A program made the position numbers and the translations under genes. Shown piece by piece: positions 1 through 64,000 of a DNA stretch of 64,000 bases (its first letter is position 1; each line of letters begins with the position of its first letter). Source of the DNA: an uncultured Geobacteraceae bacterium (lineage in GTDB: Bacteria; Desulfobacterota; Desulfuromonadia; Geobacterales; Pseudopelobacteraceae); the NCBI GenBank assembly GCA_903876875.1, contig CAIRBT010000073.1, positions 1 through 64,000 on the forward strand. Reading direction: 5' to 3'. Below the pieces are notes generated by a model. That model was given only the letters and a program-made list of their open reading frames with translations. It did no database searches and had not been told where the DNA came from.

Positions 1-137
1 GCGAAAATTCGGCTGGGCGAGAGCAGATTTCGACGATTTTGAAGGTCAATAGTCGTTCTATTGACCGAAAAAGCGGTGAAATATGATCCGTTCAGACGGA
101 TTTGCAGCAGATTTCTCCTAAGTCCGACAGGCTCCTA
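1..137 (-). repeat. Partial MITE-like element, copy 1 (inverted)
   Basis: This stretch is the reverse complement of 3167-3303, and I find one base difference (position 58, C here). It ends at 137 with the same 21-bp terminal inverted repeat as the complete copy; the other end lies before the window. Internal palindromes (GGTCAATAG with CTATTGACC at 44-66, and a dyad around ATCCGT/ACGGAT at 85-102) predict a folded structure. It encodes nothing convincing. With the copy at 3167-3332 it brackets the hipBA/DUF6471-fic region in inverted orientation. The stop codon of hipA lies in its terminal repeat. Confidence 0.85.
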
Positions 138-1379
138 GGAGAGTCTTCTGATTTCTTTATCGCAGGAGTTTGATATTAGCTCATTCAACCGGTATAGGCT
201 GTCACATTTATAGGGACCAAATGTTTCTTTAAATAGTTTTAGTCTGACGCTCTGAATTTTGTTGGCGATTATCAGCACTCTTGATATTAGAAACTTTGGT
301 TTTATTTTTATTTCTTCCGCCAAAGCTTCCCAGTGTTTTCGTTGAATTGCCTCAGGAGCACTTTCTCCTCCAATCCCCATAGCAAGGCCTTCCGCCAACC
401 CAAAGTGCCCATATATCCTTGTAGAAATAAGATCATAAAAAGGAGCTAAAATTGGACCTTGTAGTAATAGCAGAAAGGACACATTTTTTCCATGTGCGTC
501 AGAATTTCCTACTAAGAAATTGAAAATCAACCAATCGAGAATAGATAATACATCTTTTCCTGATCTGCTACTTTTCGTCCGTATTAAATTAACGCATTGG
601 ACAAAATTTGGGCCACCTTCGTTTTCGTATTTATATTCAGGAGAAATACTTAATGCCTGGCAAAAATCCTCTTGATGAAGTCTTTTTATCCCGTGGTCAA
701 AGACTGCGCGGTCATATCTCTTAATTACAAAAACGAGCACTCCCTCAAGTTCATATATAAATGAATGCGGGACATTAAGGCCTATCTCGCCTGCAAGTGC
801 CATACAGAACGCCTCATTTTCAACTGTACCATCCAAGACTTCTATAGGCGGCTTTATAATATAATTGCTTGGTGCACCTCCATGAGTGAGATAAAATTTC
901 TCCTCAGAAAAATAAACAGGAAGTTTCTTCTGAGCTCCCGCAAGTGAAAGTCTAAATCCGATCTCACCTGCAAGGAGCGGTCTTTGCGGAAGTTCCTTTA
1001 TTATTTTCGATAATTCTGTGGTACTCAAAGGTGTATATGCCTTCTCTTCGGATAATCTTACACCCTCAGGGTACAAAGACACCGCTCCTGCGCAATCACC
1101 TCCTATTTTCTCCAACAGACCAAAATCATTCTGTAGAGAGACTCCTAAATTTCTTGCAACAACTTCTCGTATTTTTTGCTCTGGTAAAAGGTTGGCAAAA
1201 AAGGCATGTGGTTCATCGTCCAGATACGGTTCATCACGTATCGGGATGGAAAGAGACAACGGGATCTTAGATGTGTTTATCCAGTTCGTTTCATACTGGA
1301 AGCAAAACCTCTTCCTCTCATCAAGCCAAAGATGGCCAACTACCTCATTGTCTATTAACACGATTAGTTTAGTTATCAT
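135..1379 (-). CDS. hipA: HipA-type serine/threonine kinase toxin
   Basis: A 414-residue HipA-family kinase. In this family, HipA phosphorylates glutamyl-tRNA synthetase or other targets and causes growth arrest unless bound by HipB. Visible motifs are the N-terminal subdomain, the loop serine in RLSLAGAQKKL (Ser145, equivalent to the autophosphorylated serine of E. coli HipA), the catalytic GNSDAHGKN (Asp294, Asn299) and the metal-binding YDLIST (Asp316). The catalytic core therefore looks intact. Its ATG overlaps the hipB stop by 4 bases, so the two are translationally coupled. The TAG stop (135-137) is the last three bases of the MITE terminal repeat, so the natural C-terminus may have been trimmed or replaced. 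At 414 residues it is slightly shorter than E. coli HipA (440). The family assignment is firm; the substrate is unknown. Confidence 0.93.
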   Translation of the reverse strand: MITKLIVLIDNEVVGHLWLDERKRFCFQYETNWINTSKIPLSLSIPIRDEPYLDDEPHAFFANLLPEQKIREVVARNLGVSLQNDFGLLEKIGGDCAGAVSLYPEGVRLSEEKAYTPLSTTELSKIIKELPQRPLLAGEIGFRLSLAGAQKKLPVYFSEEKFYLTHGGAPSNYIIKPPIEVLDGTVENEAFCMALAGEIGLNVPHSFIYELEGVLVFVIKRYDRAVFDHGIKRLHQEDFCQALSISPEYKYENEGGPNFVQCVNLIRTKSSRSGKDVLSILDWLIFNFLVGNSDAHGKNVSFLLLLQGPILAPFYDLISTRIYGHFGLAEGLAMGIGGESAPEAIQRKHWEALAEEIKIKPKFLISRVLIIANKIQSVRLKLFKETFGPYKCDSLYRLNELISNSCDKEIRRLS

Positions 1380-1609
1380 TCATCATCCTTTGCTGTCCAA
1401 CCCCTTGTATTTGCATGTATTTCGATACCCAAACAGGCTGTGACCTGCAAGACTTTATTCAATCGGACTGATTCTTTTCCATTTTCAAGCGCCGAAAGAA
1501 ATACATGACTTACTCCGCATATTGCTGCCGCGTCATGAAGAGTTAGGCCATCCTCTTTTCGCTTTTTTCTGATGATCAACCCTAAGCTCTCAGATGTTTT
1601 AATTTCCAT
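1376..1609 (-). CDS. hipB: HipB-type HTH antitoxin
   Basis: A 77-residue Xre/HTH_3 protein. The helix-turn-helix spans about residues 8-65 (LGLIIRKKRKEDGLTLHDAA then CGVSHVFLSALENGK). It is encoded first and overlaps hipA by ATGA, the standard order for hipBA. HipB antitoxins bind operators in their own promoter and neutralise HipA. The ATG follows GGAG at a 6-base spacing. Four similar 14-bp dyads lie upstream (1641-1804), a likely binding array for this protein. That autoregulation is inferred from E. coli hipBA, which also has four operators. Confidence 0.92.
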   Translation of the reverse strand: MEIKTSESLGLIIRKKRKEDGLTLHDAAAICGVSHVFLSALENGKESVRLNKVLQVTACLGIEIHANTRGWTAKDDE

Positions 1610-1640
1610 ATTAATCTCCAGAGTAGCGAGCCATTATTAT

Positions 1641-1804
1641 TCAGCGTTCGTTTACTATATCACCCAACAAGACAGAAAAGAAATATAAATTCAGTGTTCG
1701 TTTACTTTTGACGATTGAATTGGCAAAACATTGGAAATTATAAACGATCGTTTACAATAGGGACTTAGAAGGGAATAACGGCATAAATATTCAACGATCG
1801 TTTA
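1641..1804. promoter_or_regulatory. Four-site operator array with 50-bp period upstream of hipBA
   Basis: Four related 14-bp sites occupy 1641-1654, 1691-1704, 1741-1754 and 1791-1804, so each starts exactly 50 bases after the previous one. The third is a perfect palindrome, TAAACGATCGTTTA. The fourth is TCAACGATCGTTTA. The first two are TCAGCGTTCGTTTA and TCAGTGTTCGTTTA. All keep the right half-site CGTTTA. Site 1 begins 32 bases upstream of the hipB start. The likely ligand is HipB. Sequences between the sites are not repeated, so this is not a simple tandem duplication. Confidence 0.75.
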
Positions 1805-1829
1805 ACTAATGTTGGGTGGGAGGATGGAC

Positions 1830-1882
1830 CAGTGGATATGGTAGTAAAATATCCTAAGGACATTTTACTACCATATCCACTG
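1830..1882. repeat. Perfect 21-bp inverted repeat (stem-loop)
   Basis: Positions 1830-1850 and 1862-1882 are perfect reverse complements, separated by 11 bases. No T-run follows on either strand, so it does not look like a standard intrinsic terminator. It sits between the hipB operator array and the DUF6471 promoter and could insulate the divergent units, be a protein-binding cruciform, or be two abutted insertion-element ends. The sequence alone does not choose between these. Confidence 0.7.
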
Positions 1883-2000
1883 AAGAACCGAGAGGGACGT
1901 TCCTTTCTAGTTGGATTATTCCGGTGACATAATACTAATTATTGTTTCCTCGGAGCATAATTCATTGCCGGATTATTTTGAATATTAACGATAAATTCCT

Positions 2001-2029
2001 TTTACTTTAGCTAACGAATACGTTAGTAT
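2001..2029 (+). promoter_or_regulatory. Promoter with embedded operator for the DUF6471-fic pair
   Basis: A -35 box TTTACT (2001-2006) and a -10 box TAGTAT (2024-2029) are separated by 17 bases. A dyad CTAACG-aata-CGTTAG (2011-2026) fills the spacer and enters the -10, as expected for a repressor site. Its half-site TAACG resembles the TAAACG half-site of the hipB array. The start codon lies about 30 bases beyond the -10. Autoregulation by the 91-residue protein is an inference. Confidence 0.55.
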
Positions 2030-2058
2030 GCTTCCGCCATCACACAGGAGATATTCTA

Positions 2059-2334
2059 ATGAAAACGCCTCGGTGCAAAAACATCGTGAATGTTGGTTTA
2101 AACGACAAGGCAAAGCAGGTTTTAAAAGCCGAGCTTGCAAAGCGTGGAATTTCATATCAGAAGCTTGCCGATCTGCTTAACGAGCAGGGGTATAAGCTCA
2201 CAAAGCTGGCGCTTGACAATCGTATGGCACGAGGTGCTTTTTCTGCCGATTTTCTTTTTGATTGTTTGCGGGTAATCGGTTGCGAACAGTTGTCGATTCT
2301 TCCGAAGAAAAGCTCTGTTGAGGATAGCAAGTGA
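2059..2334 (+). CDS. DUF6471-family small protein, possible antitoxin/regulator
   Basis: A 91-residue basic protein. The segment from about residue 12 to 80 (KAKQVLKAELAKRGISYQKL onward, then DFLFDCLRVIGCEQL) matches my recollection of DUF6471, which has a helix-turn-helix-like layout. The ATG follows AGGAG. It lies directly upstream of the Fic gene (36 bases) and shares its promoter, the usual place for an antitoxin or autorepressor. The Fic protein carries its own inhibitory motif, so this protein may be mainly a transcriptional regulator. No experimental function is known to me. Confidence 0.7.
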   Translation: MKTPRCKNIVNVGLNDKAKQVLKAELAKRGISYQKLADLLNEQGYKLTKLALDNRMARGAFSADFLFDCLRVIGCEQLSILPKKSSVEDSK

Positions 2335-2370
2335 TGTTTACCAGAATAAAAATGGGACAGGTTGGCTGCT

Positions 2371-3123
2371 ATGAACTATGAAAATCGGCTGTCAGATAAC
2401 AGCATACTGCAAGCAAGGATCCGGGCACACCGACCGCTCGATACATATGAAATAAAGCAACTGAAGGAATATTACCGAATAGGTTTGACTTGGTCGAGCA
2501 ACGCTCTCGAAGGGAACAGTCTTACCGAGAGTGAAACCAAAGTGGTTCTAGAAGATGGTATCACCATTGGCGGGAAGCCGATGAAAGACCATTTTGAGGC
2601 TATCGGTCACAGTGAAGCTTTTGATCTGCTCTACAAGCTGTCAGATGGTCAGGACATCACAGAAGCTGACATTCTTGGATTACACCGACTATTCTATTAC
2701 CGAATTGACACGGAATCTGCCGGAAAGTATCGGGAACGGAACGTTATTATAACCGGAACTGACTTCACACCTCCGACGCCAACTGCTGTTCCGCTTGCTA
2801 TGCAAGAGTTTATAGGCAACTTGCCTGCAATACGGAAACTTCATCCAGTTGAATATTCAGCCATGCTTCACCTGAAATTTGTCACCATTCACCCCTTCAT
2901 TGACGGGAACGGTAGAACTGCACGGTTGCTGATGAATCTTGCCCTTTTGCAGGCAGGGTATCCCATTACAGTCATTCCTCCCATAATCCGTGGCGACTAT
3001 ATCTCTGCCCTGCGGGATTCCAACAAAGGTGACAACAAGCCGTTCATTGACTTCATCTCCTGCTGTGTGTGGGAAAGCCAGAAAGATTATATTCGCCTGC
3101 TGGAAAGCCTTGACCGGAAATAA
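2371..3123 (+). CDS. fic: Fic-domain protein adenylyltransferase, class II
   Basis: A 250-residue Fic protein. Fic enzymes transfer AMP (or other phosphate-containing groups) from nucleotides to target hydroxyls. The complete core motif HPFIDGNGRTAR is at 174-185, with catalytic His174 and Asp178. The inhibitory-helix motif SNALEGN is at 43-49, with the glutamate that blocks ATP gamma-phosphate binding. An inhibitory helix N-terminal to the Fic core defines class II (self-inhibited) Fic proteins. An in-frame TTG at 2362 is a possible alternative start; ATG 2371 was chosen, but its ribosome site is weak. It is likely co-transcribed with the preceding gene. The target is unknown. Confidence 0.9.
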   Translation: MNYENRLSDNSILQARIRAHRPLDTYEIKQLKEYYRIGLTWSSNALEGNSLTESETKVVLEDGITIGGKPMKDHFEAIGHSEAFDLLYKLSDGQDITEADILGLHRLFYYRIDTESAGKYRERNVIITGTDFTPPTPTAVPLAMQEFIGNLPAIRKLHPVEYSAMLHLKFVTIHPFIDGNGRTARLLMNLALLQAGYPITVIPPIIRGDYISALRDSNKGDNKPFIDFISCCVWESQKDYIRLLESLDRK

Positions 3124-3166
3124 ATGCAAATACGCTTTGTGCCGACCATAATTATAAGAAACTGTA

Positions 3167-3332
3167 TAGGAGCCTGTCGGACTTAGGAGAAATCTGCTGC
3201 AAATCCGTCTGAACGGATCATATTTCACCGCTTTTTCGGTCAATAAAACGACTATTGACCTTCAAAATCGTCGAAATCTGCTCTCGCCCAGCCGAATTTT
3301 CGCGACGATTCCCTAAGTCCGACAGGCTCCTA
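3167..3332 (+). mobile_element. MITE-like element, complete copy 2
   Basis: A 166-bp non-coding element bounded by perfect 21-bp terminal inverted repeats (3167-3187 and 3312-3332, starting TAGGAGCCTGTCGGAC). The outermost TA on each side could be a TA target duplication, as for Tc1/mariner/IS630 elements. It carries internal palindromes. It is the inverted partner of the copy at 1-137, from which it differs at one visible base, implying recent movement or gene conversion. No transposase is in the window. The family assignment rests only on the TA flanks. Confidence 0.8.
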
Positions 3333-3353
3333 GAGTGGTAAGTTCCGGGTTCC

Positions 3354-4145
3354 TTAATACACCACATTCCGTTTGACCGCATTTCCCTCCAACAGTTGTA
3401 CAAACGCCTTACCGCTGTCGGCATTTACCAACAGATACCGCGGCAACTTGAACACCGAATCGGCGGCGGTGGCGTGACGGCGCTCGATGGTAAAGGTGGC
3501 ACCATAACCGGCCTCCTTGGCCTTACCGATCAGGTAATCGTCGTAAATACCAAAGGGCCAGGCGAGCATATCCACCTTTGTCCCCAACTCGGTTTCCAAA
3601 CGCCGCTTCGACTTGGTCAACTGACTGTTCACGAGGGCATCCAGAGCCGACTGACTCAGTTTTCTCCGTTCCTTCTTAAAGTTCGGATGCCAATAGGTAT
3701 GGGACTGCACATCAAAAAGCCCTGTCTTGCCCAGTTCCCTCATTTGATCCCAGGTCAAGGCGTACTTTGCATTGGAAATCGCCGAGGGATAGGTGAAAAT
3801 GGTCACCGGAAACCGGTATTTTTTTATAACCGGCAGCATGTCACTGTACACCGATTTGTGAGCATCATCTTCGACAATGACAACAGACTTGGGACCGGGT
3901 GCCGGTGCTTTGCCACGGTAATAATCGACAAGCTGACGTAGCGGAATGACCTTATAGCCGTTGTCATGGAGGTACTTCATCTGGGCTTCAAACACCGGTG
4001 TGGTAATGGTCATGCCATCGGCAACCGTAGCACCAAAGCGATGATACAGCAGAATAGGTACCCGGAATGAATCGGCGGCAGACACAACCAGCGGGGAGAG
4101 CACAAGCAGCAGTAACGACAGTATTACACCAACAGATTTCACCAT
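3354..4145 (-). CDS. Secreted polysaccharide deacetylase (NodB-like)
   Basis: A 263-residue protein with a signal peptide (MVKSVGVILSLLLLVL to SAA, about 24 residues) and a NodB carbohydrate-esterase-4 fold. The start PILLYHRFG, the VEDDAHKS segment (the metal-binding Asp pair, normally TFDDG) and the zinc motif SHTYWHPNF are present. Such enzymes remove acetyl groups from cell-wall or exopolysaccharide amino sugars outside the cytoplasm. The ATG at 4145 was preferred over a longer frame because it gives the signal peptide and follows AAGGAAAAGG. It lies 19 bases after uspA, so it is probably co-transcribed with it. The substrate is unknown. Confidence 0.85.
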   Translation of the reverse strand: MVKSVGVILSLLLLVLSPLVVSAADSFRVPILLYHRFGATVADGMTITTPVFEAQMKYLHDNGYKVIPLRQLVDYYRGKAPAPGPKSVVIVEDDAHKSVYSDMLPVIKKYRFPVTIFTYPSAISNAKYALTWDQMRELGKTGLFDVQSHTYWHPNFKKERRKLSQSALDALVNSQLTKSKRRLETELGTKVDMLAWPFGIYDDYLIGKAKEAGYGATFTIERRHATAADSVFKLPRYLLVNADSGKAFVQLLEGNAVKRNVVY

Positions 4146-4164
4146 GAACAGCACCTTTTCCTTA

Positions 4165-4617
4165 TCATCTGACAATATACACAGAACATTCCGCATTGGT
4201 GGCAACCCTGTGGGAAACACTTCCCCTGAAGCGCCGCTGGAGAAAACCTTTTCCGGAACTGCCAATAACAATCACATCAACCTCTTCCCGCTTGGCAAGG
4301 GAGATAATCTTGTCGGCAGGATCACCATATTCAACGACCATCTCCAGCGGTATATCATGTTCCACGGCATACTTTTCAACCACGTAAAACAACCTCTCAC
4401 GCAGCTCATCCCATTTTTTCGATTCGGTCATAGGGGCTGATGGCACGAAATCCGTGTACGTGGCGGTCGGTGCATTGGGCAGCACGAGCAGAGCATAGAT
4501 CCGGCTTTTAAACTGGCTCTGATTGCCGGAAGCCATACGCACAGCCTCTTCTGCCGCCTTATCGGACTGGGGCGAACCATCAATTGCGACGAGAATTTTT
4601 TTGCGTAAGCTAAGCAT
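4165..4617 (-). CDS. Universal stress protein UspA family
   Basis: A 150-residue single-domain Usp protein. It begins MLSLRKKILVAIDGSPQSDK and ends with the ATP-binding signature G-2x-G-9x-G-S (GSSGKGFLQRRFRGS), so it belongs to the nucleotide-binding group. The start at 4617 follows GAGG; a longer frame upstream has no family similarity. It shares an AT-rich intergenic region with the divergent iclR-like gene, which may control it. The exact role (stress, energy limitation) is not visible. Confidence 0.9.
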   Translation of the reverse strand: MLSLRKKILVAIDGSPQSDKAAEEAVRMASGNQSQFKSRIYALLVLPNAPTATYTDFVPSAPMTESKKWDELRERLFYVVEKYAVEHDIPLEMVVEYGDPADKIISLAKREEVDVIVIGSSGKGFLQRRFRGSVSHRVATNAECSVYIVR

Positions 4618-4703
4618 GGTAACCTCACATTTAGAAAATATTAACAATAAATTCGCAGAGATTCGCAACGGGAGCAGTTGACATATAAAACATTTTTTCA
4701 CGC

Positions 4704-4732
4704 TTGACAATTGTAAAACAATATTCTACAAT
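4704..4732 (+). promoter_or_regulatory. Sigma-70 promoter and operator for the IclR regulator
   Basis: TTGACA (4704-4709), a 17-base spacer and TACAAT (4727-4732) form a near-consensus promoter pointing to the gene at 4847. The spacer starts with the dyad ATTGT-aaa-ACAAT (4710-4722), and further TTTACAATTT-like sequence follows near 4779-4788. These are plausible binding sites for the IclR protein itself and could also affect the divergent uspA gene. Confidence 0.65.
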
Positions 4733-4846
4733 TTATCGTAAACTTCGATTTTATACATGTTTTCACATCATAACATATTTTACAATTTAATTTTACTATG
4801 TTACGCAATCTTCCCTCACCACTTTTTTTAAAAAAAGGAATGAATC

Positions 4847-5629
4847 ATGGCTAAAAAAGAAAAATCTGACTATCTCATACAAGCCGTTTCCCACGCACTT
4901 GACCTGCTGGAGCAGTTTCATGGCGAAGTTGACGAACTTGGGGTTACAGAACTGAGTAAACGTTTGAAACTTCATAAAAACAACGTCTTCAGGCTTTTGG
5001 CAACCCTGGAGTCCCGCAGTTACATAGAACAGAACAAGGTTACTGAGAACTACCGTCTTGGCCTGAGAACACTTGAACTTGGTCAGACTTTCATTAAACA
5101 GATGGGTTTGCTGCGTCAGTCAAAACCGGTGCTTGAAACGCTGGTAGAGCACTGTAATGAAACCACCTATGTTTCCATTCTGAAGGATTTCAACATTGTC
5201 TACCTGGATGTGGTTGAAACCGGCATGACCGTCAGGGTGGTGCCACGGGTCGGCTCCCGACTCCCTGCCTACTGTACGGCGGCCGGCAAGGTTCAGATCG
5301 CCTACATGAGCGACGAAGAACTGGAAACCTATCTGCCGGCAAAAGATTTGAAAAGCTACACACCGAGTACCATTACGGATCGTGACGCACTCAAGTTGCA
5401 GCTGAAAAAAATTGCCGAGCTGGGGTATGCCCTTGACAATGAAGAGCTTGATATCGGTGTTAAATGCGTCAGTGCCCCCATTCGGGACTATACCCGGCGT
5501 ATTATCGGTGCAGTAAGCATCTCCGGCCCTTCCATGCGCTTTTCCGAAGAACGGATCACCAACGAGCTAATCCCGCTGGTGCTGAAAGCGGGAGACGAGA
5601 TTTCCGCAAAACTCGGCTACCAAAAATAA
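4847..5629 (+). CDS. IclR-family transcriptional regulator
   Basis: A 260-residue IclR-type regulator. The winged HTH is at residues 8-75 (ALDLLEQFHG, LSKRLKLHKNNVFRLLATLE), followed by the C-terminal effector domain from about 85, with the family's LPAYCTAAGKVQIA and NEELDIGVKCVSAPI segments. IclR proteins bind small carboxylic acids or aromatic metabolites and repress or activate nearby operons. The start has a purine-rich site before the ATG. An intrinsic terminator follows directly, so it is monocistronic. Its target is probably itself and the divergent uspA/deacetylase operon (inferred). Confidence 0.92.
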   Translation: MAKKEKSDYLIQAVSHALDLLEQFHGEVDELGVTELSKRLKLHKNNVFRLLATLESRSYIEQNKVTENYRLGLRTLELGQTFIKQMGLLRQSKPVLETLVEHCNETTYVSILKDFNIVYLDVVETGMTVRVVPRVGSRLPAYCTAAGKVQIAYMSDEELETYLPAKDLKSYTPSTITDRDALKLQLKKIAELGYALDNEELDIGVKCVSAPIRDYTRRIIGAVSISGPSMRFSEERITNELIPLVLKAGDEISAKLGYQK

Positions 5630-5653
5630 TACGGCGAGCTACCTCCAATTACC

Positions 5654-5678
5654 GGCGGCTTTCAAGCCGCCTTTTTTT
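5654..5678 (+). terminator. Intrinsic terminator after the IclR gene
   Basis: GGCGGCTT and AAGCCGCC pair around a short loop (5654-5671) and are followed by seven T (5672-5678). It lies 25 bases after the stop codon. Confidence 0.9.
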
Positions 5679-5720
5679 ATGCTTTATACCGATAAACAGT
5701 GAAAATGTCACCCTGTAGTC

Positions 5721-6070
5721 GTGCGGAAAATGAAGTTAAAAACTATATTTTTATTGAAAGAGCAGGGAGAATGGCAATTGGCACCGGCATACGATATAAC
5801 GCACGCGTACTCTCCCAATAATGAATCTACATTTCAACACCTTATGTCGATAAACGGCAAATTCAAGGAAATTAACAAAAAAGATATTATGAGTGTGGGA
5901 GATAGATTTGGCATCGGTACTGCGGGGAAAGTTATTACGCAGGTGGCACGATTTCTCCAAAGTGGCCGGACTTCGCTCAACAAGCGGCGGTTGACGAGAT
6001 TGAAATGCAAAGAATTGCACTGGATTTAGAACGGATGAAGCTCTTTTGTTCCCCAACACCGCTGTTCTGA
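5721..6070 (+). pseudogene. HipA C-terminal remnant, frameshifted
   Basis: The frame starting near 5730 reads EWQLAPAYDITHAY, then HLMSINGKF and DRFGIG, which is the C-terminal part of a HipA kinase including the metal-binding YD. The similarity jumps to another frame at about 5963 (WPDFAQQAAVDEIEMQRIAL) and stops at 6068-6070. The N-terminal half and the catalytic aspartate region are missing, so it is a degraded toxin gene. It is distinct in sequence from the intact hipA at 135-1379. Confidence 0.8.
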
Positions 6071-6079
6071 GGAGATCAT

Positions 6080-6262
6080 ATGCCCACCTATAAAGTAATC
6101 GAAATCACCACCGTAACCGAAGAGACTATCGAAGAGGTGCTCAACGAATGGAGTGCCAAAGGGTGGCACTATGACGGCATGCAATTTGCTATGCGGGAAT
6201 CGAGCAAACGTCCCGCCATGGCCTTTATACTGTTCACCAGGGAGACGGCCCACCATGAATAA
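6080..6262 (+). CDS. DUF4177-like small protein
   Basis: A 60-residue protein, MPTYKVIEITTVTEETIEEV followed by NEWSAKGWHYDG. The pattern of a beta strand, helix, GW and further strands resembles DUF4177 proteins of unknown function. The start has a good GGAG site. Its stop overlaps the polA start by 8 bases, so polA is probably translationally coupled to it. Confidence 0.65.
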   Translation: MPTYKVIEITTVTEETIEEVLNEWSAKGWHYDGMQFAMRESSKRPAMAFILFTRETAHHE

Positions 6263-8999
6263 GCAACAGACACTCTATCTGGTCGATGGTTCCTCCTACA
6301 TCTACCGTGCCTATTTTGCCATCCGCCACCTCTCCTCCCCCAGTGGCCATCCGACCAACGCAATATACGGATTTATCCAGATGCTGTTGAAACTGCTGAA
6401 AGACCATGAGCCGGCCCGCATAGCCGTTGTCTTTGATGCGGGACGCACCACGTTTCGTACGGAAATGTACCCGGCATACAAGGCGAACCGTGCCGCCATG
6501 CCCGATGATCTACGGGTGCAGATGGAACCGATCCGTGAGGTGGTACGGGCCTTCAACATCCCCACACTGGAGCTGGCCGGTTTTGAAGCCGATGATATCA
6601 TCGGCACCCTGGCACGCCGCTGTGCCAACGAGGGGGGGCATGTGGTGGTGGTCACCGGCGACAAGGATCTGATGCAGATCGTCACCGAACGGGTTACCCT
6701 GCTTGACACCATGAAGGGAAAAGCGTCGGGGATTGCCGATGTGGTGGAGCGTTTCGGTGTTGGCCCCGAACTGGTCACCGATATTCTGGGGTTGGCCGGA
6801 GATACCTCCGACAACATACCCGGGGTGCCGGGTATCGGCGAGAAGACCGCCACCAAACTGATTCAGGAGTTCAAAACCCTTGATGAGCTTCTGGAGCGTT
6901 CTGGGGAAGTGAAGGGTAAAAACGGCGAAAAGCTCAGGGAATTCCGTGAACAGGCTCTCCTGTCACGGCGCCTGGCGACCATCGACTGCAATGTCCCCCT
7001 CGAAGTCCCCCCCGCGACCCTGGACGCCCGGGAGCCGGATCAGGAAACTCTGAACGCTTTTTTCAAAAGATTCGGTTTCACCACCCTGATTAAGGAGTTG
7101 ACCGCCCATTCTATACTTTCAACCGAAGGGTACCACACCATAACTACGGTGGAACAACTGGAGCGGTTCCTTACGGACCTTGGCCAGGTGAACGAGTGTG
7201 CCTTTGACCTCGAAACCACAGACCTTGATCCCCGTCTGGCACAGATCGTCGGGCTCTCCTTCTCGTTCAAGGACCATGAGGCGTGGTATATTCCGGTGGG
7301 CCATGTGCTCGCCTCCCCCTCCCCCACTGGTGACTTTGGCACCCTTTTTACCAGCCAATCGACAGAGAGGAGCGGTGACATACTTGCTCCGAACCAGTTG
7401 CCACGGCAGCAGGTTCTTGAGCAGCTTCGCCCCTACCTGGAGAGTTCCCGTCTCCGTAAGATCGGCCAAAACATCAAATTTGATATGCAGGTGCTTGTCA
7501 ATCAGGGTATCACCGCAGGCGGGGTCTGGTTTGATACCATGCTCGCCTCCTATCTGCTCAATCCGGCGCGCCAGGGGCATGGCCTGGATGCCCTGGCACA
7601 GGAGCACCTGGGGCATAAAATGATCAGCTATAAGGAGGTGACCGGCAGCGGCAAGGAACAGCGTAATTTTTCCCAGGTTGACATTGCAGAAGCTGCCCGT
7701 TACGGGGCGGAAGATGCCGATGCCACCTGGCTGCTCTACCGCATATTTGCTCCGCTGCTTGAGACGCGGGGTGCCGAACCGCTGTTTCGCTCCGTGGAAA
7801 TGCCGTTGGTAACTATTCTGGCCGATATGGAAAACCAGGGGGTACTCCTGGATTTACCCCTGCTGGCCGACCTGTCCGCCGATTTTTCCGGCCGCATGGC
7901 ACTGCTTGAAGAGCAGGTGTTTACGGTTGCCGGGGTACGTTTCAACCTCAACTCTCCCAAGCAACTGGGGGAGGTTCTCTTTGAGCAGATGGGGCTGAAA
8001 AGTGCCAAGAAGACCAAGGGGAAAACCGGTTTTTCCACTGACAACGAAGTGCTGACGGCTCTGGCTGAAGAGCATGAAATCGCCAGGCTGATTGTTGATT
8101 ATCGAAGTATGGCCAAGCTGAAATCAACCTACACGGACGCCCTCCCCCGTCTGGTTAACCGACGCACCGGGCGGGTTCACACATCGTATAATCAGACCGT
8201 CACCAACACCGGCAGACTTTCTTCATCGGAACCAAACCTGCAAAACATCCCGATCCGGAGCGATGAAGGACGCCGTATCCGTCACGCCTTCATCGCCCCC
8301 CCCGGCCACCTGATCCTGTCGGCCGACTATTCCCAGATTGAGCTGCGGGTGCTGGCTCATGTATCGGAAGACAAGGTATTCTGCCACGCCTTTATGCATG
8401 ATGAGGATATCCACACCCGCACCGCCGCCGAGATTTTTGGCCTATTCCCGGAAATGGTGACCCCCGAAATGCGCCGTCAGGCCAAGACCATCAACTTCGG
8501 CATTATCTACGGTCAGGGGGCTTTTTCCCTGGCAAAGCAGCTTGGTATTGCCCGAAAAACCGCCGAAGAATTTATTACCGCCTATCGGGAACGCCACAGC
8601 GGTGCCATGGCCTATCTGGATTCCTGTATCAGGGAAGCCGAAGAGCATGGAGCGGTCACCACAATCCTGGGACGCCGCCTCCCCATTCCGGATATTCACA
8701 GTTCCAACGGTAATACCCTGGCCTTTGCCCGCCGTAACGCCATCAACTACCCGATTCAGGGTTCCGCTGCCGACATTATTAAAGCGGCAATGATCCGGGT
8801 CTGGGAGCGTCTCAACCGGGAGCAACTCTCAAGCCGTCTGATTATGCAGGTGCATGACGAATTGGTACTGGAGGTACCGGAAAAGGAGTTGATTACGGTG
8901 GAACTATTGGTGAAAGAGGAGATGGAGCGGGCGGTGGAGCTACGCATTCCGCTCAAGGTGGATATCAATTACGGAGCAAACTGGAGTGAGGCCCATTAA
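6255..8999 (+). CDS. polA: DNA polymerase I
   Basis: A 914-residue DNA polymerase I, which fills gaps and removes RNA primers. Three parts are visible. The 5'-3' exonuclease (about 1-290) has LVDGSSYIYRAYFA and GDTSDNIPGVPGIGEKTA. The proofreading domain (about 310-510) retains the catalytic acidic residues FDLETTD, IGQNIKFDMQ and YGAEDADATW. The polymerase has motif A DYSQIELRVLAH, motif B RRQAKTINFGIIYGQG and motif C MQVHDELVLE. The proofreading site therefore appears functional. The start at 6255 matches the family N-terminus; the longer frame upstream is an overlap artefact. Confidence 0.98.
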   Translation: MNKQQTLYLVDGSSYIYRAYFAIRHLSSPSGHPTNAIYGFIQMLLKLLKDHEPARIAVVFDAGRTTFRTEMYPAYKANRAAMPDDLRVQMEPIREVVRAFNIPTLELAGFEADDIIGTLARRCANEGGHVVVVTGDKDLMQIVTERVTLLDTMKGKASGIADVVERFGVGPELVTDILGLAGDTSDNIPGVPGIGEKTATKLIQEFKTLDELLERSGEVKGKNGEKLREFREQALLSRRLATIDCNVPLEVPPATLDAREPDQETLNAFFKRFGFTTLIKELTAHSILSTEGYHTITTVEQLERFLTDLGQVNECAFDLETTDLDPRLAQIVGLSFSFKDHEAWYIPVGHVLASPSPTGDFGTLFTSQSTERSGDILAPNQLPRQQVLEQLRPYLESSRLRKIGQNIKFDMQVLVNQGITAGGVWFDTMLASYLLNPARQGHGLDALAQEHLGHKMISYKEVTGSGKEQRNFSQVDIAEAARYGAEDADATWLLYRIFAPLLETRGAEPLFRSVEMPLVTILADMENQGVLLDLPLLADLSADFSGRMALLEEQVFTVAGVRFNLNSPKQLGEVLFEQMGLKSAKKTKGKTGFSTDNEVLTALAEEHEIARLIVDYRSMAKLKSTYTDALPRLVNRRTGRVHTSYNQTVTNTGRLSSSEPNLQNIPIRSDEGRRIRHAFIAPPGHLILSADYSQIELRVLAHVSEDKVFCHAFMHDEDIHTRTAAEIFGLFPEMVTPEMRRQAKTINFGIIYGQGAFSLAKQLGIARKTAEEFITAYRERHSGAMAYLDSCIREAEEHGAVTTILGRRLPIPDIHSSNGNTLAFARRNAINYPIQGSAADIIKAAMIRVWERLNREQLSSRLIMQVHDELVLEVPEKELITVELLVKEEMERAVELRIPLKVDINYGANWSEAH

Positions 9000-9068
9000 G
9001 AAGATGCTTGTCTCTGCAGGGGAAGTGCAGTAGCAATGCCCACAAGGGTGCTCCATGTCACTCTGGAC

Positions 9069-9184
9069 GGTATCTGGAGGCGTTCGCTCTTGCCTGCCGC
9101 CACCTGCACCCGGTGTACGACGCCCTTTATCTCATGCTTGCCCGTAGAACCAATGCCACCATCCTGACTCTGGATCGCCGATGA
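9069..9184 (+). pseudogene. PIN-domain (VapC-like) toxin C-terminal remnant
   Basis: The frame ending at the TGA 9182-9184 reads RYLEAFALACRHLHPVYDAL then YLMLARRTNATILTLDRR. This matches the C-terminal part of PIN-domain RNase toxins, with the conserved VYDALYLALA-like helix and final LTLDRR. No N-terminal catalytic aspartates or start codon were found upstream, and no antitoxin is adjacent. I infer a decayed vapC. Confidence 0.6.
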
Positions 9185-9271
9185 GCTATGCTTGCCAGAC
9201 AACGGGAAATCAAGGTCATCATTCCAATGAAACCAAAGGACAGCTGATCATGGGAGCCTCGGGCATAATGG

Positions 9272-9619
9272 TTACGGGGACATCCCCCGCCGCCTGCGGC
9301 GATCCTTCTGTTTGCGCAGCTTTGCGATCCGCTGCATCTCTTTAGTGACGGTTCCGGAAGCGGCCTCAAGCCGTTCGAGCAGTTCACGGCGGGCAAGGAA
9401 CCGGTTGACCGACTGGCTCCGTTCCCGCATACAGGTCACCTGAATACCGGTTGGCAGGTGTTTTATCTGCACACAGCTGGAAGTTTTATTAACATGCTGC
9501 CCCCCATTGCCCGAAGAGCGGACAAAGCTCTCCTGCAAATCCTCTTCACGCAGCTGAAGTTCGGCCATTTTCTGCTGAAGCCACCTGTTTTTCTCTTCAC
9601 TGACGGCAAATACAATCAT
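9272..9619 (-). CDS. Release-factor-like protein with GGQ motif
   Basis: A 115-residue protein with the class I release factor catalytic motif SSGNGGQHVNKTSS (GGQ at 39-41) and a basic C-terminal tail (KLRKQKDRRRRRG). Proteins of this kind hydrolyse peptidyl-tRNA on ribosomes, often stalled ones (ArfB/YaeJ and related short factors). It lacks the codon-recognition domains of PrfA/PrfB, so it should act independently of stop codons. Subfamily (ArfB or another short RF-like group) is not settled. Confidence 0.8.
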   Translation of the reverse strand: MIVFAVSEEKNRWLQQKMAELQLREEDLQESFVRSSGNGGQHVNKTSSCVQIKHLPTGIQVTCMRERSQSVNRFLARRELLERLEAASGTVTKEMQRIAKLRKQKDRRRRRGMSP

Positions 9620-9765
9620 AACGCAACTTTTCTCCGTTCACCGTCATTTCCTATACCAGACAACCCGGTATTGCAAGAGGTAATGTACAAGGTGGATTAT
9701 TGCCTCAATGACCCTGCTGTGCTATGATGCAAACAAAATCATCAGACAGGTAGCAAAGGAGTCGC

Positions 9766-10419
9766 GTGAAGGCATCTATTTTCCAACGCTGTTGGGTGAC
9801 ATTTTCCGTCTATGTGGTCGGAATCTTTGCGTCACTGTTCAACCGCTTCGTCATCAAGGGGGGCAGCAACATCCCCCGTACCGGCCCGGTACTCATCGCA
9901 TCAAATCACATTTCGGCCTATGACACCATATTCCTCCCCTGGGCTGTAATACGCTATAACCCCCTTCAGATGGTCTGGGCACCGGCTAAGGAAGAGCTGT
10001 TTGAAAATATATTCCTGCGTGTGCTCTACACCTCGTGGGGTGCCTTTCCGGTCAAACGGAAGCGGGATGTCAGAGCCGGTCGCACACTCAACGATCTGCT
10101 GCTGGACCAGAAAGTCATGCTCTTTCCGGAAGGCACCCGTCACAAGGATGGCGTTTTGGGGAGCGGCAACCGGGGGGTGGGCAAAATTATTTATGACACC
10201 CGACCAGCCGTCATTCCGACCGCCCTGGTTGGGCTTAACTATTGGAAGTTTCCCGGTTTCGGCCAGCAAGCCGCCGTCGTTTTCGGTGCTCCCCTGGATT
10301 TCAGTGACCTGTTTCTGCGGGAGGACTGCAAAGAAACCCACCTGTTGATTGTGGAGCGGGTCATGGCAGCCATCGCATGCCTGTTGGCCGACGAAAGGGG
10401 GAGCGATGACCGAAAATAA
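9766..10419 (+). CDS. 1-acyl-glycerol-3-phosphate acyltransferase (PlsC-like)
   Basis: A 217-residue membrane-associated acyltransferase. The HX4D motif is NHISAYD (His48, Asp53), the second substrate motif is around FPVKRKRD (94-101), and FPEGTR is at 120-125. These define the LPLAT superfamily that acylates lysophosphatidic acid in phospholipid synthesis. It uses a GTG start preceded by AAGGAG. Its end overlaps rnhA by 14 bases, indicating co-transcription. Confidence 0.9.
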
Positions 10420-10849
10420 GGAACCGCTCGTAGAGATTTTTTGTGATGGTGCCTGTAGTGGCAATCCGGGACCGGGGGGGTATGGCTCCATACTTCGCTA
10501 TGGGAAAGTGGTAAAAGAATTGAACGGCGGCAGTGCCAACACCACCAACAATCGCATGGAGATGACCGCCGCCATTGAAGCACTCCGCCTGCTGAAACGC
10601 CCCAGCAGCGTTGTCATCACCACCGATTCCCAGTATCTGGTCAAAGGGATGACGGAATGGATCGGCGGATGGCAGCGGAAAGGGTGGATTAACAGCAAGA
10701 AAGAACCGGTGGTCAATCGGGATCTCTGGGAGATACTGCTGGAGCTGACGTCACCACACTCGGTAAAATGGCAATGGGTGCGGGGGCATGCCGGGCATGC
10801 TGAAAATGAACGTTGTGATCAATTGGCAAGAGAGGGGATTCCAAAGTAA
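10406..10849 (+). CDS. rnhA: Ribonuclease HI
   Basis: A 147-residue RNase HI that degrades the RNA strand of RNA-DNA hybrids. The catalytic acidic residues are Asp14 ([14 protein letters not shown]), Glu52 ([13 protein letters not shown]), Asp74 (TTDSQYL) and Asp138 (NERCDQLA). The His in [10 protein letters not shown] is also present. The start at 10406 lies within the plsC end. Length is typical of the family. Confidence 0.96.
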
Positions 10850-10853
10850 TCCC

Positions 10854-11474
10854 TTACTTCCCCTCCCCCTGTGGTGCCGCCTGTTGTCCGCCTGCACTCC
10901 CCTTGCCCGCTGCGGGGAGGTGTTCCAGAGAATAATCCGGTTCCAACGGCTTGGACAGATCCAGATGGTGCAGTTGCAGTGTCGAGCCACCATCAACGTC
11001 TATCTTGACCTGCTTTATCTGGGGAAAATTAAGTGCCACACTGTTCACCACCGAATAGACCGCAGTCATCTCCGCAGAACTCCCCGACAGCACCGCTTCC
11101 GAGAAGGAACGATTAAAGGTAATCACCGCCAGATTCCCTTCAACGGTGGCACGGTCAACGGTAACCCCCTCGGGCAACGTCCCCTCCAACTCTCCCACCG
11201 GTCCATGGAGCAGTTCATCAAGAAGGCTTTTCAAACAACCGTTATCGTCATCGCACGACTCGATTTCACGGGTTTCCCGTGCCAGGGTTCCGGCCGTGGT
11301 AGCAAAAAACAGGGTGATAGTCCGGTTGCCTTCTCCCTGCCGGGCAACAGGAGGAGCCGGTATATCACTAATTGAACGGTACTTCTGCCAAATCATCATG
11401 CTAAAAAACAGCACAAAGACCAGAAACGGAATAACCAGATTCACGGAAATTTTTTTTCGCCGAATCGGTGCCAT
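10854..11474 (-). CDS. GerMN-domain membrane-anchored protein
   Basis: A 206-residue protein with a single N-terminal membrane segment (about 11-30, VNLVIPFLVFVLFFSMMIW) and a GerMN-like domain from about 60 to 180 (NRTITLFFATTAGTLARETR, LLDELLHGPVGELEGTLPEG, VNSVALNFPQIKQVKIDVDG). The C-terminal tail is Gly/Gln-rich. In spore formers GerM works in the envelope; in non-sporulating relatives the role is unclear. The ATG overlaps the murI stop (ATGA), so the two are co-translated, hinting at a cell-wall-related function. Confidence 0.8.
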   Translation of the reverse strand: MAPIRRKKISVNLVIPFLVFVLFFSMMIWQKYRSISDIPAPPVARQGEGNRTITLFFATTAGTLARETREIESCDDDNGCLKSLLDELLHGPVGELEGTLPEGVTVDRATVEGNLAVITFNRSFSEAVLSGSSAEMTAVYSVVNSVALNFPQIKQVKIDVDGGSTLQLHHLDLSKPLEPDYSLEHLPAAGKGSAGGQQAAPQGEGK

Positions 11475-12298
11475 CAGAGCCCTTCCTCCCCTTCATCCAA
11501 AACGACCTGAAATACATCTCCCAGCTTCCCCCCGAGAAAACGGGTGCCGATACGGACAAAACCGGCAGGGATATCGGTAACATAGTTAGTATGGTTTCCC
11601 TCTTCCGACGCCGGTCTCAGCTGGGAATTCCGAGAGAGGATATCCGCCACGGTCAGAGCGGTTTCATGGGCCGAATCAACCAGAGTGACCTCCTTGCCCA
11701 TGATTTCCCCAATTATCGGCTTAAGCAGCGGATAGTGGGTACAGCCGAGTACCAGCGTATCAACCTGGGCCAGCTGCAATTCTTTCAGGTAGGTCTCGGC
11801 GGTCAAGCGGGCAACCTGATTGTCTGTCCACCCCTCCTCCGCCAATGGCACGAACAGGGGACAGGCGCGAGTTAACACCTCTGCATCCGGCTTAAGCCGT
11901 TTGATGGCACGGGTATAGGCACTGCTCCGGATGGTTCCGGTGGTGCCGATGACACCGATACGACCACTGCGGGTCACTTCAACCGCCCGGCGCGCCCCCG
12001 GTTCGATTACCCCCACTACCGGTATGGGAAGAAGCCGCTTCAAGGCGGGCAACGCCACCGCCGAGGCGGTATTGCAGGCCACCACTAACAGTTTGATATC
12101 CCGGCGGAACAGAAACGAGGCGATCTCTTCGGCATAGCGGGTCACCGTTTCGGGAGACTTGGTACCATAGGGCACCCGCGCCGTATCCCCTAAGTAGATA
12201 GTATCTTCCTGGGGAAGCACCTGCATGAGTTCACGCAGCACGGTCAACCCTCCCACACCGGAATCAAATATGCCTATGGATTTCCAGGTCACAGCCAT
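11474..12298 (-). CDS. murI: Glutamate racemase
   Basis: A 274-residue glutamate racemase that makes D-glutamate for peptidoglycan. The two catalytic cysteines are in VVACNTASA (Cys75) and LGCTHYPLL (Cys186). IGIFDSGVGGLTVLREL (8-24) and GDTARVPYG (37-45) are also characteristic. The ATG follows AAGGAG. It is first in a two-gene unit with the GerMN protein. Confidence 0.97.
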   Translation of the reverse strand: MAVTWKSIGIFDSGVGGLTVLRELMQVLPQEDTIYLGDTARVPYGTKSPETVTRYAEEIASFLFRRDIKLLVVACNTASAVALPALKRLLPIPVVGVIEPGARRAVEVTRSGRIGVIGTTGTIRSSAYTRAIKRLKPDAEVLTRACPLFVPLAEEGWTDNQVARLTAETYLKELQLAQVDTLVLGCTHYPLLKPIIGEIMGKEVTLVDSAHETALTVADILSRNSQLRPASEEGNHTNYVTDIPAGFVRIGTRFLGGKLGDVFQVVLDEGEEGL

Positions 12299-12446
12299 GG
12301 CTCCTTACGAATGGTAATTTTCAACTGATCAGTATATACTTCTTGGGGCAATTCAGGCAAGCCAATTAAAAAGCGCAACAGTTGGTGCTGAAGTGTGATA
12401 AAAGGATGGCAGGTGAATCCTGCCAATTATGCACACAGGGAATGTC

Positions 12447-13751
12447 ATGCAAGACAATATAAAAACCACTCCCACAACACTGAGAAAGAGAGCCGAAGCA
12501 AAAATCGCTTCCGACAAGACACCCTTCTCAGTAGTAGTTGATAGCACACGACTGGTGCATGAACTTCAGGTTCATCAAGCTGAATTGGAAATGCAGAACG
12601 AAGAACTCGTCCGTTCACACGCAGAATTAGCAGCTTCCAAAAAGCATTACTCCGATCTCTATGATTTAGCTCCCATTGGCTATCTGACGCTTACGGCACA
12701 GGGTCTTATCCACAAAGCAAACATTACCGTTGCAACCATGCTCGGGTGTGACCGGACTGAGCTAATCGGTACATCGTTCTCACGTTTCATCCACCCCGAA
12801 GATCAGAACCATCATTATACTGCCCGCAACAAGTTTTCTGAAACCGGCGAAACAGACGGGTGGGAGGTACGTCTACTCCGCACTGACACCACGGTTTTAT
12901 GGGTTCATCTTCAGAGTTCACGCGCCGCTCACGGCGAAGAATGGCTTACCATTAGCAACATTTCTGCACTCAAACTGATGGAAGCTGAACGAACGAAATC
13001 AGAGGCACTCTATCGTTCCCTTGTCGAGGCATCGGAGGTTCTGATCTGGCAATGCGATGGCGAAGGAAGATTTACATTCCTCAACCCAGCCTGGCAGCGG
13101 GTATACGGGTATGACATCGCTGAAATGCGAGGCAAAAAATTTTCCAACTTTCAAGCTGCTGACGCGGCAACACGAGACGACGAAGTACACATCCGCTTAA
13201 TGGCCGGCACCCCTATAACCGGCTATGAAACAACACATCGCGGAATAGACGGCAACAAAATCCACCTCATCGTAAACGCCCGGCCTATTACAGCTCAAAA
13301 CGGCACGGTTATCGGGACAAGCGGCACCGCATACGATATTACCGAACAACGGCAAAAACTTGAGGTAGAAGCGGAAATCAGCAGTAAAAACGACCGGTTA
13401 CTTTCCCTTTTTGTCCAAAACTGCAGTGCTGTTCTGAAGCCGTCTGCTGGCAGTGGCAGTACCATGAATATCAATCTTGATCAATTATCGACGGCTATTC
13501 AAAACGATGAATCGGTGCTCAGAAATAAAAAGCTAACCAAACGGGAACGGGAAGTATTGATACTGGTGGGGCAGGGTTTTTCCTCAAAAAACATTACTGA
13601 ACAGCTGGGTATTCGGGAGAAGACCGTTGAAATGCACCGTACAAACCTGATGAGAAAACTGGGAACCGTCAATGCAGCGACCCTTGGCCGGTGGGCATCA
13701 ATCGCTGCACAAATAACAATTACTCATGAGCATTCTTCAATGGCAAGCTAA
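12447..13751 (+). CDS. PAS-PAS-LuxR transcriptional regulator
   Basis: A 434-residue cytosolic regulator without a receiver domain. The N-terminal HELQVHQAELEMQNEEL segment is a coiled region often seen before PAS domains. Two PAS domains follow (about 65-170 and 190-305), then a LuxR/NarL helix-turn-helix at the C-terminus (LTKREREVLILVGQGFSSKN and IREKTVEMHRTNLMRKLG). Direct sensing by PAS would control DNA binding without phosphotransfer. The start at 12447 has AGGGA close by; an ATG at 12429 is the alternative. Its 3' end overlaps the convergent receiver-kinase gene by 32 bases. Confidence 0.85.
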   Translation: MQDNIKTTPTTLRKRAEAKIASDKTPFSVVVDSTRLVHELQVHQAELEMQNEELVRSHAELAASKKHYSDLYDLAPIGYLTLTAQGLIHKANITVATMLGCDRTELIGTSFSRFIHPEDQNHHYTARNKFSETGETDGWEVRLLRTDTTVLWVHLQSSRAAHGEEWLTISNISALKLMEAERTKSEALYRSLVEASEVLIWQCDGEGRFTFLNPAWQRVYGYDIAEMRGKKFSNFQAADAATRDDEVHIRLMAGTPITGYETTHRGIDGNKIHLIVNARPITAQNGTVIGTSGTAYDITEQRQKLEVEAEISSKNDRLLSLFVQNCSAVLKPSAGSGSTMNINLDQLSTAIQNDESVLRNKKLTKREREVLILVGQGFSSKNITEQLGIREKTVEMHRTNLMRKLGTVNAATLGRWASIAAQITITHEHSSMAS

Positions 13752-15150
13752 TAGTAAACGTCGTTCCTCTGGCGATTTCACTCACCACATCAAGACTCCC
13801 CCCGTGCTTGTTAACAACAATATCGTACGATATGGCAAGGCCGAGACCGGTACCCTTGCCAACATCTTTGGTTGTGTAGAAGGGGTCAAAGATGCGCGTG
13901 AGATTTTCGGGTTCAATGCCGCACCCACTGTCACTGATGGCGATTTTAACCGTTGCTTCCTCCGCCCACGTTACAATACGGATCTCTCCCAGGTCACCGA
14001 TGGCATGGGAAGCATTGACAAGAATATTTAAGAATACTTGATTAAGCTGCCCCATGTTGCATAAAACGCAGGGTAACTGACCATACTCTTTGATTACAGA
14101 CACCTTGTATTTCAGCTCATTCCAGGCGATGGCTAACGTACTCTCAAGCCCCTCGTTAATATCGCTCATTTTAACACCTTCGTTATTCAACCGTGAAAAA
14201 CTCTTCAACTCCTGCACTATTTTACGGACACGATCAGCCCCCTCGCTGGATTCGGAAATCAGATCCGGAAGATCCTGTCGGATATGATCAATATCATATT
14301 TCTTCCGCTCTGTTACCAAATGCTGCCAGGTTGCCGGTTCCTTACTAGCAAAATGCTGTTCGTTGGCATCAAGATAGGTGGTTAATTTATCAACGTACTT
14401 GCTCAGACACGACAGGTTACCGATGATGTAGCCCATGGGATTATTTATCTCATGGGCCACACCGGCGGCCAGATTTCCAATGGAGGCCATCTTGTCCTGC
14501 TGGAGTAGTTGCCCCTGAACCCGTTTGAGCTCATTATAGGCCTGTAATATCTCGGCATTCCGTTCGCTGAGTTCAGAGGTGCGCTCCTGCACACGCTGTT
14601 CAAGGGTCTCGTTCATTTTCTCCAGTTGAGCAGCCTGTATCTGGAGTCTTTCCTGCGCTACTTTTCGCTCGACCATCTCCTCCTCAAGCTCAACCGCCTT
14701 AAGATGGAGTTCCTCTGTCCGCTCCTTCACCCGCCGTTCAAGAGACTCGTTCATGTCCCTTGCCAGTGCAGAAAGCCTCTTACTGCGCACCTGGTTCATG
14801 ACTCTCAGTCGCAGTTCTTCAGAATTATATGGTTTGGCGATGAAATCGTTGGCGCCAAGAGAGAGGGTTCGCGTTACCTGAGTAGTGCCACTGGTAACGA
14901 CTATAATCGGAGTTTCCTGCCATTTTGCATGTTGTTTAATATGTTTGATCGTTTCATAGCCATTCATAACGGGCATTTCCAGATCAAGTAAAATAACATC
15001 AACCTCTGGAAATGCTTCCAACACATCCAGAGCCTGTTGGCCGTTATTCGCCTTTAGGACAGTACCGTCAAGGGGAGACAGCATCAGGTCAATCATCGCC
15101 AGGTTCATACCGTCATCATCAACGGCTAAAATGGTAATTTCAACAAACAT
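13720..15150 (-). CDS. Receiver-coiled-coil-histidine kinase
   Basis: A 476-residue soluble kinase. An N-terminal receiver (about 5-125, LLDLEMPVMNGYE with the phospho-acceptor Asp, and AKPYNSEEL) is followed by a long heptad-rich segment (about 125-225) containing the repeat LERRVKERTEEL / LEQRVQERTSEL. The HisKA motif GVAHEINNPMGYI and a HATPase ([37 protein letters not shown]) complete it. No transmembrane segment is present, so its input is probably phosphorylation of the receiver by another kinase. The ATG is preceded by GGAG. It overlaps the convergent PAS-LuxR gene at the 3' end. Confidence 0.93.
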   Translation of the reverse strand: MFVEITILAVDDDGMNLAMIDLMLSPLDGTVLKANNGQQALDVLEAFPEVDVILLDLEMPVMNGYETIKHIKQHAKWQETPIIVVTSGTTQVTRTLSLGANDFIAKPYNSEELRLRVMNQVRSKRLSALARDMNESLERRVKERTEELHLKAVELEEEMVERKVAQERLQIQAAQLEKMNETLEQRVQERTSELSERNAEILQAYNELKRVQGQLLQQDKMASIGNLAAGVAHEINNPMGYIIGNLSCLSKYVDKLTTYLDANEQHFASKEPATWQHLVTERKKYDIDHIRQDLPDLISESSEGADRVRKIVQELKSFSRLNNEGVKMSDINEGLESTLAIAWNELKYKVSVIKEYGQLPCVLCNMGQLNQVFLNILVNASHAIGDLGEIRIVTWAEEATVKIAISDSGCGIEPENLTRIFDPFYTTKDVGKGTGLGLAISYDIVVNKHGGSLDVVSEIARGTTFTISLPLKNAHE

Positions 15151-15219
15151 GCTGCTGCTCCGTTCACGGTATTGTCCGACTGCAATCTACTATAATAAAA
15201 CCCGGTATTGAAGTTGCAC

Positions 15220-15579
15220 TCAAAGTGCCTGTAAAATTGCATCGAGGAGCGAATGGGGGTTAAATGGTTTTGTTAACCACCGGGTCGGTTTTTTAATAAC
15301 ATTTTCCGGGATTCTTGATTTTTCCTCAATCTCCGTCGTCAAAAACAGTATGGGTGTGTCAGCATAGACGGCAGTTGCACGAAGGAATCTCGCCAACTCG
15401 ATGCCGTTCATTACCGGCATATTAATATCTGTAATTACAAGATCATAGGAGTACATTAAAGCCAGATCAAGTGCCTGCTTTCCGTCAAAGGCAACATCAA
15501 CAACATATCCACAACCGGACAGAACGTTTTTAAGCATGCTTACTATTAATTTTGAATCATCTACGGCTAATATTCTCAA
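15220..15579 (-). CDS. Single-domain response regulator (CheY-like)
   Basis: A 119-residue stand-alone receiver: acidic pair VDDSKL, phospho-acceptor in DLVITDINMPVMNG and the KPF motif in TKPFNPHSLL. It resembles the receiver at 16578-16940, suggesting duplication around the Fic remnant. Translation seems to start at TTG (15577-15579); no in-frame ATG gives the conserved MRILAVDD start. The gene lies 69 bases upstream of the receiver-kinase at 13720-15150 and may be in its operon. Confidence 0.88.
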   Translation of the reverse strand: MRILAVDDSKLIVSMLKNVLSGCGYVVDVAFDGKQALDLALMYSYDLVITDINMPVMNGIELARFLRATAVYADTPILFLTTEIEEKSRIPENVIKKPTRWLTKPFNPHSLLDAILQAL

Positions 15580-15931
15580 CGGGCAACCCTTTTTCCTCTC
15601 ATGAGGATAACTGAATATTTTACCAGGAGCAAGTTAGAATCGCATAATTGTATAACAACTTTTTGAATAGTAAATGACTGACACCTATTGGTGAATCTGT
15701 CAAGGTTTATTTACAGGGTATACCCTGCGGATATCGGGAGTATTGATACGGAGTGCATAGTGAAGGAGATTTATTTGTACATTGAAATGCACATTCTGAC
15801 AGCGTATATTACAAAACAGCAGAGCTGGATCGGAGGATCAGGTAACCTCAGCATAAAATTGTTGGAAAATTAACGCCTCTGCCGCACAGATTACCGTCCG
15901 TGGCGAACGGTACCCCGAAAGGCTGGAGCAG
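15580..15931. other. AT-rich intergenic stretch, no gene recognised
   Basis: I see no convincing coding region, repeat or terminator here. Short open frames lack ribosome sites and family-like composition. The AT-rich part next to 15600-15690 probably holds the promoter of the receiver at 15220-15579, but no clear -35/-10 pair stood out. Confidence 0.4.
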
Positions 15932-16526
15932 ATGACCGGCCGCTCATCAACACACCACCATCAACGGGAGGATTCACCCATATACCAGACGAAAGCCTGC
16001 TCCGTTACCAGTGCATCAGCACCGTTTACATCCGACACCATTCAGCAAAGAGGATATTGGAGTAATCGTGAAATTTTTAGACGGCCTGGATCGGGATCTC
16101 AAGGAACTGCTGCTCGCCAACCTGCGGGTACAGTGGTCCCATTCGTCAACCGCACTTGAAGGGAATACGCTTACTCTTGGGGAAACGTTTATGGTTCTCT
16201 CTGAGGGATTGACTATCTCAGGCAAACCGCTGAAAGACCATCTGGAGGTTGTTGGACACGCAAAAGCGGTGGATTTCGTGTATCACCTGCAAGATACAGA
16301 ACCAATTACGCACCATCATCTGTTCAAATTACACACAACTGTTCAGACAGAAATGGTATTCGATGTTTATAAACCGGTTGGTGAGTGGAAAAACGACCGA
16401 AACAGTACGGCGTTCACCTTCAACGCAAAAGTCAAATACCATGTGTATCCGAATCACTCTCACATTCTGAATATGAGCTGCCGCTTGCTTAATTCCCCCC
16501 CTGACCATTGGACTTTGCAGGACTGA
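15932..16526 (+). pseudogene. Fic-domain protein remnant
   Basis: The frame from 16011 reads SKEDIGVIVKFLDGLDRDLK, then the class II inhibitory motif HSSTALEGN and KPLKDHLEVVGHAKAVDF, as in the N-terminal half of Fic proteins. The true N-terminus appears to be in the 15932 frame (TKACSVTSASAPFTS), implying a frameshift near 16030. The reading continues to a Tyr-Pro-rich segment (YHVYPNHSHI) and stops before any HPFxxGNGR core. The catalytic part is absent, so the gene is dead. It is only distantly similar to the intact fic at 2371. Confidence 0.8.
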
Positions 16527-16577
16527 TTGCAGCTATTCGACAAGTTGGCTGCGTGACCTTTCGAGTCGAGCTTCGCC

Positions 16578-16940
16578 TCACCCCTTCAACACACCACTCA
16601 CCGCCTCAAGCAACAAACCGGGCACAAAGGGTTTCGTAATCCAGGCGGCGGCTCCCAATTGCTGACCAATGGCTTTGTATTCGTCGGTACCCTCGGTCGT
16701 CAGGAAAATAATCGGCTTTTCTACATATTCTTCACGACTCCGGAGATGGCTGACCAACTCCAGACCATCCATTTCCGGCATATTAATATCGGCAATAATG
16801 ACATCAAATTCCACATCAGCGGCCTGTTCCAACGCTTCTTTGCCATCGCACGCCATGGCAACCGTATGCCCGGCATCGGCCAACACATTGGCCACCATAT
16901 TGCGGATTGATTTGGAATCATCTACGACCAGAATCTTCAT
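16578..16940 (-). CDS. Single-domain response regulator (CheY-like)
   Basis: A 120-residue receiver beginning MKILVVDDSKSIRNMVANVL, with the phospho-acceptor in DVIIADINMPEMDG, Thr in IFLTTEGTDE and Lys-Pro in WITKPFVPG. The features resemble chemotaxis-type CheY and PilG-like receivers. The start at 16940 follows GGAG; a longer frame upstream is not conserved-looking. It is the last gene of the long minus-strand signalling run and lies next to the Fic remnant. Confidence 0.92.
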   Translation of the reverse strand: MKILVVDDSKSIRNMVANVLADAGHTVAMACDGKEALEQAADVEFDVIIADINMPEMDGLELVSHLRSREEYVEKPIIFLTTEGTDEYKAIGQQLGAAAWITKPFVPGLLLEAVSGVLKG

Positions 16941-16992
16941 ACTATCTCCGTTCTCAAAACAGCGTGGGGGGTGCCTTAATCCACAGACCGTC

Positions 16993-17832
16993 TCAAAAGT
17001 CATAATCACGGGCAATTTTTTCCCAGGCTATTAATTTAAAATTGTCTTCAAGTATCTGGTGAAGCGGCTGGTTGAATATGCCTCCGTTGGCAAAGAAAGC
17101 CGCCAGCAGCAAACTTTCACAATTGGTATTCACCATCGGATCGCTCACCAGCTTACAGGAGATGAGAAACTGAGGCAGCAGACCGGTTTCGAGAAATTCC
17201 AGGCTGCAGACCTGGGTTGGTCCGGCCGTTTCACCGAGATTGGCCATTACTACTTTACTGACGTTTTCCAGAAAATATTCCTGGCGGGAATTCCAGTCGT
17301 GACAGGTAAAGGTATCGGGAGAAACCATTTTAATGGAAATGTTTTCAACTTCGACATTTCTTCCCGATACCAGCTTGATGGAGAAGGTTTGATGGGGGAG
17401 CACACGAAGACCCTTTGCTGCCAGGTCTATTTCCTCCTCAACCGACTCCTCTGTGTGTGTGAGATATTTCTCAAGCACCTCCTTGAGGATATTTTTCCGC
17501 ACCGGTTTCTCGATGTAGTCATTCATGCCGACAGCAAAACAGGCTTCCCGGTTATACAGTGTCGTAAAGGCGGTAATAGCGATGACCGGCACGTTGTGAT
17601 TGAGCACCCGTGAGGCCGGGTCCCGAATAATTTTGGTGGCGGTGTAGCCGTCCATTTCCAGCATCTGACAATCCATGAGTACGAGATCATACAAACTTTT
17701 TTCCAGAATGGTAATGGCTTCGGCACCATGGTTGGCAACATCCACCAGATACCCCAGGTTAGTCAGCATATGCGAGGCAACCCGCTGATTAATAACATTA
17801 TCCTCCACCAGAAGCACTCTAATTTCACGCAT
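16993..17832 (-). CDS. Receiver with an unrecognised C-terminal domain
   Basis: A 279-residue protein. Residues about 4-122 form a receiver of the hybrid-kinase type (VLLVEDNVINQRVASHML, then LVLMDCQMLEMDGYTA with Asp acceptor, and EKPVRKNIL). The usual proline after the acceptor methionine is leucine. Residues about 135-279 match no family I recognise. They start with beta-rich sequence (TFSIKLVSGRNVEVENISIK) and end helical (PLHQILEDNFKLIAWEKIAR). The C-terminal part could be an output or protein-interaction domain. It is followed by the CheY-like gene 52 bases on. Confidence 0.75.
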   Translation of the reverse strand: MREIRVLLVEDNVINQRVASHMLTNLGYLVDVANHGAEAITILEKSLYDLVLMDCQMLEMDGYTATKIIRDPASRVLNHNVPVIAITAFTTLYNREACFAVGMNDYIEKPVRKNILKEVLEKYLTHTEESVEEEIDLAAKGLRVLPHQTFSIKLVSGRNVEVENISIKMVSPDTFTCHDWNSRQEYFLENVSKVVMANLGETAGPTQVCSLEFLETGLLPQFLISCKLVSDPMVNTNCESLLLAAFFANGGIFNQPLHQILEDNFKLIAWEKIARDYDF

Positions 17833-17846
17833 GTAATTAATCCTTT

Positions 17847-18215
17847 TTAGTTAGTAGTATCAGAATATATTCCTGAATGTTCAGCAAAACAGGTGGGGCA
17901 CATACCATGGGATGATTTGAAATTATGTTCCTCTTTCATATAATCTTCGATAGTTATCCATCTCTCTGCTTTGCTGACAGGGTCGGTAACACGGATGGTC
18001 TTGCACCACGCGCAAATCTTCAAATACTTTTCGAGATTGGCATAGGCTTCCCGCTGTTTTTTCCGCTCGTCATACACATAATATGACGCGACAGTGGAAA
18101 ACAGAATAAGTATCAGATGCCGCAGCAGCAGACCATTGGGAAAGGCGCGCGTATCGACGTGAATAAGTATTATCCCCAGCGCAAGTAATAAAAGTATACT
18201 ATATTTGATGTTCAT
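17847..18215 (-). CDS. Small membrane protein with Cys4 motif
   Basis: A 122-residue protein. Two hydrophobic helices (about 5-20 and 32-48) precede a charged stretch and then ICAWCKTIRV and HGMCPTCFAEH, a CxxC...CxxC pair 30-odd residues apart. This Cys-rich segment resembles a short module found at the C-terminus of some PAS-containing kinases and regulators (ICxxCKxIR...W..IE.YI......SHGICPxC). Here it is alone on a membrane anchor. A metal or redox role is inferred. It is 14 bases upstream of the receiver at 16993-17832. Confidence 0.7.
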   Translation of the reverse strand: MNIKYSILLLLALGIILIHVDTRAFPNGLLLRHLILILFSTVASYYVYDERKKQREAYANLEKYLKICAWCKTIRVTDPVSKAERWITIEDYMKEEHNFKSSHGMCPTCFAEHSGIYSDTTN

Positions 18216-18294
18216 GAAGTCACAGTTCCGGCCTCAGCCGCTTATTTCAGGTCTTCATGCAAACCTGCAGTTCGTTAGTTTCCGTCTGTCCCCC

Positions 18295-18316
18295 TGTCTG
18301 CCGAAATACCACTACA
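18295..18316 (-). promoter_or_regulatory. Weak fourth copy of the shared signalling-operon motif
   Basis: On the minus strand this reads TGTAGT, 7 bases, CGGCAGACA, matching the motif at 33579-33600, 37819-37840 and 40847-40868 with identical spacing. The -10 position expected 16 bases beyond the -35-like part is poor (TAACGA). It lies about 80 bases upstream of the gene at 17847-18215, in the largest gap of the long run, so it may be an internal promoter. Confidence 0.45.
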
Positions 18317-18368
18317 CAATAAACGAAATATGTGCAATGAGAATCGGCTAAGATAGGGATAAATCTTC

Positions 18369-20780
18369 TCAGAGTACCGCACCATCACCACGGTGGAGGG
18401 AGCCGATTGACGTAAGCACAACAGTGGTTTCTGCCGTGACTTCAGAAAGATATCCAGACACCGTTTCCAGCGGTTCGAGGGACTGAAGAGCCATTTCGAT
18501 TTTTTTACTGAGCCTGCTCAGTTCTTCCGCGCCGATAGTTGCGGAGAGACCTTTCAGCGTGTGAGCCAGATATTCGGCCTCTGCACGGTTCTGCTGCTGG
18601 AGTGCCCCGGTCAAGGCTCCGACAATCCGGGGGCCTTCTTCAGTAAAGCTGGTAACGACCTTCATCAGCAGCCCCCTGTCTCCCAGGCAGCGCATCAATA
18701 CCTGACGGATATTGAGTCCGGGCAGCGTTATCGGTAACGAAACCGGAGCATTACCGGGGGTCACTTCCCGGAGACGGACCGGCCTCACCTTATGGCGGGT
18801 AAATTCGGCGACCATTTTAAAGAGCAGCGGTGGGTTGATCGGCTTGGGTAACAGATCATTCATACCGGCCTGTAAACAATGGGCGCGTTCCGTAGTCATG
18901 GCATGGGCTGTCAGGGCAACAATCGGCAATTCCTGTGCATTCCACCGCTCTCTCAAGAGCGCGGTAGCCGTATACCCATCCATAACGGGCATTCGCACAT
19001 CCATGAGCACGATATCAAAGGCCCCATCGACACGGTTCACGGCCTCGACAGCCTCATTGCCGTTTGAGGCCGTCGTCACGGTCGCCCCCAGATTCTCCAG
19101 CAGCTCTGCCGCCAACTGGATGTTCGTCGCGATGTCGTCCACCAGCAACACCCGAAGACCACGCAAATCAATGTCATGCCCGGTGACTGATTGTTGACAA
19201 CAGGCATCGCCCTCCCCGGTTCCTTTCCCGAACCAGAGCGTAAAACGAAAAGCAGTGCCAACCCCGGGGCTGCTCGTTACGGAGATGTCCCCGTCCATCA
19301 AGGCGACCAGGCTATGGCAGATGGAGAGCCCCAGTCCGGTGCCGCCATGGGTACGACTGATACCGGTATCACACTGGGTAAAGGGTTCGAAGAGCATTTC
19401 CTGCTGGTGTGGTGTGAGGCCCATACCTGTGTCACGCACGACGAACTGAAGCTTGACACGGGCTGACTCACCATCAGCTTCTACCACGTCAACGGCAAGC
19501 TCAACCGTCCCGGCATCGGTGAATTTTATGGCATTATTAAGCAGATTATTTATTACCTGCTTCACCCTCAGCGGGTCTCCAACCAGAAAAGGAGGATATG
19601 TTCCGGGGCGCGGAGAGAGGAGCTGGAGCCCCTTGTTGTGGGCCATGACCTCTTGTAAGCCCACCACGTTTTCAAGGAGTTGGCTCAGAGAGAATTCAAC
19701 CTGTTCGACGACAAGCATCTCTGCTTCTATCTTTGAAAAATCGAGAATGTCATTGAGGATGCTCATTAACGATTCAGCAGAATAGGTTATGACACTGAGG
19801 TATTCTTTAACTTTCGGCGACAAATTCTGCTGTAACGCCAGGTATCCCATGCCAAGTATACCGTTCATGGGGGTGCGGATTTCATGACTCATGTTGGCCA
19901 GAAAGGTACTTTTCGTCTGATTCGCCGACTCAGCTTCTTTGGTGCGTTGCTCCAATACTTCGTTCAACTGCGCCAACTCATGCTGGGCAATTTTCAGATC
20001 GGTAATGTCTGCCACCAGCACAAAAAAACCGATAACCACGTTATCTTTGAAATCCGGAATATAGTGCGCCCAGACGTACCCCGTACTGCCATCCTGCTTT
20101 ACCAGAGCTCGTTCAAAACGTTGGGCGGTGCCATTGAGAGCGGACACGATATATTCTTCGTTTTCACGATATATTTCCTCACCCAATAGCTCATGGATAT
20201 GGACACCAATCATCTGCTCCGGGGTTCTGCCAAACCACGCCAGATAGGCCAGATTTGCAAATTTACAGCGCAGCTCACTGGTCCAGTACCCAACCATACC
20301 CGGAATGACGTCGATGAGCGTCCTCATAAACCGTTCATTAGCTTCTATTGCTTCTTCATTTTTTTTACGTCGGGTTATATCACGAAACGAGCAATACACC
20401 GTGCCGTCCAATAATGGTGCTACATTGATTTCAACCGGCAGTAGTGACCGATCACGGCGCACGGCCAGGGTTTCCATACTCACCCGTGCTGGTGTGGCCA
20501 GATCACCGGAAAAGGTAAGGTCTCCGAGATTCACCCAGGGGAAGATATCTGCCGTAGTGACCGCCAACAACGCTGCCGGAGCATAACCAAGCATGGCCGA
20601 GGCTTCTTGATTTACATAGCTCTGGTGGCCCTGGGCATCGAAAATAACCACCCCATCGGCACCCCTTTCAAGCACGGTGCGAAACCGGGCTTCAGCATGG
20701 CTGCACTCGCTCCGGGCGACCGCAAGCTCACGCTCCAGTTCCCGTATTCTCTCGGCACTCTTGGTACCACAGGTTTCCAT
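18369..20780 (-). CDS. Hybrid histidine kinase PAS-PAS-HK-REC-Hpt
   Basis: An 803-residue soluble kinase. Domains in order are an N-terminal coiled segment, PAS (about 27-138), PAS (about 150-265), a coiled linker, HisKA with His299 in [15 protein letters not shown], HATPase (DTGMGLTP, GGTGLGLSI), a receiver (about 545-660, LMDVRMPVMDGYTA) and a C-terminal Hpt (LAHTLKGLSATIGAEEL). It contains every element of a multistep phosphorelay except the final regulator. Its start is 6 bases after the stop of the receiver gene at 20786-21169, suggesting that receiver as a partner. Confidence 0.95.
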   Translation of the reverse strand: METCGTKSAERIRELERELAVARSECSHAEARFRTVLERGADGVVIFDAQGHQSYVNQEASAMLGYAPAALLAVTTADIFPWVNLGDLTFSGDLATPARVSMETLAVRRDRSLLPVEINVAPLLDGTVYCSFRDITRRKKNEEAIEANERFMRTLIDVIPGMVGYWTSELRCKFANLAYLAWFGRTPEQMIGVHIHELLGEEIYRENEEYIVSALNGTAQRFERALVKQDGSTGYVWAHYIPDFKDNVVIGFFVLVADITDLKIAQHELAQLNEVLEQRTKEAESANQTKSTFLANMSHEIRTPMNGILGMGYLALQQNLSPKVKEYLSVITYSAESLMSILNDILDFSKIEAEMLVVEQVEFSLSQLLENVVGLQEVMAHNKGLQLLSPRPGTYPPFLVGDPLRVKQVINNLLNNAIKFTDAGTVELAVDVVEADGESARVKLQFVVRDTGMGLTPHQQEMLFEPFTQCDTGISRTHGGTGLGLSICHSLVALMDGDISVTSSPGVGTAFRFTLWFGKGTGEGDACCQQSVTGHDIDLRGLRVLLVDDIATNIQLAAELLENLGATVTTASNGNEAVEAVNRVDGAFDIVLMDVRMPVMDGYTATALLRERWNAQELPIVALTAHAMTTERAHCLQAGMNDLLPKPINPPLLFKMVAEFTRHKVRPVRLREVTPGNAPVSLPITLPGLNIRQVLMRCLGDRGLLMKVVTSFTEEGPRIVGALTGALQQQNRAEAEYLAHTLKGLSATIGAEELSRLSKKIEMALQSLEPLETVSGYLSEVTAETTVVLTSIGSLHRGDGAVL

Positions 20781-20785
20781 ATCCT

Positions 20786-21169
20786 TTAGCGGTATCCATA
20801 GGTAGTGAGCACTTCGTGTGTCACCTCTCGCAACAATTCGAAATCAAGCACCTTTGTCAGTACGTGGTCGGCACCGAGAATCTTTGCGGTTTCGGTGAGA
20901 TCGGTAAGGTCAACGGTCGGCCCCCCACCGGTAATGACAATGAGTCCGATTCCCGGCACGCTTCTTTTCAGTTTCGTGACGACTTCAAGACCATCATGAT
21001 TCGGCATCATAATATCGGTGATAACCAACTGATAGTCAGCTTCACCGGCCATTTTCAGGCCGACCTTGCCATCTTCGGCTATATCGACCGTATGCCCTTC
21101 GTTGGTCAGAAGCGCCTGAATAATATGTCGAATATGTTCATGATCATCAATTACAAGGATTCTTGCCAT
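20786..21169 (-). CDS. Single-domain response regulator, KV variant
   Basis: A 127-residue receiver, MARILVIDDHEHIRHIIQAL, with phospho-acceptor in LVITDIMMPNHDG and an ITGGG segment where the switch Thr lies. The conserved Lys-Pro pair is Lys-Val here (VLTKVLDFELL). The receiver at 34025-34435 shares this change and the overall sequence, so they are paralogues. A good AGGAG site precedes the ATG. It is sandwiched between two kinases with gaps of 20 and 5 bases. Confidence 0.92.
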   Translation of the reverse strand: MARILVIDDHEHIRHIIQALLTNEGHTVDIAEDGKVGLKMAGEADYQLVITDIMMPNHDGLEVVTKLKRSVPGIGLIVITGGGPTVDLTDLTETAKILGADHVLTKVLDFELLREVTHEVLTTYGYR

Positions 21170-21189
21170 AGGGACTCCTGAATATTTTC

Positions 21190-23118
21190 TTAATCTAACA
21201 ACTGCTGCACTTTCGCGAGCAGTGCCAGGGGCATCAACGGTTTTTCCAGTAGGTCAATAGTCGCATCGAGGGTGCCCCCCACATGGATAACATCGCTGCC
21301 ATGACCACTCATGAAAATAAAGGGTACCGATTCGGACAGAGCACGTATCTCATCATAGAGTTTTTTTCCTCCCATGTTTGGCATAACAACATCGGAGATA
21401 ACCAGCCGGATATTTCCCCCACCGGCCTTGAACTTTTCGAGAGCATCCGTGCCGTTGGCAGCCTCAATGACGCTGTACCCCGCCTTTTTGAGCACTTCAA
21501 CCAGCAAGAGCCGTGTTGATTTTTCATCCTCAACGACCAGAATTGTTTCGCCATATTGTGAAATCGAAAAGGCATACTCATCCCCGTCGGCCAGAAGCAG
21601 GGGAACCCCCTCCTCGACAACCAACGGCAGGTACACATGAAACACCGACCCTGCTCCCAATTCACTCTGAACATTAATGTAGCCACCATGCTGGGCAACG
21701 ATGCCGAAAACCATGGCCAGGCCAAGCCCACTCCCTTTGCCAAACTCTTTTGTCGTAAAGAACGGGTCAAAGATACGCTCTCTGGTTTCAGGATTCATTC
21801 CACAACCGGTGTCAGCCACCGAAATGATCGCACAGGGTGTATCACCATCCGGCATTCCCAGGGCTCCCATAACTCCCCGCCGTACCGAGACAGATAATGT
21901 TCCGCTCTGTGGCATGGCATCCCGCGCATTTGTGGTAAGGTTAAGCATGACCTGCTCAATCTGTCCGGCATCGACATTAACCAGCAGTGCGTCGTCGGGC
22001 AGGGAGAAAACCAGCCCGATATCTTCCCGTATCAGACGTTTGATAAAGCCACTGATCTTTGACACCACCGGAACCAGATCCTGCACCATCTGTTTCATTA
22101 TCTGTTTACGTCCATAAGCCAACATACTATGGGTAAGGGCACTGGCCTGCGCTGACGCAGCCATGATTTCCTTAATCTGCTGATGCTGTAACGGGCTTAA
22201 GTTGGTACTCATTTTAATCAGCGTTCCATAACCATTGACAACGGTTAAAATATTATTCAGGTCATGGGCCAAGCCGCACGCCAACTGGCCGATTGTTTCC
22301 ACCTTCTGGGCGTGCATCAATTGCTGCACAAGCTGTTTTTTCTCCGTGATATTTTCTTTCACCCCGATATAATTGGTCACGGTACCGGTTTCATCAAAGA
22401 GCGGTGAGATGGTGGCATGTTCCCACACCAGGCTACCATCTTTACATCTGTTTTGCAGTTCACCTGACCAGATGTTCCCGGCACGTAACGTGTTCCACAT
22501 ATCAGCATAGACCTGGGCAGGCACATTGTCTGATTTTAAAATGCGCGGGTTTTCGCCAACCGCTTCTGCAACGGAATAGCCGGTAAGCTTGGCAAAACTC
22601 TCATTAATAAATTCAATAGTACCCTCGGCATCGGTGATGACAATGGCAGCAGGGCTCTGTTCCACTACCCGGGACAACTTTTTCAGCTGAATATTTTTCT
22701 GGGTAACGTCCCATTCAAGCCTGAGGCGATGGGCACATTCCACCAGCTTGTCAAACAGCTGGGCCCGAGTGGCCGGTTTCATGATGTAATGGTCGATACC
22801 CGCTTCAATGGCTCTTTTCAGATAATCACTATGTTCAAAGGCCGTCACCACGATGATCGGCACATCTCTGTCAGAGCGGTGAATATGCTCGGCCATGGCC
22901 AGGCCATCCATAAAGGGCATATTGACATCGGTGATAATGATGTCCGGAACATGGGCATGGTACAGCTCCAGCCCCTCCCGACCATTATGGGCACTGATGA
23001 GGGTACCACACATTTTGGCAAGGAGACGAGCCCCCTGTTTGTGGATTATCTCCTCATCCTCAACATACAAAACCGTGAGACCTTGTAAAAATTCTTTATC
23101 GAGTTCACCCGTTATCAC
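21190..23118 (-). CDS. Receiver-PAS-histidine kinase-receiver
   Basis: A 642-residue soluble hybrid kinase. An N-terminal receiver (Asp64 in IITDVNMPFMDG), a PAS domain (about 145-260), a HisKA with His285 in CGLAHDLNNILTV, a HATPase (NARDAMPQSG, GKGSGLGLAMVFGIV) and a C-terminal receiver (LVISDVVMPNMGG) are visible. The HDLNN box is typical of kinases with PAS input in deltaproteobacteria. The GTG start overlaps the preceding kinase stop (GTGA), so the two are co-translated. Confidence 0.94.
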   Translation of the reverse strand: MITGELDKEFLQGLTVLYVEDEEIIHKQGARLLAKMCGTLISAHNGREGLELYHAHVPDIIITDVNMPFMDGLAMAEHIHRSDRDVPIIVVTAFEHSDYLKRAIEAGIDHYIMKPATRAQLFDKLVECAHRLRLEWDVTQKNIQLKKLSRVVEQSPAAIVITDAEGTIEFINESFAKLTGYSVAEAVGENPRILKSDNVPAQVYADMWNTLRAGNIWSGELQNRCKDGSLVWEHATISPLFDETGTVTNYIGVKENITEKKQLVQQLMHAQKVETIGQLACGLAHDLNNILTVVNGYGTLIKMSTNLSPLQHQQIKEIMAASAQASALTHSMLAYGRKQIMKQMVQDLVPVVSKISGFIKRLIREDIGLVFSLPDDALLVNVDAGQIEQVMLNLTTNARDAMPQSGTLSVSVRRGVMGALGMPDGDTPCAIISVADTGCGMNPETRERIFDPFFTTKEFGKGSGLGLAMVFGIVAQHGGYINVQSELGAGSVFHVYLPLVVEEGVPLLLADGDEYAFSISQYGETILVVEDEKSTRLLLVEVLKKAGYSVIEAANGTDALEKFKAGGGNIRLVISDVVMPNMGGKKLYDEIRALSESVPFIFMSGHGSDVIHVGGTLDATIDLLEKPLMPLALLAKVQQLLD

Positions 23119-24449
23119 GACAAGCCCCCTTCTGCCAATGGTACAAAGATGGTAAACGTGGTACCGCCAACCCCGCTGTCAACTTCCAAGCGGCCATTCA
23201 TATTACTCTCAATTATCAGTTTCGACATATTCAAACCAATGCCGGTTCCCTGTACCTTGGTGGTAAAATAGGGCTCGAATATCCGACCCACAATTTCATC
23301 CGGAATACCGGCACCGTTATCAACGACCGAAACGACCCCCATGGTACCGTGAGTACCGATGCGGAGTAGTATGCGCCCCTCGATGACCGGTGAGGTAAGA
23401 ATCGCATCACGGGCATTACCCAGAAGGTTCATTAGCACGTGGGAAAATTCACCGGGGAAACCATACATAAGGCAATCGTCGTCACCTTCAAGGGTAATAG
23501 TGACATTTTTTATCTGATAAATTGTCCCAATCAGCTCAATGGCCTGACATATTTTGCCCCGTGCCGAAAAGGCTACTTTATGTTTGTCCGGGCTGTAAAA
23601 GTCACGAAAATCGCTGATCGTACAGGACATTTTTTCAACAAGCTGTTCCGCCGTTTCCACGGTTTCATCCAAAAAATCTTCCGTAAGTTCGTTGTATTCC
23701 TTGGCAGCCTGCAAATTACCCATAAGCATGCTCAAGGCGTTTAAGGGCTGACGCCACTGGTGGGCAATATTCGCGAGCATATCACCCATGTCCGCCTGAC
23801 GCCCCCTGCTGACGAGGAGTTGATCCTTTTTACGCAGCTCCACAATCGAATCCATTACCCGCTGTTCCAGTGAGGTATTCAGTTGACGATACCTCTCCTC
23901 ACTCTCGGAGAGCTGTTGATTGAGTTGTGCCAGTTCCTGGTTCTTTTTAATCAGGGTTCTCTGTAAATTTGACAAATCACTATTGATTGATAGCAGGTCT
24001 TTACGGAGTGTTGCGTCCCATGTGTCCCGTTGTAATGCCTGGTGGAGTTTTTCGAGCAGTGCTCCCCTCTCACCGCAACACTCCGTCGTCAGAATAATCT
24101 GTTCCGCGAGCTGCAGGGCGACGTCCGACGAAGTTGCTCCGCTCACAATAATTCCAGAACCAGCCGTCACAGCCATGCAGTGAATACAGACGTAGCCAGA
24201 CCCGTGGGGGGCAAAAAATTCCCAGCCAAAGGCCGAGCCGTTCGTCATGGCTTCATTCAAAAACAGTCTGACTTTTTGCTGATTACCCTCGGCGAACAGA
24301 CCGGAAAAGTCAACGGATTCCCCAAGAAGCGGCAACAGCCCTTCCCCCCGCTGCATAATCTGAAGGACGGTTCCGGAGGCATGGCAGGTAATGACAAAAC
24401 CGTTTTCCGAAGAGTCTGTATGCAGAGATGAATCACCGCGTAGTGCCAT
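23115..24449 (-). CDS. Histidine kinase with N-terminal sensor and coiled coil
   Basis: A 444-residue kinase without transmembrane segments. The N-terminal 130 residues form a PAS-like fold that I cannot place firmly (GFVITCHASGTVLQIMQRG). A coiled coil (about 155-215) leads to the HisKA box ANIAHQWRQPLNALSMLMG and a HATPase (NLLGNARDAIL, VDNGAGIPDE, GTGIGLNMSK). There is no receiver, so it must pass phosphate to a separate one. The start at 24449 was chosen for the AGGTGGG site. It overlaps the neighbours on both sides. Confidence 0.9.
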   Translation of the reverse strand: MALRGDSSLHTDSSENGFVITCHASGTVLQIMQRGEGLLPLLGESVDFSGLFAEGNQQKVRLFLNEAMTNGSAFGWEFFAPHGSGYVCIHCMAVTAGSGIIVSGATSSDVALQLAEQIILTTECCGERGALLEKLHQALQRDTWDATLRKDLLSINSDLSNLQRTLIKKNQELAQLNQQLSESEERYRQLNTSLEQRVMDSIVELRKKDQLLVSRGRQADMGDMLANIAHQWRQPLNALSMLMGNLQAAKEYNELTEDFLDETVETAEQLVEKMSCTISDFRDFYSPDKHKVAFSARGKICQAIELIGTIYQIKNVTITLEGDDDCLMYGFPGEFSHVLMNLLGNARDAILTSPVIEGRILLRIGTHGTMGVVSVVDNGAGIPDEIVGRIFEPYFTTKVQGTGIGLNMSKLIIESNMNGRLEVDSGVGGTTFTIFVPLAEGGLS

Positions 24450-27400
24450 CGTTCCCACCTGTTAAACCCAATTTTGTAATAACTCTCTCAAAATCTTCAG
24501 TATTAACAGTATGTTGTGTTATAACTTCCGTTACTCCCCCTGGATCGGGTGAGTCCTGTTTCATGAGCACAAGGGTCAGACAGTCATGGAGATGCTTTGC
24601 ACAGAGTGGCCTGACCAAATACCCGGCAAAACCGCTCTGTCCCAGTTGCAGCACATCACCCCGCTGTCCGAACGCGGTCACCATAACCAGATAGGTCTGG
24701 GCAAATAAGTGGGTGCTTTTGATGCGCTGCGCCAGCTCCAGACCATCCATGCCGGGCATGCACTGATCGAGTAACGCCACCTGGAACGGGTCACCGCGCA
24801 GTGCGGCATTACGCAGCAGGAGCAGTGCGGTTTCGCCATCGGGTGCCTCTTCAAAGCGACAGTCCCAATGGGTGAGCAGTGTCGTGATCAACAGACGGCT
24901 CACCTCATCATCATCAACAACCAGAATAAAAGCCCCCTTTATTTGTGAGGCATGGGTTGACACCGAATTGATGACCTTCGGTAGATATTCCTGTAATTGC
25001 TTGTCAAAATGAAGCGTAAACCAGAAGGTTGAACTACTACCTTCCACACTTGCAGCACCAATCTCACCGTGCATCAGTTCGGTCAGCAGCTTGCAAATTG
25101 CCAAACCCAAACCGGTGCCGCCGTATTTCCGCGCAGTGGAGCCGTCAACCTGGGTAAAGGGTGTAAAGAGCGCACTCAGACGGTCTGCCGGAATACCAAT
25201 ACCGGAGTCGACAATCTCGAAGAGAATGGTGACATCCTCTTCCCCTTCAGACCGCACCGACACGTTAATGTCGATGTTCCCCTTCGGGGTAAACTTAATC
25301 GCATTACCAACCAGGTTGGTAATAATTTGATTGATTCTGCCCGGGTCTCCCTTGAGAAAGGACGGCACGGCCGGTTGAATAGTTAAATTAAGGGTAAGTC
25401 CCTTGGTCTGTGCCGACAATGAAAGAAGTTTAACTGAATCATTTAGTGCGGAACGAAGATCAAAGTCAACAATTTCTATGTCAAGACGACCCGCTTCAAT
25501 TTTGGAAAAATCGAGAATGTCATTAACAACATTGAGCAGATTGTGACCGCTCAAGCGGATCATTTCGGCGAAATCCCGCTGTTCTTCATCCAGTTGAGTT
25601 TCCAGGAGCATGTCGGTCATACCGATAACACCCCCCAGGGGGGTGCGAATTTCGTGACTCATGGTGGCAAGAAAAGTGCTCTTCGTCCTGGTGGCAGCAT
25701 CGGCCTGTTCCTTTGCTTCGTTCATTTCTCCAACGGTTAATTTCAGTGCGGAGATATTTTCATGGGAAATAACCGCATAGACATTATTATCCAACGTAAA
25801 ACCGCTCACGTTAACCAAAAACCAATATTCCTCGTCGGCCAACCTCAGGGGACATTCGCAAATATAATTCCCCCCCTGTAAAAAGACCCACTCAACGGCC
25901 TCCGCAAAGTCGGCATACCCCTGCCACCCCTCTGTGCTCCGCTGCCTGACGATATCAAGATAGCGGCCGGTGATAAAAATATCATGTTCGGAAACACCAG
26001 ACAAACCATCCCACGACCGGTTGGTTATCACAATGGTGCCACTGGAGTCCACCACGCAGACCGGCATATTCAAACCATTGAGCGTGGTTCGGATAAAGCG
26101 CTCGCTTTGCTGGATTTCGACATGTTTTTTCTGCTCCGTGACATCCCGGATAACACCTGCGGCATGCCACCCCCCCTCAAGCTGGACGGCGGACAGTGCC
26201 AATTCAATGTGAATTTCCTGGCCATCTTTGCGCAAAGCGATCAGTTCGGTTGTCTTGCCCACCACGGAACCCCGACCGGTGCGCTGAAACTCGGAAAAGA
26301 CCTCCCGATGGGCGGCCTGTAAATGAACCGGAGCTAACAGCGTATGGAGATTTCGCCCAATGGCTTCTTCTTCACTGTAGCCGAAGATGCGCCCTGCGGC
26401 AGGATTCCAGAAGGTGATTGCCCCCGACGGCCCCATCATCATCATACCGTCTGCCGATGAATCAGTAATAGCGTGCAATTGGGCTTCCAAGCGGATGCGC
26501 TTTGTGATGTCCCGTAAACTGGCAAACAACACCGACTGACCGTCTAGCTGCAGTACCGAGAGCGTCACTTCAGCATTAAACATTGAGCCGTCAAGACGAC
26601 GACACAACCACTCAAAGGTATACAGCGTATTTGACAGTGCTTCGCCGATATTTACCCCGATGAAATCCCGTGAAAGCATGCCGTTTGGCTGAAATTGCGG
26701 TGAAAAATAGTCCGGCGTCTGCCCGATGAAACCGGCGGCATCATCCCTGAGCAGCAAACTGGTGGCTCGATTGGCATCCATAACCACACCGTTTTTAAGC
26801 AGGAGATACGCATCCGGTGCTTCGTCAAAGAGCACCTTAAAGCGGTTGCTCATCTCCTCAAGTTTTCCCTCGTTCCCTTTCAGGGCGGTCACCAGAGCGT
26901 CCTGTGCTGAATCGGTCAGCTTCTGTCGCCTTTTAAACAAAAAGAGCCCGATCATACCGACACACCAGATGCTCAGGTGTCCCCCCAGCAGAAAAGGCAT
27001 TTTTGCGGCAAATTCCGCCGCGTACGGTGCCCAGAGGATTGACACACTCAGCCCCCCCCGCACTTCTCCGAGCTTATACCCCTGCTGCCCATGGCAGGTC
27101 AAACAGTCAGCTTCGGTCAGCAAGGGGCGCATATATCTCAGATAGGTCTCACCGGCAATGGCGTCCTTGGAGGTGTACTCTTTTGTCCCCTGTTCAAACA
27201 GCCTGAGAGCCGTGCGTTCCCACTCATCCGGTGCATTTTCCTTGCGGAGCGGCTTTAAACTGGTGAGATGGCTCTTCATGCCGAATTTAGCAGCGTCAAG
27301 CTCATGAACCTGCCGGGCCATGTACTCCGGATCAACCAGGGTGAGCATTCTGCCGGACGGTGTCACCACATCCCGTTCCGGAATACCGGTCAGAGAGGGG

Positions 27401-27657
27401 TTGGCAGGCATCTGCTCCGTCACCGGCACATAGACCCCGCCACGCAGACCAACCCAACTCCGATAGAGAAGATCCTTATGAAAGCTGTTTTTCGCTATAG
27501 CAAGCGCATTCTCATATTCTGTCCGGTACTGTCCATATACGTCAAAGCCACATTCAAGCAGGATAACCGTTGCCCACACGAGAGAGAGCACGTAATAGGC
27601 ATGCTGCCTGGTACGTGCCGCTGACGAGTGAGCGGTACGAGTCTCTCTGTCTGTCAT
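24433..27657 (-). CDS. Haem-binding (DUF3365) hybrid histidine kinase
   Basis: A 1074-residue membrane kinase. After a transmembrane helix (about 20-40) comes a periplasmic DUF3365/Tll0287-like sensor with the c-type haem motif CLTCH (Cys185, Cys188, His189) followed by GYKLGEVRGGLSVSI. A second helix (about 225-245) leads to three PAS domains, HisKA ([16 protein letters not shown]), HATPase ([13 protein letters not shown]) and a C-terminal receiver (LLDQCMPGMDGLE). Haem suggests redox, gas or ligand sensing. The ATG at 27657 follows a near-perfect GGAGGTGA; a GTG 18 bases upstream is less likely. It overlaps the next kinase by 17 bases. Confidence 0.93.
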   Translation of the reverse strand: MTDRETRTAHSSAARTRQHAYYVLSLVWATVILLECGFDVYGQYRTEYENALAIAKNSFHKDLLYRSWVGLRGGVYVPVTEQMPANPSLTGIPERDVVTPSGRMLTLVDPEYMARQVHELDAAKFGMKSHLTSLKPLRKENAPDEWERTALRLFEQGTKEYTSKDAIAGETYLRYMRPLLTEADCLTCHGQQGYKLGEVRGGLSVSILWAPYAAEFAAKMPFLLGGHLSIWCVGMIGLFLFKRRQKLTDSAQDALVTALKGNEGKLEEMSNRFKVLFDEAPDAYLLLKNGVVMDANRATSLLLRDDAAGFIGQTPDYFSPQFQPNGMLSRDFIGVNIGEALSNTLYTFEWLCRRLDGSMFNAEVTLSVLQLDGQSVLFASLRDITKRIRLEAQLHAITDSSADGMMMMGPSGAITFWNPAAGRIFGYSEEEAIGRNLHTLLAPVHLQAAHREVFSEFQRTGRGSVVGKTTELIALRKDGQEIHIELALSAVQLEGGWHAAGVIRDVTEQKKHVEIQQSERFIRTTLNGLNMPVCVVDSSGTIVITNRSWDGLSGVSEHDIFITGRYLDIVRQRSTEGWQGYADFAEAVEWVFLQGGNYICECPLRLADEEYWFLVNVSGFTLDNNVYAVISHENISALKLTVGEMNEAKEQADAATRTKSTFLATMSHEIRTPLGGVIGMTDMLLETQLDEEQRDFAEMIRLSGHNLLNVVNDILDFSKIEAGRLDIEIVDFDLRSALNDSVKLLSLSAQTKGLTLNLTIQPAVPSFLKGDPGRINQIITNLVGNAIKFTPKGNIDINVSVRSEGEEDVTILFEIVDSGIGIPADRLSALFTPFTQVDGSTARKYGGTGLGLAICKLLTELMHGEIGAASVEGSSSTFWFTLHFDKQLQEYLPKVINSVSTHASQIKGAFILVVDDDEVSRLLITTLLTHWDCRFEEAPDGETALLLLRNAALRGDPFQVALLDQCMPGMDGLELAQRIKSTHLFAQTYLVMVTAFGQRGDVLQLGQSGFAGYLVRPLCAKHLHDCLTLVLMKQDSPDPGGVTEVITQHTVNTEDFERVITKLGLTGGNDGTTR

Positions 27658-27705
27658 ATTCACCTCCCATTGCACCGTGGTACGTGGTGCCTGTACGGCT
27701 GCAAC

Positions 27706-30700
27706 TCATTTCTTCGGCAGCCACCGTTCAATAACTTCGGCCAACTCAGCTCTTTTCAGAGGCTTTGAGAGATAATCGTTCATACCGATTGCCAGACAGC
27801 GATCCCGGTCACTGTCAAGCACGTTGGCCGTCACGGCAATAATCGGCACGCCATGATTACGCACGGCGGAAGCCGGATCACGGATGACTTCCGTTGCCTG
27901 CAGGCCATCCATATTCGGCATGAGGCAATCCATCAACACCAGATCATAGTCAGTTTTTGCAAGGGCGGCCAGTGCCAGCAGACCGTCATCGGCCACATCG
28001 GTACGATACCCCAATTTGCCCAGCAGGTTGAGAGCAACTTTTTGATTAATGATATTGTCTTCCGCGAGCAGAATGCGTATCTCGTGCGGCTCTGCCGGGA
28101 CAACAACCGGCGTTTCCGGGAGGAGTGCCACCGCCCCTTTGAGAGGTGCCGGAGCAGCACGCTCAGTCACGGCACGGCCGACCGATGCGGCGTCAAGCTC
28201 CTCCGGCGTCGGCAGTTCAAACATGGCGGTGAACCAGAAGGTTGAGCCGGCTCCTTCCTGACTCTCCACCCCCATATCGCCAGCCATGAGATACACTATC
28301 TGCCTGCTGAGTGTCAGTCCCATGCCGGTACCGCCATACTTGCGCGTCGTTGAAGAATCGCCCTGGGTGAACGGTTCAAAGATCTTCTGGCGATGCTCGT
28401 CAGAAACACCAATGCCCGTATCTACCACTTCGAAATAGATAACGACCAGCCCCAACTGATCTAACTGTACCCGCGTGTTAAGGGAAATTTGACCGGCCGG
28501 AGTAAATTTGATGGCATTGCTTATCAGGTTATACAACACCTGTTTTAAACGTTTGGGGTCCCCCCTCAGCATAGCCGGCACATCGGAGGCTACGTTATTG
28601 TTGAGCAGCAGACCTTTTTCATCTGCTGACATTTTTTGCACGGTAACACAGTCGGTCAACAACTCTCGTATATCAAAATCAGTATGTATAAGACTTAATT
28701 TATATTCATTCACACGCGAGTAATCGAAAATATCCGAAATAAGCCCCATCATATGGTCACTGCTCTTGCCGATAATATCGGCAAAACCGCGTTGTTCTTC
28801 AGTTAACTCCGTATCAAGCAGAATCTGGGTCATCCCCATTATGCCATTCATGGGGGTGCGAATTTCATGGCTGATAGTTGCAAGAAATTCACTTTTGGCC
28901 TTATTACCCGACTCAGCATCTTCCTTGGCCTTGAGTAACTGCGCCATAAACATTTTTTTGGCGGTGATGTCCTCTTTCACCCCCAGATAGTGGGTAACCA
29001 CGCCATTTTTATCGAATACGGGAGAAATGATGGCCTGCTCATAGAAAATATTACCCATCTTACCTTTATTGACAAATTCACCACTCCAGGCATTGCCGGC
29101 CAGCAGGGTTTCCCAGAGCTCTTTGAAGATTTCCGGCGAGGTAAGCCCTGACTTCAGCACATTCGGTTTCTGGCCGATAACATCCGTCAGACTATAGCCA
29201 CTCATCTTGGTAAAATAGGGGTTGGCATACTCAATGACACCTGCCACATCCGTGATGACGATGGTCACCGGGCACTGTTCTATGGCACTGAGCAGCTTAC
29301 GCTGTTCCAGCTCCATCTGCCGGCGTACGGTAACATCCAAAATCGTCACAACGGCTCCCTGTACGATGTCCGCTTCAAAAATAGGATGGGACTCAATTTC
29401 GGCACGAAAAAACGTGCCGTCCTTGCGCCAGGTAATCTCCTCAGATAACAGCACCGGTACACCGGTTCGGCTGGTGGCGATAATCGGACATTCGATGGCG
29501 GGATAAAAGGAGCCATCTTCATGATGATGGTGAATCAATTCATGCATACATTGACCGATACAATCTTCATACCGGTACCCGGTCATCTGGAGTGCCGCTT
29601 TGTTGATAAAGGTGACAATGCCATGGCGATCCGTACCGTATATCCCTTGGCTGGTATTTCCCAGCAGTCGTTCCGCCAGGGTGGTGGTTGCGTTAAGGGC
29701 GGACTGATCCTCCATAACGATAAACTCACACTCCGTATCATCCCACACCCCGACTCGCCGAAATATACCAACCGGAAACGTGCGGTCATCCTTACAGCGA
29801 ACCCTCATTTCAACGCCATGCAAGGACTTTAAGGCACAGAACTCCACCAACAGCAGTTCAAAGACGGTTCCTTGCAGCTCCCCTTCGCCATAGCCTAATT
29901 TTTCCAGAGCATGTTTATTGACGGAGACGATGATCCCCTGATTATCAACAACAATCACCATTCTGTTTATGGAATCAAAAAAGTCCCGGAAATTATCGCT
30001 GGAACGCCGGGCATCGTAGTACGCTGCCAGGCGTGTTGACTCGTCGTTCATAAGACGGCGCACCACAAATCCCGAAATCAGCACCATGGCGGCAAAGCCC
30101 AGACAGACAAAGAGTATCTCACTGTACCAAGAGCTTAAGACGTCCCGTTCACTCAACCCCACTTCGATAAAAAAGGGATAGGGTTTCACCTCTGCAAAGG
30201 ACATCAGCTTCCAAATATGGTCAATGGGACAGAGCTGTCTGACATTCCCCCGGGATTCTCCCCCAAGCAACGCCTTGAGCAACTGGGGTGAAAGTGCTAC
30301 GGCAGCCATGCTGTTTTCAGCCGGTGGCGGGGGGAATCGGGTCAGGTATCTCATGTCCGTATCACGTAACATGATAGTGCCGGAGCGACCAATATCGGCT
30401 TCAGACAGCTCTTTCGTAAGTCTGTCCATGGTGATTCCGCCACAGATGACACCTGCAAACGCCCCCTGTTTACCGGTGAGCCGTTGGGCAACATACATAA
30501 TGCGTTTCCCGTTTGTCCCCTCGGTGGTAACACGGGAAAAATACAGTTTGCTGCCGGTACTATTCTTGACACTCTGAAAGAGACCTGTGGCAGCAATATT
30601 CTGCTGCCCCCCCAGCGTGTGACCATAGGTAATGACCCCGTTTTCATTAACTACTCGCAAATCATCGACAAAATTGGCCAGAGAATCACTCTGCAATTTC

Positions 30701-31044
30701 AAGTAATCAGTAACTTCGCCCGCTGAAGATTTCCCCCCCTCTTTCAGATGGCTGTATTCTGCGGCCACTCTGCGCAAGGCCGTCTCGACGACTTCAATGT
30801 CTGCTTTCAAATCGTGCTGCAAGAGTTTGACCGTATTCCCGGCATGGGCGACGGCCCGTGACTCCATATGGGCTCGACTGTACATGAGAAAGCAGATCGC
30901 TCCGGCGGCAAAGACCGCAAGCAGTGACAACCAGATCCGGAATACTTTCTTCCGCAATTGGAGAAGAGCCGTGGCAACTGCTTGGGTTTTATGTAAATTC
31001 AGAAGTTCATCTGGTATGTCGTTTATGCCACTCTGCTTGGTCAC
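27706..31044 (-). CDS. Membrane sensor hybrid histidine kinase, multi-PAS
   Basis: A 1112-residue kinase. Two transmembrane helices (about 33-53 and 312-330) flank a large extracytoplasmic sensor of the double-Cache kind (YFSRVTTEGTNGKRIMYVAQ, KPYPFFIEVGLSERDVL). At least three PAS domains follow (about 355-680), then HisKA ([16 protein letters not shown]), HATPase (GGTGMGLTLSRQIV) and a C-terminal receiver (LVLMDCLMPNMDGLQA, LSKPLKRAEL). It starts with GTG after a GGGGGA-type site. It is 24 bases downstream of the NarL-type regulator, and so probably part of that operon. Confidence 0.94.
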   Translation of the reverse strand: MTKQSGINDIPDELLNLHKTQAVATALLQLRKKVFRIWLSLLAVFAAGAICFLMYSRAHMESRAVAHAGNTVKLLQHDLKADIEVVETALRRVAAEYSHLKEGGKSSAGEVTDYLKLQSDSLANFVDDLRVVNENGVITYGHTLGGQQNIAATGLFQSVKNSTGSKLYFSRVTTEGTNGKRIMYVAQRLTGKQGAFAGVICGGITMDRLTKELSEADIGRSGTIMLRDTDMRYLTRFPPPPAENSMAAVALSPQLLKALLGGESRGNVRQLCPIDHIWKLMSFAEVKPYPFFIEVGLSERDVLSSWYSEILFVCLGFAAMVLISGFVVRRLMNDESTRLAAYYDARRSSDNFRDFFDSINRMVIVVDNQGIIVSVNKHALEKLGYGEGELQGTVFELLLVEFCALKSLHGVEMRVRCKDDRTFPVGIFRRVGVWDDTECEFIVMEDQSALNATTTLAERLLGNTSQGIYGTDRHGIVTFINKAALQMTGYRYEDCIGQCMHELIHHHHEDGSFYPAIECPIIATSRTGVPVLLSEEITWRKDGTFFRAEIESHPIFEADIVQGAVVTILDVTVRRQMELEQRKLLSAIEQCPVTIVITDVAGVIEYANPYFTKMSGYSLTDVIGQKPNVLKSGLTSPEIFKELWETLLAGNAWSGEFVNKGKMGNIFYEQAIISPVFDKNGVVTHYLGVKEDITAKKMFMAQLLKAKEDAESGNKAKSEFLATISHEIRTPMNGIMGMTQILLDTELTEEQRGFADIIGKSSDHMMGLISDIFDYSRVNEYKLSLIHTDFDIRELLTDCVTVQKMSADEKGLLLNNNVASDVPAMLRGDPKRLKQVLYNLISNAIKFTPAGQISLNTRVQLDQLGLVVIYFEVVDTGIGVSDEHRQKIFEPFTQGDSSTTRKYGGTGMGLTLSRQIVYLMAGDMGVESQEGAGSTFWFTAMFELPTPEELDAASVGRAVTERAAPAPLKGAVALLPETPVVVPAEPHEIRILLAEDNIINQKVALNLLGKLGYRTDVADDGLLALAALAKTDYDLVLMDCLMPNMDGLQATEVIRDPASAVRNHGVPIIAVTANVLDSDRDRCLAIGMNDYLSKPLKRAELAEVIERWLPKK

Positions 31045-31068
31045 ACTATTCCCCCTGCACCCATCTTG

Positions 31069-31707
31069 CTACACAAAAATCCGGTTTTCCACACAGTACT
31101 TGATAAGATCTCCCGTGGTTCTCAGTTTCAATTTATCCAGTACACGTGACTTATACGTGCTGACAGAGCTTATGCGGAGATCCAGCTCTTTGGCAATTTC
31201 AGTGATGGTAAAGCCACTCCCCATCATGCATACCATCTGAAACTCCCGGGGCGATAGGATAGTCGTAATATCCTCACTTCCCATGCCATCAGCAATGGTA
31301 TCCTCTGGCAAGCACGTCCGCTTGTTTTTCCCTTTTTTTTGATCACCAAGTACCCTCTCGATGGTTTCCTTAAGCTCAATGGTACCGATGCCTTTGTTAA
31401 CATAGGCACTCGCACCGGCACGCAGTGCCCGCTCAGCATACTGTTCTGCCGGATGGGAACTCAAGACAACAATCGGAAGATTAGATGCACTACTCCGGAT
31501 ATTTTTAAGGAGCCCAAACCCGGTATTGTCAGGCAGTGACAGATCAAGCAGAAGCAGATTGAACCTGAACCGGTGTAAAAGTTCCAACGCCTCTTGACCG
31601 GTAGAAGCTTCATGGAACCTGAACCGCTGCGGGAATATATTGAGAAGTGTTTTAATTACTCCTGAGCGTAAGAGAATGTGATCGTCAACCAACAGTACCC
31701 TAAGCAT
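31069..31707 (-). CDS. NarL/FixJ-type response regulator
   Basis: A 212-residue regulator: receiver (1-120, LLLLDLSLPDNTGFG with Asp acceptor) plus LuxR-type HTH (ILSPREFQMVCMMGSGFTIT, DLRISSVSTYKSRVLDKL). This is the only DNA-binding response regulator in the signalling run. Its ATG overlaps the stop of the NarX-type kinase (TAATG), so the two form a cognate pair. It may control the shared promoter motif found upstream of this and two other operons, but that is only inferred from position. Confidence 0.93.
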   Translation of the reverse strand: MLRVLLVDDHILLRSGVIKTLLNIFPQRFRFHEASTGQEALELLHRFRFNLLLLDLSLPDNTGFGLLKNIRSSASNLPIVVLSSHPAEQYAERALRAGASAYVNKGIGTIELKETIERVLGDQKKGKNKRTCLPEDTIADGMGSEDITTILSPREFQMVCMMGSGFTITEIAKELDLRISSVSTYKSRVLDKLKLRTTGDLIKYCVENRIFV

Positions 31708-33503
31708 TATTGTTTTTCCCCCACAGGAATAGTGAGGCGAATAATCGTTCCCTGACCCGCCTCCCCACTAATATGCAAGTTGCCACGACAACTCCGCGCC
31801 CGCTCGCGCATTCCCATAACACCATATGACGTGGTACGTGCAAGCTCATGCTCAGACACACCACACCCATTATCTGAAATTTCAAGAATCAGATCCCCCG
31901 CTTTCAAGCAGACTGACAGAGCTACTTCCGTCGCATCAGAATGTCGGATAATATTGGTAAAACTTTCCTGCACGATGCGCATAAGAACTGTTGCTGTTTG
32001 TGTATCAAGACCATCGATATGACTGTTAATCATCGCAAAGCAGCTAATACCACTATACTTTTCAAACTCATGTACCTGCCACTCAAGTGCAGCTGTCAGC
32101 CCGATACTATCTAAGAGTGGCGGCCTGAGGTTACCGGCAATTCGTCGTATTATCCCAATGGAAGCATCTACTTCTTGTATCAGAACTCTGATCTGTTCCT
32201 CTGTTTCATCTTTATTATGGCAATAGACAACTGATTCCAGCCCTAATTTTAAAAGAGTCAAATGTTGACCAAGGTCATCATGGATATCCCGTGAAATGGC
32301 AATGCGCTCTTCTTCTATGGCTTTTTGGAGATGCCCATGGAGTGCCCGGTTCCCTTCCAGTGCAGCCCGCAACTGTTCTGAACTCTTAAGTCGCTCTGAT
32401 ATATCCCGAATGGCAGCCACATGTGCGTGTTTTCCTTTATACTCAAAGCTATGAACTGAAACCTCAACCGGAAATTGCGTACCATCTTTTTTACGATGCC
32501 ACCGCAAGGGGATATAGGCATCCTTCATCTGTAACCCTTGGGCAGTCCCCTCCGGGTCGGCAGACAAATCAAAGAGTGTCAGCTCAAGGAGTGCGGCCTT
32601 TGCATAGCCATACATGTCCAGTCCGGCCGCATTGATGTCCAAAATCCGGCCACTCTCACATTCAACGAGAAGCACTCCGTTAAGATTCATTTCAAAGAGA
32701 CGGACATAGCGTTCCTCGCTGCTTTTCAGGGCATCCTCCGCCAACTTGCGAATAGTGATATCCTGAAGCACCACAATGTGACCGCGAGTAGTGCGCGACC
32801 CCGTGGTCGTATTGGAAACAGTAAGGCTGACCCACAGGGTTGAGCCATTGCGGTGCAGACAGCGTACTTCAGCGGCAAAATCACAGAGACTACCGGAAGC
32901 AAGCCGGGTAAATCTCTCACGACATACCTGTTCATCATCCGGGTGGAGAAGTTTGAGCAGGTATACGCCAACCAGTTCCTCCCTGAAATACCCCAAAAGC
33001 GTGCAGAGTTTTTCATTAACTTTCTGTATAACCTGCCGAGAAGAGCAGACAACCATACCAACGGCAGAACAGTCAAAGAACGATTGAAAGACATCTTCAG
33101 GTACGGAGAGTATCTGCTCCATGGGGATACTGTCCGTTATATCATAAAGAGAAATGATGCAGCCACCGGCAGCAGCGGCCAGGGGAACAACCATCATGCT
33201 AAAAACCTGCACGGTACCTGCCGGAATAGAGCAGACCTGTTCCATCTTAAACTGCGGCAACGCCCCCCGCATCACCCCAGTTATATTTTGGTACACCAAC
33301 GGGGCTGAATCGGCATAAATCTGGGTAAGAAGCTCCCCATTCAAAAAATCAGTACCGACGCAGGTTTCCGGTACGTTGTTCGTTGTCAGAAAATTGCACC
33401 AGGTCCCATTGTGGGCAATAACAATTCCCTGACCGTCTAACACGACCACACCGAACGGAAGAGAATGCAAGATTTCCGAGCTTATGTCTGACATAACACG
33501 CAT
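31707..33503 (-). CDS. PAS-rich NarX-type histidine kinase
   Basis: A 598-residue soluble kinase. Three or four PAS domains fill residues about 10-370 (including DITDSIPMEQIL, FFDCSAVGMVVCSS, LFEMNLNGVLLVECESG). The C-terminal part is HisKA_3 (RIAISRDIHDDLGQHLTLL) and a HATPase (ISDNGCGVSEHEL, YGVMGMRERARS), the architecture of NarX/DegS-type kinases. It pairs with the NarL-type regulator immediately downstream. The ATG at 33503 follows GAGGCGGA. It is the first gene after the shared promoter motif. Confidence 0.94.
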   Translation of the reverse strand: MRVMSDISSEILHSLPFGVVVLDGQGIVIAHNGTWCNFLTTNNVPETCVGTDFLNGELLTQIYADSAPLVYQNITGVMRGALPQFKMEQVCSIPAGTVQVFSMMVVPLAAAAGGCIISLYDITDSIPMEQILSVPEDVFQSFFDCSAVGMVVCSSRQVIQKVNEKLCTLLGYFREELVGVYLLKLLHPDDEQVCRERFTRLASGSLCDFAAEVRCLHRNGSTLWVSLTVSNTTTGSRTTRGHIVVLQDITIRKLAEDALKSSEERYVRLFEMNLNGVLLVECESGRILDINAAGLDMYGYAKAALLELTLFDLSADPEGTAQGLQMKDAYIPLRWHRKKDGTQFPVEVSVHSFEYKGKHAHVAAIRDISERLKSSEQLRAALEGNRALHGHLQKAIEEERIAISRDIHDDLGQHLTLLKLGLESVVYCHNKDETEEQIRVLIQEVDASIGIIRRIAGNLRPPLLDSIGLTAALEWQVHEFEKYSGISCFAMINSHIDGLDTQTATVLMRIVQESFTNIIRHSDATEVALSVCLKAGDLILEISDNGCGVSEHELARTTSYGVMGMRERARSCRGNLHISGEAGQGTIIRLTIPVGEKQ

Positions 33504-33555
33504 TCCGCCTCATCTTCATTAAACAAATCACAAAACAGCATAAGTACACTTTAAC

Positions 33556-33600
33556 ATAATAGCAGTAATTAAGCCGCTTGTCTGTCGCAGGACTACTACA
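33556..33600 (-). promoter_or_regulatory. Shared promoter motif, copy A (NarX/NarL operon)
   Basis: On the minus strand: TGTAGT, 7 bases, CGACAGACA (33579-33600). The AGACAA at 33578-33583 serves as a -35 box, then a 16-base spacer and TATTAT (33556-33561) as -10. The kinase start lies about 50 bases further. An AT-rich segment (33600-33645) sits upstream of the motif, as for an UP element. The same arrangement occurs at 37796-37840 and 40824-40868. Confidence 0.7.
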
Positions 33601-33754
33601 AAACGAAATAATTTAAGAATAATATATTTGTATTAATTTAAGGCAGTTGGATTGTCAACAGAAATATAAGATGGGTTTCACTGACGTATATATGGAAAAA
33701 GGGTAAATTACAACCCGTGTTGATCGGTTGGAAAATTGCACAGGGGATAAGCCC

Positions 33755-33780
33755 CCCTCATCCGTCCGAGCGGATGAGGG
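33755..33780. repeat. 10-bp perfect hairpin
   Basis: CCCTCATCCG (33755-33764) and CGGATGAGGG (33771-33780) pair around a 6-base loop. No T-run follows. It lies in the non-coding stretch 33504-33844 beside a decayed Rpn-like gene; function not visible. Confidence 0.6.
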
Positions 33781-33844
33781 CGAAACGGTGCCACTCGCAA
33801 AAAACTAACCGACAATGCTGACTTTGTGCGCGTGATGTAAATCC

Positions 33845-33991
33845 CTGGAGGATTATGAAAAGGGAAAAGAAGAAGGGATTGAACGGGGAAAGCTTGCGAT
33901 TACGCATAAGTTGATCGCCAAGGGAATGAGTGCGGAAGAAGCAGCGGAAGTTGCCGTAATTGCGGTGGGAATTCTGCGGAGTGGCGATTAA
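33845..33991 (+). pseudogene. Rpn-family nuclease/transposase C-terminal remnant
   Basis: The frame reads LEDYEKGKEEGIERGKLAIT then HKLIAKGMSAEEAAEVAVIA, the Glu/Gly/Lys-rich tail typical of Rpn/PD-(D/E)XK transposase-like proteins (EEGxxxGxxEGK...A..LL..G.S.EEIA). The catalytic N-terminal domain and a start codon are missing. It is a remnant of an accessory gene between two signalling operons. Confidence 0.6.
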
Positions 33992-34024
33992 TGGGGCAAC
34001 GTGGTAATCAAGAGCGATGTACCA

Positions 34025-34435
34025 TTAGCTCTTGATCCTGTCATCTGTAGACACGAATAATCCATAGTTCCCAACCAACTCATTGACAGTACTGCGCAAA
34101 AGATCATAATCTAAAACTTTTAAGAGCACTCTATCAGCACCCAGTATTAGTGCTATATCATCAATGCAGTCAACGCCAACTTTGGTCGCACCTCCTGTTA
34201 TCGCAATTATGCCTATTTTCTTATACGTTGCTCTTAAAAAACGTATAACGTCGAGGCCATCTTTTTCCGGCATAAAAATATCTGTTATAACAATGTGATA
34301 ATTATTTTTTCCCGCTATCCTAATACCCTCAGCCCCATCTTGTGCCGTATCAACTACGTGTCCATCAATAGTGAGGATATTCTTTATTATTTTTCCGACT
34401 TCCTCATGATCTTCAATAACAAGTATTCTTGCCAC
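34025..34435 (-). CDS. Single-domain response regulator, KV variant
   Basis: A 136-residue receiver, MARILVIEDHEEVGKIIKNI, with acceptor in IVITDIFMPEKDG and an ITGGA switch segment. As in its paralogue at 20786-21169, the conserved Lys-Pro is Lys-Val (VLLKVLDYDLL). It starts with GTG after GGAGGG. It is the last gene of the MCP-cheW group and could be that group's CheY-like output, though it is not of the classical CheY type. Confidence 0.9.
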   Translation of the reverse strand: MARILVIEDHEEVGKIIKNILTIDGHVVDTAQDGAEGIRIAGKNNYHIVITDIFMPEKDGLDVIRFLRATYKKIGIIAITGGATKVGVDCIDDIALILGADRVLLKVLDYDLLRSTVNELVGNYGLFVSTDDRIKS

Positions 34436-34504
34436 GCCCTACCCTCCGGTTAAATTATTACGTTACTGTCATATTTTTGACAGCTCACTTCATCACCAGC
34501 TCAA

Positions 34505-35156
34505 TCATGTCACCAGATATCCAAAACGAACGGCTCCCCAATGCTTGTCATTAATAATAATTGGTAACGACATGTCATTCATTACTTCGCCAGTATCCCG
34601 CATATAGGTTTGCAAGAGAAAACCATCTTCATTCTTAGCAGCCCGGATAGGCGTCCTCCAGTGAAGTCGTCAACATGATAGCACCGTTAAAGCCATCTTC
34701 GGGGTGACATCCTTTGCAGCGAGCTTCGTTATTCAAGGGTAAAACAGATGTTACCGTATGTATCCCGTTGATTGTACGATTGATACTTCGTGCCTTCCCC
34801 TCTTTGAAGGCTTCAAGCACCAGTGGTTCGGGAAGACCACCAGTGGAGAGTGATCCAGATTTTTTATAGACGCCCAAATCAACAACAGTTTTATTATCTT
34901 TCATCTGTTTGACATATTGATTCACCGCTTCTGGATTACCGAGCATCATAAACTCGTTCACGGATTGTCGAATTGAAGCGACCAACTCTCGTGACGCCGA
35001 CACTTTAAGATCCATAATCGAATTTATACTCAACCAGAGTGCGGTACAACCAAGGATGGTGAAGCCAATAAACAGCGTACTGCTGATTATTAACAACACT
35101 TTTGTGGCTAGTTTGAATGTAATGTTACGTTGTGGTAATGGTGACTGCCGTATCAT
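34505..35156 (-). pseudogene. Chemoreceptor with internal deletion
   Basis: The intact frame (34635-35156, 173 residues) has a transmembrane helix (about 18-42) and a periplasmic sensor with haem motif CKGCH (147-151), the front of a haem-containing methyl-accepting protein. It stops at PGC. A second frame resumes at about 34650 with IRAAKNEDGFLLQTYMRDTG and EVMNDMSLPI, then HWGAVRFGY, to a stop at 34505-34507. That segment resembles the far C-terminal part of some chemoreceptors. The HAMP and signalling helices between them are gone. I infer an internal deletion plus a frame change; the truncated sensor could still be made. Its ATG overlaps the cheW stop. Confidence 0.75.
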
Positions 35157-35671
35157 TATTTAGGTGCATCTCCCCGTTTATTATGAAGCAACTCGTTTTC
35201 CTCATTGGAGAACATCAGATCGAGATTTAACAGCACCAAGAGCTGTTCTCCGTGATTAATGACGCCTGATATGTACTCATGGCCTACACCACCAGAAGCG
35301 ACCGAAGGTGACGGCTGTATTTCACTTGCAGAAACACGAATTACCTCTGATACCGAATCAACAGTAAACCCTAAAAGTTCACCCGCAACGTCCATAATGA
35401 TAACCCGTGTATGGCTGCTGTTTTCCGTTTCCATGAGACCGAATCTTTTACGCATAGAAATAATGGGAATAACTTTACCACGGAGATTAATAATACCTTC
35501 AACGTAGTGAGGTGTATTCGGCATGTGCGTTATCGTAACCATCCGAATTATTTCACGTACTTTTAACACCTCAAGCCCATATTCTTCATTATCCAGATGG
35601 AAACTGACCATTTGGATAAGCTCACTCAGATTTTCTTTATAATTAAGCGTTACTGCGGGTAAATTATTCAT
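35156..35671 (-). CDS. cheW: CheW-type coupling protein
   Basis: A 171-residue CheW-domain protein linking receptors to CheA. Typical segments are VSFHLDNEEYGLEVLKVREI, INLRGKVIPIISMRKRFG and GFTVDSVSEVIRVSASEI. The ATG at 35671 has GAGG 6 bases upstream; a TTG two codons earlier is less likely. It sits between the intact MCP and the deleted one and overlaps the latter's start (TAATG). Confidence 0.93.
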   Translation of the reverse strand: MNNLPAVTLNYKENLSELIQMVSFHLDNEEYGLEVLKVREIIRMVTITHMPNTPHYVEGIINLRGKVIPIISMRKRFGLMETENSSHTRVIIMDVAGELLGFTVDSVSEVIRVSASEIQPSPSVASGGVGHEYISGVINHGEQLLVLLNLDLMFSNEENELLHNKRGDAPK

Positions 35672-35685
35672 ATGCAACCTCTTTA

Positions 35686-37323
35686 TTAAACTCGGAATTT
35701 ATGAATAAGAGTCTGAAGCTGCTGTGCCTGTACGGCGAGCTGCGAAGCTGCGCCAGCTGTTTCTTCAGCACCCCGTGCAGACTGATGGACAATATCGGTG
35801 ACCTGTTGGATATTGTGAGTGACATCATTTGTTGTTGAAGTCTGCTCTTCCGCTGCTGTAGCAATCTGATTTATTTGCATCGTTACTTCATTAATGCGTT
35901 CGAGAATTTCCGCAAGTGCCTGGCCTGATTTTTGAGAGGTAACGGCACCTTTCTCAACCTCATGAACACCATCTTCCATTGCATGAACAGCCGCTTTCGT
36001 TTCATTCTGAATGGCTTTAATCATCTCACTAATCTCTCTGGTCGCCTTTGTCGTTCTCTCCGCCAAAGCACGAACTTCATCCGCAACAACAGCAAAGCCT
36101 CTGCCCTGTTCTCCCGCACGGGCAGCCTCTATGGCTGCATTCAATGCTAAAAGGTTAGTCTGGTCAGCAATATCTTCGATGGTACCGACGATCTCACCAA
36201 TCTGTTCGGAACGTGTACCAAGTGCCGCCACCGTCACAGAAGTTTGACGCACTCTATCAGCAATTGTATTCATACCGCGGATAGTCTCGTTAACAACGGT
36301 CGCCCCCCCCGTTGCACAATCTGCGGTAAGCCGTGAGGCATCTGCAGCCATTGAGCAGTTACGTGCAATGTCTGTACTCGTGGCGGACATCTCTTCACTT
36401 GCTGTTGCAACTGAATTGACTTGAGCCGCGACCTCTTCAGTGCCCGTGGCAATTTGCTCGGCTGTTGAGTGCAACTGATGAGAAGCTGAGGCAATTCCTG
36501 ACGATATATCAACAGTTTGAGAAACAAGCTGCCGTAGATTATCAACCATCGTTTTCATGGCAAACATCACGCTACTACTATCGCCAAACGTCACAGCAAC
36601 GGTGTGAGTCAGATCACCATCAGCGACTAAAACGGCTATTTCCTGCACCTGTGTCGGATCACCACCCAATTGCCGTTGTATGTTACGTGATATCAACAGG
36701 CCTAAAACAATTGACAGTACAAAGCCCATTATGGTGAAGCAGACCATATATGTAGTTGCTCTCTTTGCCAGAGAGGTGTTGTACTCTGAGGTTAATTTAG
36801 CCTGCGCCTCCTTTGATTCCATTAATTTATCCAATAATTCTTGCTCGTGCAGTCCTGCTTTTTTAGCATCACCATGCAGAAGTGCAACGGCTTCAGCATC
36901 TTTCTTGGCATCATCAAGCTCCAAAATTTTGGTAATAAAATTACTATAGACATTACGAGCTTCTTTAAATTCGGCAAAAAGCTTATGTCCATCATCTGTT
37001 AAAATAGTTTTTTCGAACTTATCTGAACGTTCTGTTATAGTTTGCCTTAATTTACTGATATTATCTCGATATAACTGACTCTCTTTGGCGTCCTTGGCTT
37101 CTACTGCGTCACGCAGGTTGACGCGAACCCGCTGGAAGGCGACAGATATATCTGCAAGATCTGCCAATGGGACAGTAATCTTGGCATATAATTTTTCATC
37201 TTGGGCATCTATCTGTTTTATTGAGACAACACCAATACCACCAACCACCGTAGCCACTATGGCGACCGTGATAAACCCAAATAACAGCTTGGAACTCAAA
37301 CGCAGCGAAGAAAACCAATTCAT
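35686..37323 (-). CDS. Methyl-accepting chemotaxis protein (4HB sensor)
   Basis: A 545-residue receptor. An N-terminal transmembrane helix (about 14-34), a four-helix-bundle periplasmic domain (about 35-185), a second helix (about 188-210), HAMP, and the signalling bundle with hairpin tip [20 protein letters not shown] and [18 protein letters not shown] are present. The C-terminus lacks an obvious CheR-tethering pentapeptide. The ATG at 37323 follows GAGGATGG; an in-frame GTG lies 15 bases upstream. It is 14 bases before cheW in the same operon. Confidence 0.95.
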
Positions 37324-37349
37324 AATAACCATCCTCACAATGCAACTAT

Positions 37350-37646
37350 TTATTTAGACACATACGGTACCATTACAAAAAAGCGCCCTTCTTCCTCTTG
37401 GACTTGCTTAAAAACATTACACTCTAAACAGGTTGAGACGCTTTTAAGAGAGGAACACTTATATTTATGGCTGTTACCAAAGGTTCCACAGACCGCCCAG
37501 CAAAGCCTTCCACCATTTACGCCATGATTTAAGCCATTAAGGATACGTGCAATTGACGTCTGACAAACACCGAGGTCATTTGTGTTTACGCCATCTGTTT
37601 CTCTTCCGCATTTCATCACTTCCCAGCAGTTCTTGTAATCAGTCAT
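37350..37646 (-). CDS. Two-CW-domain Cys-rich protein
   Basis: A 98-residue protein with paired Cys-Trp motifs: [11 protein letters not shown] at the start and [11 protein letters not shown] in the middle, and later [19 protein letters not shown]. This arrangement matches the two-CW-domain family, small proteins often found next to chemoreceptors and PAS sensors. The eight cysteines suggest a metal centre or redox role, which is inferred. It is the first gene of the MCP-cheW operon, behind promoter motif copy B. Confidence 0.8.
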
Positions 37647-37795
37647 GGCAACTGGATCTTACGACTTACACGTAGTTGTGTATAAAGATAATTTATAACG
37701 AACAACCAAACCTCCTGTGAATAGACCAATGTACCTGAGGGCCATTATAAATAAGACAATCTGACACCGGCAATACCAATAGGAACTTAACGACA

Positions 37796-37840
37796 CTAAT
37801 AACATACAATTAACCGATTGTATGTCGTAGGAAGACTACA
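37796..37840 (-). promoter_or_regulatory. Shared promoter motif, copy B (two-CW/MCP/cheW operon)
   Basis: Minus strand: TGTAGT, 7 bases, CGACATACA (37819-37840), with ATACAA (37818-37823) as -35, 16-base spacer and TATTAG (37796-37801) as -10. The first gene starts about 150 bases further. Upstream sequence (37841-37876) is AT-rich and shares TTTTAGAATGA with copy C. Confidence 0.65.
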
Positions 37841-37958
37841 AGATAAAATAAATTTTAAAAACAGCTTTATTTTAGAATGAAGGGGGTAAACTCACTGCGG
37901 AAATGGGCCACGCGAGGGGTATATGTCAAATGGCAAGTCAGCACGCAAAGGAGCATTT

Positions 37959-38018
37959 ATGGCAACGACAACATTCGATACACTGAAGTTTGTGCAGCGG
38001 AGGTTACCATTTTGCTGA
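37959..38018 (+). pseudogene. DUF1640-like gene stub
   Basis: An ATG after AAAGGAG starts MATTTFDTLKFVQRRLPFC and stops. The first eleven residues match the usual N-terminus of DUF1640/CCDC90-type coiled-coil proteins (MATxTFDTLKxVK). The remaining protein is missing. It is probably the left end of a deleted gene. Confidence 0.5.
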
Positions 38019-38064
38019 ATATGTGCTGAATAATTTCGTTGTTGAATAATTTAGCCACAAAAAC

Positions 38065-38091
38065 GGGCTTGAGCGAAATCGCTGCAAGCCC
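38065..38091. terminator. Bidirectional intrinsic terminator
   Basis: GGGCTTG with CAAGCCC, extended by GAGCGA/TCGCT-type pairing, forms a strong stem (38065-38091). On the minus strand it is followed by GTTTTT, which suits termination of the cheA-PilZ operon. On the plus strand it is followed by TTTGTTT. Confidence 0.75.
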
Positions 38092-38103
38092 TTTGTTTAT
38101 CTC

Positions 38104-38131
38104 TGGTAGCTGAGGCCTGGCTCGAACCGGC
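38104..38131 (-). other. tRNA 3'-end-like fragment
   Basis: On the minus strand the sequence reads as a T-arm (GCCGG, loop TTCGAGC, CAGGC, one mismatch) followed by seven acceptor-like bases and ACCA. Upstream bases on that strand do not give a D-arm or matching acceptor 5' strand, so it is not a complete tRNA. It may be an attachment-site scar from an integrated element, or chance. Confidence 0.3.
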
Positions 38132-38193
38132 ATGCTCTTGCGTTTATCAGTTACAAGTTACACTGTTATCGGGGGGATGTCGAGTGTACCTTA

Positions 38194-38880
38194 TCACAAC
38201 CGGTCATGGTCGTTATCTTTCGCCACTTTAAGGAGTCTGCAAAGCGTATCCTCTAGGACACCCGTCATCCGTGAAAAATATCCACCAATGCCCGGCGGCG
38301 TATGAAAACCCCATTCGATAATCTTCACTACGGTCAATTCCAGTGAAATTTGTAACGTTGGCATCGAAATCTCGACCACCTCACCTGGGGTAAAAACCTC
38401 TGTGTTCGGAGTGGCAACGAACATGCCTGTCCAGGAGATATCCGTTGTGTAGGCTCTCTGGTCTTTTATGGTAACGGGGATTGTGAAGCACCTTCTTCGG
38501 CTTGAACGTAGTTTGCGTGGGGTAAAAGCAGCACAGGTTTTATCGACAAAGTGTGAGAGGCTTTTGTCTTGCGCGGCATCGCCTGACATTGCCATGGGCA
38601 CCAACATGAAACCAAGAGCCTTCACCTTGAGAACGGGGAAATATTCGGAAAGTGTATAGGCGATCTGTTTTTCTTCGCCTTTGGATTTAATCATTGTGAC
38701 AAGGTCAACTATAATTCCGGAACAGGCCGTATGCTGGGCAAAAAGTTCTGCTTCAGCGAACGAGTCGAAGGCCATAGCATTTGCTCCGTGCATGTGCAGA
38801 CTTGCAGTCAGGACGTGCTTGGTGGCCGGATTATATGAGATTACCAGTATGGGACTGGCCTGGTTTAATTCCATACCCAC
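38194..38880 (-). CDS. PilZ-domain protein (c-di-GMP binding)
   Basis: A 228-residue protein. The C-terminal PilZ domain (about 125-225) has the c-di-GMP-binding pattern: the arginines in SSRRRCFTIPV and the (D/N)xSxxG motif in TTDISWTGMFVATP. The N-terminal 110 residues look like a degenerate receiver without a clear phospho-acceptor. It lies 22 bases after cheA, so it likely connects c-di-GMP level to chemotaxis or motility. The start appears to be GTG (38880) after AAGG; an ATG two codons later is possible. A terminator follows about 100 bases downstream. Confidence 0.85.
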   Translation of the reverse strand: MGMELNQASPILVISYNPATKHVLTASLHMHGANAMAFDSFAEAELFAQHTACSGIIVDLVTMIKSKGEEKQIAYTLSEYFPVLKVKALGFMLVPMAMSGDAAQDKSLSHFVDKTCAAFTPRKLRSSRRRCFTIPVTIKDQRAYTTDISWTGMFVATPNTEVFTPGEVVEISMPTLQISLELTVVKIIEWGFHTPPGIGGYFSRMTGVLEDTLCRLLKVAKDNDHDRL

Positions 38881-38902
38881 AACAAAACCTTCATAGTATC
38901 TC

Positions 38903-40711
38903 CTACTTTATGAAATCACACATACCAATTGGATCCACAATCAGAGCCACCCGCCCGTCTCCCAAGATGGTAGAACCGGCGATACAGGGTATATTAACAA
39001 GATACTTCCCCAGTGACTTGATTGCGACCTCTTGCTGTCCCACTAACCGCGTGACCACCAATCCTACCCGCTTATCCGCAGAACCAATGACTACCACGTA
39101 ACAGGTAACGTCAGGTTCACGCTCCTGCTGAACCTGAAAGACACTCTGGAGTCGTATAAGAGGGATCACTCGATCGCGAAGCTTGAGAACTTCCTGGTTG
39201 CCAATGGTATGAAATTGCTGCTGTTCAACTCGTAATGTTTCCAGGACAGAAGAGAGCGGTACACAGTACACTTCTGACTCCACCTCAACCAGCAGTGACT
39301 GAATAATAGCCAGTGTCAGTGGCAGACGGAGGACAAATTCAGACCCCCTGCCCTTGTCGCTCTTGATATCAATCAAACCGTTCAGTTTTTTGATATTGGT
39401 TTTCACCACGTCCATACCAACACCACGGCCAGAAAGATCTGACGTTACCTCCTTGGTGGAAAAGCCTGGTAGAAAGATCAGGTCAAAGATCTCCCGCTGG
39501 CTCATGCCTACCAGCTGTTCTTCACTTATCAGCCCCTTTTCGACCGCTTTGCTGCTCACCCGATCAGTGTCGATACCACGGCCATCATCCGTAATACTGA
39601 TAACAATCTGGTTTCCTTCGTGGAGTGCAGACAGTACCAAAACGCCGCAACGCGGCTTGCCTGACGCCAGGCGCTCTTCTGGGGATTCCAAGCCATGGTC
39701 TAAGGCATTACGAATGAGATGTATTAAAGGATCGCCAATTTCATCCACCACAGAGCGATCAAGCTCGGTCTCTTCGCCCACGATCTGAAGATCGACCTCT
39801 TTCTGTAAGTCACGGGAAACACTCCGGACGATACGGGGAAATTTTTTAAAAACATTACCAACCGGTATCATACGCATCTTGAGCACCTGCATCTGTAATT
39901 CCGATGTCACGAAACTCATTCGTTTGGTAAGTTTGCCGAATTCTTCCTTAAAGTTCAGTTGGTCATCGCTATTTTGCTGGCGTTCTTGATTAAGCTGCGT
40001 CATCCGATTACGTTCAAGCACCAATTCACCCACTTGATCCATCAGGTCATCCAAACGCTTGACGTCAACACGAACCGTCGAGTTATCAGTTAATGGTTCC
40101 TTCGCCTCAAGCTGCCGAGGTCGGGGGACAGGTGATGGTTTTACTACGATAGCGGGAGCAGCAGTGATACCAGGTGATGACACTCCGCTCCCGACTACGG
40201 GTGCAGGTTCTTGTACTAAAAGAGCTGACTCATTCGACTCCGCTATCGTTTTCTCCTGCGGCACCGGCTCCGGCACACCTTCTGCTACCACCTCAGAACC
40301 AGAAATATTCAGCAGCTTAACCGTCGAATTATTAATTGCTATGAGTCGTTCGATTGTTTCACCGGTTTCCCGTTCCTTACCTTCACCATTGCGAATATCA
40401 CCGATAAGAAGCTTTACCAGGTTGGTTGCCTCAAGAATGACGTCCATAATCTCATGGGTCAGGTGAATATCCCCATTACGAAGCCGATTCAGCACATTTT
40501 CAGCTTCATGGGTGACACGGATTAATGCTTCAAAACCCATGATGCCAGAAGCACCTTTAATGTTATGTACAAACCTGAAAATCTGATTGAGCAACGCGGT
40601 ATCTTCCGGGCTTTTTTCAAGCACGATAAGATCATCGTCCAGTAATTCCAAAATTTCTCTCATCTCAGAAATAAATGCTTCCAACATTTCTTGATCATGC
40701 TCTATCGGCAT
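38903..40711 (-). CDS. cheA: Chemotaxis histidine kinase CheA
   Basis: A 602-residue CheA. The P1 Hpt domain has His49 in FRFVHNIKGASGIMG. A low-complexity linker rich in Pro/Val (about 135-200) takes the place of a clear CheY-binding P2. The dimerisation domain starts at DVKRLDDLMDQVGELVLERN. The P4 kinase has LIRNALDHGLESPEERL, DDGRGID and GRGVGMDVVKTNI, and a CheW-like P5 closes the protein. Start ATG 40711 has GAGGAAG upstream. No cheR, cheB or classical cheY is in the window, so it may share them with another locus. Confidence 0.96.
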   Translation of the reverse strand: MPIEHDQEMLEAFISEMREILELLDDDLIVLEKSPEDTALLNQIFRFVHNIKGASGIMGFEALIRVTHEAENVLNRLRNGDIHLTHEIMDVILEATNLVKLLIGDIRNGEGKERETGETIERLIAINNSTVKLLNISGSEVVAEGVPEPVPQEKTIAESNESALLVQEPAPVVGSGVSSPGITAAPAIVVKPSPVPRPRQLEAKEPLTDNSTVRVDVKRLDDLMDQVGELVLERNRMTQLNQERQQNSDDQLNFKEEFGKLTKRMSFVTSELQMQVLKMRMIPVGNVFKKFPRIVRSVSRDLQKEVDLQIVGEETELDRSVVDEIGDPLIHLIRNALDHGLESPEERLASGKPRCGVLVLSALHEGNQIVISITDDGRGIDTDRVSSKAVEKGLISEEQLVGMSQREIFDLIFLPGFSTKEVTSDLSGRGVGMDVVKTNIKKLNGLIDIKSDKGRGSEFVLRLPLTLAIIQSLLVEVESEVYCVPLSSVLETLRVEQQQFHTIGNQEVLKLRDRVIPLIRLQSVFQVQQEREPDVTCYVVVIGSADKRVGLVVTRLVGQQEVAIKSLGKYLVNIPCIAGSTILGDGRVALIVDPIGMCDFIK

Positions 40712-40823
40712 CAGCACTTCCTCTCAACAGAGCAAAAGCAATACTCACGAGCGATCATTTTCCACTCTCTCAGCATCACATTTCACTCCTACAAAATACC
40801 CGTACGCGTAAGGTTATTCTGTC

Positions 40824-40868
40824 AGAATAACAGCAATCAACAGCTTTGTCTGTCGCGGAACAACTACA
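40824..40868 (-). promoter_or_regulatory. Shared promoter motif, copy C (cheA-PilZ operon)
   Basis: Minus strand: TGTAGT, 7 bases, CGACAGACA (40847-40868), AGACAA as -35 (40846-40851), 16-base spacer and TATTCT as -10 (40824-40829). A perfect 8-bp dyad GTTATTCT/AGAATAAC (40813-40831) overlaps the -10 and may be an extra operator. CheA starts about 110 bases downstream. The upstream AT-rich tract (40869-40905) is similar to those of copies A and B. Confidence 0.7.
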
Positions 40869-40934
40869 AATCAAAAAAATTAAAATAATATATTTATTTT
40901 TTTAGAATGAATGAGGTACGCGCACCACGAAAAA

Positions 40935-40996
40935 GGGCACCCGCGAGGGGTGCCCTACAATGAGATTTCCGTAGGGGCGACCCCATGTGGTCGCCC
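40935..40996. repeat. Pair of palindromic intergenic repeats
   Basis: GGGCACCC with GGGTGCCC (40935-40955) and GGGCGACC with GGTCGCCC (40975-40996) are two perfect 8-bp hairpins 19 bases apart. They resemble dispersed GC-rich palindromes common between bacterial genes. The first has a partial counterpart near 37903-37915 (CACGCGAGGGG). Confidence 0.5.
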
Positions 40997-41446
40997 GGTT
41001 TTGAATGGATGGTGGCACCGATGGTGACGGGTAAAACAGTCGAACGCCCAATTTTAACCGCTGATGGAGCTCATTATATCACGGGTACGCCAGAACGTGC
41101 CGGATACCCGGTGCGATATTTTGGGCTAAAAATAACGGGTATCCATATTTCATGATTGATTTGGGGGGTATCCGGCCAATCACACCACCAGCTCGGTAAG
41201 TAATTAGGCTTGAGCAAAAATACCGTACGGAAATAGTCAAACGTGAACGTACGAAAGACGTCGGCTGGCAATGCAACGCATGGCCAACGGTTTTCCCGGA
41301 TGGAGAGGTCGGGTTCGCAGTACGTACTGTCATATGCAACAGATCAAACGAAATTCAACTGTCACATACGGCGGCTTCCCGCTTCCCCCGTCAAACCACA
41401 CGTAATATCCCCTTTCTAATCAGTATGTTGACCTCCCCAGCTCCTC
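40997..41446. other. Intergenic stretch, no gene recognised
   Basis: About 450 bases without a convincing gene. A 9-bp inverted pair, GGATACCCG (about 41102-41110) and CGGGTATCC (about 41138-41146), is visible. Short open frames on the minus strand lack recognisable domains and could be scraps of a decayed gene. Confidence 0.4.
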
Positions 41447-41462
41447 TGGCACGTTAGTCGCA
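41447..41462 (+). promoter_or_regulatory. Candidate sigma-54 promoter
   Basis: TGGCACGTTAGTCGCA has GG (41448-41449), ten bases, GC (41460-41461), the exact -24/-12 spacing. The -24 element TGGCAC is consensus; the -12 is TCGCA rather than TTGCA. It lies about 78 bases upstream of the exported Lys/Ala-rich gene. Confidence 0.5.
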
Positions 41463-41539
41463 ACGAAGATCACTACCAACGAGTACATGGAGAAGCTCAA
41501 GAGTTCGCCAGATACTTTACCATACTGGAGGTAGCACCT

Positions 41540-41893
41540 ATGAAAAGAATACTCACCGTCGTCTCCGCCCTCGCACTCATGTCATTCACCACAGCAGTAT
41601 TTGCGTCTGAAGCACAAAAACCAGTCGTTATTGCCGATGATGCGACGGTTGCTCCGACGGACGATGTCATGAAAAAGCACGAAAAGGCACTGAAAGCCGA
41701 AGGAAAAGCGGCGAAGGAAAAAGTGGAGGCGGAAGCAAAAGCGGTAAAAGCAAAATCGAAAGCTGAAGCAAAAGCGGCAAAAGCAAAAATCAAGGCTGAA
41801 GCGAAGGAAGCAAAAGCAAAGATAAAAGCTGCGAAAGCGAAAGCAAAAACAGAAGCAGACGCGGCTAAAGAAAGCACTCCAGCAGAAAAGTAG
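41540..41893 (+). CDS. Exported Lys/Ala-rich repetitive protein
   Basis: A 117-residue protein with a signal peptide (MKRILTVVSALALMSFTTAVFA, cleavage after Ala22). Residues about 43-110 are almost only Lys, Ala and Glu in imperfect AEAKA/AKAKIK repeats, predicting a long charged helix. It could bind polyanions or act as a TolA-like spacer, but low complexity prevents a family call. The ATG follows GGAGG. It is 40 bases upstream of a CsbD-like stress protein and probably co-expressed. Confidence 0.7.
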   Translation: MKRILTVVSALALMSFTTAVFASEAQKPVVIADDATVAPTDDVMKKHEKALKAEGKAAKEKVEAEAKAVKAKSKAEAKAAKAKIKAEAKEAKAKIKAAKAKAKTEADAAKESTPAEK

Positions 41894-41933
41894 TCAGGAA
41901 AGCGGCAGACACCATCAAAAAAGGAGCACTACT

Positions 41934-42113
41934 ATGACCTCACATACGAGAGACAAAATTGAAGGCAAATTTCACGAAGTAAAGGGCAAGACCAAAGAGG
42001 TTGCCGGAAAACTCACGGGAAATCATACGTTGGAAGCCGAAGGAACCGCTGAGAACATAGCCGGTCAAATTCAGGAAAAAGTCGGTCAGGCAAAAAAAGT
42101 TCTCGATAAATAG
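41934..42113 (+). CDS. CsbD-like stress protein
   Basis: A 59-residue hydrophilic protein, MTSHTRDKIEGKFHEVKGKT then KEVAGKLTGNHTLEAEGTAE and a C-terminal GQIQEKVGQAKKVLDK. The KIEGK...KGK.KE..GK.......AEG..... pattern is that of the CsbD family, small general-stress proteins of unknown biochemical role. AAGGAG precedes the ATG. The terminator at 42156-42189 ends this two-gene unit. Confidence 0.88.
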   Translation: MTSHTRDKIEGKFHEVKGKTKEVAGKLTGNHTLEAEGTAENIAGQIQEKVGQAKKVLDK

Positions 42114-42155
42114 TTTTTTCCCGTTGTAGGAGAGTGTTGTTGCAACACTCAGGAA

Positions 42156-42189
42156 AACGCCTCTGAAAACTCCCCAGAGGCGTTTTTTT
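42156..42189 (+). terminator. Intrinsic terminator after the CsbD-like gene
   Basis: AACGCCTCTG and CAGAGGCGTT (42156-42165 and 42175-42184) form a 10-bp stem followed by T residues to 42189. A separate 8-bp hairpin GAGTGTTG/CAACACTC (42132-42150) precedes it. Confidence 0.9.
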
Positions 42190-42357
42190 ATGTCGAGACA
42201 TCAATAAACAAAGTCAGACACCACGAAGCGGAACATACAGACAACGACCAACGCCAATTTATTTGGTTACGTTACAGCGCACCTCATTATTCCGGCAAAC
42301 CAGAAGCTCTCAGCACCGGGGCACTTTTGGCCTGCGACATGCCTTTCGCCAGAAATA

Positions 42358-42987
42358 TTACAGCTTGGGAATCCGGATCCGGCTGATCATGAGCGATCCG
42401 GAAACGGCAAACAAGAGCACCAGCGGATGCAGAATAAAACCGGCAACAGAAAGCTGACCAAACCAGAGATTCTCACGCAGGGCACCACTCCGGGCGGCCC
42501 AAAGCAGCATGATTACCAGCAGTAACGACGTCGGAATGGGCGTCCCTTCAAAATAGGCTACCTTGCCATCTTCCCCCGCCAGAGTTTCTGCCGTCACATT
42601 GTAGCGTGCCAGGCGGGAGACGCCACAGACCACGAAACCAATCAGCACGATACGGTCATAAAGCCCCTGCATACCGCACCCATAGGCGATGAGAGCCGGA
42701 GCCACCCCAAAGGAGATGACATCGGCAAGGGAATCAAGCTCCCGCCCCAGTCCGGAACTTTTCTGGCGCCAGCGGGCTATCCGGCCATCCATCACATCAA
42801 AAAACAATGCGCCCAAAAGCAGCCAGCACGCAAAGTACACATGGATGACGTCGGTTGTCTGAATATAGCTCACCATGGAAAAGAGTGCCCCGGTACCACA
42901 TACCGCATTGGCCAGTGTGAACCAGTCGGCAAGATGAAATTCCCGGATCATGGCAAAGGGTTTCTGTGGTGTATCTCCGTTTCTCAT
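42358..42987 (-). CDS. pssA: CDP-diacylglycerol-serine O-phosphatidyltransferase
   Basis: A 209-residue integral membrane protein that makes phosphatidylserine, the precursor of phosphatidylethanolamine. The CDP-alcohol phosphotransferase signature DxxDGxxAR...G...D...D is intact in DVMDGRIARW and GRELDSLAD (about 65-90). Several hydrophobic helices follow. The ATG is preceded by GAGGT. Homology cannot fully exclude another CDP-alcohol phosphotransferase, but the length and GVAPA segment favour PssA. Confidence 0.88.
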   Translation of the reverse strand: MRNGDTPQKPFAMIREFHLADWFTLANAVCGTGALFSMVSYIQTTDVIHVYFACWLLLGALFFDVMDGRIARWRQKSSGLGRELDSLADVISFGVAPALIAYGCGMQGLYDRIVLIGFVVCGVSRLARYNVTAETLAGEDGKVAYFEGTPIPTSLLLVIMLLWAARSGALRENLWFGQLSVAGFILHPLVLLFAVSGSLMISRIRIPKL

Positions 42988-43326
42988 GGTTTGTTACCTC
43001 ACTTTTATCAACTTTCTTCGGAATCGATCCTAAGCAACGATAGTGCCAGAAGATCACGCCCCATACCACAACTATGATGCACTCGTAAAAAAACAGCAGA
43101 TGTTACCTCAGGCAGACAGGTTGCTCATCCGTCACTGGTGACGGGAGCACCAAATGTAACAGTTTTCACCCGGAGAGAGCGGCAGATATATCTGAAATTA
43201 CGTTCGATTTTGGCCGGTTAGCTCTGCAGTATCCAGAAAAATTTCTGGCGTAGATGTTGCTTCCTTCAAAAGTCCATCATACCGATGGCATGGGGTGGCT
43301 GACAATGACAAACCGGAGCAGTACCG
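42988..43326. other. Divergent intergenic region, no gene recognised
   Basis: 339 bases between pssA and the oxidoreductase pair. I see no gene, clear terminator or convincing operator. It should contain the promoters for both directions. Confidence 0.4.
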
Positions 43327-44176
43327 ATGTTTAAGATAATCAGTAACGATATAATTGCCGAAAACCTTCATAAACTGGTGCTCTTCGCGCCCCGCGTTGC
43401 CCGCGCCCGTAAGGCGGGACAGTTTGTTATGGTGCGACTGGCCCGGGGTGAGGAGCGGATACCGCTTACCATCAGCGACGCCGACCCGGAGGCGGGAACA
43501 ATTACCCTCTTCATTCAGGCCATTGGCATGGCAACCAGAAAAATTGTTACGGCACGCGCGGGGGAGTCAATCAGAGATGTTGCCGGCCCCCTTGGTCAGG
43601 CAACCCGCATAACCCGCTGGGGAAGGGTTGTCTGTGTGGGGGGGGGGCGTTGGAACCGCCGTGCTATACCCCTTGGTAAAAGCTCTTGCCGAGGCCGGGA
43701 ACCAGGTGACCACCATTATCGGTGGCCGTTCCCAACCTTTCATTATCCTTGCCAAAGAACTGACCTCCCTTTCCACCACACTGATTATCACGACGGAAGA
43801 TGGCAGTCTGGGTATGCAGGGTTTTGTGACCGCTCCGCTTGCGCAGCTGCTAGGTGATGCGGAACACGTTCCACAGGCGGTCTTTGCCGTGGGGCCGGTG
43901 CCAATGATGAAGGCCGTTGTCGCCATGACCCGTCCTTTGAAGATTGAGACTATTGTCAGTCTCAACCCGATCATGATTGACGGCACCGGCATGTGCGGCG
44001 GCTGCCGGGTTACTATCGGTGCGGAGACCAAATTCGCCTGCGTGGACGGGCCGGAATTCAATGGCCATCTGGTGGATTTTGACAACCTTGCCGATCGGTT
44101 GACCTGTTACCGTTCTGAAGAAGCCACTCACGGCATGCCGTCGGAGTGCAAAATTGGTCGGGGTACCACACCATGA
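43327..44176 (+). CDS. Sulfide dehydrogenase/NfnA-like FAD-[2Fe-2S] subunit, frameshifted at poly-G
   Basis: A ferredoxin-NADP reductase-type subunit in two frames. The first part (from 43327) has the FAD domain, AGQFVMVRLARGEERIPLTI. The second (to 44176) has the NAD domain (GVGTAVLYPLVKALAEAG) and a C-terminal [2Fe-2S] motif, GMCGGCRV ... FACVDGPEFNGH. They join at ten consecutive G (43638-43647). Nine G would give VCVGGGVGTA, the expected nucleotide-binding loop, and one continuous protein of about 283 residues. Either the gene is off in this sequence, it is phase-variable, or the run is a sequencing error. It overlaps the next gene by ATGA. Confidence 0.85.
43638..43647 (+). repeat. Ten-G homopolymer tract inside a coding region
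   Basis: Ten G in a row at the glycine-rich dinucleotide-binding loop of the NfnA-like gene. The open reading frame requires nine. Runs of this length are prone to slippage in replication and sequencing. Confidence 0.9.
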
Positions 44177-45618
44177 ACGAGTCACTCGCCAGCAAAGCCC
44201 AACGAGCCATGCCACGGGCTGCCATGCATGAATTATCTGCCGAAGAGCGACAACATAGCTTTGCCGAGGTTAATACCGGCTTCACGGCTGAACAGGCACT
44301 CTCCGAGGCGACGCGCTGCCTCCAATGCAAAACCCGCCCCTGCGTCAGTGGCTGTCCGGTTCGAGTAGCAATCCCCGAGTTCATTGCCGCACTGGCCTCC
44401 GGTGAGCTGCCCCGTTCGGTGCAAATACTGAGACAGAACAATGCGCTGCCAGCGGTATGCGGCCGGGTATGTCCCCAGGAAATCCAGTGTGAAGCCCGCT
44501 GCGTACGGAAGAAAAACGGCGAAGCGGTGGCAATTGGTTGCCTGGAACGCTATGTGGCTGACTGGGAAATAAATCATCAGGATCAGGTAGTGACAGAACC
44601 ACTCCCCCCCCACACCGGGAAAAGAGTTGTCGTGGTCGGCAGCGGCCCGGCAGGTCTCACCGCCGCCGGGGAACTGGCACGCTACGGCCATGCTGTTACC
44701 ATTTTCGAGGCACTTCACGATTGTGGCGGTGTACTCCGCTACGGCATTCCGGAATTTCGGCTGCCGAAGAAGATTGTTGATGGGGAAATGGCGCATCTGA
44801 GTGCCCTGGGAGTAACCATTGAATACAATGTGATTATCGGCAAGACCATCACGCTTGCTGAATTACAGGAGCAGTTTGATGGCATATTTATCGCCAACGG
44901 TGCCGGGTTACCCCGCTTACTCAACATACCGGGTGAAAATCTCAAAGGGGTCTATACCGCCAACGAGTTTCTGACCAGGGTAAATTTAATGGAAGCGGGA
45001 CGCAGCAGCAACAGCATGACACCGGTCATCATGCGCCGTGAAGTAGTGGTAATCGGTGGCGGCAATACGGCCATTGATTGCGTACGCACGGCACGAAGGC
45101 TTGGTGCCCAGCGGGCACTCCTTGTGTATCGACGGAGTGAAGCAGAAATGCCCGCCAGAACCGAAGAGGTTCGGCACGCCCGGGAAGAGGGTATTGAATT
45201 CGGTATGCTCACCTCACCAACGGCGATTCTCGCCACAAAAGATGGCTGGGTTTCTGCCCTGAGATGCGTGAGAATACGGCTTGGCCCGGCGGATGACTCG
45301 GGGCGACAACGGCCGGAAGTGATTGAGGGGTCTGAGTTTGAACTGTCGGCAGGTGTGGTCATAAACGCAGTGGGTGCCGCACCGAATCCACTCTTTTCTG
45401 CAACAGTCCCCCAACTGCCGCTCAACACATCAGGCACCATTATCATAGATGCCACCGGTGAAACCGGCATTCATGGCGTCTTTGCCGGTGGCGACATTGT
45501 CCGGGGGGGAGCCACAGTCATTCTCGCTATGGGAGACGGTAAACGTGCAGCCGGGGCACTACATCGCTCCTTAGCCTCATCAGGGGAAAGGTGCCCAAAT
45601 GGAACAAGAAGGAGCTGA
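44173..45618 (+). CDS. GltD/NfnB/SudA-like NADPH-binding oxidoreductase subunit
   Basis: A 481-residue flavoprotein of the glutamate synthase small-subunit family. The N-terminal iron-sulfur region has [15 protein letters not shown] and [15 protein letters not shown]. The FAD site is [20 protein letters not shown]. The NADPH site is [20 protein letters not shown], and the C-terminus is [20 protein letters not shown]. With the preceding subunit it forms a pair like sulfide dehydrogenase SudAB or electron-bifurcating NfnAB, moving electrons among ferredoxin, NAD and NADP (or reducing sulfur). The start at 44173 overlaps that subunit's stop. The exact reaction is not decided by sequence. Confidence 0.9.
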
Positions 45619-45622
45619 ATCA

Positions 45623-48600
45623 ATGGGGCAGCACGAGCTCTTTAAAACCGCAGTAGTGCAGAAGGCCATTTTCACGAGTACCAGCTTTGTAAGTATCGCC
45701 ACCGATGCCGATGGAGTCATCAAACTTTTCAATGCCGGTGCCGAGCGAATACTGGGGTACACAGCCGTCGAGGTGATAAACCAGATCACACCGGCCCACC
45801 TCTCCGATCCAGAGGCATTGATGGTACGGGCTCAAAGCGTCAGTAGTGAACTCAACACAACGATCACCCCCGACTTTGAAGCACTGGTGAGCAAAGCCTC
45901 TCGCGGACTCGATGACAGCTACGAATGGACGTACCTCCGGAAGGATGGCAGCGACTTCCCAGCCGTCGTCTCGGTCATGGCTCTCCGCGACGATGAAACT
46001 ACGATCATCGGCTATCTGCTGATTGGCACCGACAACAGTGCCCGGAAGGAAGCAGAAGAGGCACTCCGCGAAAGGGAACTACGCCACGCATATACCATGG
46101 AACTGTCCCAGTTGTTTGAGTGGGAATATGATGTGGAGAGCGGTCTCTTTAACTTCAGCGACTACTACTACTCTCTCCATGGCACCACTGCCAAGCGAGA
46201 AGGTGGTCATTTGATGTCTGCGGTGGATTTCGCCCGTAATTTTTTACATATGGATGACGCTCCAATTGTCGGCGAAGAAATTGCCAAGGCACTGGTCACC
46301 ACAGATCCGGAATACACGGCCAAACACGAAGTCAGGGTGTATCGAAGGAACGGTGAACTGCGTCATGTGAGCGTGGTGCTTGCTATTACCAAAGATAACG
46401 CAGGGCGAACCACCGGCATACGCGGTACCAACCAGGATATTACCGTGCGAAAGCTGGCTGAAGAGGCGTTGCACAAAGCGGGAGCACTGCAGAACGCAAT
46501 TTTCAACAGTGCCAACTTTTCAAGTATCGCCACCGATGCCAAGGGGGTCATCCAGATATTCAACGTCGGAGCCGAGCGGATGTTGGGCTATACGGCGGGC
46601 GAAGTGAGGAACAAGATTACTCCGGCAGATATTTCCGATCCGCAGGAGATTATTACGCGTGCCAAAGCACTCAGCATAGAGCTTGACACCCCTATTACAC
46701 CCGGCTTTGAGGCGTTGGTGTTCAAGGCTTCTCGTGGCATTGAGGATATCTATGAACTGACATATATACGCAAGGACGGCAGTTGTTTTCCGGCGGTGGT
46801 CTCGGTGACGGCCCTGCGTGATGATGAAAACACCATTATCGGCTATCTGCTGATCAGCACCGACAATACGGCTCGCAAGCAAATCGAGGAAGAACAGAAA
46901 CAGCTCAGCCAGCGACTGCGTGACCATCAATTTTATACCCGTTCCCTGTTTGAATCCAACATCGACGCCATCATGACAACCGACCCGGCGGGAATCATCA
47001 CCGACGTTAATAAACAGATGGAGGTACTCACCGATTGCACCCGCGATGAACTGATAGGAGCACCATTCAAGAATTATTTCACCGATCCGGCACGGGCCCA
47101 GACCTCGATCAAACAGGTATTGAACGAAAAGAAGGTCACCAACTACGAACTCACGGCACGGGCCAGGGATGGCAAAGAAACGGTGGTCTCCTTCAATGCC
47201 ACCACCTTCTATGACCGGGACAGAAAGCTCCAGGGGGTGTTTGCCGCCGCCCGGGACGTCACCGAGCGCAAACGCCTGGATCAGGTTCTACAGGAAAAGA
47301 ACATCGAACTGGAGAGTGCCCGAAATACGGCAGAAAAGGCGAATCTGACCAAGTCGGAGTTTTTTGCCACCATGAGTCACGAAATCCGGACGCCGATGAA
47401 TGCCATTATCGGCCTGGCCCATCTGCTAGGGGGCTCGAACCTTTCCCTGCGGCAGCACGATTACCTCCTTAAAATAATGGCTTCCTCAAAATCCTTACTG
47501 AACATTATTAACGATATTCTGGATTTTTCAAAAATTGAGGCGGGAAAGTTGGAACTGAGCAAAGAACCTTTCCAACTAGAGACGGTGCTCCATGACCTCG
47601 CCACCATCATCAGTGGCACCGGTCAAAACAATAATGTGGAAATACTGTTCTCAATCTCGCCGGATCTGCCGACCTCACTGATCGGTGATGACCAGCGACT
47701 GCGGCAGATGCTGATCAATCTGTGTGGCAATGCCATCAAATTTACCGATCGGGGTGAAGTCTGTGTGTTGGTCGAAGCGGTAGAATTAAGTGACCAGCAG
47801 GTAGTCCTCCGTTTTATCGTGCGTGATACCGGCATCGGCATGAACGAGGAGCAGATTTCCCGGTTATTTTCAGCGTTCAATCAGGCGGACAGCTCCACCA
47901 CCAGGCGCTATGGGGGCACCGGACTTGGACTTGCCATCTGTGGCCGCCTGGCAACTCTGATGGGGGGCACCATCGGTGTCGAGAGCGAACCGGGCAAGGG
48001 GAGCACCTTTTTCTTCACCGCCAAGTTTGAACGCACCACAGCCGAATATGACCATAGTGACCTGTTACTTCATTGTGTTAATGCATTACGTCATCTGCGG
48101 ATTCTCATCATCGACGACTCCCCGCTTGCCACCAGCATCATGTCCACATATGCCAAAAGCTTCGGGTGGCACTGCAGCGTGACGGTCGATTTTGCCGATG
48201 GTTTGGAGCTGATAAACCGCATGGCGGTTGTGGGAGAGGCCTTTGACGTCGTGCTGCTGGACTGGCACCTGAATGGGCTGGACGGTGTGGATGCCATCTA
48301 CCGACTTGGGGCGATCATCGATGTCCCCCCCCATATCGTCGTCCTGACCAACGGTTTCTACCTGAACAACGAGTTACTTGGCTTGGTGAACAGTGACGGC
48401 ATCCGCACCTTGAGTAAACCACTCACGTCGTCGATGCTGTTCGATGCGGTCGCAAATGTACTTGGCTGCCAGACGCGGGACGTGGCCAACCTGGGTTACG
48501 ACCCCTCATCGGCAAGTATGATCGGCACACGGTTTCTTCTGGTAGAAGACAACCCGATCAACCAGGAGGTCGCCCGCACCCTGCTCGAACGGGAGGGTGC

Positions 48601-49573
48601 CACCGTTGTCACCGCCGGCAACGGCTGCGAGGCTCTGGAGTGCCTCGCCCCGGAGGACGCGCACTTTGACGCGGTGCTGATGGACGTGCAGATGCCCATT
48701 ATGGACGGCTTCCAGGCGACCCGGGCGATCCGGGCACAACCACGCTTCGCTTCCCTGCCGATCATTGCCATGACCGCCAATGCCATGACCGGTGACCGGG
48801 AAAAATGCCTCGATGCCGGCATGAACGACCATGTGCCCAAGCCGTTCGACCCACAGGAACTCTACACGACCCTGGCCCACTGGCTCGGTCGACCGGCACC
48901 GGAATTTCTGAGTGCCACACCACCAGCCGACTCACCTTCCTTGCACATCGAGGGAATAGACACCGTGGTCGGCCTCTCCCGGGTTCGCGGCAACTTCGAG
49001 CTGTACCTCTCCCTCCTCGACTCCTTCCGCCTGAAGAATGGTGCAATGACCAGCACCTTGACCCACGCAATTGAGGGGGAGGAGTTTAACCACGTGTGCC
49101 AATTGGCCCATGGCGTGAAGGGGGTGGCCGCCAACCTTGGTGCCGTGGTGCTTGCGGCAGCGGCAGCGGAACTGGAGCACGCTGCTCAAGACGCCGTCGG
49201 CAGTGCCCGCCACTCGGAACGAGTGGGGCTGAGGAGGGCATGTGACTCCTTCAAGCACTCCCTCGCCCCCCTCCTGGCCGCACTGAACAGCTACTTTGAC
49301 AAGAGAACCCCGGAACACACAACCACTCTTTGCCACCCCCTGGCCAATCCGGACGGGGTGCGGAGAGCACTTACCCAGGTGGCGGAACTGCTGGAACAGG
49401 ACCTGGGTGGGGCGATTAACCTCCTCAACGGCATCGACGCAGAGCTGCAACAATCCCGGCTATCCAAAATGTATCAACGGCTGCGTCAGGAAGTGTCGGA
49501 GATTGACACCGACCTGGCTCGCCAGACTATTGAAGAAATCCTGTCGGAACTACCACGGGGAGAGGACGCATGA
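45623..49573 (+). CDS. Large hybrid kinase PAS4-HK-REC-REC-Hpt
   Basis: A 1316-residue soluble kinase. Four PAS domains fill about 1-555; the first and third are close duplicates (both contain ATDA-GVI, ERxLGYTA, ITP-FEAL and RKDGS-FPAVVSV). HisKA ([16 protein letters not shown]), HATPase ([14 protein letters not shown]), two receivers ([25 protein letters not shown]) and a C-terminal Hpt ([15 protein letters not shown]) follow. The start at 45623 has AAGGAG 8 bases upstream and falls just after the previous stop; an ATG at 45599 is possible. It is coupled (ATGA) to the receiver-kinase at 49570. Confidence 0.94.
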
Positions 49574-50721
49574 TTGACAATGACACGCTTGACAGCACCA
49601 TTTTGGTGCAACGACCACGAATACTGATTGTTGACGACATGGCAGAAAACCTTGCGATCCTTCTCGACGCGTTGAAAGACGACTTCGCAGTGGTCGCGGC
49701 ACGTAACGGCCCCAAGGCCCTGCATTTGGCCATGGCAGCACAGGCTCCGGATCTGATCCTCCTCGACATAGTCATGCCGGAGATGGATGGCTATGAGGTC
49801 TGCACCCGACTGAAGCAGCTGGAGGTGACACGGGATATTCCGGTGATCTTCCTTACTTCACTGGAGGAGAAGGAGAGTGAAAGCCATGGTCTGGCTCTGG
49901 GGGCGGTGGATTTTATCCGTAAACCGATCCATCCGATAACCCTGCTGCTCCGGGTAAAGCTGCACCTTGAGCTCTTGCACTCACGGCGACGACTGGAGGA
50001 ACAGAACCGACAGCTGGTTGAGAGCGCACGACTGCAGGAAGATATCGAACACATCATGCGTCATGATCTGAAGAGCCCCCTGAACGCCATCATCAGTCTG
50101 CCGGAAATTCTCTTGGAGGAGTGTGATTTCACCGCTTCTCAGCGGGAGTTTGTCGGCATGATCATTGAGTCGGGCTACACCATGTTGGAGATGATCAACC
50201 GGTCACTGGATCTCTTAAAGATGGAAAGAGGTACCTATGAATTTTGCCCTGAACCGGTAGACATCCTCTCGGTTGTGCGCCGGGTGTTACGCGAAGTGGC
50301 ACCCAGAATCACCAGCAAGAACCTGCAGGTCACCCTCCAACTGAACAACCGACCTCCACAAACGGGGCAAACGATCATGGTTATGGCAGAAAGTCTTTTT
50401 TGCTACTCTATGTTCTCAAACCTGCTCAAAAATGCCGTTGAAGCGTCGCCACGGAACGAGCGTATTACCGTAGGATTTGAAGCCGGAGAAGAGGTGACCA
50501 TCTCCATCGACAATAGCGGAGAGGTGCCCGAGAACATTCGCAGCCATTTCTTCGACAAATTTGTGACCTCGGGTAAATCATCGGGAACCGGACTTGGCAC
50601 CTATTCGGCCAGATTGATTGCCCTGACGCAAAAGGGAACCATCGTTCTCGATACGACGGTAGTAGGCCGAACCTGCATCAGAGTGACCATTCCGGCGGCC
50701 GGGGAAGCACCGGGGCACTAA
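49570..50721 (+). CDS. Receiver-histidine kinase
   Basis: A 383-residue soluble protein. The N-terminal receiver (about 15-135, [28 protein letters not shown]) is followed by a short coil, a HisKA box with [20 protein letters not shown] and a divergent HATPase ([32 protein letters not shown]). The HDLKSPL box marks a kinase of the bacteriophytochrome-like/HDLxxPL group. Its ATG overlaps the giant kinase stop, so it is likely the phosphate acceptor of that Hpt or receiver. Confidence 0.92.
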
Positions 50722-50765
50722 GCACCAGCCGCTGACCGTGGCATTTCAGAAAAAGCAGGGGATTC

Positions 50766-53669
50766 TCACTGCTCGGCCGGAACCCTTGGAGTACCGATAA
50801 AAACACGCAAGGCATCAACAGACTGTTCAACATGCTGTTCCAAAAGGGGTAAAAGATCAGCTGCCCCCTCGGTTGAACCGCTCATGGCAACATTTTCCAT
50901 TTCAGCGGCGGTCTGTGAAAGCAACTGCAATGAAATACAGGAGGCCGAACCTTTCATTTTATGGGTTTGATGCCGCAAGTTTACATGATCCTTCCGGCAA
51001 ATAGCCTGTCTGACCGACTCAATGTTGATTTTGCAGCATTCAATAAACATGTGAGCTACTTTATGAGCCAGTTCTACGTCATTCATGCTCCGCTTCAGGA
51101 AAGCCTCTCCATCAAAAACAACCACCGGCAGTCGAGAGATAGCCGGGATAACAGGCACAGAAGCCGTGTGGCAGCGCGCCATCATCAGTTGTAATTCTTC
51201 AATTTCATACGGTTTTGCCAAATAATCATTCATACCCGCTGCCAGACAGTTTTCGCGATCACTCTGGAACGCATTGGCGGTCAAGCCAATGATCGGGGTC
51301 AGATGGTTGCGAACTCCGGACAGTGGGTCGCGAATGATCGCCGTTGCTTCCAAGCCCCCCATTACCGGCATCATACAATCCATGAGTACCAGGTCGTAGT
51401 CGCTCTCTTTCAGTGCGGTGATGGTCTGAAGACCATTTTCAACGATGGTCACGTCATGACCCAGCTGTGTTAAAAGTGCCTTGGCTATTTTCTGGTTGAT
51501 CGAATCATCCTCCGCCAACAGCAACCTTAAATGGGCCGAAGTGGTAACCGTATCGTGTGAAGAGGGAACGACGAGGTGGTCTGTCTCCGTAAAAGTCTGT
51601 AATTCTTCTGCCGAGGGGTGTTCTACCACAATTGAAAAGCAGAATTTCGAACCTTTCCCCTTCTCACTTGACACGGAAATAGTGCCCCCCATCAGAGTAA
51701 CCAGTTGTTTACAAATGGCCAAACCGAGCCCCGTACCGCCAAACTGCCTGGTCGTTGACCCATCGGCCTGAACAAACGGCTTGAATATACTCTGAAGACT
51801 CTCTTCTGAAATACCAATCCCGCTATCGGCAACGGTAAAATCAAGCATGAGACCGCAGTCGTTTACCACTGTTTTCTGCAAACCAAGCCGCACATATCCC
51901 GAGGGGGTAAACTTGATGGCATTGCTTACAAGATTCGTTATTACCTGACGAAGCCGCCACATATCACCTTTAATGAGATGTGGCACATCCTCATCGATAC
52001 GTGTCAGTAACTCCAACCCTTTTTCATGTGCTGGCAGTGAAAATACTTTTAACGTATCGAACGTGATGGCATGTACATCAAATACCGAGGACTCAAGTTC
52101 CAACTTATTGGCTTCAATCTTGGCAATATCCAAAATGTCACTGATAAGGTTGAGGAGCGATTTGCCGCTGGAGCGAATTGTTGACACAAATTCCTTCTGG
52201 ATTTCGTCGAGGTCGGTATTCATCAGTAAGGAGGTCATGCCAATCACACCGTTCATGGGGGTACGAATCTCATGGCTCATATTGGCGAGGAACTCACTCT
52301 TGGCGGAGTTGGCGTAATCTGCCTGCTCTTTTGCTTCGACAAGCAGGCGATGAGCTGTTTGAAGGTTAGCCTCAAACGCCTTACGATCAGTTATGTCCTC
52401 CATTGTCAACAAAATAATATGGGAACCGACCGTTTCCCTGAAGACCTGCCGGGCATTGAGCACAATGGTCTTGAGACCGATATCGGGAAAATCGTGTTCG
52501 ACTTCATAGCCGTTCATGACGGTATCGCTGGGGAGAATATCCTCAAGGAGGGTCTGAAGAGCAGGAATTCGCCACTGCCCATTGCCAAGATCATAGAGAT
52601 ATTGGCCAATGGTATCCAGTGGATTCACGGCAAATGTCTCGTAGAAACTCCGATTGGCACTCATGAGCTTCAGCTCTGCATTAAGCACTACCATCGGTTC
52701 CCGCACGGTTTCGACAATATTCTCAGCATATTCCAGAGTGTCCTTGGCTATCACTTCCAGCCGTTTGCGCTCCGTTATGTCACGGTTACTCCCCCGTGTG
52801 CCGATAAAGGTATGGGTCTTGTCGTACACCGGATTGCACACATGGTTTATCCAGCGGGTTTCACCATCTGCCCTGATAATCCGAAAATCAATTTCAGAAC
52901 TGAGAGCGATTTCGGCATACTCATGCCGGTGGTGCAGATAGTACTCCCTGTCTTCGGGATGAATAATCTTCACCATTAATTCCTGGTCGTCAAAGAAGGC
53001 ATCGCACTTATACCCGGTAACCTTCTTGCACACCGGCGAGCTGTAGATGAATGCCCCTGTTGGAGTAATCCAAAACTCCCAGTCGGCGGTATTTTCTGCG
53101 ACAATGCGAAATTTTAGTTCTTCAAGCCTGAGCTTCGTAACATCGGTAATTGTCAAAAGGCACTCCATTTCTGAACCGTTGGCACGCCCTTCCAGTTGTA
53201 CGTACATTGGTGGGTGGTTCATCCTTGTAATGCATACCTCACACTCCTGCCTTTTGGTCTGGTGCGTAAATACCCGTTTCAGAAATTCTGCCAACTTTAT
53301 ACCATCATCCGTATCAACAAACGTCCCAAACGGTTTCCGCGTCAGTTGAGACCTTACTGCGCCGACCATGCTCGCCGCCACCAGATTACATTTGAGGATA
53401 TGACCGGCCTGATCAAGTGTCACATAGCCCACCGGAGCGAAATCGTACAGCAAGGTGTACTGGGAAAGCAGCGACTCCAGCTCAAGCTGATAATTGAGCA
53501 ATTCCGTATTTTGCATTTCGAGCTCAACCTGGTGTACCTGTAACTCATGGAGCAATTTTTGAGCGTCCAGCTGCCCCGGCAACGCAGCATCGGTCCCCTG
53601 GTTCTGAAGAATTGTCTCTTCCGCTCTGTTACGCAGTGTACAATTGGTACGTCGTGATGTCTGTTTCAT
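50766..53669 (-). CDS. Hybrid histidine kinase PAS3-HK-REC-Hpt
   Basis: A 967-residue soluble kinase. The N-terminal LLHELQVHQVELEMQNTELL segment is like that of the PAS-LuxR regulator at 12447. Three PAS domains follow (about 70-435), then HisKA ([17 protein letters not shown]), HATPase ([13 protein letters not shown]), a receiver (LVLMDCMMPVMGGLEA, LAKPYEIEEL) and an Hpt (RHQTHKMKGSASCISL). It is convergent with the receiver-kinase at 49570-50721, with 44 bases between the stops. Confidence 0.94.
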   Translation of the reverse strand: MKQTSRRTNCTLRNRAEETILQNQGTDAALPGQLDAQKLLHELQVHQVELEMQNTELLNYQLELESLLSQYTLLYDFAPVGYVTLDQAGHILKCNLVAASMVGAVRSQLTRKPFGTFVDTDDGIKLAEFLKRVFTHQTKRQECEVCITRMNHPPMYVQLEGRANGSEMECLLTITDVTKLRLEELKFRIVAENTADWEFWITPTGAFIYSSPVCKKVTGYKCDAFFDDQELMVKIIHPEDREYYLHHRHEYAEIALSSEIDFRIIRADGETRWINHVCNPVYDKTHTFIGTRGSNRDITERKRLEVIAKDTLEYAENIVETVREPMVVLNAELKLMSANRSFYETFAVNPLDTIGQYLYDLGNGQWRIPALQTLLEDILPSDTVMNGYEVEHDFPDIGLKTIVLNARQVFRETVGSHIILLTMEDITDRKAFEANLQTAHRLLVEAKEQADYANSAKSEFLANMSHEIRTPMNGVIGMTSLLMNTDLDEIQKEFVSTIRSSGKSLLNLISDILDIAKIEANKLELESSVFDVHAITFDTLKVFSLPAHEKGLELLTRIDEDVPHLIKGDMWRLRQVITNLVSNAIKFTPSGYVRLGLQKTVVNDCGLMLDFTVADSGIGISEESLQSIFKPFVQADGSTTRQFGGTGLGLAICKQLVTLMGGTISVSSEKGKGSKFCFSIVVEHPSAEELQTFTETDHLVVPSSHDTVTTSAHLRLLLAEDDSINQKIAKALLTQLGHDVTIVENGLQTITALKESDYDLVLMDCMMPVMGGLEATAIIRDPLSGVRNHLTPIIGLTANAFQSDRENCLAAGMNDYLAKPYEIEELQLMMARCHTASVPVIPAISRLPVVVFDGEAFLKRSMNDVELAHKVAHMFIECCKINIESVRQAICRKDHVNLRHQTHKMKGSASCISLQLLSQTAAEMENVAMSGSTEGAADLLPLLEQHVEQSVDALRVFIGTPRVPAEQ

Positions 53670-53750
53670 ATGAGTGGCACACCTTTCCGTTTCCTCAACA
53701 TACTTTCTCCCAGAAAAAACAGGAGTAAAGCCCCACCCTCTGCTGCGTAC

Positions 53751-54149
53751 TTAAGCACGTATCAAGCCAAGTAACCGTATCTGCGCAACCAGTTGCTGGT
53801 ACTCCACCGGCTTTACTAAGTATACATCACACTGATTCGTATAAGCGACTAAAATATTCTTCCTATCGTTCAGTGTACTGGTCATGATAATTTTTGCGGT
53901 TTTGGGAAGCAGATCGGTACGTTTTTTTTCAATGCCACGAATTGCTGTTAATACTTCCTGTCCGCTCATACCGGGCATCATTATATCAAGACAGACAAGG
54001 TCAAACGGCTCGCCCTTATCCAGTTCCGACTGAAATACGGCAACCGCCCCCCCTCCGTCGAAAACAGACCGGCACTCTCCAAAGGTTCCAAGCATTGCCT
54101 GCATTAATTTACTACTGATGATGTCGTCGTCTACGATGAGTGTTTTCAA
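53751..54149 (-). CDS. Single-domain response regulator
   Basis: A 132-residue receiver beginning MKTLIVDDDIISSKLMQAML, acceptor in LVCLDIMMPGMSGQEV, switch Thr in IIMTSTLND and Lys-Pro in YLVKPVEYQQL. It sits between the cation ATPase (35 bases) and the hybrid kinase at 50766 (81 bases), so it may be the relay partner of that kinase. Confidence 0.92.
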   Translation of the reverse strand: MKTLIVDDDIISSKLMQAMLGTFGECRSVFDGGGAVAVFQSELDKGEPFDLVCLDIMMPGMSGQEVLTAIRGIEKKRTDLLPKTAKIIMTSTLNDRKNILVAYTNQCDVYLVKPVEYQQLVAQIRLLGLIRA

Positions 54150-54184
54150 CAGATACCCCCTTGCGTAACAGCATGGTCATTACG

Positions 54185-56788
54185 TCATTTGCTCAGCACA
54201 TATTTTCGCGTTTCATCAATAACAAGGAGCATGCAGGCAAAGGGGATCAATAGCAGCACGACGTTGAAACCAATTGGTGCCGAAGAAAACAATGAATTAC
54301 CACGCGAAGTGAACATGATACATACCGCCAGCAGCAGTTCGGTGACAATACCTGCCACCACCAGGCGATTGGAAAAGAAACCGAGCTTGAAGATAGAAAT
54401 GGTGGCGGAGCGACAGGCAAGCACGTTGGCGATCTGTGTGGCAATAATACCGGCAAAACAGGCTGTTGTCGCTTCCAGATAGAGCCGTGACGTCGGTGCC
54501 AGCACTTGTCCCCACTGCCAGCCACCCGAGTACATCACATAAAAATATGCCGCCATGCCAGCCACCGCTTCCCACATCCCCAAAAACAAGAACGAGCGGA
54601 GCAGCACGGCTTTACTCAGCAGATGTTCTCCCGGCGGTCGGGGTGGACGGGTCATGATGTCTGCTGCCGGCTTCTCAGAACCAAGTGCCAGGGCAGGCAG
54701 CATATCCGTACCGAGATCCACTGCCAAAATCTGCATGATCACCAGCGGCAGTGGAATGCCAAGCAGGATATAGGCGATGTACGGAACCAACTCGGCAACA
54801 TTTGACGCAAAGATATAGGTGATAAAATTACGGATATTCTCGAATACCCCCCTCCCCTCTTCAATGGCATGGACGATGGAGGCAAAATTATCATCCAACA
54901 GCACGATATCAGCGGCTTCACGGGCAACACTGGTCCCCGACAACCCCATTGCAATACCCACATGGGCTTTTTTCAATGCCGGTGCGTCGTTCACCCCATC
55001 TCCGGTCACCGCAACGCGGTGCCCCCCCTCAATAAGTGAACTGACAACCTGCATCTTGTTCTGTGGCGACATACGCGCAAAGATCAGGTTTGCTTTTTTC
55101 AGCTCTTCGCGCAACTGTTCATCAGTCATACCGGTGCATTCCCGCCCTTCAATAACCACCGGTTCGCCGGTAATCAGGCCGATGTTACGTGCGATAGCCG
55201 CAGCCGTTGGGCCGGCATCACCAGTAATCATAATAACTCTGATACCGGCAGTATGACAGCTACTCAGAGCCTCCTGAACACCGGGGCGTGGCGGGTCAAG
55301 GAGCCCCATAAAACCGGCAAACGTGAGCTGTTCCTCCGGGACCTCACCACCGGGAGCGGCAGCCAGTTTTCGATAGGCCAGGGTGATCACCCGCAGCCCC
55401 TCCGAAGCCAAATCCTTGAGTCGCTGTTGCAGATCCCTGGTATGAGTGTCGTCCAGTGGTATGATGGCTCCACCTTTCCCGGAGAGAGACGTACAGAGCG
55501 GCAGTATCCCCTCCCCCGCCCCTTTGACCAGTTGATACACCGTACCGTCTACCCGATGGATGGTGGACATCCGTTTGCGTTCGCTGTCAAACGGATTTTC
55601 ACCGAGCCGTTCGCCAGTCACCGCCCCTTGAGTGACGGCGTAACCATAGAGTGCCGTTTCCGTTGAATCCCCTTTCAGTCCCCCTTGCGTGGTCTCGGTA
55701 ACAGTATTACAGAGCCGGGCCACCACACAGGCCATGGTCGGTTCGGCCGGGCTCCAGACCTTCTGTACGGACATGATATTCTGGGTAAGGGTGCCGGTCT
55801 TATCGGTGCAGATCAGATCAATTGAACCAAGTACTTCTACGGCGTTGAGGCTTTTCACCAGGGCGTTGCGCTTTGCCATCCGCTTGCTGCCCATGGCAAG
55901 TGACAGCGTAACGGTCGGCAGGAGCCCCTCCGGCACCGTGGCAATAATCACCCCTATGGCAAAGAGAAAATTATCCCAGAAGCTTCTGCCGACCAAACCG
56001 CCGATAATAAAGAAGCTGCCGCCGCACGCGACGGCAATGAGGGCAACAATGCGACTTACCCTGGTAATTTCTCTATGGAGCGGACTCACCTCTTCCACCA
56101 CGTTACCGGTTATCCGGGCGATCTTGCCAAATTCAGTCGCCATGCCTGTGGCATAGACAACCGCCTTACCGCTACCACTCACCACGAACGTACCGGCAAA
56201 GACCAGGTTACTGCTATCTATCAACTCCCCCTCGCAGGGGGTATCAATAAGCAACCGGGAATCGGATTCACCGGTCAGGAGCGAATTATTGACGGTGAGC
56301 TTGCTTGATTCCACAATCCGTGCATCGGCGGGCACCTTATCGCCTTCCCGAAGGAGCACCACATCTCCCGGCACTATCTCCTCGGCCGCACTGTCAATCT
56401 CTGCCCCCCCCCTGATCAGGGCAACCCGAAAGGGGAGCATTTTACGCAACTCTTGTACCGCCTTTTCGGTGCGGTACTCCTGAACAAAGGTAAACAGAGC
56501 ATTAATACCAATGACCGCCAGAATGGCGCAGCCAAGCCGGAGCAGACCTTCTCCCGGGTGGAGGTATTCGGAGAGAAAGCAGAGGACTGCGGCAAACCAG
56601 AGCAGAAGAGCGAGGAAATGGGTGAACTGGGAGAGCAGGCGCATAATCATTGGCCGGCCCCGTTCCTCATGAATCTCATTGGTACCGTATTCACCACGAC
56701 GGCGAAGTGCCTCCACAGCCAGAAGCCCTTCGGGGGTACTCAACAACGTGGCATACACCTCATCATGGGTGAGTGATTGAATATTCAT
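54185..56788 (-). CDS. P2-type cation-transporting ATPase
   Basis: An 867-residue membrane pump of the Ca2+/monovalent-cation (P2) group. The N-terminal cation_ATPase_N part, actuator motif LTGES (171-175), transmembrane PEGL (286-289), phosphorylation motif DKTGTLT (329-335) and hinge GDGVNDAPAL are all intact. The PEGL and C-terminal six-helix region favour Ca2+ or Na+/K+-like transport over heavy-metal pumping; the exact ion is not assigned. Its start overlaps the Usp gene stop (ATGA), a linkage that suggests regulation of the pump by the Usp protein. Confidence 0.93.
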   Translation of the reverse strand: MNIQSLTHDEVYATLLSTPEGLLAVEALRRRGEYGTNEIHEERGRPMIMRLLSQFTHFLALLLWFAAVLCFLSEYLHPGEGLLRLGCAILAVIGINALFTFVQEYRTEKAVQELRKMLPFRVALIRGGAEIDSAAEEIVPGDVVLLREGDKVPADARIVESSKLTVNNSLLTGESDSRLLIDTPCEGELIDSSNLVFAGTFVVSGSGKAVVYATGMATEFGKIARITGNVVEEVSPLHREITRVSRIVALIAVACGGSFFIIGGLVGRSFWDNFLFAIGVIIATVPEGLLPTVTLSLAMGSKRMAKRNALVKSLNAVEVLGSIDLICTDKTGTLTQNIMSVQKVWSPAEPTMACVVARLCNTVTETTQGGLKGDSTETALYGYAVTQGAVTGERLGENPFDSERKRMSTIHRVDGTVYQLVKGAGEGILPLCTSLSGKGGAIIPLDDTHTRDLQQRLKDLASEGLRVITLAYRKLAAAPGGEVPEEQLTFAGFMGLLDPPRPGVQEALSSCHTAGIRVIMITGDAGPTAAAIARNIGLITGEPVVIEGRECTGMTDEQLREELKKANLIFARMSPQNKMQVVSSLIEGGHRVAVTGDGVNDAPALKKAHVGIAMGLSGTSVAREAADIVLLDDNFASIVHAIEEGRGVFENIRNFITYIFASNVAELVPYIAYILLGIPLPLVIMQILAVDLGTDMLPALALGSEKPAADIMTRPPRPPGEHLLSKAVLLRSFLFLGMWEAVAGMAAYFYVMYSGGWQWGQVLAPTSRLYLEATTACFAGIIATQIANVLACRSATISIFKLGFFSNRLVVAGIVTELLLAVCIMFTSRGNSLFSSAPIGFNVVLLLIPFACMLLVIDETRKYVLSK

Positions 56789-57588
56789 ACCAGTACGAGG
56801 CGAGGCCGAAACAGCATGCTGTTACAGGGGGGATTACCCATAATCATACCGGCAGGATTACCAAAAAACAGTTTCCGAAACAGACCGCGATTACTGGCTC
56901 CCAGCACAATTAAATCGTGGTGGCGAGTAACCGCTTCAATGCCGATCTCCTCACCAATGCGTCCCGCACCACGGCGTTCCTGCACGGTTACAGCACTCTG
57001 TGCCAGCTGTTCCTTGAAGAGAGTGACACACTTTGGTATTTCCCTATCACGTTGCCGTGTGGCGACATGAAAGAGTATGACCTCCGCAGCGAACGCCCTC
57101 GCCAACCCTGAGACAAATAACAGATGGTACTTCGAACTATTGCCCCTGTTCCCAAGCGGCACCAGGATATGACCGGGATGCGGGTCACCCATATCGGTGA
57201 CCCGCATGACCACCAGGTCACAGCGTACCCCCCGCAACAGATAATACACGGTTTCCCGTGGCAGGTTATTTCCGTACTGCTCACCCGGTGCCATATGATA
57301 AAAGACAGCATCAACATGCTGTTCCAGCACCAGCTTGGGCAACTGAGTGTGCAGACGACCGGTGGTAACAATCTGGGTTACAGAAATGCCGAGACCGGTT
57401 GCAAGCGTATTCAGATATTCCCTATGGTGATTACCCCGGCGGAGCAGAACGTCATTAACACCGCCACCATGGGCAGTATAAAGAATAAGCTGAGCGTTAC
57501 CTGCCAATGCCAGTGCCATGGCATAGCGAGCCATCACAATGGAGGTGGTGTGTTCATTTACAACGGTAAGTATGGTGTGGTAGTTCAT
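56785..57588 (-). CDS. Tandem universal stress protein
   Basis: A 267-residue protein made of two Usp domains (about 1-140 and 145-255). Segment VMRVTDMGDPHPGHILVPLG begins the second, which ends DLIVLGASNRGLFRKLFFGN, a modified ATP-binding loop in which the second glycine is Asn. Nucleotide binding may therefore be altered. It overlaps the P-type ATPase start and lies 24 bases after the aldehyde dehydrogenase, in one operon. Confidence 0.85.
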   Translation of the reverse strand: MNYHTILTVVNEHTTSIVMARYAMALALAGNAQLILYTAHGGGVNDVLLRRGNHHREYLNTLATGLGISVTQIVTTGRLHTQLPKLVLEQHVDAVFYHMAPGEQYGNNLPRETVYYLLRGVRCDLVVMRVTDMGDPHPGHILVPLGNRGNSSKYHLLFVSGLARAFAAEVILFHVATRQRDREIPKCVTLFKEQLAQSAVTVQERRGAGRIGEEIGIEAVTRHHDLIVLGASNRGLFRKLFFGNPAGMIMGNPPCNSMLFRPRLVLV

Positions 57589-57612
57589 GAGTCATCTGTC
57601 CCGTTTTGTTCA

Positions 57613-58965
57613 TTACGCCATACTGAAATAGCCGACCACGCTGCACTGCAACGGCCTGACAAAATGCGATGGTTTCGTGATGCCATCACCGGTTGGCGTG
57701 CCGATTGACATCGAGGCATACCCTTCACCCATGCCAAGCCCATAGAGGGTTGAGGCGTTATTGACATAAATAGAACATTGCATGCGTCGCCCCATGTGGG
57801 TAAGATTTCTGATGTCTGTAGAGTACATTGCGGCGGAATGATGGTTGCCCCCCTCTGCCCGCCAGGCCAGTTCAATGGCCGACTCCACATCTGACGTAAT
57901 GGTGACCGGCAGCAGTGGCATCAGCTGTTCTCTGAAAATGAGCGGATGGTCATTGGGCACCACGCCCCAGAGCAGACGGATAGCGGAGGGAATATCGAGG
58001 CCAATTCCTTTGGCAAGACATGCCGCATCGCGACCGACAAAATGACGATTCATCGTTGGCTCTGCTCCAGCGGCCCCTTGGAGTATTACGAGAGCGGTCA
58101 ACGCCTCCATCTGAGACGGCGACAACTCAAAGGCACGCGGGTCACTACGCATACCTGCCAAAAACCGTTCCCTGGCCGCTTCAACAACGATTATCTCCTT
58201 CTCCGCAATACAGAGCAGGTTATTGTCAAAGCTGGCTCCAAAGATGATGTCGTGCACACAGGCCGGAAATATGGCGGTTTCATCAACCACCACCGGCGGG
58301 TTGCCAGGGCCGGCCGCAATGGTTTTACAGCTTTTACCTATTTTCATTGCCACGGTAACGATTGCCGGCCCACCGGTTACCAGATTAAGTTGAACTCCGG
58401 GGTGGGCTAACAGAGCCCGGCTGTTCTCCTCCGAGGCGGGCAATACGGTGGTGATCAAACCGGGAGGGGCTCCGGCGGACACGGCAGCGGCAGCCAGAAT
58501 TGCCATCGTATCCCGGCTCACTTGAGCAGCGGCCGGATGGGGAGCAAACACCACCGCATTTCCGGCGGCAAGTATGGCTATGGCATTGGAGATCACGGTT
58601 GCCGCCGGGTTGTTTGAAGGGGTAACTGCGGCCACCACACCAAACGGTGCGTACTCGACAAGGGTGAGCCCCTTATCCCCCGTATAGGCATGGGTTCGCA
58701 GATCCTCAACCCCCGGTGTCCGGGTGGCACAAAGAATATTTTTTGCGGTTTTGTCAGCGACTCTGCCAAGTGACGTTTCCGCCACGGCCATCCGCGCCCA
58801 GCGTTCGGCGTGGACCAGCGCCTCACTGCGCAGTGCCGTGATAACGGCCCGGCGCACCTCAAGACTGAGCCCTTGAAAAACGGCCTGTGAGCGGGTGGCA
58901 GCGTTAACCGCTTCATTAACCGTGGCAAAAAAAACCTGATCGTTATTCACTTCCTGAGCCTTCAT
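57613..58965 (-). CDS. CoA-acylating aldehyde dehydrogenase (EutE/PduP-like)
   Basis: A 450-residue enzyme that interconverts aldehydes and acyl-CoA with NAD. Catalytic Cys252 lies in SFDNNLLCIAEKEI, the pattern of EutE/PduP. The cofactor segment is PFGVVAAVTPSNNPAATVIS. The short N-terminus lacks the amphipathic helix that sends PduP/EutE into microcompartments, and no shell gene is nearby, so it is probably cytosolic. The ATG at 58965 follows AAAGGAG. It is 49 bases after the methylmalonyl-CoA decarboxylase gene, hinting at propionyl-CoA/propanal or acetaldehyde metabolism. Confidence 0.9.
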   Translation of the reverse strand: MKAQEVNNDQVFFATVNEAVNAATRSQAVFQGLSLEVRRAVITALRSEALVHAERWARMAVAETSLGRVADKTAKNILCATRTPGVEDLRTHAYTGDKGLTLVEYAPFGVVAAVTPSNNPAATVISNAIAILAAGNAVVFAPHPAAAQVSRDTMAILAAAAVSAGAPPGLITTVLPASEENSRALLAHPGVQLNLVTGGPAIVTVAMKIGKSCKTIAAGPGNPPVVVDETAIFPACVHDIIFGASFDNNLLCIAEKEIIVVEAARERFLAGMRSDPRAFELSPSQMEALTALVILQGAAGAEPTMNRHFVGRDAACLAKGIGLDIPSAIRLLWGVVPNDHPLIFREQLMPLLPVTITSDVESAIELAWRAEGGNHHSAAMYSTDIRNLTHMGRRMQCSIYVNNASTLYGLGMGEGYASMSIGTPTGDGITKPSHFVRPLQCSVVGYFSMA

Positions 58966-59014
58966 GATTTCTCCTTTACCCTCTACTTCACATTGGAAAC
59001 AAGCAGCGTACTCC

Positions 59015-59794
59015 CTACGAACCATTAAAAACCGGGGGGCGTTTCTCTTGAAAAGCCCGAATCCCTTCGGCGTAATCATCGCTGTGATACACCAGTCGCC
59101 GCAATCCCTGAACACGTTCAAAGGTTTGCGGACTTAAGGGGTGGGCATTGGCAAGCAGACGAATCTGCTCTTTGATAACTCTGATGCTCAGGGGACTGTT
59201 ACCGGCTATGGAACCGGCCAGGTGCCACGTAAACGTTTCCAGTTCCTCCAACGGTACCAGATGATTCAGTATGCCGAGTTTTTGTGCCCGCTCTGCCGTG
59301 AGCGGCTGCGCCGAAAAGAACATCTCCTTCGCAATATTAACCCCCATAATACCGATGAAATGCAGTATTCCTGTGGCGTTATACGGCACACTTATTTTCG
59401 CAGGAGTCATGGTCAAAGAAGCGTGCGGCGAACCGATCAGAATATCACACGACAACGCCAGATCACAGGCACCCCCCCATACGGAACCCTCTATCATGGC
59501 AATCACCGGCAGTACTGACGCCTGAATCGTGCGAAGAATGGTCACCAGCGGATCATCGTATGGCAGGGGATCACGGCCGGCCAGGGGGAGTTCATTAATA
59601 TCGTGGCCGGCGGACCACACTTTTGCTCCAGCAGTGGCACGGATTATAATTACCCGTGCTCCCCCGTTTTCCAACAATGCGAACGCCGCCAGCATGTCAT
59701 CAACCATCGCGCTGTTCAGCATATTAAGGTGCTCGGAGTTGTTCATAATAATTGTACCGATATCATCACTCAGTTGCGTGAGTACCAATGGCAT
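59015..59794 (-). CDS. Methylmalonyl-CoA decarboxylase (ScpB-like)
   Basis: A 259-residue crotonase-fold enzyme. It closely follows the E. coli ScpB (YgfG) pattern: KVWSAGHDINELPLAGRDPL, YDDPL, IEGSVWGGA, SMTP-like TMTPAKISVPYN and FERVQGLRRLVYHSDDYAEG. ScpB converts methylmalonyl-CoA to propionyl-CoA and CO2. General enoyl-CoA hydratases lack this combination. The ATG at 59794 follows GAGAGG. It heads the operon with the CoA-acylating aldehyde dehydrogenase. Confidence 0.88.
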   Translation of the reverse strand: MPLVLTQLSDDIGTIIMNNSEHLNMLNSAMVDDMLAAFALLENGGARVIIIRATAGAKVWSAGHDINELPLAGRDPLPYDDPLVTILRTIQASVLPVIAMIEGSVWGGACDLALSCDILIGSPHASLTMTPAKISVPYNATGILHFIGIMGVNIAKEMFFSAQPLTAERAQKLGILNHLVPLEELETFTWHLAGSIAGNSPLSIRVIKEQIRLLANAHPLSPQTFERVQGLRRLVYHSDDYAEGIRAFQEKRPPVFNGS

Positions 59795-60053
59795 GGGAGT
59801 ACCTCTCTGTTTTACTGATTCGTCAGAGGACATTCCGCAACATACGTGCCAAGGGGGATCTTCGGTGTAACAGCCTGTTAGAATGGAGGTAAACGGCGTG
59901 AGAGATGGGGAGAGACTACCGGTGGCTTCCATCACATACTGCAAAAATTAATGCAAAGGTGCCATATATGACGGTCATGGGTATGTAGAAAGCAACAAAT
60001 TACGTTACCGCTGCGGGCAGCTGGAAGTGAGCTTCAATGAGTGAGGAAAAAAC

Positions 60054-60260
60054 CACCACCCCGTCAGGCTGCGCCTGCCACCCCTCCGAGGGAGGGGAAT
60101 AAAAACGCTGGCCTTTCATTCACTGGAGCGGAATAAAAACGCCGGCCACTCCTTCACGGGAGGGTAATAAAATAAAAAAAATTCCCCTCCACCGCTGGCG
60201 GAGAAAAAAATATAAAAATTCCCCTCCACCGGAGGGGTGCCCCGCAGGGGCGGGGTGGTG
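60054..60260. repeat. Imperfect long inverted repeat with inner direct repeats
   Basis: The left arm (60054-60100) and right arm (60218-60260) are approximate reverse complements starting CACCACCCCG and ending CGGGGTGGTG. Between them the unit GGAATAAAAACGCYGGCC recurs (about 60096-60113 and 60130-60147). GC-rich arms such as ACCCCTCCGAGGGAGGGGAAT-like sequence are typical of dispersed intergenic repeats. No coding sequence. Confidence 0.6.
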
Positions 60261-60502
60261 ATCTTTGGCGGGGAAGCGCACAAGAGAATCCGTCATACGT
60301 GTACATAACTGTTACATACAGTAGGAAGCGCACAACTTTCTCACCACAATCTCTCGTTATTCCCCATAAATAGTTGATAATACGTTATGAAATTATTTCT
60401 CTGTGGTGGCTCACTCTTTGCTCTGTTTACCTCATCACGTAGTTATTTCGCACGTCCGTTTCCAACCATCCCTTGATAGTTGGGTCCGCAAGAGGAGCCT
60501 TT
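60261..60502. other. AT-rich leader of the small membrane protein
   Basis: No gene seen. The region 60360-60470 is AT-rich and should hold the promoter of the gene at 60503, but no unambiguous boxes were assigned. Confidence 0.35.
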
Positions 60503-60697
60503 ATGAGCAAATTTCTTTTTATCTTTGTTGCCGGAATTTTTGTCGGATCCATCATTTTTGAATTGAATAAAAGGTCGAAAACCAAGTCGGAATTTACCCA
60601 TCTATTGGAGAATTTAATTGAGCGGGAAGCGGACGATGTGTTTGTAGGTGCCCTTGCAAAAAACGAAGAGCGCTTTATGGACGATTTGCATCGGTAA
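60503..60697 (+). CDS. Small single-pass membrane protein
   Basis: A 64-residue protein. An N-terminal hydrophobic helix (MSKFLFIFVAGIFVGSIIFE) is followed by a charged helix (about 22-64). The ATG has GAGGAG upstream. I recognise no family. Its last 23 bases overlap the 3' end of the convergent receiver-kinase. Confidence 0.6.
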   Translation: MSKFLFIFVAGIFVGSIIFELNKRSKTKSEFTHLLENLIEREADDVFVGALAKNEERFMDDLHR

Positions 60698-62720
60698 CAT
60701 CACTCTCCACAGGCTCCGGGAGCGGTAGGGTGAACCGGAAACTGGTTCCCCTTCCGAGCTCACTTTCCAACCAGAGTCTCCCCCCGTGCAGTTCCACCAA
60801 CTGTTTTGTCAGAGCCAGGCCGAGGCCGGTGCCACGGTATGTTTTGCTCGTTGCCGATTCAAGCTGCGTAAAAGCATGAAAAAGCTTCGGAATATCATCA
60901 GCCTTGATGCCAATGCCGCTGTCCGTAACAGAAATCTCAATAAAGCCGTGGGGGGAAGGTGACTGGTCAGGTATAGCATCCTTGCTTCCGCCTCGTCCCC
61001 CCTCGTCACTCCTCATGCGGCTGCTCACACAAACTTTTCCGCCCGGCGAGGTGAACTTGACCGCGTTGGATATCAGGTTAGCGAGAATCTGCTTCAGCTT
61101 GGTACGATCAACCAAGATGGTGACTCCAGCCATCGGAGTGGGTGACAGTTGAAGATCTATACCACCTTTGAGGGCAAGCCCCTTGAGTGCTCGTACCGCT
61201 TCCTTGAGTATTTCTGAGAGTGGATAGGTAACGAGGAGTAGCTTCATGGTGCCTGACTCAACCTGCGAGAGGTCGAGAACGCCATTAATCAGCGTAAGGA
61301 GCTGTTTACCATTAGAAAGAATATATGAAATATATTCATGCTGTTTTTGATTGAGTACCCCAAAATGCTGACGTTGCAGTACATCAGAAAAACCGATTAC
61401 CGCATTGAGCGGTGTACGGAGTTCGTGGCTCATATTGGCAATAAAATCCGCCTTGATGTGTGAGACCTCCGCCAGACGCCGATTGCTCTCAACAAGTTTC
61501 GTATTTAGTATCTGGGTGTTGTTCAGCTCGTCTGAGAGCTCCCTTGAAATTGACTGGAGATGTTGCTCAGCCAGTTTACGTTCACTGATATCCCGGACAA
61601 TGCCAATTGCGTGCCATTCCTGCTCAAGGAGCAGTGCCGACAGTGACAATTCCACCGCGATTTCCTGACCGTTTTTTTTCAGGGCACTCAGTTCTACGGT
61701 TCGGTTAACGGCGTTCCCCTCCCCCGTACGCATGAACCGGGCAAACGCGACAGCATGTTCATCGAGATATCGTTCGGGCACCATCAGAGTATGAAAGCTC
61801 TTGTCAATTACTTCATCGACACGGTAACCAAACATACGCTCCGCAGCAGGGTTCCAAAAAGTTACCAACCCCTTGCAGTCAATCATAATGATGGCATCTG
61901 ACGTAGAGTCGGTTATGGTCTTGATCTTTGATTCTAGGCGTTTACGGATCGTCATTTCCCGCCAACTGCAGATCACCACCTGTTGTCCCTGCAATGTAAT
62001 TACGCTCAACGAACTTTCTGTCCAAAACAGACTGCCATCCGGCCGTTGGTGCAACCACTCTTCACTACTTCTTCCGGAGAGCATTGCCCGGGCGACTTTT
62101 TCCCCAAGAGCCACCGAGGAGAGCCTGCCATCCGGCTGATATTCGGGATAAAAGGCTTCTGGTTTTTGACCACATATGTGCAGCCGATCGCACCGAAGCA
62201 AGAGCTCTGCCGCCTTGTTGCAGTCAATAAAGAGACCGTCACAGAGCAGCAAATAGGCGTCCGGTGAATAATCAAAAAACTGCCTGAAACGCTCTTCACT
62301 CTCGCGCAATTGCCGCTCTACTCTCAAATTATGGGCGCACTCAAGTAAAATATTGGACAGCTGCTTGATATTAATCGGCTTGGTGACGTATTTATTAATG
62401 CCGACATCAATGGCCCGTTTCAGATAATCGGCGTGTCCAAAAGCCGTCATAACAACAATCGGCACAGCACTGTCAAGGTCACGGATGTTCTGTGCCATGG
62501 TCAGGCCGTCCATAATCGGCATATGTATGTCGGTTATGACAATATCCGGCAGCCGGGTTCGATAGACCGCCAACCCTTCCGCCCCATTTCGGGCTATCAG
62601 CAATGTTCCGCAATACCGGGATAACAACTGAGTTAACTGATGTAAGGAATCCTCATCATCCTCCACATACAAGACGGCAAGGCTCTTCAAATAAGTTTTA
62701 TTATCTACCGTTATCTTCAT
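60675..62720 (-). CDS. Receiver-PAS-PAS-histidine kinase
   Basis: A 681-residue soluble kinase. The N-terminal receiver (LAVLYVEDDEDSLHQL, IVITDIHMPIMDGLTM, TKPINIKQL) resembles the first receiver of the kinase at 21190. Two PAS domains (about 135-385), a coil, HisKA (ANMSHELRTPLNAVIGFSDV) and HATPase (ISVTDSGIGIK, GTGLGLALTKQL) follow. It has no C-terminal receiver. The ATG at 62720 overlaps the stop of the upstream receiver-kinase (ATGA), giving a coupled pair. Confidence 0.93.
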   Translation of the reverse strand: MKITVDNKTYLKSLAVLYVEDDEDSLHQLTQLLSRYCGTLLIARNGAEGLAVYRTRLPDIVITDIHMPIMDGLTMAQNIRDLDSAVPIVVMTAFGHADYLKRAIDVGINKYVTKPINIKQLSNILLECAHNLRVERQLRESEERFRQFFDYSPDAYLLLCDGLFIDCNKAAELLLRCDRLHICGQKPEAFYPEYQPDGRLSSVALGEKVARAMLSGRSSEEWLHQRPDGSLFWTESSLSVITLQGQQVVICSWREMTIRKRLESKIKTITDSTSDAIIMIDCKGLVTFWNPAAERMFGYRVDEVIDKSFHTLMVPERYLDEHAVAFARFMRTGEGNAVNRTVELSALKKNGQEIAVELSLSALLLEQEWHAIGIVRDISERKLAEQHLQSISRELSDELNNTQILNTKLVESNRRLAEVSHIKADFIANMSHELRTPLNAVIGFSDVLQRQHFGVLNQKQHEYISYILSNGKQLLTLINGVLDLSQVESGTMKLLLVTYPLSEILKEAVRALKGLALKGGIDLQLSPTPMAGVTILVDRTKLKQILANLISNAVKFTSPGGKVCVSSRMRSDEGGRGGSKDAIPDQSPSPHGFIEISVTDSGIGIKADDIPKLFHAFTQLESATSKTYRGTGLGLALTKQLVELHGGRLWLESELGRGTSFRFTLPLPEPVESDVTDANRP

Positions 62721-63862
62721 GGAGTCTGCCCCGCAAACGGAAGCGTCAGCGTAAAACAACTGCCACGGTTTTTCGTACTTTCCACGGAGAGAGTGCCATC
62801 CATGAGTTCCGCCAGCCGTTGGCTCAGGGCCAGGCCAAGGCCTGTTCCTCCGTGTACACGTGTTGTGGAACCATCCTCTTGAGTGAACGGCAGAAAGATC
62901 ATGGCCAGTGCCTCCGGGGAGATCCCGATTCCGCTGTCGCGCACGGCAATCTGGATATATCTGGTACGCGCACCATCACTTTCACAGAGCTTCACCGCAA
63001 TGGTGACACCGCCGCATTCAGTAAATTTGATCGCATTCTCCAAGAGATTATGGACAATATGCTGGAGTTGTACCGCATCACCCCGTAAAAGGTCGGGGAT
63101 GTCGCCGATAAAAGTAACATCAAGCAAGAGCCCCTTTTCATGGGCACTGTTTTTGAGTGTACCGACCGTATCACTGATGCACTGCCTGAGGTTAAATTCA
63201 GCCATATTCAGTGCCGTTTGTCCTGACTCAATATGGGTAAAATCTAACATACCATTAACCAGTGACATCATATTTTTACCTGACTTTTTGAGATCAACGA
63301 TATATCCCCGCTGCTCCTTCGGGAGATCGGTCAGTTCCAAAAGCTGGGTCATGCCAAGTACACCATTCATTGGAGTGCGCAATTCATGGCTCATGGTACT
63401 CAAAAAATGACGTTTCGTTATATCGGCCGCCTGAATGCGTCTATCGTTTTTGGATTTGTTACACAAAAGCATTTTAATTCGCGCCAGTACCTCATCGGTA
63501 TCGAACGGCTTGCTGATAAAATCCTCCGCCCCGGCCTCTGTGCCTTCGATACGCTTTTCCCGTCCGCTGTGTGCGGTGATCATGATGACCGGGATATTGC
63601 AGGTTTCATTAGACTTAATGAGACGGCACACCTCAAAACCATTCAATCCGGGCATCATGACATCCAAAAGACAGATATCTATCCGCTCTTTCAGGATTAT
63701 TGCCAACGCCTCAGAGCCATTATGTGCCAGCACCACTTCATATCCGCAGGGGCTGAGAATTGATTCCAGGAGAATAAGATTAAGCGGTTCATCATCCACA
63801 CAAAGAATCCGTGGCATGGCACCGTTGCATTCAACAGTTGTGGTGACGATGGTCGCAGGCAT
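62717..63862 (-). CDS. Receiver-histidine kinase
   Basis: A 381-residue soluble protein: N-terminal receiver (PRILCVDDEPLNLILLESIL, CLLDVMMPGLNGFEVCRLI, ISKPFDTDEV), then HisKA (STMSHELRTPMNGVLGMTQL) and HATPase ([34 protein letters not shown]). The start is uncertain: ATG 63862 has GAGGAG about 10 bases upstream, ATG 63919 and ATG 63817 are alternatives. Its receiver is probably phosphorylated by another kinase, and its product is translated together with the kinase at 60675. Confidence 0.9.
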   Translation of the reverse strand: MPATIVTTTVECNGAMPRILCVDDEPLNLILLESILSPCGYEVVLAHNGSEALAIILKERIDICLLDVMMPGLNGFEVCRLIKSNETCNIPVIMITAHSGREKRIEGTEAGAEDFISKPFDTDEVLARIKMLLCNKSKNDRRIQAADITKRHFLSTMSHELRTPMNGVLGMTQLLELTDLPKEQRGYIVDLKKSGKNMMSLVNGMLDFTHIESGQTALNMAEFNLRQCISDTVGTLKNSAHEKGLLLDVTFIGDIPDLLRGDAVQLQHIVHNLLENAIKFTECGGVTIAVKLCESDGARTRYIQIAVRDSGIGISPEALAMIFLPFTQEDGSTTRVHGGTGLGLALSQRLAELMDGTLSVESTKNRGSCFTLTLPFAGQTP

Positions 63863-64000
63863 GGCAGGTAACTCCTCGGATAAGAATCTGGTCGATTGAT
63901 TAAAATTTAGTAGTGACATCGTTATCTATGTACATCCAGACACCATTATCCAGCTGTTTTTTACCCTGTCGAAGGCGACGAATGAGGGTAATTCGGGCAG

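Follow-up and report, generated by a model that had tools for sequence, protein, structure and literature searches.

Palindromic operators spaced 50 bp apart upstream of hipBA characterize an entire HipBA clade

The hipBA operon near the beginning of the window (the whole stretch of 64,000 nucleotides analysed here, from an uncultured Geobacteraceae bacterium) is preceded by four near-palindromes of 14 bp each, which start at 1641, 1691, 1741 and 1791 and thus follow each other in steps of exactly 50 bp. Such an array is a property of the whole HipBA clade and is not peculiar to the locus in the window. Judged from sequence comparison, the sites probably constitute an autorepression array in which the 50-bp period would result from contacts that each operator-bound HipBA complex makes with the next. 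The features of the locus are as follows.

135..1379, minus strand: hipA, 414-aa Ser/Thr kinase toxin, Couple_hipA and HipA_C domains, 4-bp overlap with hipB
1376..1609, minus strand: hipB, 77-aa antitoxin, HTH_3 (PF01381)
1641..1654, minus strand: predicted operator 1 (proximal), TAAACGAACGCTGA as read on the hipB strand; it shares its first base with the end of the predicted -10
1654..1662, minus strand: predicted extended -10, TGATATAGT, with TATAGT at 1659-1654, which runs one base into operator 1; read by eye, -35 poor
1691..1704, minus strand: predicted operator 2, TAAACGAACACTGA on the hipB strand, 50 bp upstream of operator 1
1741..1754, minus strand: predicted operator 3, TAAACGATCGTTTA, a perfect palindrome
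1791..1804, minus strand: predicted operator 4 (distal), TAAACGATCGTTGA on the hipB strand

On the plus strand the sites read TCAGCGTTCGTTTA (1641-1654), TCAGTGTTCGTTTA (1691-1704), TAAACGATCGTTTA (1741-1754) and TCAACGATCGTTTA (1791-1804). The initial annotation had described four 14-bp sites with an exact 50-bp period, and the statistics confirm it: the matches in the six pairwise site comparisons total 70/84, while the top sum in 2000 shuffles of the intergenic region, with any period from 15 to 130 allowed, was 53, so that none of the 2000 reached the real score and a chance origin of the period is ruled out. The 36-bp linkers share a mutual identity of 25-53%, and because they are unrelated a recent tandem duplication is not the source of the period, as the same annotation had argued. 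Its figure of about 4.8 helical turns per step is also borne out (50 bp is 4.76 turns at 10.5 bp/turn). A fifth site was looked for 50 bp beyond the distal operator at this locus and was not found.

The genes have the characteristics of a HipBA type II toxin-antitoxin module, that is, a kinase HipA with the domains and residues of the family, a small overlapping HTH antitoxin encoded just upstream and, as far as the sequence indicates, palindromic operators in the hipB promoter. HipA of the window exceeds the cut-offs for both PF07804 and PF13657 and passes the N-terminal domain model TIGR03071. Its identity to E. coli HipA is 31%, and the equivalents of S150, K181, D309 and D332, which we take to be the catalytic residues of the E. 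coli protein, are conserved in the alignment. Its close relatives are found in Geobacter and other Geobacterales-like genomes. HipB scores 61.6 bits against TIGR03070 (couple_hipB/Y4mF-type), below the curated cut-off of 71.65 for that family; TIGR03070 and TIGR03071 (Y4mF/couple_hipB-couple_hipA) are the best-matching named families for HipB and the HipA N-terminus, and these models cover proteins, not operators.

The four sites are almost certainly operators of the HipB dimer encoded next to them, since their position, their palindromy, their uniqueness in the genome and the way they covary with the recognition helix of HipB all point to it; the same four lines of evidence support the earlier description of the sites as HipB-type operators. 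CGWTCGTTTA occurs in the 64-kb window in the array only (0.23 expected), and the 14-mer with at most one mismatch has two copies outside the array in the whole 3.9-Mb genome, which is about control level. A genome-wide HipB regulon is ruled out, these other matches being stray. Across the clade the operators vary widely, with half-sites such as TAAACG, TATACG, TTCCCG, TTACCG and TGTCCG around a CG-NN-CG core, and the mean identity within one array is 0.84 between sites and 0.35 between linkers. Column R72 of HipB, which lies in the recognition helix, shows the top covariation with half-site bases 2 and 4 and the second with base 3, by scores that are inflated by relatedness among the sequences. 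Where this column holds V, A or P (15 loci), base 4 is A in 13, and where it holds R or K (79 loci), base 4 is C in 77. A top covarying column within the recognition helix is what binding of HipB to these putative operators predicts.

Conservation was analysed in the upstream regions of loci whose HipA is 40-94% identical to that of the window. The loci were gathered by their identity to two queries, the HipA of the window and that of E. coli, with other Hip families thinly sampled. It had been proposed in the initial annotation that the spacing rather than the sequence should be compared among homologous loci, and the spacing passed this comparison strongly. A three-site scan blind to the period (all periods 17-109 bp) chose 48-52 bp as best in 99/122 clade upstream regions, against 9/102 shuffled regions and 3/102 stretches of hipA coding DNA. 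About one fifth of the clade loci do not give the 48-52 bp period, by decay of sites or by true loss, and since the period and site scans require palindromes, decayed sites may escape. When the best pair of similar palindromes was taken regardless of spacing, 84 of 103 upstream regions had it at lags of 48-51 or 98-100 bp (1.9% of shuffles at 49-51 bp). Site calling blind to spacing gave neighbour distances of 48-51 bp in 139/167 cases (50 bp in 81 and 49 bp in 49), and none of these 167 distances in the clade arrays was one helical turn off (39-40 or 60-61 bp). Farther out, at 50-150 bp from the promoter on its upstream side, the distal steps keep to 49-50 bp as strictly as the proximal step does.

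The pattern was repeated in 20 more distant loci (HipA 42-46% identical), which were fetched after it had been seen. With HipA clustered at 60% the spacing is found in 22/27 clusters, and at 50% (single linkage) in 4/7. In the closest relatives (HipA 84-94% identical) bases have changed but the 50-bp step remains, with four sites (L003), three (L005 and L006) or two (L004); arrays in the clade usually have three sites. If membership of the clade is taken, as here, to require two or more adjacent palindromic operators at a distance of 48-51 bp ahead of hipB, the window belongs to it with all four sites at 50 bp. The clade extends over about ten phyla, by labels many of which are taken from the names of MAG records, and includes Pseudomonadota, Thermodesulfobacteriota, Myxococcota, Bdellovibrionota, Acidobacteriota and Verrucomicrobiota, with further members in Kiritimatiellota, Elusimicrobiota, Omnitrophota, Planctomycetota and Melainabacteria.

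A different step is found in the E. coli-type clade, where the same scan, run on E. coli K-12 and on 29 loci from the window's own bacterial class, chose 26-28 bp in 27 of the 30, which gives a ruler of 27 bp. Regular 27-bp arrays are seen in loci L158-L187, with E. coli K-12 as the irregular exception. In a tree of 130 HipA proteins the 50-bp and E. coli-type groups are fully separate sister clades (SH-aLRT 100), the groups being labelled from the HipA search and not by period locus by locus. The E. coli K-12 operon resembles that of the window in that hipB comes first and the HipA kinase second, and in its four palindromic operators upstream of hipB, which are bound by HipB or HipBA and of which the proximal one lies near hipB. 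The comparison with E. coli in the initial annotation thus holds for the number of operators, but their spacing there is an irregular 28/39/28 bp and their sequence is TATCCN8GGATA, whereas the window has 14-mers centred on CG-NN-CG at 50 bp and a HipA of the sister clade. The E. coli-type operator (TATCCN8GGATA at 27-28 bp) is accordingly not what the window contains. A third, divergent HipA group (L126, L131-133 and L204-217, including the second copy in the same genome, on contig 169) shows weak lags of 50 and 100 bp. L126 is its sole convincing locus (26/28), where ATCATTGCAGTGAT and ATCACTGCAGTGAT are separated by a 50-bp step and lie about 510 and 460 bp from its end.

The relation of the array to the promoter is also recurrent. 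In the window the extended -10 at 1662-1654 overlaps the first base of operator 1, so that the proximal operator is predicted to be centred near the transcription start and the others near -50, -100 and -150. A sigma-70-like -35/-10 pair ending on the proximal operator was found in 74% of 58 three-site arrays (control 3%); the usual position of the -10 hexamer is such that it begins 5 or 6 bases ahead of the proximal 14-mer. The middle linker has weaker promoter-like signals (47%), and A/T-rich runs flank the operators of the clade. The 27-bp clade likewise shows a tendency, less uniform, for the -10 to be placed immediately ahead of an operator, and for this reason the promoter relation looks common to both clades with a different step.

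By its position and by homology with E. coli HipBA, HipB, both alone and as HipB2HipA2, would repress its own operon through these operators, and RNA polymerase would be blocked when the proximal one is occupied. Neighbouring complexes would touch via the HipA subunits that they carry, so that the protein assembly itself would fix the step of 49-50 bp; the strict distance, the lack of one-turn alternatives and the equally strict distal steps suggest such a contact. The tight 49-50 bp without distances one turn away fits rigid contact between neighbours better than flexible looping. Contact between HipA subunits would make binding cooperative and keep the toxin inactive on the promoter, and the operon would switch sharply as HipB is degraded. 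At 4.7-4.8 turns, neighbours are about 90-120 degrees apart on straight DNA, which counts against direct contact since it would need bending or a suitable interface, and at 4.76 turns per 50 bp the arrangement would be helical and not one-sided.

In E. coli the binding of HipB to its four operators is cooperative, the operator is bent by 70 degrees in the HipA-HipB2-HipA complex (PMC3376134), and dimerization of HipA within promoter complexes is reported (PMC7029023, citing Schumacher 2015). The clade of the window would use the principle of E. coli HipBA with a longer step. Speaking against cooperativity, the three evenly spaced operators of Legionella HipBST may be filled independently, unlike those of the cooperative E. 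coli HipB (PMC10653801). It is possible, and we put it forward as a tentative extension, that each HipBA lineage has its own ruler (27 bp, 49-50 bp, about 71 bp in HipBST) because the complexes polymerize on promoter DNA as a regular filament, whose geometry would be the period and would have evolved in near-whole-turn steps. The steps of 27, 28, 39, 49.5 and 71 bp in Hip families correspond to 2.57, 2.67, 3.71, 4.71 and 6.76 turns, and the fractions of 0.57-0.76 are suggestive; a strict helical-phase ladder across the families is not claimed, as the independent values are too few and 27 bp is off.

Other explanations of the period have to be weighed against contact between complexes. The promoter could set the spacing, because a core promoter, which takes up about 30 bp from -35 to -10, has room in the 36-bp gap that separates the two proximal operators, so that two HipB dimers would frame RNA polymerase and the extra copies would be redundancy. 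The promoter-like elements in the last linker, with a -10 that ends on the operator, agree with this, as do to a lesser degree those of the middle linker, but the distal steps lie far upstream of the promoter and are equally strict, and the E. coli-type clade has its next operator 27 bp away in spite of a similarly placed -10; we consider this explanation unlikely. Somewhat less likely still is the idea of the initial annotation that the DNA is wrapped. Here HipB alone would bend its operators, and a bend recurring at each 50-bp step, with a rotation of about -86 degrees from one to the next, would produce a left-handed superhelix, possibly closed by HipA. The 70-degree bend known from E. coli operators, the A/T-rich runs beside the operators and the regular phase, which would yield a regular coil, are in line with wrapping, but bending alone, although it needs a fixed phase, would also accept a distance changed by a full helical turn in either direction, and no such distance is seen. 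Nor do the linkers offer help of the IHF type, which is ruled out by IHF-like sites in 2/139 linkers against 0.8 expected.

It is very improbable that the array belongs to another regulator, such as the DUF6471 protein (2059-2334), or consists of functionless repeat remnants. This second small and possibly DNA-binding gene does face the same intergenic region, but the array tracks hipBA across phyla, covaries with the recognition helix of HipB and abuts the hipB promoter. Contact between HipBA complexes is thus the explanation that we prefer.

The surroundings contain several further elements. The small DUF6471 protein is followed by a Fic-domain protein (together 2059-3123, divergent from hipBA), and the two are perhaps a second toxin-antitoxin-like pair with a common intergenic region. 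In the space between hipBA and the divergently oriented DUF6471 gene, just past the distal operator, there is a near-perfect 26-bp inverted repeat with a 1-nt loop (1830-1882, 96%, single-copy in the genome), possibly a bidirectional terminator or a cruciform. A 137-nt inverted repeat (99%, 1-137 and 3167-3303) flanks the whole block of hipBA, DUF6471 and Fic, and the contig begins inside one copy. The repeat is a member of a dispersed family, for which there are 57 genomic hits, some 40 reaching 90% identity or more. Copies also resemble their own complement (about 71%), which would suit a MITE or a large palindromic element.

Arrays of several Hip operators are already known from E. coli, Caulobacter and Legionella HipBST. 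The HipBST operon of Legionella pneumophila resembles the present clade in its three even, HipB-bound operators with a spacing conserved between species, and differs in being tripartite and limited to one genus, with 18-nt sites and 53-bp gaps (about 71-bp period) that are kept in nearly all species (PMC10653801). Caulobacter hipBA1 and hipBA2 likewise have three operator sites or inverted repeats, but the main texts give no family-wide period (PMC8545095, PMC7029023); one of the groups likens the site intervals to the higher-order complexes of E. coli (PMC7029023). We found no report of a clade-wide ruler of 49-50 bp or 27 bp in the open literature, which is weak evidence of absence, as subscription papers lie mostly outside it.

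According to a leading structural model, storage of HipA on its own promoter explains the raised persistence caused by hip mutations in E. coli, yet the array of E. coli is irregular. A spacing that is strict throughout a clade and has outlasted the operator sequence would be an evolutionary readout of contacts between complexes on DNA. Two operators 50 bp apart offer a ready target for structure determination, with linker length as a simple handle, and the spacing alone could locate operators in uncharacterized hipBA loci.
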